From: Longimicrobium sp. | GTDB taxonomy: Bacteria > Gemmatimonadota > Gemmatimonadetes > Longimicrobiales > Longimicrobiaceae | Assembly: GCA_036387335.1 (NCBI GenBank) | Contig: DASVTZ010000154.1 | Coordinates: 1-38,612 of the forward strand | Direction: 5' to 3' | DNA: 38,612 nt | Part shown: positions 1 through 38,612 of the stretch, one piece after another | How the letters are laid out: each line of letters opens with the position of its first letter | How positions within the stretch are numbered: the first letter of the stretch is position 1 | Program-made: the position numbers and the translations under genes | Notes under the pieces: model-generated | What the model was told of the DNA's origin: nothing | Seen by the model: only the letters and a program-made list of their open reading frames with translations | Databases searched by the model: none

Positions 1-12
1 CTTCCCCGCCCC

Positions 13-462
13 TCACCCGCCCGTCGATCCAAACCCGCCGGTCCCCCGATCCGTGGCACTCAGCTCCGACGCCTCCTCCACCACCGGCGTCTCGAATCGC
101 GCGAACACCAGCTGCGCGATCCTCATCCCCCGCGGAATCGGCACCGGATCCGGGCCGGCGTTCCACACGATCACGCGCAGCTCGCCGCGATAGTCCGGGT
201 CGATGGTGGCGGGCGTGTTCGGCAGAGTGATCCCGTGCCGCAGCGCCAGCCCGGAGCGCGGCCGCACCTGGCACTCGACGTCGGGCGGCAGCTCGATCTC
301 CAGCCCCGTCGCCACCAGCCTTCGCTCCCCCGCCGCCAGCACGAAGTCCGGCTCCGCCGAAGCGACGTCGTACCCCGCCGCCCCCGGCGTCTGCCGCGCG
401 GGGAGCGGAAGATCGGGATTGGAGGGTAGCCTGCGAAAACACACCGTCATCGGCGGAGGCAT
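13..462 (-). CDS. dut: dUTP diphosphatase (dUTPase)
   Basis: Hydrolyses dUTP to dUMP and pyrophosphate, keeping uracil out of DNA and supplying dUMP for thymidylate synthesis in the cytosol. The 149-residue product has the trimeric dUTPase motifs in order: PGAAGYD near residue 30, [11 protein letters not shown] in the middle (Ser/Arg of the phosphate site), the uridine-binding hairpin [26 protein letters not shown], and the C-terminal P-loop-like [10 protein letters not shown]. Length is normal for the family (about 145-155). The ATG at 462 was chosen because everything 5' of it in this frame is the shadow of the neighbouring gene; the ATG shares one base with that gene's TGA (TGATG), implying translational coupling to the lipoprotein frame upstream. 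Identification is secure; the exact Met (462 or 450) is less so. Confidence 0.95.
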
Positions 463-1074
463 CAGAACTGGCTCTGAGTCTTGCGCCGCTCCCAGAGCCC
501 CGCTTCCGGGGTGGTGTAAGTCAGCACCACGGCCGGGAGACCGGGCTGCAGCGCCAGCATCACCTGTGCACCGTTTACCGGGTCGGTCCATCGCTTCAGG
601 AAGCCGCCGGTCCCCTGCACCAGCGCCGCACAGGGCTCGCCCTGCCCGATCTGCTTCGCGACGCCCTCCAGCTCCGGATACCGGCGCGAGACACCCTGAT
701 CGAACAGGTTGAGCTTCATTACGCACTCTGCTTGCGACTGGAACGTCGCGGCGTAACCGGCGCGGAACATCCCGTGTTCCGGGTGCACGAAGAAGATGAG
801 ATCCGCCTGCTGCCCCGCGAGCGACTCCGGATACCCGAGCACCTTCACCCCCTCCGCGTCGTCGCTGTGGTTCGGCGGATCACCTCGCCGGGCGACGATC
901 GCTTTCACGTCCGTCCCCCCACGCGATCCCGGCCACCCCGGTGATCGTCGGGCCGGCGGTGTCGGGGGCGGCGGCGTTCTCCGCTTCGGCGGAACCGGCG
1001 GACGCGTTCTCCGGCGTCGAACACCCCAGCATCGCGGCGGCGGCGCTGGCCAGCAGGAGCGGCATGATCTTCAT
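462..1074 (-). pseudogene. Lipoprotein gene interrupted by a +1 frameshift in a G6 tract
   Basis: Two frames look like one secreted protein. The 5' part (1074 to about 915) starts with ATG and encodes a lipobox signal peptide (hydrophobic stretch ending LASAAAAMLGC), then an Ala/Glu-rich linker and TITGVAGIAWGD. The 3' part continues in another frame from about 915 to the stop at 462 ([18 protein letters not shown]... to TQSQF). Removing one G from the six at 915-920 joins them as ...GIAWG-TDVKAIVARRG..., a continuous roughly 203-residue lipoprotein; total length minus one is divisible by three. The junction resembles the common pattern of a GIxWG strand followed by an (A/D)V...LG-P-type helix, though I do not recognise the family. 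Either a genuine broken gene, a slippage site, or a sequencing error. A GTG at 908 could start the 3' part alone but would lack a signal peptide. Confidence 0.7.
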
Positions 1075-1121
1075 CGGCGGTCTTCGATCCGGAGACGCGG
1101 TCAGGAGCTGCGGACGCGAGA

Positions 1122-1153
1122 AGGGACGGCCTCCCGCGTGGGAAGCCGTCCCC
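1122..1153 (-). terminator. Hairpin downstream of ald
   Basis: Thirteen-base arms with one mismatch (1123-1135 and 1140-1152) around a four-base loop, 25 bases after the ald stop and 48 bases before the lipoprotein start. No strong T tract follows on the minus strand (TTCTCG), so it is a probable but not textbook terminator. Confidence 0.55.
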
Positions 1154-1177
1154 TTCGATTTACTGCTCCAGCACCCT

Positions 1178-2290
1178 TTAAGCCAGGACGCTGTCCAGCG
1201 CCACCAGCGGCAGCCCGAACGCCTCGGCGACGCCCGGGTACACCACCTGCCCGCCGACCACGTTCAGCCCCAGCGCGAGCGCGCGGTCCTGCCGGCACGC
1301 CTCCTCCCACCCGAGGCGCGCCAGACGCGCCGCGTATGGGAACGTCGCGTTGGTCAGCGCCAGCGTGGAGGTGCGCGGCACCCCGCCCGGCATGTTGGCC
1401 ACGCCGTAGTGGATCACGCCGTCGATCTCGTAGATGGGGTTCTCGTGCGTCGTGGGGCGGATCGTCTCCACGCACCCGCCCTGGTCCACGGCCACGTCCA
1501 CGATCACGGAGCCCTTCTTCATCCGCTTCAGGTCCTCGCGCAGCACCAGCTTGGGAGCCTTGGCGCCCGGCACCAGCACGGCACCCACCAGCAGGTCGGC
1601 CGTCTCCAGCCGCTCCAGGATGTTGTGGCGGTTGGAGTAGATCATCTCCACGTTCGCCGGCATCACGTCGGAGAGGTAGCGCAGGCGGTCCAGCGAGAGG
1701 TCCAGGATGGTGACGCGGGCGCCGAAGCCGGCCGCCATCTTGGCCGCGTTGATCCCCACCACGCCGCCGCCGATGATCACCACGTTGGCGGGCGCCACGC
1801 CCGGCACGCCGCCCAGCAGCATCCCGCGGCCGCCGTAGTACTTCTCCAGGTACTTGGCGCCGGCCTGGATCGCCATGCGGCCGGCGACCTCGCTCATGGG
1901 GGTGAGCAGCGGGAGCTCGCCGTTGGGGAGCTGCACCGTCTCGTACGCCACGGCCACCGCGTTGGAGGCGATGAGGGCGCGGGTGAGCGCCTCGTCGGCC
2001 GCGAAGTGGAAGTAGGTGAAGAGGAGCTGGTTGGGGCGGATGCGCGGGTACTCCACCGCGATCGGCTCCTTGACCTTCATGATCATCTCGGCGCGGGCCC
2101 ACACCTCTTCCACGTCGTGGACGGTGGCGCCGGCCGCCTCGTACTGGGCGTCCGAGAAACCGCTCCCCAGCCCGCCGCCGCGCTCCACCATCACGCGGTG
2201 GCCGGCCTGCACGAGCGCCTCGGCCCCGGCGGGGACGAGAGCGATGCGGTTCTCGTTGGTCTTGATCTCTTTCGGAACCCCGATCAGCAT
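1178..2290 (-). CDS. ald: Alanine dehydrogenase
   Basis: Catalyses the reversible NAD-dependent oxidative deamination of L-alanine to pyruvate and ammonia, linking carbon and nitrogen metabolism in the cytosol. The 370-residue product begins [20 protein letters not shown], the family signature (substrate-binding Arg15 and the Lys74-region KVKEP), has the substrate-site [11 protein letters not shown], the Rossmann glycine motif [15 protein letters not shown] around residues 170-185, and the DVAVDQGG and conserved [16 protein letters not shown] segments typical of Ald. Length matches the family (about 370). The ATG at 2290 is set by homology; no good Shine-Dalgarno sequence precedes it. It is separated from pnp by a repeat element and followed by a hairpin, so it is probably its own unit. 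Confidence 0.96.
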
Positions 2291-2430
2291 GAGCGGTCTT
2301 CGCCTGATGGGAGGTGTATCGCAAGCGCCCGCGACAGCCGCGGGGCGGGCGGGCGCACAATATGGCACGCCCGCATCCGTTTGGCGAGCCTCCGCGCCCC
2401 TCGCCAGAAACGTACCTCGAAACAACCAGT

Positions 2431-2604
2431 CTCACGCGGAGACGCGGAGACGCAGAAAGAACAACAGCAAAAAGCTCACGCAGAGAACACAGAAGGAACA
2501 GAAAGCCACAGAGAACTTCCTTTGCTTTTCTCTCTGTGTCTCTGTGTCTCTGTGTGAGCCATGCAGTTGCAGCTCTCCCCCGCGTCTCCGCGTCTCCGCG
2601 TGAG
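2431..2604. repeat. Nested palindromic repeat (GAGACGCGGAGACGC / CTCTGTGTCTCTGTG family)
   Basis: Outer 23-base arms at 2431-2453 and 2582-2604 are perfect reverse complements (built of CGCGGAGA units). Inside lies a second, looser inverted repeat rich in CACAGAG/CTCTGTG units, ending with a GAGCCATGCAGTTGC box. A related element occupies 31082-31193. It fills the ald-pnp gap, makes spurious open frames on both strands and carries no gene. The rest of 2291-2430 shows nothing I can name. Confidence 0.8.
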
Positions 2605-2632
2605 GCTGCAGTTACGAAGACCGCGAATGGAA

Positions 2633-2666
2633 AGCGCCCGGACACCGCGAACGGTGCCCGGGCGCT
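2633..2666 (-). terminator. Terminator hairpin after pnp
   Basis: Fourteen-base arms (2633-2646 and 2653-2666) with one mismatch and a six-base loop, 20 bases beyond the pnp stop. On the minus strand the stem ends GCGCTTTCC, a short T run. Probable end of the rpsO-pnp unit. Confidence 0.7.
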
Positions 2667-2686
2667 ATCAAGACGAACGGCGCGGC

Positions 2687-4801
2687 TCAGGCCGGCTGCG
2701 ACTCGCCCTTCTGCGCCAGCTCGGCCAGCGCGGCCTTGCGCGACAGGCGCAGGCGGCCCTTCTCGTCGATCGAGAGGAGCTTCACCTGCACGGCGTCGCC
2801 CTTCTTGAGCGCGTCCTCCGTCTTGTCCAGGCGCCCGTCCTGGATCTCGGAGATGTGGAGCAGCCCCTCGGTACCCGGAAGGATCTCCACGAACGCCCCG
2901 AACGCGGTGGTGTTCTTGACCACGCCGTCGTAGATGCGGCCCACCTCGGCCTCCTCGGTCATCCCGGCGATCATCCGGCGCGCCATCTCGCCGGCCTCGC
3001 GCCCGACCGCGGCGATCGTCACCGTGCCGTCGTCGTCGATGTTGATCGACGCGCCGGTCGACTCCTGGATCGCGCGGATCGTCTTCCCCTTGGGCCCGAT
3101 GATCTCGCCGATCTTGGCCACGGGGACCTTGATGGTAATGATCCGCGGCGCGTACGGCGACATCTCCGGACGCGGCGCGGCGAGCGCCTTGTCCATCTCG
3201 TCCAGGATGTGCATCCGGCCCGTGTACGCCTTGCGCAGCGCCTCGCGCAGCAGGTCGGTGGAGAGGCCCTCCTCCAGCTTGATGTCCATCTGGATGGAGG
3301 TCACGCCCTCGCGCGTGCCGGCGACCTTGAAGTCCATGTCGCCCAGCGCGTCCTCGGAGCCCAGGATGTCGGTCAGGATGGCGACGCGGTCGCCCTCCTT
3401 GATCAGCCCCATCGCCACGCCCGCCACCGAGGCACGCATCGGCACGCCGGCATCCATCAGCGCCAGCGAGCCCGAGCACACCGACGCCATCGACGACGAC
3501 CCGTTGCTCTCCAGGATGTCGCTCACGATGCGGATGGTGTACGGGAACTCCTCGTACGCCGGCAGCAGCGGCTCCAGCGCGCGCTCCGCCAGGTGCCCGT
3601 GCCCGATCTCGCGGCGGCTCGTGCCGCGCATGGGCCGCACCTCGCCGGTGGAGTACGGCGGGAAGTTGTAGTGCAGCATGAACGACTTCTTCTGCTGCGT
3701 GGGGAAGTCGATGGTGTCGTACGCCTGCTCGTCGTCCTGCGTGCCGAGCGTGGCGGTGCCCAGCGACTGCGTCTGCCCGCGGGTGAAGAGCGCCGAGCCG
3801 TGCGCGCGCGGCAGGACGCCGGTCTCCACCGTGATGGGACGCACCTGGTCCGTGCTGCGCCCGTCGGAGCGTACGCCCTCGGCCAGGATCATCTCGCGCA
3901 TGGTGCTCTTCTCGAGGTCCTTGAACACCGAGCCGATGTCCTTCTCGCCTTCCGGGAACTCCTCGGCAAGCGCGGCCAGCGTCTCGCTGCGGGCGGTGCT
4001 CAGCGCCTCGGCGCGGCCGTGCTTGTCCGCGATGCGCAGCGCCTGCGAAACGCGCTCCGCCGCCAGCGACTCCACGCGGGCGCGGATCTCGGCCGCGGGG
4101 GCCTTGGGCGTCCACGACATCGTCGCGGGCTTGTCGATCATCGCGACCACCTCGCGCTGGATCGCGATCAGTTCGCGGATCCCGGCGTGCGCCGCCACCA
4201 GGGCGTCGGCGATCTCGTCCTCGCTCACCTCGTTGGCGCCGCCCTCCACCATGGTGATGGCGGATTCGGTGCCGGCCACGATCACGTCCAGCGTGCTGTA
4301 GCCGAGCTGCTCAAAGGTCGGGTTCAGCACCCAGTGCCCCTGGATGCGCCCGATGCGCACCGCCGCCACCGGCTCCGCGAACGGAATGCGGGAAAGGGCC
4401 AGCGCCATCGACGCGCCCGTCACCGCCAGCACGTCAGCGTCGTTCTGCTGGTCCGCCGAGACCACCGTCACGAAGATCTGCACCTCGTTCGCGAACCCTT
4501 CCGGAAAGAGGGGACGCAGCGGCCGGTCGGTCAGACGGGCGGCCAGGATCTCCTTGTCCGAAGGGCGCCCCTCGCGCTTGATGAACCCGCCGGGGAACTT
4601 CCCCGCGGCGTAGGTGCGCTCGCGGTACTCCACGGTGAGGGGGAAGAACGGGAGGTGGGTGGGGTTGTCCTGCGCCGTCGCCGCGCACAGCACCATCGTC
4701 TCGCCGAACTGCAGGGTGCACGAGCCATCGGCCTGGCGGGCCATCCGGCCCGTCTCGATGATCAGCGGGCGCCCCGCGAACTGCCTTTCCAGCTTTGCCA
4801 T
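2687..4801 (-). CDS. pnp: Polyribonucleotide nucleotidyltransferase (PNPase)
   Basis: Phosphorolytic 3'-5' exoribonuclease of the RNA degradosome; degrades RNA to nucleoside diphosphates. The 704-residue product shows the full family layout: first RNase PH domain (MAKLERQFAGRPLIIETGRMA at the N terminus; FFPLTVEYRERTYAAGKFPGGF), an all-helical linker, the second, catalytic RNase PH domain (RSDGRSTDQVRPI, RGQTQSLGTATLG, MRGTSRREIGHGHLAERAL, SNGSSSMASVCSGSLALMDAG), then KH (KIGEIIGPKGKTIRAIQ near residue 570) and S1 (GRIYDGVVKNTTAFGAFVEI near 625). Length is typical. Start ATG at 4801 fixed by homology; a weak purine-rich stretch precedes it. It follows rpsO on the same strand, the canonical rpsO-pnp order, with a hairpin between. 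Confidence 0.98.
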   Translation of the reverse strand: MAKLERQFAGRPLIIETGRMARQADGSCTLQFGETMVLCAATAQDNPTHLPFFPLTVEYRERTYAAGKFPGGFIKREGRPSDKEILAARLTDRPLRPLFPEGFANEVQIFVTVVSADQQNDADVLAVTGASMALALSRIPFAEPVAAVRIGRIQGHWVLNPTFEQLGYSTLDVIVAGTESAITMVEGGANEVSEDEIADALVAAHAGIRELIAIQREVVAMIDKPATMSWTPKAPAAEIRARVESLAAERVSQALRIADKHGRAEALSTARSETLAALAEEFPEGEKDIGSVFKDLEKSTMREMILAEGVRSDGRSTDQVRPITVETGVLPRAHGSALFTRGQTQSLGTATLGTQDDEQAYDTIDFPTQQKKSFMLHYNFPPYSTGEVRPMRGTSRREIGHGHLAERALEPLLPAYEEFPYTIRIVSDILESNGSSSMASVCSGSLALMDAGVPMRASVAGVAMGLIKEGDRVAILTDILGSEDALGDMDFKVAGTREGVTSIQMDIKLEEGLSTDLLREALRKAYTGRMHILDEMDKALAAPRPEMSPYAPRIITIKVPVAKIGEIIGPKGKTIRAIQESTGASINIDDDGTVTIAAVGREAGEMARRMIAGMTEEAEVGRIYDGVVKNTTAFGAFVEILPGTEGLLHISEIQDGRLDKTEDALKKGDAVQVKLLSIDEKGRLRLSRKAALAELAQKGESQPA

Positions 4802-4917
4802 TTTCTGTTTTCCGTTCTGCAGGATTGCCGGGGGAGGCCGCGAGCGGCACCGTGCTCCCCCGTGCACACGGCCCGCGTATCGCCTAGTTTGTCCGCTTCT
4901 TTCGCTATCTACGCGAC

Positions 4918-4949
4918 AAGGCCGCACGGGGGCTTCCCCATGCGGCCTT
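4918..4949 (-). terminator. Hairpin between rpsO and pnp
   Basis: Perfect nine-base arms (4918-4926 AAGGCCGCA, 4941-4949 its complement) with additional GGG/CCC pairing inside the 14-base loop. It lies 104 bases after the rpsO stop and 117 bases before pnp. In enterobacteria the rpsO-pnp gap holds both the rpsO terminator and an RNase III-processed stem; this hairpin could serve either role. Confidence 0.6.
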
Positions 4950-5052
4950 CTCGTCGTTCACGCGTGCTTCGTACACCCTCTGCGGACGGCCGGGCACGGC
5001 ACGCCGAAGCGCGCCGCCGCCATCCCGCGAAGCTGCCGCCGGCCGACCAACC

Positions 5053-5319
5053 TCAGTGGCGCAGCCCGAGGTCCGCGATCAGCGCGCGGTACCCTTCCAG
5101 GTCGTTGCGCTTGAGGTAGTCCAGCAGGCTGCGGCGCTGCCCGACCATCTTGAGCAGTCCGCGGCGGCTGTGGTGATCCTTCTTGTGCTCGCGGAAGTGA
5201 CCGGTCAGGTGGTTGATGCGCGCCGTAAGCAGCGCGACCTGCACCTTGGTGGAGCCACGGTCGTTCTCGTGGAGTTGGTACTTCTTGATGATGTCTTCGC
5301 GCTCGAGCGTCTCGGCCAC
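5053..5319 (-). CDS. rpsO: 30S ribosomal protein S15
   Basis: Binds 16S rRNA helices 20-22 early in assembly of the small-subunit platform. The 88-residue product carries the S15 signature ([58 protein letters not shown]). I chose the GTG at 5319 over an in-frame ATG at 5343 because CTGGAGG (5328-5334, minus strand) stands eight bases 5' of the GTG as a strong ribosome binding site and gives the usual 88-89 residues; the ATG start would put this site inside the gene. Followed by a hairpin and pnp. Upstream is the lower-GC islet described separately. Confidence 0.97.
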
Positions 5320-5440
5320 GATCGGAACCTCCAGAGGAGTCAAAACTGATCAGGAAGTAGCCGACCCTTCGATGCTTCTTGTTCGGAAACGTCGCTGGAT
5401 CAACTTGCAAGCCATGGAAGCTAACAGCGCGCGCGCTTTT

Positions 5441-5644
5441 TCACAACTGCGCGCCAGTCTCGACCGAAGGCTGCTGCTCACCTTTTGCCAGCCACCCGCG
5501 TGCCCTCGCGAGGTACTGCTCGATGCGCAGCAGGTCGAAAGGCTCAGCGTCCGGGTCTTTGCGCGCCAATTCCAGCTCAGCGATCCAGGCACGGATCTTC
5601 GAAGGCTCCGAGTAGGAAGCCACTGGAACGTCGATGATCATCAT
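5441..5644 (-). CDS. Small hypothetical protein, copy 2 of a tandem paralogous pair
   Basis: A 67-residue acidic protein, no signal peptide or membrane segment. It aligns without gaps over its whole length to the protein at 5685-5888, with about half the residues identical: a shared core PVA-YS-P-(K/R)IR-WI-EL, then AEP-DL--IEQYL--A-GWL, and a variable C-terminal 15 residues. I do not recognise the family. The ATG at 5644 has AGGGGG seven bases upstream; the gap to the preceding copy is 40 bases. Codon and base use are less GC-rich than in neighbouring genes. It is the last gene of a three-gene unit headed by the HNHP protein, so a partner or inhibitor role towards that protein is conceivable but only inferred. 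Confidence 0.75.
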   Translation of the reverse strand: MMIIDVPVASYSEPSKIRAWIAELELARKDPDAEPFDLLRIEQYLARARGWLAKGEQQPSVETGAQL

Positions 5645-5684
5645 CGCTTAGCCCCCTGGATACGCCAGTTAGAACTGCGGCAAG

Positions 5685-5888
5685 TCAGGCTGCACTTCCA
5701 CTCTCCATGCCGCGACTCGACTGTGCTTCGTCGAGCCAGCCCTGCGCCATTACCAGATACTGTTCGATGAGAGTGAGGTCGTACGGCTCAGCGTGCGGGC
5801 TGTTGCGCATCGCCTTCAACTCCTTGATCCACTCTCGAATACGGGCCGGCGGTGAATACGGCGCCACCGGAAGTTCAACTATCAGCAT
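5685..5888 (-). CDS. Small hypothetical protein, copy 1 of a tandem paralogous pair
   Basis: A 67-residue protein beginning MLIVELPVAPYSPPARIREW, paralogous to the next gene. Predicted mainly helical by inspection (IREWIKELKAMR, IEQYLVMAQGWLDEAQ), with two conserved Trp. No known family recognised. Its ATG at 5888 lies three bases after the TGA of the HNHP gene, and its AGGAGG ribosome binding site is inside the last codons of that gene (TATCAGGAGGTTTGA), which indicates translational coupling. The tight coupling to the upstream gene plus duplication is the pattern often seen for toxin/immunity or enzyme/adaptor modules; that is inference. Confidence 0.78.
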   Translation of the reverse strand: MLIVELPVAPYSPPARIREWIKELKAMRNSPHAEPYDLTLIEQYLVMAQGWLDEAQSSRGMESGSAA

Positions 5889-5891
5889 CGC

Positions 5892-6386
5892 TCAAACCTC
5901 CTGATATGCGAAACGGAATTGCGCTGCCATCCTGCGTGCCACGTTGTGCGTCTGGCCGATCCATGCCTCCTCGTCCGAGAGCAAGCCCGCATGTACGAAA
6001 CGCCCGAACCTCGCGCGCGCATGGTCCATTGATCTCCAGTATGCCGCCCGCAGCTCCTCGCCTCCCGCAGACTCTTGAGCATATCCAAAATGGCGTGTAT
6101 TCGCCATTGTGCTCATGCGAAAAGCGCGCTCCGGCCCGTAAGCATACATCACTCTCACGCCATGCCTAAGCAGCATCCATATGTCCGCTTGCGAGAAGGA
6201 ATCGCTCCTCGGGTGATTGTGCAGGAACACGTTGCCCCGAAGCAAGCCCGCTTTACCGAACGGAACTGTCACCCGGTACGGCTCCCCCGGCCGGCTGCGC
6301 ACGTAGTACAGCGCCTTCCCCGCTGCGTTAAAGATCACCCCGTGCTCGACTGGCTCGTGGCGGATCAGCTCCCCCGCGCCTTCCAC
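5892..6386 (-). CDS. HNHP-motif (JAB/MPN-like) hypothetical protein, possibly N-terminally truncated
   Basis: A 164-residue product from a GTG at 6386. Residues around 50-70 read VFLHNHPRSDSFSQADI, close to the HxHP-x5-SxxD zinc motif of JAB/MPN (RadC, deubiquitinase-like) metalloproteins, and EPVEHGVIFN upstream could provide the motif's Glu. It is not an HNH nuclease motif. The C-terminal half (GEELRAAYWRSMDHARARFGRF...IGQTHNVARRMAAQFRFAYQEV) is helical and unassigned. The same frame stays open for about 29 codons before the GTG, including a plausible protein segment (TRKFSLDDFQGVS) and an Arg-rich run, then meets a TGA at 6474-6476 with no start codon between. So the gene may be the detached C-terminal domain of a larger protein, for example of phage-head or polymorphic-toxin type. 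GC content is roughly 55-60% against about 70% around it. Family assignment is tentative. Confidence 0.65.
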   Translation of the reverse strand: MEGAGELIRHEPVEHGVIFNAAGKALYYVRSRPGEPYRVTVPFGKAGLLRGNVFLHNHPRSDSFSQADIWMLLRHGVRVMYAYGPERAFRMSTMANTRHFGYAQESAGGEELRAAYWRSMDHARARFGRFVHAGLLSDEEAWIGQTHNVARRMAAQFRFAYQEV

Positions 6387-6521
6387 CGAGACGCCCTGGA
6401 AGTCGTCCAGGCTGAACTTTCGTGTACCGATCCGAGCCTCCGTGCGCCGCCTTCGTGCTTGGCATGGAGGATCTCACAGACGCCTCCGATTGGCTCAAGG
6501 ATGAGAAAGGAGGCGCAGGCG

Positions 6522-6711
6522 GTCAACCGTTAAGGCCCGTTAGGAGCGAACACGGCCAGACGCTGAAATCAGTTGTTCGACAGGTGTCCCGAAGGTGCGG
6601 GTTTGGCGCCCGGTACGGTAGCGGATGCTGCATCCGCGACTCGCGGACGATGCAGGCTCTCGCGTCTGCCGTCAAGCGTTACAGGCCCTGAAGTGCGAAC
6701 ACCGCCACGCG
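6522..6711. repeat. Imperfect direct repeat pair flanking a bulged hairpin
   Basis: Segments at 6522-6563 and 6670-6711 match at roughly three of four positions (shared blocks GTCAA-CGTTA, AGGCCC, GCGAACAC). Between them, 6628-6655 forms a hairpin (CTGCAT and CCGCGA arms with a three-base bulge on one side). The 374-base gap between the HNHP gene and ribF otherwise has no coding signal. The bulged hairpin beside a TAACGCTTGA box on the minus strand superficially recalls integron attC sites, but canonical R'/R'' boxes are not clear. Confidence 0.45.
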
Positions 6712-6760
6712 CGGCATCGCTCGTCCGGCGTGTGTCGTGAAACGGGCGGGCCGCAGGGGA

Positions 6761-7729
6761 CTACGTGAAGCCCAGGATCTCGCGCCCGCGCTGCTCGTCG
6801 GCGTGCATGGCCTGGATGAGGGCGTCGACGGAGGTGAAGGGGAGGATGTCGCGGATGCGCTCGACGAACTCCACGCGGACGCGGTCGCCGTAGATGTCGC
6901 CGCTCCAGTCCATGAGCCAGAGCTCGACGCTGGGGGCGAAGCCGGCGAAGGTGGGGCGCGGGCCCAGGTGCAGCAGCCCCGGGAGCCGCTCGCCGCGCAC
7001 CCAGCCGTGCACCGCGTAGATCCCCTCGCGCGGCAGCATCTTCTCCGGATCGCCGACCTGGATGTTGGCGGTGGGGAAGCCCAGCTCCCTCCCCTTGCGC
7101 TCGCCGCGCACGACGACGCCGTCGACGGTGTAGGAGCGGCCCAGGAGCCGGTTGGCCGCGCCGACGTCGCCGTCGCCCAGGAGGCGGCGGATGCGGGAGG
7201 AGGAGATCGGCTCGCCGTCCACCTCGACGGCTTGGACCACGTCGACGGCGAAGCCCATCTCCTGGCCGATCTGGCGCAGGGTGGCGACGCTCCCCTCGCG
7301 GTCGCGGCCGAAGCCGTGGTCGTAGCCGATCACCAGCTCGCGCATCCCCACGCGCCGCACGAGGATCTCCTCGACGAAGCGGCGGGCGGAGTAGAGCTGC
7401 AGCGTGCGGGTGAAGGGGACGAAGACGACGTACTCCAGCCCGCTCTGCGCCAGGATGTCGCGCTTCTCCGTGACCGTGGTGAGCAGCGGCGGCGCGTGCT
7501 CCGGGCGCACGATGCGCAGCGGGTGCGGATGGAAGGTCACCAGGATGCTGCGCCCGCCCACCCGCTCGGCCCGCCGCCCGATCTCTTCCAGCACCTCGCG
7601 ATGGCCGCGGTGCACGCCGTCGAAGGTGCCCACGGTCACCACGGCCGGGCGCCCGTCGCGGGGCAGCGCGGGCGGGAGCGCGGGGTCAATCGCGAACTCC
7701 CGCGGCTCGTCGCGGGGGGTGGGCGTCAC
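6761..7729 (-). CDS. ribF: Bifunctional riboflavin kinase / FAD synthetase
   Basis: Converts riboflavin to FMN and FMN to FAD in the cytosol. The 322-residue product has the N-terminal nucleotidyltransferase domain (VVTVGTFDGVHRGHREVL with the HxGH-like motif, VTFHPHPLRIVRP, YDHGFGRDREG, ISSSRIRRLL) and the C-terminal riboflavin kinase domain (GRELGFPTANI with the PTAN metal/phosphate motif, GIYAVHGWV, VEFVERIRDILPF). Length is normal. Start GTG at 7729 overlaps the truB stop (GTGA) and is preceded by GGAGG seven bases upstream, inside truB; an ATG much further 5' in this frame is a shadow of truB. Last gene of the rimP-to-ribF run. Confidence 0.96.
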   Translation of the reverse strand: MTPTPRDEPREFAIDPALPPALPRDGRPAVVTVGTFDGVHRGHREVLEEIGRRAERVGGRSILVTFHPHPLRIVRPEHAPPLLTTVTEKRDILAQSGLEYVVFVPFTRTLQLYSARRFVEEILVRRVGMRELVIGYDHGFGRDREGSVATLRQIGQEMGFAVDVVQAVEVDGEPISSSRIRRLLGDGDVGAANRLLGRSYTVDGVVVRGERKGRELGFPTANIQVGDPEKMLPREGIYAVHGWVRGERLPGLLHLGPRPTFAGFAPSVELWLMDWSGDIYGDRVRVEFVERIRDILPFTSVDALIQAMHADEQRGREILGFT

Positions 7730-8613
7730 CCTGCCACCTCCGCGGGGAAGACCTTGCGGGGCTTGATGGCGTCTCCGGCGCGCTCGCCGATGGCCAGGAG
7801 GCGGCCGTCCGCGCCGGCGAGGGCGAGCGGCACGCCCTGCGGCGCATCGGCCGGGGCCGGGATGGCGCGGCCGAAGGAGAGCGCCGCTTCCCCGGCGGCA
7901 TCCACCGGGACACGCGGGAGGGCGGCGAGGGCGTCCAGCGGGGTGAGCATGGCGGCGCGGACGCGATCCTCGTCCGCCAGCGCATCCAGCGGGACGGCGC
8001 GCTCGATGCCGTGCGCGCCCACGCGGGTACGGCGCAGGGCGCGGAGATGCGCGCCCGTGCCCAGCGCTTCGCCGGCGTCGCGGGCGATGGCGCGGATGTA
8101 GGTGCCGCTCCCGCACACGACCTCGAAGTCCACACCCGGAAGCTCAATACGAGTCACCCGGATCTCGTGGATGGTGACGGTGACCGGCTTGCGCTCCACC
8201 TCGCCGCCGCGGCGGGCAACGGCGTACATCCGCTCGCCATCCACCTTTTTCGCGGAGTAGGTGGGGGGAAGCTGCTCGATCGTCCCCACCTGGCGCAGGA
8301 GCGCGGCCTCGATCGCCTCGTACGTCAGCTCGCTCCACGACGCGCTGCCGCCGACGACCTCGCCGGTGAGGTCGTCGGTGTCGGTGGTTTCGCCCAGGCG
8401 CAGGGTGGCGGCGTAGGCCTTGGGGAGCCCGGTCAGGTACTCGGCGATGCGCGTGGCCGGGCCGACGCACACCAGCAGGAGGCCGGACGCAAAGGGATCC
8501 AGCGTCCCCGTGTGCCCCACCTGGCGCGTGCGCAGGGCGCGGCGCACGTGGGCCACCGCGTCGTGCGACGTGGGGCCGACGGGCTTGTCCACGGGGAGGA
8601 CGCCGGTCAGCAA
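7726..8613 (-). CDS. truB: tRNA pseudouridine(55) synthase
   Basis: Isomerises U55 in the T-psi-C loop of tRNAs. The 295-residue product starts LLTGVLPVDKPVGPTSHDAV and contains the TruB catalytic motif GHTGTLDPFASGLLLV with the nucleophilic Asp, YAATLRLGETTDTDD, and PPTYSAKKVDGERMYAVAR, followed by a C-terminal PUA-like region. Start is TTG at 8613; repeated CCCCATT units precede it and no clear ribosome binding site is visible. It overlaps ribF by four bases and follows rbfA, the conserved infB-rbfA-truB order. Confidence 0.96.
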   Translation of the reverse strand: MLTGVLPVDKPVGPTSHDAVAHVRRALRTRQVGHTGTLDPFASGLLLVCVGPATRIAEYLTGLPKAYAATLRLGETTDTDDLTGEVVGGSASWSELTYEAIEAALLRQVGTIEQLPPTYSAKKVDGERMYAVARRGGEVERKPVTVTIHEIRVTRIELPGVDFEVVCGSGTYIRAIARDAGEALGTGAHLRALRRTRVGAHGIERAVPLDALADEDRVRAAMLTPLDALAALPRVPVDAAGEAALSFGRAIPAPADAPQGVPLALAGADGRLLAIGERAGDAIKPRKVFPAEVAG

Positions 8614-8615
8614 AA

Positions 8616-8651
8616 CCGGGGAATGGGGAATGGGGACTGGGGAATGGGGAG
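8616..8651. repeat. GGGGAAT(G) microsatellite-like repeat
   Basis: Four near-perfect seven-base units of GGGGAATG on the plus strand in the 58-base rbfA-truB gap. The same unit is found at 9086-9120 and, inverted, at 9161-9188. Confidence 0.8.
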
Positions 8652-8671
8652 CCGTGGCCGTGCGGGACGCG

Positions 8672-9079
8672 TCACGCTTCTTCCTCGTCCTTTGGAGCCA
8701 GCGAGCTGTCCGGCGGCGTCTCGGTGAGGCGGTCGAAGGGGAGCGCCTCGCGCAGGAGCTGCTCGATGCGCTGCGCTTCCTCCAGCACCCGGTCCTGCTC
8801 GAAGTGCAGCTCGGGGATGCGGCGCATGTGCAGCCGCTGCCCCAGCGCCTTGCGGATGAAGGGCGCGGCGCTGCGCAGCCCGGCCAGCAGCTCCTTGCGC
8901 TCCTCGTCCGTCCCCAGCGCCGTGAAGTACACCTTGGCGTGGTCCAGCTCGGGCGAGGTCTGCACGGCCGTGATGGTGGCCAGCGACACCCGCGGGTCGC
9001 GCACGGCGTCGCGCACCAGCAGGGAAATCTCTTCCCTGAGCTGCTCGTTGATCCGGTCGGTTCGCTTGAAGCGCGGCAT
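8672..9079 (-). CDS. rbfA: Ribosome-binding factor A
   Basis: KH-fold factor that binds the 30S subunit and helps mature the 16S rRNA 5' end. The 135-residue protein begins MPRFKRTDRINEQLREEISLL and contains VRDPRVSLATITAVQTSPELDHAKVYFTALG and IRKALGQRLHMRRIPELHFEQD, all standard RbfA segments; the C-terminal acidic tail is variable. Start ATG at 9079 by homology; the upstream in-frame extension is a repeat/DUF503 shadow. Lies between the DUF503 gene (111-base gap filled by an inverted repeat) and truB. Confidence 0.95.
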   Translation of the reverse strand: MPRFKRTDRINEQLREEISLLVRDAVRDPRVSLATITAVQTSPELDHAKVYFTALGTDEERKELLAGLRSAAPFIRKALGQRLHMRRIPELHFEQDRVLEEAQRIEQLLREALPFDRLTETPPDSSLAPKDEEEA

Positions 9080-9085
9080 GTACGG

Positions 9086-9188
9086 ATGGGGAATGGGGAA
9101 ATGGGGAATCGGGAATGGGGGAACCGAAAAAGCCAACTGCGGGCGGCCGTCAGCAGTTACCATTCCCCATTCCCCATTCCCCATTCCC
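9086..9188 (-). terminator. Composite inverted repeat with an intrinsic-terminator core between DUF503 and rbfA
   Basis: On the minus strand, AACTGC (9158-9153) pairs with GCAGTT (9140-9135) around a 12-base loop and is followed by GGCTTTTTC. This core is flanked by GGGGAATG-type units at 9161-9188 and their inverse at 9086-9120, which can extend the stem. It may terminate or attenuate transcription from infB-DUF503 into rbfA-truB-ribF. Confidence 0.55.
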
Positions 9189-9189
9189 C

Positions 9190-9471
9190 TCAGTAGTACG
9201 TCGTATACGAATCCACGATCCTCGCCCGCCCGTCCATCTCCACCATCGTGTCGCACGAGGAGAGGACCTGCTGGGCATGCTTCCGGTCGGCCGAGACCAC
9301 GCAGACGGCGATCTCGGCGCGCTGGTGCAGGTCGTGGTGCCCCGTCTCGGCGGCGGACACGTTGAAGCGATGGTGGAGGCGGTCCTTGAGGCTCTTCACC
9401 ACCTGGCGCTTGTCCTTGAGGGACTGGCACCCGGCGATGTGGAGCTCCCACACGACCACCCCCACCGTCAC
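9190..9471 (-). CDS. DUF503 (YlxP-like) protein
   Basis: A 93-residue protein of the DUF503 family, which is small, dimeric, and usually encoded between infB and rbfA; function unclear, linked by gene position to ribosome maturation. Evidence: start MTVGVVVWELHIAGCQSLKDKRQVVKSLKDRLHHRFNVSAAE, where the H-x-SLKxKR-xVxSxxDRLRxRFNVxVAE pattern is the family hallmark, and the mid-protein AVCVVSADRKHAQQVL. Start is GTG at 9471, only three bases after the infB stop, so the two are translationally linked. No unusual features. Confidence 0.92.
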   Translation of the reverse strand: MTVGVVVWELHIAGCQSLKDKRQVVKSLKDRLHHRFNVSAAETGHHDLHQRAEIAVCVVSADRKHAQQVLSSCDTMVEMDGRARIVDSYTTYY

Positions 9472-9474
9472 GGC

Positions 9475-12450
9475 TCAGGTCGCGGCGCGGGCGGCTTCCT
9501 CGGCGGCGGCACCGGCCAGCGTGCGCGCAACCTCCTCCACCCGGTAGCACTCCAGGACGTCGCCGATCTTGATGTCGTTGAAGTTGGACACGTTCAGGCC
9601 GCACTCGAAGCCCTCGCGGACCTCGCGCGCGTCGTCCTTGAAGCGCTTCAGCGACCCCAGCTCGCCCTCGTAGATCTGCACCGCGTCGCGGATCACGCGG
9701 ATGCGGCCGCGGCGCTCCAGCACGCCGCGGGTGACCATGCAGCCGGCCACCGTCCCCACGCGCGGCACCTTGAAGAGCTGGCGAACCTCGGCCGTGCCCA
9801 GCAGCACCTCGCGCTGCTCGGGCGACAGCAGGCCCTCCATCGCCAGCTTCACCTCGTCCACCACCTCGTAGATGATGTTGTAGAGGCGGATGTCCACGTC
9901 CTCACGCTCGGCCACCTGCCGGGCTTCGCCGGTGGGGCGCACGTGGAAGCCCACGACGATGGCGCTGGAGGTGGACGCCAGCAGCACGTCCGACTCGTTG
10001 ATGGCGCCCACGCCGCGGTGGATCACCTGCACCTGCACCTCGCTCGTGGAGAGCTGCTCCAGCGAGTCGGAGAGCGCCTGCACCGAGCCGTCCACGTCGC
10101 CCTTGATGACCAGGTTGAGCGTCACGCGCTCGCCCTTGGCCAGCATTTTCGACAGGTCCGTCAGCTTCACGCCGCGGCTGCGGATGCGCATCCGCTTCTC
10201 GCGCTCCAGCCGCTGGCGGGTCTGCGCGATCTCGGCGGCGCGGTCCTGGTCCATCGACACCATCTGGTCGCCGGCGTTGGGGACGCCGGGAAGGCCGAGG
10301 ATCTGCACCGGGATCGCGGGCCCCGCCGCCACCACCGGGTGCTGGCGCTCGTCCAGCATGGCGCGGATGCGGCCGTTGTACAGGCCGCACACCACGTGGT
10401 CGCCCACGCGCAGGGTGCCGTTGGTGACGAGCACCGTGGCGACCGGCCCCTTGCCGATGTCGAGCTGCGCCTCGATGACCACGCCCGCCGCCTCGCGCGC
10501 CGGGTTGGCGCGCAGGTCCAGCAGGTCGCTCTGCAGGAGGACCTTCTCCAGCAGCTCGTCGACCCCCATCCCGCGCTTCGCCGACACCTCGGCCGACATC
10601 ACGTCGCCGCCGAAGTCTTCCAGCACGATGCCGTGCTGAAGGAGGTCCTGCTTGACCTTCATCGGGTTGGCGTCCGGCAGGTCCACCTTGTTGACCGCCA
10701 CCACGATCGGCACGCCGGCGTTCCTGGCGTGCGAGATTGCTTCGATGGTCTGCGGCATCACCGAGTCGTCGGCCGCAACCACCAGGATGACCACGTCGGT
10801 CACCTCGGCGCCGCGGGCTCGCATGGCGGTGAAGGCCGCGTGGCCCGGGGTGTCCAGAAAGGAGATGGCGCGCCCGTCCTGCAGCTGCACGTGGTACGCG
10901 CCGATGTGCTGCGTGATGCCGCCGGACTCGCCCGCGATGACGTTGGTCTTGCGGATGTAGTCCAGGAGCGACGTCTTGCCGTGGTCCACGTGGCCCATGA
11001 CGGTGACCACCGGCGGCCGCGCGCGCAGCGTGCTCTCGGCGTCCGGCTCGGCGTCTTCCTCGCCGTGGTCCGCGGCGTATTCCTCTTCGCGGATGGCGCT
11101 GAAGCCGAACTCGTCCAGCAGCAGCTCGATCTGGTCGAAGTCGAGGCGCTGGTTGATGGTGACCATCATCCCGAGGTTCTTGAACGCCGAGCCGATGATG
11201 TGGCTCGCCGGCACGTCGATCAGCTCGGCCAGCTCCGCCACCGTCAGGAACTCGTTGACGCGGACGGTGGTGGCCTCCTCGGTGCGCTGGCGCAGCAGCT
11301 CTTCCTCGCGGCGCTCGTGCTGCGTGGGGCCCATGTCGCGGCGGCCCCGGCCCTTCTTGCGCCGGTCGCCGCCGTCCATGGCGGCCATGGTCTTCCGGAA
11401 GTTGGCGTCCACCGCCCCCTGGTCGACCGAGCCCTTCCCCTTCTTCCCCTTCTTCTTGTCCTTTTTGCCGGTGCTGCTCACGCCGGCGTTGGCGCCGGCG
11501 CCGGGCACGTTGCGGCCGGAGCCGTCACCGCCGCCACGCGGCGGGCCGAACGAGCCGGTGCGGGCCGAGGGCGGCGCACCGCCCGTGCGGGTGGGCATCG
11601 GCGGAGCGCCGGCGCGGGCCGGGCGCGGCACGAAGTCGTTGGGACGCGCCGGACGCGGCGGCTCCGCGGCTCCACGCGTGTCCGCGGGGGGACGGCGCTC
11701 GCCGCCCTGACCCGGACGCCCGCCGGGCGCCTGCGGGCGCACCGAGGGGGGCGGGGTGGGACGCGGCGGCGCGGCCGGACCGGACGACGCGGCGGGACGC
11801 AGCGGCTCGCGCGGCGGACGGGCGTCCTGGCGCGGCGCGCCTTCCGGGCGCGCGTCGGGGCGTAGCGTGCGCTGCGACGGCGGGCGCGCCGAGATGGGCG
11901 CGGCCGGGCGCGGGGCCGCTTCCTCGGCGACGGGCTGCGGCGGCGAGGCGGGGGCGCTGGCCTCCGTCTCCTCCACGGGCGCGGCGGCTCCGGGGGCGGC
12001 CTCCAGCGTCTCGCCGGGCTCGGCGGGCGGCGCGACGGACGAGTCCACCACGACGGTCACGCCCGCGGGGGGCGCGCCGCCGGTGGTCACCAGCGCGGCG
12101 CCGCGCTCAGCGGCGGCCTCGGCGGCCTCGGCGGCGATCGCGTCGGCGGCGTCGGCCACCGGATCGGCGGTCGAGTCGGGGGCGTTCTCGGGAGCTTCCT
12201 CGGTCTCTTCGCGCTTGCGGCGGCGGCGCTTGGGCGCGCCGGCCACGTCACCGATGGCGGCTTCCAGGGCCTCGCCCACGTCCTTGTGGCCCAGGCGCCG
12301 CTCACGCTCGATCAGCGTGCGGAGCCGGGCGACGTGCTCGTCGGCCAGATCCGACATGTGGCTGCGGATGGGGACGTCCATCTCCCGGAGGAGGTGCACC
12401 AGGGACTCAGCGGGAACGCTCAGTTCCTTGGCGACTTCGAACACACGCAT
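9475..12450 (-). CDS. infB: Translation initiation factor IF-2
   Basis: GTPase that brings formyl-Met-tRNA to the 30S initiation complex and promotes subunit joining. The 991-residue product has an N-terminal IF2_N helix bundle ([21 protein letters not shown]), a very long low-complexity linker (about residues 70-400) rich in Pro, Ala, Arg and Gly, a second IF2_N-like segment ([24 protein letters not shown]), the G domain from about residue 480 ([21 protein letters not shown]), then domains II, III and the tRNA-binding C-terminal beta barrel. Length is near the upper end for the family because of the linker. ATG at 12450 starts directly in IF2_N. Sits in nusA-ylxQ-infB order. Confidence 0.98.
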
Positions 12451-12471
12451 CTGTTCTGTTCTCTCCGTTCC

Positions 12472-12828
12472 TCAGCCCTGCGGTGATGAAAGCGCGGCGG
12501 CCAGCACGGCCGCGCGCTTCGCGAAGCTATCGTTCGTGATTCCAACAGCGGAAACCGGGCCCCGCCCGATGGCGGAGCCCAGCGCCTCCCGCGAAAGACA
12601 TACGTGGAAAGGTACTCCGCGCGCCTGCAGAAGCGGAAGGACCTTCTGCGCCTGCGTCTGCGACGCGTCTCCCGCCAGGATGACGCAGCGCACCTCGCCC
12701 TCGCGCACGGCCTTGCGCGTCATGTCCGTGCCGTGCACCAGGCCCCTTGCGCGGGCGGCGAGGCCCAGCAGGTCGGCCAGCGCCTTCTCGGGCGGCTGGG
12801 TGGGACGAGGGGGGAGGGTCTGCGTCAC
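12472..12828 (-). CDS. YlxQ-like protein (L7Ae/L30e fold, YlxR-type combined region)
   Basis: A 118-residue protein from a GTG at 12828, or 131 residues from an earlier GTG at 12867 overlapping nusA. The stretch ALADLLGLAARARGLVHGTDMTRKAVREGEVRCVILAGDASQTQAQKVLPLLQARGVPFHVCLSREALGSAIGR follows the L7Ae/YlxQ pattern (G-AARAG-L--G---v---ir-gk--lvilA-Das---kk), an RNA-binding fold found between nusA and infB in many bacteria. Neither start has a convincing ribosome binding site; the shorter form is preferred because it avoids overlap and matches usual YlxQ length. A separate YlxR (DUF448) gene is not seen in this cluster. Confidence 0.85.
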   Translation of the reverse strand: MTQTLPPRPTQPPEKALADLLGLAARARGLVHGTDMTRKAVREGEVRCVILAGDASQTQAQKVLPLLQARGVPFHVCLSREALGSAIGRGPVSAVGITNDSFAKRAAVLAAALSSPQG

Positions 12829-12835
12829 GCGTTGT

Positions 12836-14197
12836 TCATTCTGATACGGGCAAATTCTCGGCGTCACCGGCGGGTGTCAACCCCTCCGGAGCGTCGCCGG
12901 TGTCTTCTTCCGTCATCGACTCGATGATCTCCACCAGCCGGTCCGCCTCGGCGGGGCCGATGGCGGGGATGCGCAGCAGGTCTTCGCGCTCCAGGTCGAT
13001 GATGTCGAAGAAGGTGTTGTACCCCGCCGCCTCCAGCGCGGCCAGCGTGGCCGGCGCCAGCTCGGCGAGGTCGCGCAGCGAGAAATCGGTGCTCTCGTAG
13101 TCGCCGTCGCCGCCCCCGCCGCCGAAGAGCGCCTGCTCCGCGCCGCGCTCCAGCCACTCGCGGGAGCCGAACAGGTCCAGCTGCCAGCCGATGAGCTGCG
13201 ACGCGAGCCGCACGTTCTGACCGTTGCGGCCGATGGCCAGCGAGAGCTGGTCCTCGTCCACGATGGCCGTCATGGTGCGCGTCTCGTAGTTCGAGAGCAC
13301 CTTGGCGACGCGGGCGGGCGCGAGGGAGCGCTTGGCGTAGATCTCCGGGTCCGGGTGCCAGGGGACGATGTCGATCCTCTCGCCGCCCAGCTCCTGCACC
13401 ACCGCGCGGACACGGCTCCCCTTGAGCCCCACGCACGCGCCCACCGGGTCGATGGACTCGTCGCGCGACGAAACGGCCACCTTGGTGCGCCCGCCCACCT
13501 CGCGCGCGCTGCCCTTGATCTCCACGATCCCCTGCTGGATCTCGGGAACCTCGAGCTTGAAGAGCGCGGCCACGAAGAGCGGGTCGGCGCGGGAAAGGAT
13601 CAGCCGCGGCCCCTTGGGCGTCTCCTCCACCTTTTTGAGCACGGCGCGGATCGTCTCGCCCTGGCGGAACCGCTCGCGCGGGTTCTGCTCCTTCCAGGGG
13701 ATGATGGCGTCGGCGTCGCGGGCGCGGTTCAGGAGAATGACCAGCTTGCCGCGCTCCACCTGCTGGATCTCGCCGGAGAGGAGCTCGCCCACGCGGTGCT
13801 CGTACTCGTCGCGGATCTTCTGGCGCTCGCCCTCGCGGACGCGCTGGAGGATGCGCTGCTTGGCCGCCATCACGGCGTTGCGGCCGAACTGCGCGAACTC
13901 CACCGGCACCTCCATGATGTCGCCGACCTCGAACTCCGGGTCGTCCCAGCGGGCTTCTTCCAGGGAGATCTGGCGCGAGGGGTCTTCCACCTCGGCCGTG
14001 ACCTCCTTGAGGACGGTGATGTCGATGCGGCCGGTGGCCTCGTCGACGTTGATCTCCGCCTCCACGTTGGGCCCGTAGCGCTTGGCCAGCGCGGCGAGGA
14101 TGCCGTCCTTGATCAGCTCGTGCAGCTCGTCGCGGGAGATCGCCTTGTTTGCGGTCATCTCGCGGAAAGCCGCGAGCACCTGCGTCGCGTTGTTCAT
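12836..14197 (-). CDS. nusA: Transcription termination/antitermination factor NusA
   Basis: Binds RNA polymerase and RNA, affecting pausing, termination and antitermination. The 453-residue product shows the RNAP-binding N-terminal domain (residues 1-125), an S1 domain (about 130-200, GELLSGEIQQVERGKLVILL), the two KH domains (IKGSAREVGGRTKVAVSSRD, DPVGACVGLKGSRVRAVVQELGGERIDI, ... DQLSLAIGRNGQNVRLAS), and a C-terminal acidic HhH region (LRIPAIGPAEADRLVEIIE). It starts at ATG 14197, six bases after the rimP stop. First factors of the operon after rimP; NusA autoregulates this operon in enterobacteria, relevant to the leader hairpins upstream. Confidence 0.97.
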   Translation of the reverse strand: MNNATQVLAAFREMTANKAISRDELHELIKDGILAALAKRYGPNVEAEINVDEATGRIDITVLKEVTAEVEDPSRQISLEEARWDDPEFEVGDIMEVPVEFAQFGRNAVMAAKQRILQRVREGERQKIRDEYEHRVGELLSGEIQQVERGKLVILLNRARDADAIIPWKEQNPRERFRQGETIRAVLKKVEETPKGPRLILSRADPLFVAALFKLEVPEIQQGIVEIKGSAREVGGRTKVAVSSRDESIDPVGACVGLKGSRVRAVVQELGGERIDIVPWHPDPEIYAKRSLAPARVAKVLSNYETRTMTAIVDEDQLSLAIGRNGQNVRLASQLIGWQLDLFGSREWLERGAEQALFGGGGGDGDYESTDFSLRDLAELAPATLAALEAAGYNTFFDIIDLEREDLLRIPAIGPAEADRLVEIIESMTEEDTGDAPEGLTPAGDAENLPVSE

Positions 14198-14203
14198 CTC
14201 CGT

Positions 14204-14737
14204 CTATTCCTCAGGATTGTTCCGGCTTGCGGGGCGCGCCTTGCGCTCCCACCGGTAGACCAGGTTCGCCCGGTCGATCTCGCTCAGCGGGATCTCCACT
14301 TCTTCGCCGTCCGGCAGCCGCAGCGCCACCTGCTCGCTCCCCGGCTCGCCGCGCACGCCGCCCAGCGTTCCCTCCAGCCGCTTCGCCCGCCCGGCGAGGG
14401 GCGCCTTGCCGCGCAGCGCCACGTCCTGCCCGGCGAAACGCGTGTAGTCGCGCAGCCTCACCAGCGGCCGCTCCACCCCGGGCGACGACACCTCCAGCAC
14501 GTACCGGTCGGAGAGGTCCTCGCGGGCGTCGAGCATGGGCTCCAGCGCGCGCGACACCGTGGCGCAGTCCGCCAGCGAAACCCCGGTCTCACCCACGCCC
14601 GGCACCGAGTCTGGCCGGTCGATGTAGAGGCGCAGGATGGGGCGCACGGCGTTGCCGGCCTGCTCCAGCTCCACGACCTCCAGCCCCATGGCCTCCACCT
14701 GCCGCGCGATCTCTTCGGCGAGCGGGGTTCCCGGCAT
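14204..14737 (-). CDS. rimP: Ribosome maturation factor RimP
   Basis: Needed for maturation of the 30S subunit. The 177-residue protein has the RimP pattern: EIARQVEAMGLEVVELEQ at the N terminus, LRLYIDRPD, GVSLADCATVSRALEPMLDA, the signature DRYVLEVSSPGVERPLVRLRDYTRFAGQDVAL, and the C-terminal SH3-like strand (EVEIPLSEIDRANLVYRW). ATG at 14737 chosen by homology; an upstream in-frame GTG at 14788 would place the leader terminator inside the gene. Weak CGGGA precedes the start. First gene of the operon. Confidence 0.95.
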   Translation of the reverse strand: MPGTPLAEEIARQVEAMGLEVVELEQAGNAVRPILRLYIDRPDSVPGVGETGVSLADCATVSRALEPMLDAREDLSDRYVLEVSSPGVERPLVRLRDYTRFAGQDVALRGKAPLAGRAKRLEGTLGGVRGEPGSEQVALRLPDGEEVEIPLSEIDRANLVYRWERKARPASRNNPEE

Positions 14738-14761
14738 CCGCGTTTCCCGGTGGATGGCAAT

Positions 14762-14787
14762 AAAAAAAGCGGGGCAACCGCTCCCCA
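14762..14787 (-). terminator. Intrinsic terminator in the rimP leader (putative attenuator)
   Basis: On the minus strand AGCGG (14782-14778) and CCGCT (14772-14768) pair around five bases, with alternative GGGG/CCCC pairing next to it, and are followed directly by a run of seven T (14768-14762). It lies after the operon promoter and 25 bases before the rimP start, so it can only act on the leader transcript. Confidence 0.75.
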
Positions 14788-14795
14788 CTTCGACA

Positions 14796-14820
14796 GACGG
14801 TCCGCCCGGGGGCGTCCGTC
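14796..14820 (-). other. Leader hairpin upstream of the rimP terminator
   Basis: Arms GACGG(A)CGCCC and GGGCG(GA)CCGTC form two five-base helices with a small internal bulge. Located between the predicted transcription start (about 14830) and the T-tailed hairpin. Could be an anti-antiterminator, protein-binding or stability element. Confidence 0.55.
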
Positions 14821-14837
14821 AAACCATCGAACATGAA

Positions 14838-14866
14838 AGAATACAGGAGAATGCAGGCGGCGTCAA
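14838..14866 (-). promoter_or_regulatory. Sigma70-type promoter of the rimP-nusA-infB operon
   Basis: Minus strand TTGACG (14866-14861), a 17-base spacer, then TATTCT (14843-14838). Near-consensus in a GC-rich background and correctly placed for a start near 14830. Confidence 0.75.
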
Positions 14867-14875
14867 GGCGGAACG

Positions 14876-15140
14876 GCCCCCTCCCCGCTCGTTCCTCGCT
14901 GCCCCTCCCCCAAAACAACCTGGGGGAGGGCGCACGCACGCGTTGGTCGTGGGGCACGGTCGTAGAGGCGCGATTCATCGCGCCCGTGTCCGACGCTGCT
15001 CCGTCGCCCGCCCCGTACACCAAAGCTTGGTAGGGGCGGACCTGCGTGTCCGCCCACCCTTTCCTTGCCGCGCCCCCCGCCCGTCGCACCGGCAGTTCGT
15101 AGGGGCCGCCCCATGTGGCTGCCCGTGCTTTCCGCGCCTC
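14876..15140. repeat. Mosaic of dispersed palindromic repeats upstream of the rimP operon
   Basis: The gap between the rimP promoter and the FRG gene has no gene. It contains a GC-rich CCCCTCCCC...GGGGGAGGG palindrome (about 14876-14935), a GGCGCGATTCATCGCGCC palindrome (near 14968), a GGGCGGAC...GTCCGCCC palindrome (near 15035) and a GTAGGGGC...GGCTGCCCGT module (near 15100). The same modules recur, mostly inverted, within 21561-21858. From 15141 to 15223 I see nothing. Confidence 0.7.
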
Positions 15141-15223
15141 CGAACCCCGCGTCCCGGTCCAAGTCATCCGTGGCGCTGCCGCGGTCTGCTGTCCCCTGTC
15201 GTTCCCCGTTTCCCCGCCCTTCC

Positions 15224-16054
15224 CTACTCCTCCGCCGACGCATCGTAGTACCGCCGCATCTCCGCGGCCACGCCGTCCAGGTCGGGAAAGAGCCGGCGCT
15301 CGTCCATCGTGACCAGGTCGAGCTGGTCGCGGAGGTGGTCGACGCGCTCGGCGGGGATCACGTAGCGGGTGAGCGCGCCCAGCAGGCCGTTCTCGCGGAG
15401 GATCTCGTCGAAGGAGCGCGTCTTGTCCGTGGAAATGGTGAAGGCGGCGGCCTGCACCACGATGCGGTTGTCCAGCGCGGGCGGATCGAGCATGCAGACG
15501 AGGTGGTCGCTACGCTCGGGCTCGCTGAAGAGCGTCCAGGGCGAGTCGATCCCCCGCTCGCGCAGGAGCTTGTCCAGCTCCTGCACGAGAAGGGCGATGG
15601 GCGGGAGGTCGAAGCGCTCGTGGAGCTTCCCCCAGTCCAGCCGCCAGATGACGCGGTCCAGCGACGGGTCGCCGCCCAGCGTGGCGAAGTGCGCGGCCAC
15701 CAGCGGAGAGTAGGTCCAGTCCAGGAGCCGGGTGGGGAGGCCGTGGTGCTGCGCCGTCACCAGGAGCTCCCACTCGTTGGCCGGCTGCTGCTGGAGATGG
15801 GGGCGCGAGTAGCGGATGAAGTTGCGGAGGATGTGCTCCTCCAGGGGCGCCTTGGTGTGCGGCGGATCGATCCCGCCCAGCCGGTCCAGGCTGGTGAGGA
15901 GCGCCCATTCCGAGCACTTGGAGCCGCGGAACACCGACGCCGCGCGCAGCCGCCCGCTGGCGGGATCGTAGTCGGTGGGCGTGGTGCGGTCCACCAGCTC
16001 GCCGAGCGTTTCCACGCGGACCTCTTCGATCCCTTCGAAGCTCCTGCGCTGCAT
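15224..16054 (-). CDS. FRG-domain protein
   Basis: A 276-residue cytosolic protein. SVFRGSKCSEWALLTSLDRL (from about residue 43) is the FRG-domain hallmark (F-R-G, then W-L--S--R), followed by ILRNFIRYSRP, the conserved WELLVTAQHHGLPTRLLDWTYSPLVAAHFA (QHxGxPTRLLDWT is diagnostic) and ISTDKTRSFDEILRENGL near the end. FRG proteins are of unknown biochemical function, frequently single genes in variable regions. ATG at 16054 has GGGGAG seven bases upstream; a longer in-frame extension is antisense shadow. It follows the BNR gene on the same strand with a 74-base gap containing a small hairpin (16105-16122). Confidence 0.88.
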   Translation of the reverse strand: MQRRSFEGIEEVRVETLGELVDRTTPTDYDPASGRLRAASVFRGSKCSEWALLTSLDRLGGIDPPHTKAPLEEHILRNFIRYSRPHLQQQPANEWELLVTAQHHGLPTRLLDWTYSPLVAAHFATLGGDPSLDRVIWRLDWGKLHERFDLPPIALLVQELDKLLRERGIDSPWTLFSEPERSDHLVCMLDPPALDNRIVVQAAAFTISTDKTRSFDEILRENGLLGALTRYVIPAERVDHLRDQLDLVTMDERRLFPDLDGVAAEMRRYYDASAEE

Positions 16055-16128
16055 CCGTCTCTCCCCGTGGCGGTTGGTGCACGCGGGGTACGGAAAAACC
16101 GTTCCGGCATCGTACCATGCCGCGGAGC

Positions 16129-17418
16129 TCAGTCGCGCGCGGTCTCCCGCACGCGCACGGCGCCGTGGTCCAGCCAGGCGAGGAGCACGCGGCCTCCCGC
16201 GGCGGCGAGCGCGGGGGACCTTCCCCGCCCCGCCGTGCTGCTCTCCGGCGCGGGCGCCGCGCCGTCCACGCGCGCGATGGACAGGGCGCCGTCGGGGGTG
16301 CGGCGGTCGTCCCAGGTGACCCAGACGCGATCCCCGTCCGCGGCTACGGTGGCGCGGGAGGGAGGGACCCAGCCGCCGGTGAGCACCGGCGCCGCGCCGC
16401 TGAAGGTGCGCCCCGCGTCGTCCGAGCGGGCGTACCAGAGCCCCTGGCGCCCCTCCTTTCCCGTGTACCACGCCACGTGCAGCCGCCCGCGCGCATCCAC
16501 GGCGATCGACGGTCCCGCGTGCGGGCAACCGGGAAAGACCCAGCCATCCGCGTGCACCCGCACCGGCGCGCCGAACGCCTTGCCGCCCGGCGGCAGGCGC
16601 GCGACCACCACGTCGCGCACGTCACCGTCGTACACCTTGCGCCACGCCACGTACACGCCACCATCCGGCGCGATCGCGAGCGAGGTGCGGCAGCAGGGGC
16701 AGACGCCATCGTCCACCACCATGCTCGCGCCAAAGGTGGCGCCGCCGTCCGTGGAGCGCGCCACGCGGATCTCGGACTCAGGCATGCGCGGATCGCGGGT
16801 CTCGCCGCCGTGGCCGCCGTGCGCACCGTGGCCGTGGCCCGCCGCCTTCACGGGCAACGGATGCGCTTGGCTGTATGCATCGCGGCGCCGCGAGTCGAGC
16901 CAGGAAACGTACACCGTACCGTCCGGCGCCACCTGCAGGTCGTGAAAGGTGTGCGAGGAGGGGAGGCCCCCCGCGTCGTCGTTCACCGTCACGGCGGGGG
17001 CGAAGGTGCGCCCGCCGTCCGTGGAGCGCGCCAGGCGGAGGTCGCTCGCGGGGAAGCGACGGCCGGAGATCTCGCGATTGTTCTGCCAGAGCACGTACAC
17101 CGCGCCGCGCGGGCCCGCGGCGACCTGCGCCGGGGCCTGCTCGTGGGGAGCCGCGTCGCCGGGAACGTCGTTTACGCGCACCGGCGCGCCGCCCTCCGCG
17201 CGCGCCAGGTACACGTCCGACGCGTTCCCCCGCGTCGCGACCCAGGCCACGAACCCGGCGCCTCCGCGCGGATCGAGCGCGGCGGTGGGGTTACTGGCGT
17301 GCGAGGCGGCCAGAGTCCGCTCCGCGCCCAGGTGCGCGGAGGGCGGCGTGCTCCAGGCGGCCAGCGAGGCGCCGGCCGCGGTCGCCAGGACGGCGGCGGC
17401 CACGATCGTCTTCCTCAT
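16129..17418 (-). CDS. Secreted Asp-box (sialidase/BNR-like) beta-propeller protein with CPCC motif
   Basis: A 429-residue exported protein: signal peptide MRKTIVAAAVLATAAGASLAA, then at least three Asp boxes of the S-x-D-x-G-x-T-F type (RSTDGGRTFAPA, RSTDGGATFGAS, RSDDAGRTFSGA) alternating with VYV-W strands, the sialidase-superfamily propeller pattern. Sialidase activity is not implied. Two odd features: a His/Gly-rich loop (GHGHGAHGGHGG, about residues 195-206) and DDGVCPCCRTSLAI (about 237-250), both suggesting metal binding. Its GGGAGGTGA ribosome binding site overlaps the stop of the TonB-dependent receptor, so the two are cotranslated. Together with the His-rich protein upstream this suggests a metal, perhaps copper, uptake or sensing locus; that is inference. 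Confidence 0.8.
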   Translation of the reverse strand: MRKTIVAAAVLATAAGASLAAWSTPPSAHLGAERTLAASHASNPTAALDPRGGAGFVAWVATRGNASDVYLARAEGGAPVRVNDVPGDAAPHEQAPAQVAAGPRGAVYVLWQNNREISGRRFPASDLRLARSTDGGRTFAPAVTVNDDAGGLPSSHTFHDLQVAPDGTVYVSWLDSRRRDAYSQAHPLPVKAAGHGHGAHGGHGGETRDPRMPESEIRVARSTDGGATFGASMVVDDGVCPCCRTSLAIAPDGGVYVAWRKVYDGDVRDVVVARLPPGGKAFGAPVRVHADGWVFPGCPHAGPSIAVDARGRLHVAWYTGKEGRQGLWYARSDDAGRTFSGAAPVLTGGWVPPSRATVAADGDRVWVTWDDRRTPDGALSIARVDGAAPAPESSTAGRGRSPALAAAGGRVLLAWLDHGAVRVRETARD

Positions 17419-17422
17419 CGCC

Positions 17423-19738
17423 TCACCTCCCGATGCGGAGCTGGAGGCCCGCGTACACGCTGCGGGGCAGGCCGGGGGCGTACTCGGGGCCGCGCTGCGC
17501 GCTCGTGTACGAGGCGTTCTCGGCGTAGTGCTCGTTCGCCAGGTTGTTCACGCGCACCGTCGCCTCCAGCATGCGGCTCACGGGGACGCCGGCCGAGAGG
17601 GAGAGGAGCGTGTGGCCGTCGTAGCGGTGCGTGTTGTCCGCGTCCATCCAGTACGATCCCACGCGCTGCCACTCGCCCGTCACGTGCGCGGCGCGGAGCC
17701 AGGCCGGCGCGTAGTGCAGGCGCGCGCTCCACAGGTCGCGCGGGGCGGATTCCATCTCCTTGCCCGCGAAGTCGACGCCGGTGCGCGGCGACCACTCCTC
17801 GTACGTGTGCTTCGCGCGGGACACGCTCACGTCCGCGCGGAGGCCCGCGCCGAGCTCGGCGCCCACCCCCGCCTCGACGCCGCGATGCAGCGTGTGGCCC
17901 GCGTTCACCGTCTCGCGCGTGTTGTCGGCGGTGTTCACCAGCGTCAGCACGTCGTCGCGCACGTCCATGCGGTAGAAGGCCAGGGTGTAGCCGAAGCGCC
18001 GCGCGATCTCGCCGCGCACGCCGGCCTCGTAGCTGTCCGCGCGGTTGGGGAGAAGCCCCAGCGTCCCCGCCGAGCGCCCGGCGCGGAAGATCTGCCCCTC
18101 GGACGGGGCGCGGAAGCCGTGCGCGTACGACACGAAGAGGTTGGCGGCGCGGGAAGCTTCGTAGGTGGCGCCTAGCTTGGGGCTCAGGTGGCTGAAATCC
18201 ACGTCCGCGTCGGCCGGACGGCGGTAGGCGCCCGTGTCCACCGCGGTGAGCCGGTTGTCGTAGCGGTAGCCGATCCGGTCGAAGCGCACCCCGGCGGTGA
18301 CGTTGAGCCGCGGGGCCGCCGCGATCTCCGCCTGCAGGTAGGGCGAGACGCCGAGAAAGGTGACGTCGTAGTCGTACGTCCGCGCGCCCAGCGTGTAGCT
18401 GTGGTAGACGGGATCCGCGGCGCCGCCGGTGGCGGCGATCACCCGGTTCTCCTGGCGGAATCCGGGGCTGTAGTCCACATCCGTCCCCACGATGAGGCGC
18501 GTGCGCAGCGGCTCCAGTTCGCGCCGGTAGCGCGCGACCACGCCCAGTGATCGGTGGCCCGTCGTGTACAGTGTGGGATCGTAGGTCAGCGACCAGTCCG
18601 GCAGGATCTCCATCTCGTTCCAGCGGACAAAGGGCGTCACGCTGAGCAGCGAGCCGCGCCCCGGACGCTCGAACGCGGACGAGAGGCGGAGCGCCCTCAC
18701 CTTGCGAAAGGAAATCGGCGTGTAGTTGCGGGTCGGATCGTGGTCGAAGTCGCCGGCCATGAGCGTGGAGGCGCCCGCCGTCTCCTGGTCGATGCTGGAC
18801 ACGGCGAGCACCGTCTTCAGCGATGCGCTCCGGAAGAGGTGGTCCCAGCGCACGGTTCCGCTGCGGCGGTCGTACCCCGTGCTCTCGCGCCATCCGGAGG
18901 AGCGCGTCAGGTTGACGTCCGCGCGCACGCCGTCGCGCACACCGCGCGTCGTGCCGGAGGCGAGCACGCGGCCCCATCCGAAGTCCCCGCCCTCCACGTA
19001 CGCCTCGGCGCCGTTGCGGGCGGAGGGGGCGCGCGTCTCCACGTCGATCACGCCGCCGATGGCGTCGCTCCCGTACAGCGCGGTCGCCGGCCCCTTGATC
19101 ACCTCCACGCGCTCCGCCTGCGGCACGTTGATCTCGTACAGCGCGTTGTGGTTGAAGAAGCCGGTGGAGCGCGTGGGAATGCCGTCTTCCAGGTACAGGT
19201 AGACGGGATTCGTGGTCTTGGGCTGGCGGATGGAGGTGGTGTGCCCCTCGCCGCCCGTGGCGCTCACCCACACGCCGGGGATGCGCTGCATGATCTCGGA
19301 CGGATGCGTGGGGCGCGCCTCGCGCAGCTCGGCGGAGGAGACGACGCCCACCGACGCCGGCGTCTGGCCCAGGCGGCGGACCTCGCGCGTCGCGCTCACC
19401 ACCACCGACGCGAGGACGACCCTGGCCTCCGCGAGCGCGAAGTCGGCGCGGGCGGTGGCGCCGGGAGCGACGCGGACGGAGAGCTCGGCGTCCGCCAGCC
19501 CCACGCGCCGCGCGGTGACGCGGTATTCCCCGGGCGCCAGAGCGGCGATGCGGAAGCGGCCGCGCGCGTCGGTGGCGGCACCGGGTCCGTCGTTCGCGCG
19601 GACGGTGACTCCGGCGAGCGGCGCGCCGCTGGATGCGAGGGTGACGGTCCCCTCCACGGCGCCGGGGCCCTGCGCGCGGACGGGGTGTGCGTATGCGAGC
19701 ACGGCCAGACAGGCCGCGATTCGTGAGATGCGGAACAA
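17423..19738 (-). CDS. TonB-dependent outer-membrane receptor
   Basis: A 771-residue outer-membrane protein: signal peptide (FRISRIAACLAVLAYAHPVRAQ), an N-terminal carboxypeptidase-regulatory-like domain (about residues 27-105, VEGTVTLASSGAPLAGVTV...TDARGRFRIAALAPGEYRV), a TonB box-like VVVSATR, the plug domain (GVVSSAELREARPTHPSEIMQRIPGVWV, VEVIKGPATALYGSDAIGGVIDV) and a beta-barrel ending in Gly-Arg. Start TTG at 19738, because AGAGGTGG precedes it at the right distance and it begins the signal peptide; the longer ATG frame is a shadow. Substrate unknown; neighbours (a His-rich secreted protein 97 bases 5', a CPCC/His-rich propeller 4 bases 3') suggest a metal or metal chelate. Confidence 0.92.
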   Translation of the reverse strand: MFRISRIAACLAVLAYAHPVRAQGPGAVEGTVTLASSGAPLAGVTVRANDGPGAATDARGRFRIAALAPGEYRVTARRVGLADAELSVRVAPGATARADFALAEARVVLASVVVSATREVRRLGQTPASVGVVSSAELREARPTHPSEIMQRIPGVWVSATGGEGHTTSIRQPKTTNPVYLYLEDGIPTRSTGFFNHNALYEINVPQAERVEVIKGPATALYGSDAIGGVIDVETRAPSARNGAEAYVEGGDFGWGRVLASGTTRGVRDGVRADVNLTRSSGWRESTGYDRRSGTVRWDHLFRSASLKTVLAVSSIDQETAGASTLMAGDFDHDPTRNYTPISFRKVRALRLSSAFERPGRGSLLSVTPFVRWNEMEILPDWSLTYDPTLYTTGHRSLGVVARYRRELEPLRTRLIVGTDVDYSPGFRQENRVIAATGGAADPVYHSYTLGARTYDYDVTFLGVSPYLQAEIAAAPRLNVTAGVRFDRIGYRYDNRLTAVDTGAYRRPADADVDFSHLSPKLGATYEASRAANLFVSYAHGFRAPSEGQIFRAGRSAGTLGLLPNRADSYEAGVRGEIARRFGYTLAFYRMDVRDDVLTLVNTADNTRETVNAGHTLHRGVEAGVGAELGAGLRADVSVSRAKHTYEEWSPRTGVDFAGKEMESAPRDLWSARLHYAPAWLRAAHVTGEWQRVGSYWMDADNTHRYDGHTLLSLSAGVPVSRMLEATVRVNNLANEHYAENASYTSAQRGPEYAPGLPRSVYAGLQLRIGR

Positions 19739-19835
19739 GAGACCACCTCTTCGGCTTGATGATGCGTACCATGCCGCGGCCGGGCCGGCGGAATGCCGGC
19801 CGTCCAGGAGCCGCGAGCGTATGGGGGTCGATCCG

Positions 19836-20270
19836 TCAGCCGAGAGGTGGAGCCAGGGAGTACGGCAGGAAGTACGGCAGGAAGAGCGGCGCGGGCGACT
19901 GCACCGTGGGGAAGGGACGCGGCGCGATGCGCGACTCCGCGACCTGGATCCCCGCATCCGCGACGGGCGCGGGGAGGAGCGAGCCCGTGGCGGAGGGGCA
20001 CCCGGTGGCGCAGGTGCACGCGTCGTGCTGCCCCGCGTCCCCCTCTTCGGGAGCGCCGTGGTGCGCGCCCGCGCCGTGCCCCGCATCGTGGTGCGCGCCC
20101 GGCGCCCGGTGCACCCCCGCGTGGTGCGGGCACGCGTGCGCCCCGGCCGCTTCCCCGCCCCAGGCGAGAAAGAACAGCACCGCGGCGAGCAGCGCGGTCA
20201 GTCGGGATGCGGGAGAGCGGTTCACGGTTCGGCGGTGGCGGGAGGCGTACTCCACGCACCCAATGTACAT
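19836..20270 (-). CDS. Secreted His-rich, Cys-containing small protein
   Basis: A 144-residue product: after a short N-terminal extension comes a hydrophobic signal (LTALLAAVLFFLAWGGEAAGAHA), then ACPHHAGVHRAPGAHHDAGHGAGAHHG with about ten His, followed by CTCATGCP and a Pro-rich tail. The His clusters and three closely spaced Cys suggest binding of a soft or borderline metal in the periplasm. ATG at 20270 used; a GTG further in, just before the signal (NRSPASRL), is an equally possible start. No family recognised. Lies 97 bases 5' of the TonB-dependent receptor on the same strand. Confidence 0.65.
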   Translation of the reverse strand: MYIGCVEYASRHRRTVNRSPASRLTALLAAVLFFLAWGGEAAGAHACPHHAGVHRAPGAHHDAGHGAGAHHGAPEEGDAGQHDACTCATGCPSATGSLLPAPVADAGIQVAESRIAPRPFPTVQSPAPLFLPYFLPYSLAPPLG

Positions 20271-20309
20271 GCCGAAGCGCGTCGTGAGAATGGGGCCGAT
20301 TCCGCGGGC

Positions 20310-20333
20310 CGCGTAGGGAAAATTCCCCACGCG
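20310..20333. promoter_or_regulatory. 24-bp palindrome upstream of the metal locus / downstream of pgeF
   Basis: CGCGTAGGGAA and TTCCCCACGCG arms (one mismatch) around a two-base AA/TT centre. It is six bases beyond the pgeF stop and 40 bases 5' of the His-rich gene. Could be a pgeF terminator stem (no T tract follows) or an operator for the metal locus. Confidence 0.45.
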
Positions 20334-20338
20334 GCGGA

Positions 20339-21121
20339 TCACCTGACGCCCAGCACCCCCATCTGCCGCCCCGGCGACCCGCCGCGGTGCGAAAAGAAGT
20401 CGTCGTCGCCGCACAGCGTGCAGTGCGACGACACGGAGACGTGCTCGGCCACGAGCCCCGCGGCCACGGCGCGCGCGGCGATGGCGGCGCGCAGGTCGAT
20501 GGGCGTGTTCCCGGCGGGCGGCTCGCGGTCCGGGTGGACGCCTGCGTGCACCTCCGGCCCAACCTCGTAGCATTCGCCGCAGATGGAGGGACCGCAGTGC
20601 AGCCAGAGCCGCTCGGGCGGGCTCTGCCAGCTCTCCACCAGCCGGTGGATGGCGCGCTCCACGATCCCCGCCGCCGTCCCGCGCCACCCGGAGTGCACCA
20701 GCGCGACGGCGCGCGCCTCCGGATCGACGACGAAGACAGGGACGCAATCGGCGACGCTCACCGTCAGCAGTAGGCCCGCGCGGTCGGTGACGTGGCCGTC
20801 GAAGCGGTCCATCACCACGATCCCCGGCGCCCCGCGCTCGCGGTGGATCCAGATGTCCGCCGCGTGCACCTGGCGCGCATGGGCCACGGTCTCCATCCCG
20901 GTTCCCGCCGCCAGCGCCCGCCAGCGGCCCAGCACCGCGCCGACCGGCTGCTCGCCGGAGAGGCCCAGGTCGAACGACTCGTCGCCGTCGCCGCGGCCGG
21001 TGGTGCCCTGCACGAGAAAGGGGAAGCGCTCCGCCCACCCGGGGTGCACCCACAGCGGCACGTCGCCCGCCGCGCGCACCTCCGCGACGGTACGCGCGGC
21101 GGCGGGCTCGGCCACGCTCAT
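20339..21121 (-). CDS. pgeF: Peptidoglycan editing factor PgeF (YfiH / laccase-domain family)
   Basis: Family members cleave wrongly built muropeptides (L-Ser in place of L-Ala) in E. coli, and related proteins show purine nucleoside and laccase activities. The 260-residue product contains HARQVHAADIWI, ADCVPVFVVDPEARAVALVHSGWRGTAAGI and GPSICGECYEVGPEV (the three family blocks with the zinc-site His, Cys and His of HxxQ...D/C..HxGWRG) and CTLCGDDDFFSHRGGSPGRQMGVLGVR at the C terminus. Start ATG at 21121 overlaps the stop of the coiled-coil gene (ATGA). Confidence 0.94.
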   Translation of the reverse strand: MSVAEPAAARTVAEVRAAGDVPLWVHPGWAERFPFLVQGTTGRGDGDESFDLGLSGEQPVGAVLGRWRALAAGTGMETVAHARQVHAADIWIHRERGAPGIVVMDRFDGHVTDRAGLLLTVSVADCVPVFVVDPEARAVALVHSGWRGTAAGIVERAIHRLVESWQSPPERLWLHCGPSICGECYEVGPEVHAGVHPDREPPAGNTPIDLRAAIAARAVAAGLVAEHVSVSSHCTLCGDDDFFSHRGGSPGRQMGVLGVR

Positions 21122-21483
21122 GGCATCCGCTGTTCGAGCGGACCCTCGCCGCCCGGCCGGTCGCCGCCGGTGGGAGGCGAGAGGAGCGTCGCCGCGCCGC
21201 CGCCGTCCAGCCTGCGCCGCAGCTCCGCCACTTCGGCGCGCAGCTCGTCGAACTCCTTGCGGGACACGAAGTCGAGCCGCTCGCGCACGTCACCCACGGC
21301 CCCCTGCGCGCGGGTGAGCGCGTCGGTGAGCGCCTGCTTGGCACGCTCCGGCTTCAGGTCGCCGCGGTCGACGGTCTCCTGGATGGTCTCCTCGATGGCT
21401 TCCTTGAACGCCGTCAGCACCCCGATCCCCGTCCGGATGCCCTCGCCGATCCCTGCCGGGCGCTTGCGCTGTTCGTCTGTCAT
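21118..21483 (-). CDS. Coiled-coil phasin-like small protein
   Basis: A 121-residue soluble protein. After a charged N terminus (MTDEQRKRPAGIGEG) comes a long amphipathic helix region (TAFKEAIEETIQETVDRGDLKPERAKQALTDALTRAQGAVGDVRERLDFV) and a heptad coiled coil (EFDELRAEVAELRRRLDGG), then a Pro/Gly-rich tail. This resembles the C-terminal coiled-coil of PhaR/phasin-like proteins (SRKEFDELRAEVAELRRR is typical). Role unknown. Stop overlaps the pgeF start, so the two are coupled. The upstream flank is the MITE-like element. Confidence 0.8.
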   Translation of the reverse strand: MTDEQRKRPAGIGEGIRTGIGVLTAFKEAIEETIQETVDRGDLKPERAKQALTDALTRAQGAVGDVRERLDFVSRKEFDELRAEVAELRRRLDGGGAATLLSPPTGGDRPGGEGPLEQRMP

Positions 21484-21560
21484 GGTGGTCTTCCGGTGAT
21501 GAGGTGAAGGCGAGTGGCTCGCCCTTCGTGAACGGTACGGTGTCGAGGCAGGTTTCGCGG

Positions 21561-21858
21561 GGGCCCCCTCCCCCGCTCGTTCCTCGCGGCCCCTCCCCCA
21601 AACCGCGGGGGAGGGGCGGTTTGCGGGCATCCGCGCCCGTCGCGCGGGTCGTCGCGGCGGCGGGCACGGGCAGCCACGTGGGGCTGCCCCTACCAAGGAT
21701 TGGGTTCCGAACACGGGTTCGCGGAGCGGCGGCGGACACGGGCGCGATGAATCGCGCCCCTACCGGATCTGTGGCCCCGCGGGCAGATGCCGGCGTCCGC
21801 CCCTCCCCCAGGTTGTTTTGGGGGAGGGGCCGCGAGGAACGAGCGGGGGAGGGGGCCC
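21561..21858. mobile_element. 298-bp MITE-like element with 42-bp perfect inverted ends
   Basis: Left arm 21561-21602 and right arm 21817-21858 are perfect reverse complements (GGGCCCCCTCCCCCGCTCG...). The interior holds two smaller palindromes (around 21665-21691, GGGCAGCC...GGCTGCCC; and 21740-21760, GGGCGCGATGAATCGCGCCC). No open frame with coding character and no evident target-site duplication. Ends three bases before the murA stop codon. Same modules at 14876-15140, 27789-27850 and 36447-36530. Confidence 0.65.
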
Positions 21859-21861
21859 GCC

Positions 21862-23154
21862 TCAGGTCCGCGAATCCGCCTTTTCGATCCGCGCGCCGAG
21901 GGCGATCAGGCGCTCGTCGATGCGCTCGTAGCCGCGCTCGATCTGCGCGATGTTGTAGATGTCGCTGCGGCCGCGGGCGCCCAGGGCGGCGATCAGGAGG
22001 GCCATGCCTGCGCGGATGTCGGGGCTCTCCACCGGTGCGCCGCGCAGGGGCGAGGGGCCGATCACCAGCACGCGGTGCGGGTCGCAGAGCACCAGGCGCG
22101 CGCCCATCGAGACCAGCTTGTCCGCAAAGAACATCCGGCTCTCGAACATCTTCTCGTGCACCAGGATGGTGCCGCGGCACTGCGTGGCCGTCACCAGCGC
22201 GATGGAGGTGAGGTCGGCCGGGAACTGGGGCCACGGCCCGTCGCCCAGCGTGGGGATGTGGCCGCCCATGTCCATCTGCACCTCCGGCTCCTGGCCGCCG
22301 GGAATGAACAGGTCGTCGCCGCGCACCTCCACCTGCACGCCCAGGCGGCGGAAGCCGATCAGCGTGGAGTCCAGGTGGTGGACGGCGGCGTCCTGGATGG
22401 TGATCTCGCCGCGCGTGACCACCGCCAGGCCGATGAACGAGCCGATCTCGATGTGGTCCGAGGTGATGCGGAAGCGGCCGCCGCGCAGCCGCTCCCGCCC
22501 CTCGATCTCCAGCGTTCCCGTGCCGATGCCGTTGATCGTGGCGCCCATCCCCACCAGCATGTTGCACAGGTCCTGGACGTGCGGCTCGGCGGCTGCGTTG
22601 CGGATGCGCGTAGTCCCTTTCGCCAGCGAGGCGGCCATGACGGCGTTCTCGGTCGCCGTGACGCTGGGCTCGTCCAGGAACATGTCCGCGCCCTTGAGCC
22701 CGCCCTCGGCGCGCAGGCCGAAGAAGTCGGGGTCCTCCACCACCTCCGCGCCGAGCTTGCGGAGCGCCAGGAAGTGCGTGTCCACGCGCCGCCGGCCGAT
22801 GACGTCGCCGCCCGGCGGGGGGAGCTGCATCCCGCCCGTGCGCGCCACCATGGGGCCGGCCAGGAGGATGGATGCGCGGATGCGCGCCGCCTGCCCCGCG
22901 TCGAGCTGCGTCTCGCCCACGTTCGCGGCGCGCACGCGCACCTCGCTGGGGCCGGTCCACTCCGTCTCCGCGCCCAGCACCTCCAGGAGGCTCAGCAGCG
23001 TGAGCACGTCCTTGATGCGCGGGACGTTCTCCAGGAAGACGTCCTCCTCTGTCAGAAGGGTGGCGGCGATCATGGGAAGCGCCGCGTTCTTGTTGCCGGT
23101 GGGACGGATGACGCCATTCAGCGGCTGGCCGCCGTGGACGATGAACTTGGGCAC
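21862..23154 (-). CDS. murA: UDP-N-acetylglucosamine 1-carboxyvinyltransferase (Asp-type MurA)
   Basis: Transfers enolpyruvate from PEP to UDP-GlcNAc, the first committed step of peptidoglycan synthesis. The 430-residue product has PTGNKNAALPMIAA with the catalytic-site Lys22, ASILLAGPMVARTG, RRRVDTHFLALRKLGAE, ATENAVMAASLA, GFRRLGVQVEV and the C-terminal DIRAGMALLIAAL. At the active-site loop the usual Gly-Gly-Cys is Gly-Gly-Asp (PPGGDVIGRRRVD, Asp117, codon at 22804-22806). Cys-to-Asp MurA enzymes, as in mycobacteria and Chlamydia, are active but insensitive to fosfomycin. Start GTG at 23154, with CCGGAG upstream. Divergent from the PII-like operon. Confidence 0.96.
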   Translation of the reverse strand: MPKFIVHGGQPLNGVIRPTGNKNAALPMIAATLLTEEDVFLENVPRIKDVLTLLSLLEVLGAETEWTGPSEVRVRAANVGETQLDAGQAARIRASILLAGPMVARTGGMQLPPPGGDVIGRRRVDTHFLALRKLGAEVVEDPDFFGLRAEGGLKGADMFLDEPSVTATENAVMAASLAKGTTRIRNAAAEPHVQDLCNMLVGMGATINGIGTGTLEIEGRERLRGGRFRITSDHIEIGSFIGLAVVTRGEITIQDAAVHHLDSTLIGFRRLGVQVEVRGDDLFIPGGQEPEVQMDMGGHIPTLGDGPWPQFPADLTSIALVTATQCRGTILVHEKMFESRMFFADKLVSMGARLVLCDPHRVLVIGPSPLRGAPVESPDIRAGMALLIAALGARGRSDIYNIAQIERGYERIDERLIALGARIEKADSRT

Positions 23155-23271
23155 TCTCGGCTCCGGATCTTTTGGATGTGCGCCGCCCCGGCTGCCGGCC
23201 GGATGGCCGCGCCGCGCGGGAGGGTCGCCGGGGGCGGGCGCAAAGATCGTGCACGGCGCCCCGTGCTTTGC

Positions 23272-23301
23272 TTGACACCCCTTCGCCGCGTGGGATAAGA
23301 T
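23272..23301 (+). promoter_or_regulatory. Sigma70-type promoter of the PII-like/nitrilase operon
   Basis: TTGACA (23272-23277), 18-base spacer, TAAGAT (23296-23301). Consensus -35 and near-consensus -10 in an otherwise GC-rich stretch, 46 bases before the first start codon. Confidence 0.75.
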
Positions 23302-23347
23302 GCGCGAACCCCTTTGCGCAAGCCATGCCGCCCCACCGGAGAGCGCC

Positions 23348-23686
23348 GTGCAGCTCGTGATCGCCGTGGTCGACGAGGAGAAGACGGAGGAGCTCCTCGC
23401 CGGTTTCCTGGAGCTGGGCGTGACCGGCGCCACCGTCCTGCAGAGCGAGGGGATGGGACGGCTGCTGGCGAACGAGGCCCCCATCTTCGCCGGGCTGGAG
23501 GCGCTGCGCCGCGCCCGCCCCCGCAACCACACCCTGTTCAGCGTGATGGCGGACGACAAGGTGGAGCGCGTGATGGCCCTCGTGCGCGAGGTGTGCGGCG
23601 ACCTGGACGGTCCCACCACCGGCATCGTCTTCGCCGTGCCCGTATCGCGCGTGGAGGGGCTGTCGCGGGAGCTGGGCCACGGATGA
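23348..23686 (+). CDS. PII-like signalling protein
   Basis: A 112-residue protein with the ferredoxin-like PII fold pattern: VQLVIAVVDEEKTEELLAGFLELGVTGATVLQSEGMGRLL (beta1-alpha1-beta2, GVTGATVL is typical of PII-like proteins), RNHTLFSVMADDKVERVMALVREVCGDLDGPTTGIVFAVPVSRVEGL (beta-alpha-beta, T-G-I-FVxPV). The T loop is short and has no uridylylation Tyr, so it is a PII-like rather than a classical GlnB/GlnK protein. GTG at 23348 with CCGGAGA upstream gives this length; the open frame further 5' includes the promoter. First gene of an operon with overlapping starts; its ATGA overlap with the nitrilase gene implies coupled expression, so it may sense a nucleotide and regulate the next two products (inference). 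Confidence 0.85.
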   Translation: MQLVIAVVDEEKTEELLAGFLELGVTGATVLQSEGMGRLLANEAPIFAGLEALRRARPRNHTLFSVMADDKVERVMALVREVCGDLDGPTTGIVFAVPVSRVEGLSRELGHG

Positions 23687-24546
23687 GCTGGGGCCGCACC
23701 GTCCGGCTGCGGGTGGAGCAGATGTCCTCCGTGCTCGCCGACCCCGCCGCCAACCTCGCGCGCATCGCCCGCGCCCAGTCCGACGCGGCGCGCGACGGGG
23801 TGGACGTGGTCCTGACGCCCGAGCTCTCCCTGACCGGCTACGACGTGCGCGACTCCGTCCACACGCTGGCCGTGCCCGAGGCGGACGACCCCTTCCCCGC
23901 CCTGGCGGACGGGCCCGACGTCGTGGTCGGGACGATCGAGCACGACGCGCGGTTCACCCCCTACAACGCGGCACTGCACCTGCGGGGCGGGCGCGTCCTC
24001 CATCGCCACCGCAAGGTGCACCTTCCCACGTATGGGATGTTCGAGGAGGGGCGCTTCTTCGGCCGCGGCGAGCGGGTGCGCGCCTACGACGCGGGCGGCG
24101 GGTGGCGCGTCGGGATGCTGGTGTGCGAGGACCTGTGGCACCCCGCCCTCGCCTACCTCCTCGCCGCGGACGGCGCGCACCTGATCCTCGTGCAGTCCGC
24201 CGCCTCCGGCCGCGGCGCGTGGGCGGGTGGCGCCGCGGGCGGGCGATGGGCATCACGCGCCTCGTGGGAGCACCTCTGCTGCGCCGCTGCCTCCGCGTAC
24301 GGCGTCTACGTGGTGCTCGCGAACATGGTGGGCGTCGAGGGAAGCTGCGTCTTCGCCGGCGGCTCCATCATCGTCGCCCCCGGCGGCGACATCATCGCGC
24401 GCGGCGACGACATGGCCGAGGACCGCCTCACCGTGGATCTGTCTTTAGACGCGGTTGCCGCCGCGCGCCGCCCCTTCTCGCAGGCCCGCGACGACCGCCC
24501 TGACATCATCCTGCGCGAGTTGGCGCGCATCGTGGAGGCGCGGTGA
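23683..24546 (+). CDS. Nitrilase-superfamily amidohydrolase (NAD-synthetase glutaminase-like)
   Basis: A 287-residue cytosolic C-N hydrolase. The Glu-Lys-Cys triad is intact: Glu47 in LTPELSLTGYD, Lys111 in HRHRKVHLPTYGMFEEGRFF, Cys148 in VGMLVCEDLWHP. This resembles the glutaminase domain of glutamine-dependent NAD synthetase and of related nitrilases (TGYDVRD, YNAALHL, GGSIIVAPGGDIIARG). In classical NadE the domain is fused to the ammonia-using synthetase; here it is separate and followed by a four-base-overlapping gene for a synthetase-like protein. ATG at 23683 shares bases with the PII-like stop. Confidence 0.92.
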   Translation: MSWGRTVRLRVEQMSSVLADPAANLARIARAQSDAARDGVDVVLTPELSLTGYDVRDSVHTLAVPEADDPFPALADGPDVVVGTIEHDARFTPYNAALHLRGGRVLHRHRKVHLPTYGMFEEGRFFGRGERVRAYDAGGGWRVGMLVCEDLWHPALAYLLAADGAHLILVQSAASGRGAWAGGAAGGRWASRASWEHLCCAAASAYGVYVVLANMVGVEGSCVFAGGSIIVAPGGDIIARGDDMAEDRLTVDLSLDAVAAARRPFSQARDDRPDIILRELARIVEAR

Positions 24547-25190
24547 CGGAGTCTGAGCGCCGCGCCGCCCGCATCGGCGACGCGATTGGCGCCGTCACCC
24601 GCCAGGCCCTGCTCGACCGCGGCGCCCAACGCGTCGCGCTGCTGGACGACGGCTCGCCGGAAGCCGCGCTCGCCGCTCGTTTCCTAACCGCCGCGCTGGG
24701 AAATGACGCCGTAGTGCGCGTATCGGTAGATGGGGCCGAGTTGGAACCGCTCTTGCACCTTCTGCCGCCCGGCACCCCCCGCGAGCGTCTGGCGGAGGAG
24801 ACTCGGCGGCTGAAGGCGCGTCTGCTGGAGGGCGTTCTGACCGCGCATCCGGCCAACAAAACGGAGCTGCTGCTGGGCGCCGCGCTCCCTCCCGAGCCGC
24901 TCCTTCCGCTGGGCGACCTGTACGCCAGCGAGGTGGCGAACCTGTGCGGAGGCTGGTCCGCATCGCCCGAGGTGCGCGCCCTGGCCGAGTCCGCGGGCGG
25001 CGTGGAAGCGCTGGACTCAGCCCTCCGCCGCTGGCTGGACGGCCGCGACGCCGGAGCGCTGGTCACCCTGCCCGGCAAGGTCGCTGAGGAGGTGACGCGC
25101 CGCTTCCGCGCCGGCCGTGCCGCCCGCCTCGCTCCGCGCATCGTCCCCAAACTGGGTACGCGTACGCTGGGGGTGGATCTACTGGAGTGA
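24543..25190 (+). CDS. Divergent NAD(+) synthetase-like protein lacking the ATP P-loop
   Basis: A 215-residue protein that follows the topology of the NadE synthetase domain but is eroded. The normal SGGxDS ATP pyrophosphatase loop is replaced by ALLDDGSPEAALAARFL (residues about 32-48). Retained: EETRRLKARLLEGVL (helix aligned with NadE ENxQARxR), ANKTELLLGAA (compare TGNKSELxLGY) and PLLPLGDLYASEVANL (compare P-GDLYKT-V). GTG at 24543 overlaps the nitrilase stop (GTGA). So either the synthetase activity is lost and the protein is a scaffold or regulator, or it uses an unusual nucleotide site. Family call rests on motifs and gene order, not on alignment software. Confidence 0.7.
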   Translation: MTESERRAARIGDAIGAVTRQALLDRGAQRVALLDDGSPEAALAARFLTAALGNDAVVRVSVDGAELEPLLHLLPPGTPRERLAEETRRLKARLLEGVLTAHPANKTELLLGAALPPEPLLPLGDLYASEVANLCGGWSASPEVRALAESAGGVEALDSALRRWLDGRDAGALVTLPGKVAEEVTRRFRAGRAARLAPRIVPKLGTRTLGVDLLE

Positions 25191-25198
25191 ACGGAAAG

Positions 25199-25700
25199 GT
25201 GCGTGAGTGCGTTGCTCCTCCATTTTGTCATCCTGAGGAAGCCGCCTGCGCAGACCTGCGCGGCGCACCGCACTCCTGCGGCGACCGAAGGATCTAGCCG
25301 GCGAGGCAAGAGGACGGCGAGTACCCACGGGCCTCTCGCCACGCGCAGTAGATCCTTCGCTCCGCGCCAAACATCAGAGATCGGGCGAGGTCTGAGCAGC
25401 GCGTCGCTCAGGATGACAGAGGGGCGGGAGGACAGGCGGTGGGAGACAGGGTGTGGGTGGGAGGAAAAGAGTGTGGGAGGGATGCCCGGTGCACGAGTCG
25501 GCTTCAGCCGACTTCGCGTAGTTCCAGCCGGGGGATTCATCCCCCGGTGTGCGACGCCGGCGGCCCGCACCGACGCACCGATGCACCGATGCATCGACGG
25601 ACCCAACGCATCGACGCCGACGCACCAATGCACAACCGCGTTTACGCACCAGCGCACCGAGGCAGAGACGCATCCACGCACTAACGCACTAACGCACTAA
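25199..25700. repeat. Repeat-filled intergenic region (GTCATCCTGAG palindrome and others)
   Basis: No gene in this 500-base gap. It contains an inverted heptad copy (25199-25213), a long dispersed inverted repeat whose ends are GTCATCCTGAGG (25227) and CTCAGGATGAC (25407-25417) with GAAGGATCTA/TAGATCCTTC inside, a GGCTTCAGCCGACTTCGCG...GGGGGATTCATCCCCC module (25499-25546; inverted relative at 27715-27775), and a run of ACGCACC/ACGCACT-like units (about 25570-25700). Translation of such DNA yields well-known spurious peptides. Confidence 0.75.
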
Positions 25701-25724
25701 TCTGCCGCTTCCGGAGCAATCCGT

Positions 25725-26342
25725 TTGATCGTATTCGAAGCACTCAACCCGGCGGTGGTGGCCGGCCTGGCACAGGCGGCGGCGCGCGACACGGTGGTCG
25801 CGATACCGGCGCAGAGCGGGTGGGTCGAAACGCTGAGCAGCATCGCGCAGATCGTCATCGCGCTCGCCCTGATCGGGATCGGCATCCTGACGCTGGCGAT
25901 CCTGCTGCTGTCGTGGAAGGTGTACAAGAAGGTGAAGGCCGCGGCGGAGAAGCTGCGCATCGACGTGGACCCGGCGGTGCGCAACGCCATCGCCGCCAGC
26001 GAATCCGCCCGCGCCATGGTCGCGACCGTGCAGGGCAACGTCACGGAGATCAGCCGCACCGTCACCAGCGCCAACGAGCGGATCGGCCGCGTGGTGGAAA
26101 GCGCCGAGACCCGCGCCGCCGACCTGAACGCGCTGCTCGACGTGGCGCAGCAGGAGGCGGAGGCGCTCTTCATCCGCACCGCCTCCACCCTGCGCGGCGT
26201 GAAGGCGGGAGCGGGCGAGCTCCGCCGCACTCTCGCGCCACGGCCCACGACCGACCCGATGGACCACGAGATCACCGACGAAGCGCTGAGCATCCACATC
26301 GAAGCCCGAGAGCCGTCCCGCCTCCCAGGTCCCGAGTCCTGA
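25725..26342 (+). CDS. DUF948-like membrane-anchored coiled-coil protein
   Basis: A 205-residue protein: short N terminus, one strong transmembrane helix (IAQIVIALALIGIGILTLAILLLSWKVYKKV, about residues 40-68), then a long helical segment (AAAEKLRIDVDPAVRNAIAASESARAMVATVQGNVTEISRTVTSANERIGRVVESAETRAADLNALLDVAQQEAEAL). Similar arrangement to DUF948/YtxG-type proteins that pair with YtxH-like partners, and the next gene is YtxH-like. Start TTG at 25725 with CGGAGC nine bases upstream; a preceding array of ACGCACT units ends about 25 bases before it. Confidence 0.75.
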   Translation: MIVFEALNPAVVAGLAQAAARDTVVAIPAQSGWVETLSSIAQIVIALALIGIGILTLAILLLSWKVYKKVKAAAEKLRIDVDPAVRNAIAASESARAMVATVQGNVTEISRTVTSANERIGRVVESAETRAADLNALLDVAQQEAEALFIRTASTLRGVKAGAGELRRTLAPRPTTDPMDHEITDEALSIHIEAREPSRLPGPES

Positions 26343-26363
26343 GTGGGAAGTGCCGAACACGAA

Positions 26364-26393
26364 ACGCACTCACGCACTCACGCACCAACGCAC
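26364..26393 (+). repeat. ACGCACT heptad array before the YtxH-like gene
   Basis: Four tandem seven-base units (ACGCACTCACGCACT...) ending 12 bases before the ATG at 26406. Same orientation relative to the gene as the copies before four other genes. Confidence 0.85.
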
Positions 26394-26405
26394 TTCCGAG
26401 GCCCC

Positions 26406-26780
26406 ATGCCCGAACAGGACGACACCACCGACTTCCTCACCGCGTTCGCCATCGGCACGGCGCTGGGCGTGGGCGCGACGCTGCTGCTGCGGCCGCGCCC
26501 CAAGACCGCGCGCGAGCGGCTGATGCGCGAGCTGAAGCCCAAGCGCGGACGCCTGCGCGGCACCGTCCCCGCCGATGCGGTGCGGGTGCGGCTTCCGGAG
26601 CCGGCACAGGTCGAGGGGCTGACGGAGGAGGAGGTGATCGACGTAGGGCGCGAGCTGCTGGAGGAGTTCCGCGACGAGGTGCAGCGCATCCTGGCCGACG
26701 CGCGCGAGCAGCTCCGCCACGCCGCCAACGGGTCCGACGAGCTGGACGCCGAGGCCGAAGACCTCGCGGATCACCAATAG
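26406..26780 (+). CDS. YtxH-like small protein
   Basis: A 124-residue protein with an N-terminal hydrophobic, Gly-rich helix (DFLTAFAIGTALGVGATLLLRPRPKTARERLMREL: the FxxGxxxGxxxGLLxAPxxGxxTR style of YtxH), followed by a basic segment and an acidic helical C-terminal part (VEGLTEEEVIDVGRELLEEFRDEVQRILADAREQLRHAA). ATG at 26406 was chosen over an in-frame ATG at 26343 that reads through the heptad repeat. It follows the DUF948-like gene, a combination seen in operons of general envelope stress proteins; the role is not established. Confidence 0.72.
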   Translation: MPEQDDTTDFLTAFAIGTALGVGATLLLRPRPKTARERLMRELKPKRGRLRGTVPADAVRVRLPEPAQVEGLTEEEVIDVGRELLEEFRDEVQRILADAREQLRHAANGSDELDAEAEDLADHQ

Positions 26781-26796
26781 CCGGGGAGGTGGAGCC

Positions 26797-27696
26797 CTGC
26801 TCGCCGCCTGCGGCATCGCCGCGCTGCTCCTGCTCCTGCTGCCGAACCCCGCCTATGCCTGGGGTCCGGCGACGCACGTGTACCTGGGGCAGACGCTCCT
26901 CCAGAACCTGCACCTGGTTCCGGAGGCGGTGCGGGTGCTGTTGGCGGCACATCCGTGGGACTTCCTGTATGGCTCGCTGGCGGCGGACATCTCCCTCGCC
27001 AAGAAGTACGCCCCCGAGGGTCGCCACTGCCACCACTGGCACATCGGCGAGGAGATCCACTCCTCCGCCCCTTCGGACCGGCTGCGGGCGGTGGGGCTGG
27101 GATACCTGTCGCACTTGGCGGCGGACACCATCGCGCACAACTGGTACGTCCCGCGCCAGCTCCTGCTGACGTCGTCCACCAAGGGGCTGGGGCACTCGTA
27201 CTGGGAAGTGCGGATGGACAAGCACGTGGGCGAGCGGTACATCCGCCTGGCGCGCAGCGTGGTGATGGACCACGATCACACGGCGGCCGACACCCTCTTC
27301 GACCAGGTGCTCTCGGCCACCCTCTTCTCCTTCCGCACCAACCGCCGCATCTTCCGCGGCCTGATCCGCTTCCAGGACAACGACCGCTGGCAGAACGTCT
27401 TCGGAACCCTGATCACCAACTCGCGGTGGGAGCTGGCGCCGGAGACGGTGCAGGGGTACGTGGAGCGCTCGTTCGACTACGTGGTCGACTACCTGAACCA
27501 CCGCGGCGAGGCGATCGCGGCGGGCCTGGACCCCATCGGCGACCGCAACCTCTCCCTCTCGAAGCAGGTGCGCCGCATGGCCCTCCGCGACGGCGCCTGG
27601 GACCGCCCCGAGCTCCTCCGCGAGATGGCCGACGAGTTCTTTCCGCTGCCCGAGGTACCGTTCGGGTATCTGGAGCAGGTGGGGACGGGCGGTTGA
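26797..27696 (+). CDS. Secreted zinc-dependent phospholipase C-like protein, non-ATG start
   Basis: From the conserved part, AWGPATHVYLGQTLL, the protein matches zinc-dependent phospholipase C/S1-P1 nuclease-like proteins: mature N-terminal Trp (a zinc ligand in PC-PLC), HCHHWHIGEEIHSS, GYLSHLAADTIAHNWYVP (HxxxDxxxH). A hydrophobic signal peptide in the same frame (LLAACGIAALLLLLLPNPAYA) precedes the Trp and is cleaved after AYA. No ATG, GTG or TTG exists between the previous stop and this signal; CTG at 26797 has GGAGG (26785-26789) seven bases upstream and is the best candidate. A GTG at 26878 would remove the signal and the catalytic Trp, so it is rejected. About 299 residues. Confidence 0.75.
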   Translation: MLAACGIAALLLLLLPNPAYAWGPATHVYLGQTLLQNLHLVPEAVRVLLAAHPWDFLYGSLAADISLAKKYAPEGRHCHHWHIGEEIHSSAPSDRLRAVGLGYLSHLAADTIAHNWYVPRQLLLTSSTKGLGHSYWEVRMDKHVGERYIRLARSVVMDHDHTAADTLFDQVLSATLFSFRTNRRIFRGLIRFQDNDRWQNVFGTLITNSRWELAPETVQGYVERSFDYVVDYLNHRGEAIAAGLDPIGDRNLSLSKQVRRMALRDGAWDRPELLREMADEFFPLPEVPFGYLEQVGTGG

Positions 27697-27711
27697 AACC
27701 GCTGCAACAAC

Positions 27712-27850
27712 CGCGGAAACCGGGGGCTGAAGCCCCCGGCTGGAACCACGCGAAGACCGCTGAAGCGGTCTCGGTCGCGGATGCAAGCAAAACCCCCTCC
27801 CCCAGGCAGTTGTGGGGGAGGGGGATGCGTCGCGGAGCGACGCTGGGGGT
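27712..27850. repeat. Palindromic repeat cluster between convergent genes
   Basis: Two small palindromes (CCGGGGGCTGAAGCCCCCGG near 27720; GACCGCTGAAGCGGTC near 27755) and a CCCCCTCCCCCAGG...GGGGGAGGGGG palindrome (27789-27820). Inverted relatives at 25499-25546 and in the MITE-like element. Serves between the convergent PLC-like and lipase genes and may terminate both. Confidence 0.7.
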
Positions 27851-27857
27851 GGGGCCC

Positions 27858-28598
27858 CTACCGCCCCGCGTGCGGGTGCGCCGGGCGCCCGTCCGCGTGG
27901 CCGAAGGAGCCGGTGCCGAGGAAGCGGGTCACCAGGCGCCGCACGTCGCCGCGGTTCATGATGAAGGTGTGGTGCGCGCGGACGACCACGTGCTCCCGCT
28001 CCCCCTCCAGGTGCGACTCGCTGATGGATACCTTGCCGTCGCGCTCGCCCGCGATCACGCCGACCTCGGCGTTGGACGGCAGGGGGAGCGTGCGGGCGGT
28101 GGCGGTGGAGTCGGTGCGCAGCTCGCGGATGGGAGGCATGAGCCAGCCCACCCAGGGCGTGTAGCGGTCGGCGCTGCGCGAGCCCTGGTTGGGCGGCGCA
28201 AGCATCACCACGCGCCCCAGCGGCGCCGGCGGGTCGTTGGCCAGCGCCCAACGCACGATGATGCTCCCCAGCGAGTGCGTCACGAAGTGGACGCGCGGTG
28301 CGTCGCCCCGGTGGGTGCGCACCGCCTCCGACAGGCGCTCGCCGAGCACGGGGACGCCCCCGGCGGTGCTGGGGTAGCCCCAGTTTAGGACGCGGTAGCC
28401 CGAGCTCTCCAGGGAGCGGGCCATGACGAACATCGAAAGGCGGCTGCGCCCCATCCCGTGCACCAGCACCACCAGCTCGCGCCGGTCGCCGGGTGCGGGC
28501 GCCAGCTCGGGCGCTTCGGCGGCGGCGGAAGCGATCACGGCGAGGAGCATGCACATCGCGAGAACACGGCTCAGCCTGCTGAGTAACGCGACGGACAC
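27858..28598 (-). CDS. Secreted alpha/beta-hydrolase lipase
   Basis: A 246-residue protein with a signal peptide (LSRLSRVLAMCMLLAVIASAAAEA), an oxyanion-hole motif ELVVLVHGMGRSRLSM, nucleophile elbow HFVTHSLGSIIVRWAL (G-H-S-L-G form with Ser in THSLG), an acidic residue in AGERDGKV, and a catalytic His in RAHHTFIM. Matches the lipase class 2/triacylglycerol-lipase-like hydrolases. Start ATG at 28598. It is followed convergently by the secreted PLC-like protein, both likely acting on extracellular lipids. The 133 bases to the helicase gene on the same strand hold nothing notable. Confidence 0.86.
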   Translation of the reverse strand: MSVALLSRLSRVLAMCMLLAVIASAAAEAPELAPAPGDRRELVVLVHGMGRSRLSMFVMARSLESSGYRVLNWGYPSTAGGVPVLGERLSEAVRTHRGDAPRVHFVTHSLGSIIVRWALANDPPAPLGRVVMLAPPNQGSRSADRYTPWVGWLMPPIRELRTDSTATARTLPLPSNAEVGVIAGERDGKVSISESHLEGEREHVVVRAHHTFIMNRGDVRRLVTRFLGTGSFGHADGRPAHPHAGR

Positions 28599-28731
28599 GG
28601 CTTCATTTCACGGGTGAACAGATTGCCGGAAGCTCCGGAAAGGATGACGATGCGCGCCCGCGCCCCGTCACCGGCAGCCCCTCTGATGGAAGACGCGGGC
28701 CAGCGGCTCCACGCCCGCACGGATCGCGCCA

Positions 28732-31053
28732 TTACTCCCATTCGCGCTCCAGGTTCGCGTAGCGCAGCACCACCGACTTGCGCCCCACGGAGTCGAAGTC
28801 GATGGTGGCGCGAACGTCCCGCCCCCCACCCGCCAGCTCGGCCACGGTGCCGGCGCCGAACTGCGGGTGGCGAACGCGCGCGCCCTTGATGATCTGCGGC
28901 GCGTCCTGCGAGTCCGAGTAGTCCACCGTGTACCCGTCGTCGCTCGCGGGGGAGGCGAGCGGGGCCGGGGCGCCGTAGAGGCGGTCGCGGCGGCTGCGGA
29001 AGTCGGGGGAGACGAACTTCCACGGCTGCGAGTACGACGAGCTGCGCTCCATGATGCGCGCTGTGCGGCGCGTCTCCGTCAGCTCGTCCGGCACCGACTC
29101 CAGGAACGAGGACGGGATGGCATCCATCCACTGCGCGCCGCGGCGGCGGCGGCGGGCGTGGATCAGGTACAGCTTCCGTTCGGCGCGGGTGATCCCCACG
29201 TAGAAGAGGCGGCGCTCCTCCTCCAGCTGCGCCGGCTCGTCGTGCGCGCGGCTCATGGGAAAGAGCCCGTCCTCCATCCCCGCGATGAAGACGAAGGGGA
29301 ACTCCAGCCCCTTGGCGTTGTGCAGCGTCATCATCGACACCGCGTCAGCGGAGGCGTCGTGCTGGTCGATGTCGGCCACGAGCGCCACGTGCCCCAGGAA
29401 GAGGTCGATGCTCCTCGGCGCGGTCTCCCCGATCTCCTCCAGCTCCATCATCAGCTCGGGGTCCTCCTCGTCCAGGCGCCGCTGGAGGTCGGCGGCGCCT
29501 GCGATGAGCTCCTCGAGGTTGGCGACGCGGTCGTCGCCGTCCGGGCCCTCGTCCTTGAGCGACTGCACCAGCCCGCTCTCCGTCACCAGGTCGCGCATCA
29601 GCTCGGGGACGGGCATCCCCCGCTCCGCCATCGCCGCGTGCTTGCGGATGAGCGCCGCCAGGTCGGGGAGCGCCCGCGCCGCCGCGCCGCGGATGCCGTC
29701 CACCTCGCCCGCGTGCTCGGCCGCGGCCAGGAGCGAGATGCCGGCGCGCGAGGCGTGCTCCGCCAGCCGCGCCACGGACGCGTCGCCGATGCCGCGGCGG
29801 GGGACGTTGACGATGCGCAGAAAGGCCTCGTCCGCGCCGGGGCTGGCGACCAGGCGCAGGTAGGCGAGGGCGTCGCGCACCTCGCGCCGCTCGTAGAAGC
29901 GGGTGCCGCCGATGACGCGGTACGGGATGCCGCGGCGGCGCAGCGCCTCTTCCATGGCGCGCGACTGTGCGTTGGTGCGGTACAGGACGACGAAGTTGCG
30001 CAGCTCCAGCGTCGGATCGTCGGCCTGGCGGGCGCGCACCTCGTCGGCGATCCACTCGCTCTCGTCGCTCTCGTCCGCCGCCTCCACGAGCGTGAGTTTC
30101 TCGCCCTCCGCGTTCTCGGTGCGCAGCGTCTTCCCCTTGCGCCGCACGTTCTCGGCGATGACGCGGTTGGCGGCGGCCAGGATGGTCTGCGTGGAGCGGT
30201 AGTTTTGCTCCAGCCTCACCACGCGCGCCTGCGGGAAGTCCTTTTCGAAGTCCAGGATGTTGCGCACGTCCGCGCCGCGCCAGCCGTAGATGGACTGGTC
30301 GTCGTCGCCCACTACGAACAGGTTCTCGCTCCCGTTCTCCTTCACTAACTCCTGCAATAGGACGTACTGCGCGTGGTTGGTGTCCTGGTACTCGTCCACC
30401 AGCACGAAGGGGAAGCGCTCCCGGTAGCGCTCGCGCACGGCGGGCATGGTGCGCAGGAGCTCGACGGGCTTCACCAGCAGGTCGTCGAAGTCGAAGGCGT
30501 TGGCGTTCTTGAGCGCCGCCTGGTAGCGCGGGTAGACGTCCGCCACCACGCGCTGGAACGGGTCCGACGCGCTGTCCGCGTACGCCTGCGGCCCCGTCAG
30601 CTCGTTCTTGGCAGACGAGATGGCGGAGTGCACCGCGCGCGGCGGCCAGCGCTTGATGTCCAGCCGCAGGTCGTCGCGGATGATGCGCTTGGTGAGCGCC
30701 TCCGCGTCGTCCGCGTCGTACACGACGAAGTTGGGCGTCCACCCCAGCCGCGTGGCGTCCCTCCGGAGCATGCGCGCGCCGATAGCGTGGAAGGTCCCGA
30801 TCCACATCCCCGTCGGCTCGCGCCCGAGCCGCGCACGGACGCGCTCGCGCATCTCGCCCGCGGCCTTGTTGGTGAAGGTGAGCGAGAGGATGCTCCCCGG
30901 GTCCACGCCCATCTCGTCCACGAGCCACGCGATGCGGGTGGTGAGCACGCGCGTCTTGCCGGAGCCCGCACCCGCCAGCACGAGCAGCGGCCCCTCGAAG
31001 TGGCCGGCCGCCTCGCGCTGCTCGGGGTTCAGGTGGGAAAGATCGACTGCCAT
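28732..31053 (-). CDS. UvrD/PcrA-type superfamily 1 DNA helicase
   Basis: 3'-5' DNA helicase for nucleotide-excision/mismatch repair and clearing of recombination or transcription obstacles. The 773-residue product has SF1A motifs in order: LNPEQREAA (Q motif), [17 protein letters not shown] (Walker A), [13 protein letters not shown] (Ia), [12 protein letters not shown] (II), [15 protein letters not shown] (III), LEQNYRS (IV), [25 protein letters not shown] (V), [20 protein letters not shown] (VI), and a C-terminal Tudor-like module ([17 protein letters not shown]). Length typical for PcrA. The ATG at 31053 comes two bases after a heptad array, with no ribosome binding site. Confidence 0.95.
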   Translation of the reverse strand: [773 protein letters not shown]

Positions 31054-31055
31054 TC

Positions 31056-31080
31056 AGTGCGTTAGTGCGTGAGTGCGCCG
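31056..31080 (-). repeat. ACGCACT heptad array before the helicase gene
   Basis: On the coding (minus) strand three tandem seven-base units (ACGCACT-type) end two bases before the helicase ATG. Orientation matches the other copies. Confidence 0.85.
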
Positions 31081-31081
31081 A

Positions 31082-31193
31082 AACAGCAATTTCACACAGA
31101 GACACAGAAGGAACTGAAAGCCACAGAGGAAACCCTTCCTTCGGTTCTTCCTCTGTGTCTCTGTGTCTCTGTGTGAGCCATGCAGTTGCTGTT
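31082..31193. repeat. Nested palindromic repeat, CTCTGTG family
   Basis: Short outer arms AACAGCAA (31082-31089) and TTGCTGTT (31186-31193) enclose CACAGAGACACAGAAGG / CCTCTGTGTCTCTGTG arms. Shares the GAGCCATGCAGTTGC box with 2431-2604. It abuts the stop codon of the histidine kinase gene. Confidence 0.8.
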
Positions 31194-32431
31194 CATCCGC
31201 GTGACGCGCCGCTGAAGCGCAGGGCACGGATGCCTTCGCCGCCGGCCGGATCGGCGGCGGGGAGGGTGATCTCGAAAGATGCGCCGCGCGCGCCGGGCTC
31301 CGAGGGGAGGAGCGCGAGGCGGCCGCCGTGCACGTCTTCGACAATGCGGCGCGCCAGGGAGAGGCCCACGCCCCAGCCACCCTTCTTGGTGGAGATGCCG
31401 GGATCGAAGAGCGTGTTGCGCACCGCGGGCGCCACTCCCGGCCCGTCGTCCGTCACGCGGATGGAGACGCGGCGCTCGCCGCGGGATTCGGCCTCCACGC
31501 AGATGCGGCCGCCGGTGCCGGCGAGGGCGTCGAGGGCGTTCTTGACCAGGTTCTCCAGCGCCCACTCCAGCAGCACGGCGTTGGCCAGAACCGGCGGCGT
31601 GCCCTCGGGGACGTCGACCTCGATCTGCACCTGGCGGCCCAGGCGAGGAAGGCGCACGCGCATGTAGCGCTCCAGCACGCGCAGGAGGGTGCGCACCTCC
31701 ACCGCCTGCGTCTGCACCGGGCGGCCAATCCACTCGAAGCGGTGCGCCACCTTTTCGAGGCGGTCCAGGTCGGCCTCCATCTCCGCGGCCACCGCCGGCA
31801 GCGACGCCATGTCCTCGCGCTCCTCCTGCGGAAGGCGCAGGATCTCCACCCAGCCGGCGAGCGAGGAGAGCGGCGTCGCCATCTGGTGGGCGGACTCGCG
31901 CGCCATGGCGGCCCAGATCCGCTCCCGCTCCGTGCGCGTGTTGTGCCGCACCATCCACCACGCCGCCACCAGGATCCCCGCCAGCGCCGTCACCTGCAGC
32001 CAGGGGATCCAGCGCAGGCGGCGCACCGTGGGGGAGTCGCCGTAGTAGGTAGTGCCCAGCAGCGGCTCCACCACCGGCGGGTTGCGGCGCCCCAGCTCGC
32101 GCGCGTACGCCTTCACCCGCGCCGCGTCGCGCGGGTTCGCCAGGTCCGCCTCGAAGGGGAGGTTGATGGCATAGGCCGGCACCCCCTCGCTGTCCAGGTA
32201 CACGAACGGGACGTCGAGCTGCGGCATGGTGGCCGACAGCTTCCAGAGCGTCTGCAGCGGCGCGTCTTCGCTGGGGTCGTTGAGGCCGCTCAGGATGGCG
32301 GTGACCATGCGCGTGTGCACCGCGGCCTCGCGGCGCATCTCGCGCACCAGCAGCTGGTTGTAGAGGACGTACGACGCCAGGATCGCCGCGGCCATCAGGC
32401 CCAGCAGCGTCGGCCAGAGGCGGCGGCTCAT
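31193..32431 (-). CDS. Sensor histidine kinase (orphan)
   Basis: A 412-residue inner-membrane kinase: first transmembrane helix (about residues 8-30, TLLGLMAAAILASYVLY), a periplasmic sensor region of about 120 residues, second transmembrane helix (WLQVTALAGILVAAWWMV), then a DHp domain with the phospho-His in ARESAHQMATPLSSLAGWVEIL, an N box NAVLLEWALENLVKNALDAL, and G boxes VTDDGPGVAP and KKGGWGVGLSLARRIVE. ATG at 32431 chosen by the membrane helix; no good ribosome binding site. No response regulator next to it. It lies 50 bases after serS on the same strand. Confidence 0.9.
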   Translation of the reverse strand: MSRRLWPTLLGLMAAAILASYVLYNQLLVREMRREAAVHTRMVTAILSGLNDPSEDAPLQTLWKLSATMPQLDVPFVYLDSEGVPAYAINLPFEADLANPRDAARVKAYARELGRRNPPVVEPLLGTTYYGDSPTVRRLRWIPWLQVTALAGILVAAWWMVRHNTRTERERIWAAMARESAHQMATPLSSLAGWVEILRLPQEEREDMASLPAVAAEMEADLDRLEKVAHRFEWIGRPVQTQAVEVRTLLRVLERYMRVRLPRLGRQVQIEVDVPEGTPPVLANAVLLEWALENLVKNALDALAGTGGRICVEAESRGERRVSIRVTDDGPGVAPAVRNTLFDPGISTKKGGWGVGLSLARRIVEDVHGGRLALLPSEPGARGASFEITLPAADPAGGEGIRALRFSGASRG

Positions 32432-32481
32432 ACGCGGAGGGGGAGTACGGAGCGCGGCGGGCCGCGCCCCTTTAGATGATG

Positions 32482-33777
32482 CTACGCGGGCCCGGCGGGC
32501 GCCGCGATCCGGTCCGTGCCGAGGTAGCGCCGCAGCGCCTCGGGGATGACGACCGAGCCGTCCTCCTGCTGCCCGTTCTCGATCAGCGCCACCACCGTGC
32601 GCGGCAGGGCCACCCCCGAGCCGTTCAGCGTGTGCACGAACTCCGGCTTCGCCCCCGCCTCCCGCCGGAAGCGGATGCCCGCGCGCCGCGCCTGGAAGTC
32701 GCGGAAGTTGGAGCAGCTGCTCACCTCCAGCCAGCGATCCACCCCCGGCGCCCACACCTCCAGGTCGTACGTCTTGGCGCTGGAGAAACCGGTGTCCCCC
32801 GCGGCCAGCAGCAGGATGCGATAGGGGAGCTCCAGGAGCTGAAGCACGCGCTCCGCCTGCGCCACCAGCCGCTCCAGCGCCTCGTCCGATGCCTCCGGCC
32901 GCTCGAACCGCACCATCTCCACCTTGTCGAACTGGTGGAGGCGCAGGAGGCCTCGCGTGTCCTTGCCCGCCGAGCCGGCTTCGCGGCGGAAGCAGGGGGA
33001 GTACGCTGTGTAGGCGATCGGAAGCCGGTCGCCCGCCAGCAGCTCGTCGCGGTGCAGGTTGGTGACCGGCACCTCGGCGGTGGGGATCAGGAAGAGGTCG
33101 TCGCTCTCGATGCGGTACGCGTCGTCCTCGAACTTGGGGAGCTGCCCCGTCCCCGTCATGGCGTCGCGGCCCACGAGGAAGGGCGGCTCGATCTCCGTGT
33201 AGCCGTGCTCGGTGGTGTGCAGGTCGAGCATGAAGTTGATGAGGGCGCGCTGCAGCCGCGCCCCGATCCCCCGGTACGCCGGAAAGCCGCTCCCCGCCAC
33301 CTTGGCGCCGCCCGCCAGGTCCAGCATCCCCAGCTCCGCCGCTAGCTCCCAGTGCGGGCGCGGCGTGAAGTCGAAGCGGCGCGGATCTCCCCACGTCCTC
33401 ACGACCGAGTTCGCCTCCTCGCCGCCGGCAGGGGCGGAGGGGTCGGTGACGTTGGGGATGTTCAGGAGGAGCCGGTCGCGCTCCTCCTCCACGCCCCGCA
33501 CGCGCACGTCGATCTCGCCGATGCGGTCGCCCACGGCGCGCATCTCGGTGACGAGCGCATCGGCGTCCTCGCCGCGGCGCTTCATCTCGCCCACCTCGCG
33601 CGAGACCTGGTTGCGGCGGGCCTTGAGCGCGTCCGCCTCCGCCACCAGCCCGCGGCGCTCTGCATCGAGCGCGCCGAGGCGCTCCACGGCGGCGTCGGTC
33701 TCGGCGGGGTTGCCGCGCGCGGCCAGGCGCTCGCGGACCCCGTCCGGGTCGTGGCGGATCTGCTGGATGTCGAGCAT
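32482..33777 (-). CDS. serS: Seryl-tRNA synthetase
   Basis: Charges tRNA-Ser, and tRNA-Sec where present. The 431-residue class II enzyme has the N-terminal tRNA-binding coiled-coil arm (about residues 1-100, [22 protein letters not shown]), motif 1 ([21 protein letters not shown]), [13 protein letters not shown], motif 2 ([29 protein letters not shown]), and motif 3 region ([45 protein letters not shown]). Length standard. ATG at 33777 overlaps the TGA of the lipoprotein gene by one base (TGATG), suggesting coupling. Confidence 0.97.
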
Positions 33778-34328
33778 CAGTCCGCGGTCAGGCGCTCGTC
33801 GTCGCAGTTGAGGTTCACCATCGCCTGCACGCTGGCCGTCCCCGCGGCCGGGTCCAGCGTCAACACCCTCAGCTTGCCGTAGTTGAAGCAGGGGCCGACG
33901 GCGCTCTGGTACTGGCGGGTGCGGTAGGTGTACGACGCGCCCGCCACCAGCACCACCGAGCTGTCCGCGTACTCCGAGCGGCGGCGCGAGGCCTCCTCGA
34001 TGTTCGCGTAGGGCGTGGTGCTCAACGCGATCCCGGGCCGCCCGGCGCGCGTGGACGTCTCGGTCACGACGAAGCGAAAGGTGGAGCCGCTCTGCCGCAG
34101 CGCGAAGTCGTACTGCCCCGCGAACTGCGGGCGCTCCGGCGATACGGTGTTCGGCCCGGCGCCGTTGAGCGCGGAGGGCGCGTCGGCGCCCGGCGCGGTG
34201 GGGGCGCGCAGCACCAGCGCGGAATCGGCGCGCAGCACGGGCTCGTTGAGGAACGACGTCGGGTCGTCGCACGCGGCGACGGCCGGCGCGGAAAGCGCGG
34301 CGGCGAGGATCAGCAGAAACCTGCGCAC
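33777..34328 (-). CDS. Putative lipoprotein upstream of serS
   Basis: A 183-residue protein with a lipobox signal peptide ([20 protein letters not shown], Cys20), then an Ala/Pro linker and a domain with beta-strand pattern ([63 protein letters not shown]). Two further Cys. No family recognised; such a strand-rich lipoprotein is probably periplasmic and outer-membrane anchored. First gene of the unit with serS (one-base overlap). ATG at 34328. Confidence 0.78.
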
Positions 34329-34378
34329 GGTTCTTCCTATCGTGAGAATCGACTGCGGTTTGCGCGCGGAACAGGAAC

Positions 34379-34400
34379 GCGCCCGGAAAGCTCCGGGCGC
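34379..34400 (-). other. Stem-loop at the 5' end of the lipoprotein-serS transcript
   Basis: Perfect nine-base arms GCGCCCGGA / TCCGGGCGC (34379-34387, 34392-34400) around four bases. It starts about where transcription from the promoter at 34408-34437 would begin, so the mRNA likely carries a 5'-terminal stem-loop. Confidence 0.5.
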
Positions 34401-34407
34401 CGCGGGA

Positions 34408-34437
34408 ATCCTAGCCCGCGCGCGAGGGTCACGTCAA
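34408..34437 (-). promoter_or_regulatory. Sigma70-type promoter for the lipoprotein-serS unit
   Basis: Minus strand TTGACG (34437-34432), 18-base spacer, TAGGAT (34413-34408). Confidence 0.65.
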
Positions 34438-34470
34438 GTACACCACAAGGGTTCCGGGGTGGCATCAGGG

Positions 34471-34500
34471 TTGACGCGCCCCCCCGTGCGCGGGTACGTT
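34471..34500 (+). promoter_or_regulatory. Sigma70-type promoter for the Roadblock/response-regulator unit
   Basis: TTGACG (34471-34476), 18-base spacer, TACGTT (34495-34500). Divergent from the promoter at 34408-34437. Confidence 0.5.
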
Positions 34501-34554
34501 GACCCCCTACGCCATACCGCCACCCGACACACACGCCCGCCGGAGATCCGCGCC

Positions 34555-34908
34555 ATGTCCGAGCTCGACGACGCCCTTCAAGCCCTGCGCGCCCACCCCG
34601 GGGTGGAGCACGTGCTGGTGCTGGGGCGCGACGGCCTCCTGATCCAGCACGCGGGCGACTCGTCGCTGGACGCCGAGACGGTCTCCGCCATGGTACCCGG
34701 GGTGGCGCAGTCGGCGCGCGCGCTGGGCGAGGCCGCGGGCACCGGGGCCGCATCGACGGTGGTGGCGCGGATGGGGAGCGGGGTGGCGGTGGTGGAGGTG
34801 CTCTCGGAAGAGCTCCTCCTGGCGGTCCTCCTGCGCGACGGGGTCGGGTTCGCGCCGCTCCTGCACGAGGTGGGCGCGCGCCGCGAGGCCCTCGCCCGGC
34901 TGGTATGA
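34555..34908 (+). CDS. Roadblock/LC7-domain protein (MglB-like)
   Basis: A 117-residue protein: LDDALQALRAHPGVEHVLVLGRDGLLIQHAGDSSLDAETVSAMVPGVAQSARALGEAAG, the Roadblock/LC7 signature (helix, beta, DGLLI, A/D-E--A), then STVVARMGSGVAVVEVLSEELLLAVLL and a terminal helix. Such proteins regulate small Ras-like GTPases (MglA) or form dimeric scaffolds. No GTPase gene in the window. ATG at 34555 with CGGAGA upstream. Its stop overlaps the next start (ATGA). Confidence 0.88.
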   Translation: MSELDDALQALRAHPGVEHVLVLGRDGLLIQHAGDSSLDAETVSAMVPGVAQSARALGEAAGTGAASTVVARMGSGVAVVEVLSEELLLAVLLRDGVGFAPLLHEVGARREALARLV

Positions 34909-35321
34909 CCACCGCGTCCGCCGAGCCGGTGATGCGCCGCGTGCTGGTGGCCGACGACGAGCCCCACATCGGCCGCATCATCCAGATGAAGCTGGAGCAG
35001 GGCCCCTACCAGGTGACGCTCGTCTCCGACGGCCGCGAGGCGCTGGAGGTGCTGAAGTCGGACGAGCCGATCGACGTGGTGCTGCTGGACATCATGATGC
35101 CCTACGTCACCGGGCTGGAGGTGCTGGCCGAGGCGCGCGCGCTGAAGCACCGCCGCAAGACGCCGGTCATCATCCTGACGGCCAAGGGGCAGGACGCGGA
35201 CCGGCACCAGGCGCTGGAGCTGGGCGCGACGGACTTCTTCACCAAGCCGTTCTCGCCCAAGAAGCTGCTGGCGCGGGTGGACGAGCTGTTCGGCGGCGGC
35301 GAGCCGTCCGGCGAAGACTGA
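34905..35321 (+). CDS. Single-domain response regulator (CheY-like)
   Basis: A 138-residue protein that is only a receiver domain: RVLVADDEPHIGRII (acidic pair), VVLLDIMMPYVTGLEVL (phospho-acceptor Asp), VIILTAKGQ (Thr switch) and FFTKPFSPKKLLARV (Lys). The extra N terminus is short and the C terminus has no output domain. ATG at 34905 overlaps the Roadblock stop, so the two are translationally coupled. Partner kinase unknown; the orphan kinase at 31193-32431 is a candidate only by proximity. Confidence 0.93.
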   Translation: MTTASAEPVMRRVLVADDEPHIGRIIQMKLEQGPYQVTLVSDGREALEVLKSDEPIDVVLLDIMMPYVTGLEVLAEARALKHRRKTPVIILTAKGQDADRHQALELGATDFFTKPFSPKKLLARVDELFGGGEPSGED

Positions 35322-35352
35322 CATTCATCTCAAGCAGACCCGAGGCGCACCC

Positions 35353-36444
35353 GTGAGCGACACCGACGGCGCCCCGGCCCCGAGCCCACACCTCTGGACG
35401 GTGATCCTTGCCGGCGGTGTGGGTTCGCGTTTCTGGCCGGTGAGCACCCCCGCACGCCCCAAGCAGCTGCTGCCGCTGGCATCGGCGCAGCCGCTGATCC
35501 GCGACACCGTGGACCGCATCCTTCCGCTGGTGCCCGCGGAGCGGCTGCGCATCCTGACCGGCGCGCACCTGGCCGGCCCGCTGCTCGGCGCCCTTCCCGA
35601 GCTGGGCGAGCAGAATCTCCTCCTGGAGCCGCGCGCCGCAGGCACTGCCCCCGTCCTCGCCTGGGCCGCCGCCGAGGTGGAGCGCCGTGACCCGGACGCG
35701 GTCATGGTGTCGCTGCACGCGGACCACGTGATCGCGCCGCCGGAGAAGTTCCGCGAGCTGATCGCGCGCGCCGCCGAGCTGGCCGTTGCGCACCGCCGCC
35801 TCTTCACCATCGGCGCCGTCCCCACGCGCCCGGAGACGGGGTACGGCTACGTGCGCCTGGGCGATCCCCTCGCCGGCACCGACGTGGATCCGCTTGGCGA
35901 CCCCGGCTACGGCGTTGCGCGCTTCGTGGAGAAGCCGGACGCCGCCACCGCCGCGGGCTACCTGGCCTCGGGCGAGTACCTGTGGAACACGGGCCTCTTC
36001 GTCTGGCGCGCCGCCGACCTGCTGGACGAGATGGAGCGCGTCTCCCCCGAGTTCTCCGAGCTGGTCGCCGTGGTGCGCGCCGGCGACACGGACGCCTTCT
36101 TCGCCCGCGCCCCCACCCTCTCCATCGACCACGCGGTCCTCGAGCGCTCCGACCGCGTCGGCGTGGTGCGCGCCACCTTCGACTGGGACGACGTGGGCGC
36201 CTGGGATGCCGTCCGGCGCACCCGCCCCGCCGACGAGGCGGGGAACGTGGTGCTGGGCCCGGCCTACGCCGTCGAGTCGCGCGGCCTCACGCTCTATGCC
36301 GACGACGGTCCGGTGGTTGCGTTCGGCGTGGAGGACCTGCTGATCGTGCGCACGGGCGGCGTCACCTTCGTCGCCCACCGCGACCGCACGCCGGAGCTGA
36401 AGGAGATGCTTGCGCAACTGCCGGAGGAGCTGCGGAATCTGTGA
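35353..36444 (+). CDS. manC: Mannose-1-phosphate guanylyltransferase
   Basis: Makes GDP-mannose from mannose-1-phosphate and GTP for polysaccharide and glycoconjugate synthesis. The 363-residue product has the nucleotidyltransferase signature WTVILAGGVGSRFWPVS and ARPKQLLPLA (about residues 15-40), NLLLEPRAAGTAPVLAWAAAE, VSLHADHVI, ETGYGYVRLG, FVEKPDAATA, YLWNTGLFVW and WDDVGAWDAV. It lacks the C-terminal phosphomannose isomerase domain of the roughly 480-residue bifunctional enzymes. GTG at 35353 with GAGG upstream; 31 bases after the response regulator gene. Confidence 0.94.
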   Translation: MSDTDGAPAPSPHLWTVILAGGVGSRFWPVSTPARPKQLLPLASAQPLIRDTVDRILPLVPAERLRILTGAHLAGPLLGALPELGEQNLLLEPRAAGTAPVLAWAAAEVERRDPDAVMVSLHADHVIAPPEKFRELIARAAELAVAHRRLFTIGAVPTRPETGYGYVRLGDPLAGTDVDPLGDPGYGVARFVEKPDAATAAGYLASGEYLWNTGLFVWRAADLLDEMERVSPEFSELVAVVRAGDTDAFFARAPTLSIDHAVLERSDRVGVVRATFDWDDVGAWDAVRRTRPADEAGNVVLGPAYAVESRGLTLYADDGPVVAFGVEDLLIVRTGGVTFVAHRDRTPELKEMLAQLPEELRNL

Positions 36445-36446
36445 GG

Positions 36447-36686
36447 GGGCCCTCACCCCCGCTCGTTCCTCGCTGAAAGGCCCCCTCCCCCCGGCCCCCT
36501 CCCCCGCCTGCGGGGGCGCAGGGCGGGTGAGGGGGAGAGGTCGAGGCAGATCTCGGCGGCGCCCCAGTCCGCGAAGGCGGCCTTCCCGCGGTTGTTGCTG
36601 CGGTTTCAACCGCCGGAGACTGGGCACTAGGCACTCGGCACTGGGCACTCCCCAACGCACTCACGCACTAACGCACTCACGCACTT
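36447..36686. repeat. Repeat cluster between manC and the GlmU-like gene
   Basis: A GGGGGCCCTC...GGCCCCC palindrome (36447-36530, related to the MITE-like element) that may also terminate manC, a GGTTTCAACC palindrome near 36602, four GGGCACT-type units (36620-36650), and an ACGCACT heptad array (36654-36686) ending five bases before the next ATG. Confidence 0.75.
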
Positions 36687-36691
36687 TCTCC

Positions 36692-37921
36692 ATGCCAGAC
36701 CTCTCCCTGATCCTCTTCGATGACGCCGTCACGCGCGCGTGGGAGCCGTTCGCCCTCACGCGGCCGGCGGGGGAGCTCCGCTTTGGGGCGATGACCTTTC
36801 GCGAGCGCGCGGAGCGGCTCTTCGGGGGGCGCGTGGCGGGGCACCTCGCGGCCGGGCACCTGGCCGGCTTCGCGGAGCCCGGCGCGGCGCCCGTCCTGTC
36901 GTTCGACGAGATCCCCACGGAGGGGGACCGGCTCTTCATCGCGGCGCGCGCGGTGCCGGCGTGGGGGAGCGGAGATACGTGGCGCGAGCGGCGCGGCGGC
37001 GCGGGGCCGCTGCTGGTGGGCGACGAGGTGGTGGGGTGGTACGCCCCCGCCGGCACTCCCGCCCCGAACGCGGAGTGGTTCACCGAGCCGGCACGCCACC
37101 TGGACCGCACCGGCGCCGTGCAGCTCCCGGGACGCACCCTACACCGCGTGTGGGAGCTGATGTCCGAGGGCTTCGGGCAGGTGGCGGTGGACGTGGAGGG
37201 CCTCTTCCCGAAGCCGCCCGCCACTGCCCTGCCCCACGGCGTCCACTGGTTCGGCGAGCACCCCATCATTCAGGGCGAGGGCGTGCGGATCGAGCCCGGC
37301 GTGGTGATCGACGCCACCGGCGGGCCCGTGTGGTTCGACGACGGGGTGACGGTGCGTGCCTTCAGCCGCATCGCAGGCCCGGCGTACGTGGGGAAGCGCA
37401 GCACCATCCTGGGCGGCTCGCTGGAGGCGTTCTCCACCGGCGAGGTGTGCCGCATCCGCGGCGAGTTCGCGGAGAGCATCTGCCTGTCGTACGTCAACAA
37501 GGCGCACGACGGGCACATCGGCCACGCCTACCTGGGCGCGTGGGTGAACCTGGGCGCGTTCACCACCAACAGCGACCTCAAGAACAACTACGGCACCGTG
37601 CGCCTCTGGACCCCCACCGGCGAGACCGACACGGGCGAGATCAAGATGGGCTGCTTCCTCGGCGACCACGTGAAGACGGGGATCGGCCTCCTCCTGAACA
37701 CCGGCACCGTGGTCGGCGCGGGGAGCAACCTGTACGGCGCCGAGATGCCCCCGAAGTACGTTCCGCCCTTCAGTTGGGGAACAGGAGAGGATCTATCGGC
37801 GTACCGGGTCGACAAGTTCCTCGAAGTCGCCGAGCGCGCCATGGCGCGCCGCAAGGTGGAGCTCGCCCCCGGCGCCCGCGCGCAGCTGGAAGCGGCATGG
37901 AAGCGGGCGAGGCCGGAGTAA
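36692..37921 (+). CDS. GlmU-like two-domain sugar nucleotidyltransferase/acyltransferase
   Basis: A 409-residue protein. The N-terminal half starts LSLILFDDAVTRAWEPFALTRPAGELRFGAMTFRERAERLFG, the variant start (FDD..TR-W-PF--TRP--ELR-G) of GlmU-related proteins of Bacteroidota and Gemmatimonadota, without the canonical LAGGxGxR loop. The C-terminal half is a left-handed beta-helix: repeated hexapeptide turns (VRIEPGVVIDATGGPVWFDDGVTVRAFSRIAGPAYVGKRSTILGG, ISLSYVNKAHDGHIGHAYLGAWVNLGAFTTNSDLKNNYGTVRLW). Probably makes an activated amino sugar or acts as an acyltransferase; substrate unknown. Start ATG at 36692; upstream is a heptad array and no ribosome binding site. Confidence 0.85.
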   Translation: MPDLSLILFDDAVTRAWEPFALTRPAGELRFGAMTFRERAERLFGGRVAGHLAAGHLAGFAEPGAAPVLSFDEIPTEGDRLFIAARAVPAWGSGDTWRERRGGAGPLLVGDEVVGWYAPAGTPAPNAEWFTEPARHLDRTGAVQLPGRTLHRVWELMSEGFGQVAVDVEGLFPKPPATALPHGVHWFGEHPIIQGEGVRIEPGVVIDATGGPVWFDDGVTVRAFSRIAGPAYVGKRSTILGGSLEAFSTGEVCRIRGEFAESICLSYVNKAHDGHIGHAYLGAWVNLGAFTTNSDLKNNYGTVRLWTPTGETDTGEIKMGCFLGDHVKTGIGLLLNTGTVVGAGSNLYGAEMPPKYVPPFSWGTGEDLSAYRVDKFLEVAERAMARRKVELAPGARAQLEAAWKRARPE

Positions 37922-37924
37922 CCA

Positions 37925-38026
37925 AGTGCTAAAGTGCTAAGTGCTAAGTCCTAAGTGAACAGCGCACTCACGCACTAACGCACTCACGCACCGTTGTTCA
38001 GCACTTAGCACCCAGCACTTAGCACT
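37925..38026. repeat. AGTGCTAA inverted arms enclosing a heptad array
   Basis: Left arm (37925-37961, AGTGCTAAAGTGCTAAG units) and right arm (37995-38026) are inverted relatives; the loop holds four to five ACGCACT units (37962-37991). The right arm ends 23 bases before the TTG start of the next gene. Confidence 0.8.
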
Positions 38027-38049
38027 CTCCTCCCACCCCGCGCATCACC

Positions 38050-38612
38050 TTGAAGGTCACCGTCCTGGGAAGCGGAAGCAGAGGCAACGCCGTCCTGATC
38101 GAATCGGACGGCGTGCGCCTGCTCGTCGATGCGGGGTTCAGTGGGCGCGACCTGGAGCGCCGCCTGCACGCCGTGGAGGTCGACCCGTGCACCCTCACCG
38201 CGCTCCTAGTGACGCACGACCACAGCGACCACACCCGCGGGATGGGCGTGGCCGCGCGCCGCTGGGGCCTCCCGCTCTACCTGACAGACAAGACCCGCTC
38301 CATCTGCGACGACCTGCTGGACGGCACTGAGCGCATCGTCGCCTACACCAGCGACCGCGAAGTGGAGATCGGCGGCCTCGTCGTGACCCCCTTCCTGACT
38401 GTCCACGACGCCATCGACCCCGTCGCCGTGACGGTCACCGAGCGCGCCACCGGCGAGAAGCTGGGCATTGCCACCGACCTCGGCCGCGCCACGGCGACGG
38501 TTCGGCACGCGCTGCGGGGGTGCGACGTGCTGATCCTGGAGTCGAACCACGACGAGATCCTGCTGCGCGAGAGCCCCTACCCCTGGTCGGTGAAGGCGCG
38601 CATCGGCGGGAG
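38050..38612 (+). CDS. Metallo-beta-lactamase-fold hydrolase, YycJ-like (partial, runs off the window)
   Basis: From a TTG at 38050 the frame reads KVTVLGSGSRGNAVLIESDGVRLLVDAGFSGRDLERRL, then ALLVTHDHSDHTRGMG (the HxHxDH zinc motif as H-D-H-S-D-H), LGIATDLGRATATV and DVLILESNHDEILLR (Asp/His pair). This is the YycJ/WalJ-type pattern (GSGSxGN, LLVDAG, THxHxDH-xG, A-DLG). No stop before the window end, so about 187 codons are visible of perhaps 260. No ribosome binding site before the TTG; a GTG or ATG start upstream is not available in frame near it. Confidence 0.85.
   Translation, partial: MKVTVLGSGSRGNAVLIESDGVRLLVDAGFSGRDLERRLHAVEVDPCTLTALLVTHDHSDHTRGMGVAARRWGLPLYLTDKTRSICDDLLDGTERIVAYTSDREVEIGGLVVTPFLTVHDAIDPVAVTVTERATGEKLGIATDLGRATATVRHALRGCDVLILESNHDEILLRESPYPWSVKARIGG

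What the first reader, a model, noticed from the sequence alone, without database searches (positions are those of the whole stretch)
5441..6386. Low-GC islet with an HNHP-motif protein coupled to two tandem paralogous small proteins, inserted in the ribF-rpsO junction
Seen: three minus-strand genes whose starts are coupled (the ribosome binding site of gene 2 is inside gene 1); GC near 55-60% against about 70% outside; an HNHP...SxxD motif; two 67-residue paralogs. Known: rbfA-truB-(ribF)-rpsO-pnp is a conserved gene order. Inferred: a transferred module placed between housekeeping genes, perhaps an effector domain with duplicated partner or inhibitor proteins.
Basis: partly seen in the sequence, partly recalled or inferred. 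Interest (0 to 1): 0.72.

Follow-up and report, generated by a model that had tools for sequence, protein, structure and literature searches.

The report
Phage-head enzyme domain with small partners
A bacterium carries, between two housekeeping genes, a free-standing copy of a metal-enzyme-like domain that phages usually attach to a head protein, followed by two small sister proteins that look like its inhibitors; this is probably a toxin-and-immunity cassette taken from a phage.

Summary
The islet is real: three minus-strand genes at 5441-6386, the most AT-rich stretch of the window (60.7% against 71.1% GC). The 164-aa protein is confidently predicted (pLDDT 93) and resembles the JAB/MPN (JAMM) fold, with conserved E14, H56, H58, S65 and D68. 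Relatives lie in 42 viral loci; in 28 of 40 records tested the same frame carries the phage MuF head domain. Here the domain stands alone and no Pfam, NCBIfam or PADLOC model matches it. All six copies found in the genus are followed by one to three 67-aa-family genes; the small family also occurs without it. One phage has a small-family gene overlapping its MuF-JAB gene; other phages have other small genes there. Between two close relatives the enzyme and first small gene differ about 4-20 times more at synonymous sites than seven flanking genes, at dN/dS 0.12-0.15. The ribF-rpsO junction is expanded, with differing cargo, in all 6 readable genus genomes, and compact in 8 of 11 outside. Best reading: a phage-derived toxin-immunity cassette with duplicated immunity genes. 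Toxicity, substrate and binding are inferred. New variant of a known kind.

The parts
5892..6386 (-). Gene 1: stand-alone JAB/MPN-like protein (164 aa from GTG; start uncertain), homologous to the C-terminal domain of phage MuF head proteins
6183..6221 (-). HNHP-x5-S-x2-D motif (H56, H58, S65, D68): predicted metal ligands
   Evidence: In the 40-row alignment A4: H56 40/40, H58 40/40, S65 39/40 (T in 1), D68 40/40
6345..6347 (-). E14 codon, predicted catalytic glutamate near the first strand
   Evidence: E in 39/40 rows; the other row has a gap there
5897..5902 (-). Ribosome-binding site AGGAGG of gene 2, inside the end of gene 1
   Evidence: read from the sequence
5685..5888 (-). Gene 2: small partner A (67 aa), predicted helical hairpin, probable immunity protein
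5441..5644 (-). Gene 3: small partner B (67 aa), paralogue of A
6387..6760 (-). Non-coding leader between ribF and gene 1 (73-85% identical to G006 over 6430-6729, against 93-100% per 100 nt in ribF); holds a 45-nt direct repeat at 73% identity
6761..7729 (-). ribF, one flank of the junction
   Evidence: ORF; name from gene order and sequence, recalled
5053..5319 (-). rpsO, the other flank of the junction
   Evidence: ORF, searched; name recalled

Best explanation
The islet is a phage-derived toxin-immunity cassette. Gene 1 is the effector domain of a MuF-type polymorphic toxin (JAB/MPN fold, metal-dependent hydrolase) that has lost the MuF capsid-targeting part and is made as a free cytoplasmic protein. 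Gene 2, translated from a site inside gene 1, encodes its cognate immunity protein, a small helical hairpin that would bind and block it; gene 3 is a duplicated, diverging second immunity protein. In the host the pair would act inside the cell, either as an addiction-like toxin-antitoxin module or to protect against phages (or neighbours) that deliver the same domain. Shown by computation: predicted fold, conserved metal-ligand residues, homology to MuF C-termini, constant gene pairing in the genus, a phage precedent for the pair, excess divergence against the flanks, purifying selection on genes 1 and 2. Inferred: enzymatic activity, toxicity, binding and inhibition, the cellular role.
For: Homology: a profile of 5 rows found 42 viral loci; in 38 of 42 the domain ends a frame of 377-842 aa. 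Phage_Mu_F (PF04233) is in 31 of 40 of these virus records (28 of 40 over the curated cut-off; 2 near-identical records not sent), by frame length in the same frame as the JAB domain in 28 of the 31. Fold: pLDDT 93, pTM 0.87; best PDB hit JAMM1 (Foldseek E 3.1e-3, prob 1.00; Z 7.5, rmsd 3.0, 100 aligned); viral hits led by a phage minor capsid protein (E 5e-10). Pairing: 6 of 6 loci, in 5 of 10 genus genomes, have small gene(s) right behind gene 1, with two (gene 1, small, small) sets in G008. Phage L072 has a small-family gene overlapping the end of its MuF-JAB gene (E 1.1e-6, 26.6 bits; best of 20 shuffled sets of 5000 ORFs 13.6 bits). Among 45 distinct loci 35 have an ORF of up to 120 aa at the domain's end, against 28 of 81 other long ORFs. 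Small genes also occur without gene 1: 9 of 346 phylum genomes have a small gene, 2 of 346 have gene 1, and profile searches of 11 loci around orphan small genes found no gene 1. Gene 1 is interrupted in G004 and G005 while a small gene stays open. G000-G006: dS 0.72 (gene 1), 0.99 (A), 0.22 (B), 0.05-0.19 in 7 flanking genes; dN/dS 0.15, 0.12, 0.55.
Against: No toxicity, binding or enzymatic data. The artificial fused co-fold gave pTM 0.74 with a low-confidence link and its coordinates could not be read, so no interface was judged. No PDB hit reaches E 0.001 and Z 7.5 is under the tool's caution line of 8; deaminase-fold enzymes are mixed in with the JAB proteins among the matches (Z 6.2 for CDADC1; Foldseek ranks 6 and 8). 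JAB proteins can be processing enzymes or regulators rather than toxins. Only 1 of 45 distinct loci has the window's small family. Gene 3 is weakly constrained (dN/dS 0.55). Codon-usage differences between AT-richer and GC-rich genes could account for part of the dS contrast, although gene 3 in the same islet does not show it.
Confidence: 0.55

Rival explanations
1. Counter-defence enzyme: the MuF-borne JAB domain is injected with phage DNA to strip ubiquitin-like tags laid by bacterial anti-phage conjugation systems (as Cap3-type JAB enzymes are known, from recall, to reverse such tags); the free-standing copy regulates or mimics such a system and the small proteins are its cofactors or regulators.
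For: JAMM1, an archaeal Rpn11 homologue (Z 6.6) and a chain of a Cap3/CD-NTase entry (Z 6.4) are among the best fold matches; full E/HxH/S/D set.
Against: No ubiquitin-like or conjugation gene was seen by eye among the genes called beside it; the genome was not searched for such systems. The small proteins are predicted as helical hairpins, not ubiquitin folds; duplicated and orphan small genes fit inhibitors better.
Confidence: 0.15
2. Nuclease-like RadC-type JAB effector: the same cassette, but the enzyme acts on nucleic acids or nucleotides rather than peptides.
For: Profile comparison with RadC of these genomes aligns the HNHP region (E 4e-6, prob 87, 60 columns); 3 of 40 members match Pfam RadC weakly (best E 0.06); Zhang et al. 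2012 argue that toxin JABs may be nucleases (PMC3482391, section 26 read).
Against: The fold search ranks peptidase-type JAMM1 (Z 7.5) above RadC (Z 6.0), though the gap is small; no nucleic-acid-binding feature was looked for.
Confidence: 0.15
3. Morphogenesis enzyme or decaying remnant: in phages the domain is a virion processing enzyme, and the islet is a scrap with no present function.
For: Gene 1 is interrupted in G004 and G005; gene 3 is weakly constrained; in Aphanizomenon phage CL131 the domain is a separate gene between the major capsid gene and a tape-measure-like gene.
Against: dN/dS 0.12-0.15 for genes 1 and 2 with all metal-ligand residues kept in the window; no phage-like gene seen by eye in the islet; partner present at all six loci found.
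Confidence: 0.1

Closest known systems
MuF polymorphic toxins of temperate phages (Jamet et al. 2017, PMC5576092; passages and sections 7 and 8 read)
   Same: Effector domain homologous to C-termini of MuF proteins; small gene directly downstream, as for 89.4% of 191 MuF toxin genes there (25.5% of 952 short ones)
   Different: No MuF domain, no phage genes around; chromosomal; two or three small paralogues; 'JAB' does not occur in that paper's main text, which gives 20% with a metallopeptidase domain
Bxa toxin with two immunity proteins (PMC11699363; passages and section 7 read)
   Same: MuF-linked effector with two adjacent small immunity genes
   Different: Bxa is an ADP-ribosyltransferase and its two immunity proteins work by different mechanisms (one enzymatic, one binding); here the two are paralogues and the effector is JAB-like
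Tox-JAB-1 and Tox-JAB-2/DUF4329 polymorphic toxins (PMC3482391; passages and section 26 read)
   Same: JAB-type toxin domain with E, HxH, S, D and, in that paper, cognate immunity genes
   Different: The window protein does not match DUF4329; 1 of 40 relatives does, at E 0.0095; the passage lists other partners (Imm65, Imm-NTF2 family 2)
RadC, JAMM1 and Rpn11-type JAB proteins
   Same: Fold and metal-ligand pattern
   Different: 10-17% identity in the structural alignments with 5ld9, 6fno and 2qlc; outside the Pfam RadC model

Membership tests
JAB/MPN (JAMM) superfamily | JAB fold | tested here: met
   AF2 model pLDDT 93; first three Foldseek rows are JAMM1, and JAB/MPN proteins lead the second aligner's list. 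Limits: no PDB match at E <= 0.001, Z below 8, deaminases mixed in; the call rests on model plus motif
JAB/MPN (JAMM) superfamily | Glu, HxHP, Ser, Asp metal-site set (definition partly recalled) | tested here: met
   E 39/40, H 40/40, H 40/40, S 39/40, D 40/40
JAB/MPN (JAMM) superfamily | Metal-dependent hydrolase activity | not testable with these tools
   needs purified protein
MuF polymorphic toxin | N-terminal MuF domain | tested here: not met
   164 aa protein, no Pfam match
MuF polymorphic toxin | C-terminal domain shared with MuF proteins | tested here: met
   42 viral loci; MuF in 31 of 40 records, same frame in 28 by frame length
MuF polymorphic toxin | Encoded in a phage or prophage | tested here: not met
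   flanks are ribF/truB and rpsO/pnp; no phage-like gene seen by eye among those called in 1-12000; not scanned gene by gene
Toxin-immunity / type II toxin-antitoxin pair | Coupled two-gene unit, small partner | tested here: met
   3 nt between genes 1 and 2, RBS inside gene 1; pairing at 6 of 6 loci found
Toxin-immunity / type II toxin-antitoxin pair | Toxicity neutralised by the partner | not testable with these tools
   needs expression assay
RadC (PF04002) | Score above Pfam cut-off | tested here: not met
   window protein none; 3 of 40 relatives weak, best E 0.06. The genome has three other RadC matches, one of them only 31 positions long
Tox-JAB-2 (DUF4329, PF14220) | Match to the family model | tested here: not met
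   window protein none; 1 of 40 relatives at E 0.0095

The most novel reading that the evidence does not exclude
A branch of phage-injected JAB enzymes without a family model, each paired with one of several unrelated small inhibitor families, has been captured several times by bacteria of this genus as free chromosomal modules; the host keeps and multiplies the inhibitor genes as a stock of immunity against phages that inject the enzyme, so that orphan small genes act as an anti-phage defence.
Probability: 0.25. Interest if true: 0.75.

Novelty: new variant of a known kind. Interest (0 to 1): 0.52.

Why it matters
JAB-like effectors on phage head proteins turned up in 42 viral loci from one pattern scan, yet no Pfam, NCBIfam or PADLOC model matched more than 3 of 40 members. 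This locus offers a compact, separately encoded enzyme plus candidate inhibitors that can be cloned and tested, and could tell whether such phage domains act on ubiquitin-like tags, proteins or nucleic acids. The joint divergence of enzyme and first partner, and the orphan partners elsewhere, would link phage-delivered effectors to chromosomal immunity genes.

Tried and rejected
Rejected: a ubiquitin-like fold for the small proteins (two helices predicted). Rejected: the leader as a dispersed repeat: its conserved motif occurs once in the genome at up to 3 mismatches. Rejected: a palindrome in the leader that looked strong by eye; it folds no better than shuffles (z -0.59, 53 of 200 shuffles fold as well) and no inverted repeat of 20 nt was found. 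Not supported: an intact prophage around the islet (by eye). No use: single-protein scan of genome contigs (0 relatives); phage and plasmid tblastn gave only 3 phage records and 1 plasmid for gene 1 and none for the L072 small gene; viral scans with single small proteins gave only the L072 contig itself and nothing; PDB sequence search with the profile (2 sequences, best E 1); PADLOC with 40 members (3 families, 1 member each, best E 0.0014); NCBIfam with 40 members (RadC model in 2, best E 0.076; Ppl_antiphage in 1 at E 3.2e-4, not followed).

The tree of the domain puts the window/G006 pair, the G008 pair and G005 in three places among phage sequences, but many backbone supports are under 0.8 and the window pair groups with one divergent phage row, so several separate captures are only suggested. 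The phylum scans with profiles scored at most 10 candidates per genome for gene 1 and 17 for the small family, and seem to have left out G004, G005 and G008, so absence there is not proof.

Full report
OBSERVATION. The three minus-strand ORFs exist at the given coordinates. Gene 2 starts 3 nt after gene 1 and its AGGAGG lies inside gene 1; gene 3 starts 40 nt after gene 2. GC is 60.7% against 71.1% for the window; 24 of 1507 sliding windows of equal length are as low or lower, and the lowest clear of the region is 65.3%. The small proteins share 49% identity. None of the three matched Pfam, NCBIfam or PADLOC at E <= 10 (HMMER's filters drop most weak matches); gene 1 has one weak PHROG match (phrog_20982, E 0.033).

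WHAT GENE 1 IS. In the search of 99 genomes (own included) gene 1 appears in 5 at E <= 0.01, all in the window's genus, two of them weakly. A profile of five rows then found 42 viral loci and two loci in bacterial genomes, one of which has the contig length and sequence of the G005 locus. In 38 of the 42 viral loci the domain lies in a frame of 377-842 aa, as a rule at its end; the other four frames are 129-248 aa, two of them cut by contig ends. Phage_Mu_F (PF04233) is found in 31 of 40 of these virus records, 28 over the curated cut-off (two records identical to others at this place were not sent). By frame length it shares the frame with the JAB domain in 28 of the 31; in three records (those of L049, L058 and L078) it is a separate frame. 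Of ten proteins scanned one by one, six match PF04233 at E <= 1e-4, four of them over the cut-off, always upstream of the JAB part; PHROGs calls four of the seven phage or Comamonadaceae proteins sent head-and-packaging proteins. The domain is also a separate gene in Aphanizomenon phage CL131, between the major capsid gene and a tape-measure-like gene, and on a Hymenobacter plasmid next to a Fic gene and about 2.6 kb from a conjugation gene. So gene 1 is the MuF C-terminal domain without MuF.

FOLD AND SITE. With 40 rows the model has pLDDT 93 and pTM 0.87. Foldseek against the PDB gives no hit at E <= 0.001, but the first three rows are all P. furiosus JAMM1 (E 3.1e-3 to 7.3e-3, probability 1.00). 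The second aligner gives JAMM1 Z 7.5 (rmsd 3.0, 100 aligned), proteasome chains up to 6.7, an archaeal Rpn11 homologue 6.6, a chain of a Cap3/CD-NTase entry 6.4 and RadC 6.0; deaminase-fold proteins are mixed in (CDADC1 6.2), and the tool warns that Z under 8 can be a common arrangement. Against viral models there are 19 hits at E <= 0.001, led by a phage minor capsid protein (E 5e-10). Site residues in the alignment: E14 39/40 (gap in the other), H56 40/40, H58 40/40, S65 39/40, D68 40/40. Profile comparison with RadC of these genomes aligns the HNHP region (E 4e-6, prob 87, 60 columns). The roles of these residues are recalled from the JAMM literature, not measured.

THE SMALL PROTEINS. In 14 aligned members P7, I17 and W20 are invariant and V8, S12, E23, L24, A48, W51 and L52 nearly so. 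Within the ten genus genomes (G000-G009), gene 1 is at six loci in five genomes, each followed by small genes: G000 two, G004 one, G005 one, G006 three, G008 two and two. G008 holds two complete gene 1-small-small sets in a row. Small genes without gene 1 are at the site where G005 has the pair (G000 contig C43) and, judged by eye from the neighbours, at the G008 site in G003, where two small units are fused in one frame; others are in G011, G016 and G017 and in G088, G242, G246 and, weakly, G006 C19 and G016 C55. Profiles of gene 1 found nothing in 11 loci around such genes. A small gene is in 9 of 346 phylum genomes at E <= 1e-4 and gene 1 in 2 of 346 at E <= 1e-3, with limited scoring depth. 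Gene 1 is interrupted in G004 and G005; the G005 record is a metagenome-assembled genome, so assembly errors are possible.

PHAGE PRECEDENT. In phage contig L072 the MuF-JAB gene is overlapped by a 59-aa gene matching the small profile (E 1.1e-6, 26.6 bits; the best of 20 shuffled sets of 5000 ORFs scores 13.6), followed by a gene that resembles gpG-type morphogenesis proteins (by eye). Of 49 loci looked at (48 viral, 1 bacterial; 3 dropped as identical at this place, 1 with too little sequence), 45 remain, some of them close relatives: 35 have an ORF of up to 120 aa starting at -37 to +80 nt, against 28 of 81 other ORFs of 250 aa or more in these loci. Eleven carry a Cys-rich 'AFPxGIP' protein by pattern (12 with L051 by eye), 6 a 'WPEKH' or 'NGHRVW' protein, 1 the window's family, 27 none of these patterns (26 without L051). 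The four AFPxGIP proteins scanned all match phrog_33375, of unknown function, one of them weakly (E 0.012 against about 1e-7). In G082 one frame joins an AFPxGIP part (phrog_33375, E 2.5e-4) to a small-family part (24.0 bits; E 4.4e-5 for the genome), so two of the partner families meet in one protein.

THE JUNCTION. Of 11 genomes outside the genus with an rpsO locus, ribF ends 118-169 bp upstream (between matched ends) in 8, 529 bp in 1, and is not seen in 2, one of them at a contig edge. Of 10 genus genomes, 8 gave rpsO; in the 6 whose junction could be read it is 1.1-8.2 kb: G000, G004 and G006 have the islet (G006 with about 2.5 kb more), G001 two other genes, G003 and G008 several genes, in G003 including what look by eye like toxin-antitoxin genes (PIN, ribbon-helix-helix, RES types; names recalled, not scanned). 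G002 and G009 end before ribF; G005 and G007 gave no rpsO match.

DIVERGENCE. Between G000 and G006, dS is 0.72 for gene 1, 0.99 for gene 2 and 0.22 for gene 3, against 0.05-0.19 for infB, DUF503, rbfA, truB, ribF, rpsO and pnp (names recalled); dN/dS is 0.15, 0.12 and 0.55. Between G000 and G004, gene 1 (5' and 3' parts) and gene 2 are at dS 1.07, 3.52 and 3.09, the last two near saturation, against 0.10-0.27 for rbfA, truB, ribF and rpsO. The orphan small gene of G000 C43 against its G005 counterpart has dS 0.84, its two neighbours 0.38 and 0.28. Nucleotide identity to G006 per 100 nt falls from 93-100% in ribF to 73-91% across the islet. Genes 1 and 2 thus look like a pair replaced or exchanged together, with gene 3 near the genome background. 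Codon bias lowers dS in the GC-rich genes, so the contrast is partly uncertain; gene 3 is the internal control.

MECHANISM AND PLACE AMONG KNOWN SYSTEMS. The anatomy (effector domain, coupled small gene, spare paralogue, orphan small genes, divergence as a pair) is that of polymorphic toxin-immunity modules. Jamet et al. 2017 report small ORFs behind 89.4% of 191 MuF toxin genes and a metallopeptidase domain in 20% of them (PMC5576092; passages, sections 7 and 8 read). Bxa is a MuF-linked toxin with two immunity proteins (PMC11699363; passages and section 7 read). Zhang et al. 2012 describe two JAB toxin clades and argue for nuclease action (PMC3482391; passages and section 26 read); Iyer and colleagues' polyvalent-protein paper (PMC5512222; authors recalled, passages read) makes the same case for RadC. 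It works like these, but it is not a MuF toxin by definition (no MuF part) and is not recognised by the DUF4329 or RadC models. Six searches of the paper library listed no title or abstract start that names a JAB domain on MuF with these partners; supplementary tables and papers outside the library were not seen, so an earlier mention is possible.

Noticed in passing
L152 (G082 contig C43), about 1446-1826 (-): One open frame joins the Cys-rich AFPxGIP protein found behind phage MuF-JAB genes (phrog_33375) to a domain of the window's small family.
   Followed up: partly
L091 (G003 contig C82), about 2110-2460 (-): Two small-family units fused head to tail in one frame, at what looks like the site where G008 has two full sets.
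   Followed up: partly
L042, 3732-5453 (+): A MuF-JAB phage protein has an intein-splicing match below the family's cut-off (PF14890, E 5e-5, residues 226-508) spanning the stretch from behind MuF into the JAB part, hinting at self-processing.
   Followed up: no
L115 (G003 ribF-rpsO junction), 6301-8129: Genes that look by eye like PIN/ribbon-helix-helix and RES-type toxin-antitoxin pairs sit in the same junction in another species.
   Followed up: no
window 6519-6563 and 6668-6712: A 45-nt direct repeat (73% identity) in the leader between ribF and gene 1, role unknown.
   Followed up: partly
L027 (G006), 6661-9211: About 2.5 kb without a called gene lies between the third small gene and rpsO.
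   Followed up: no
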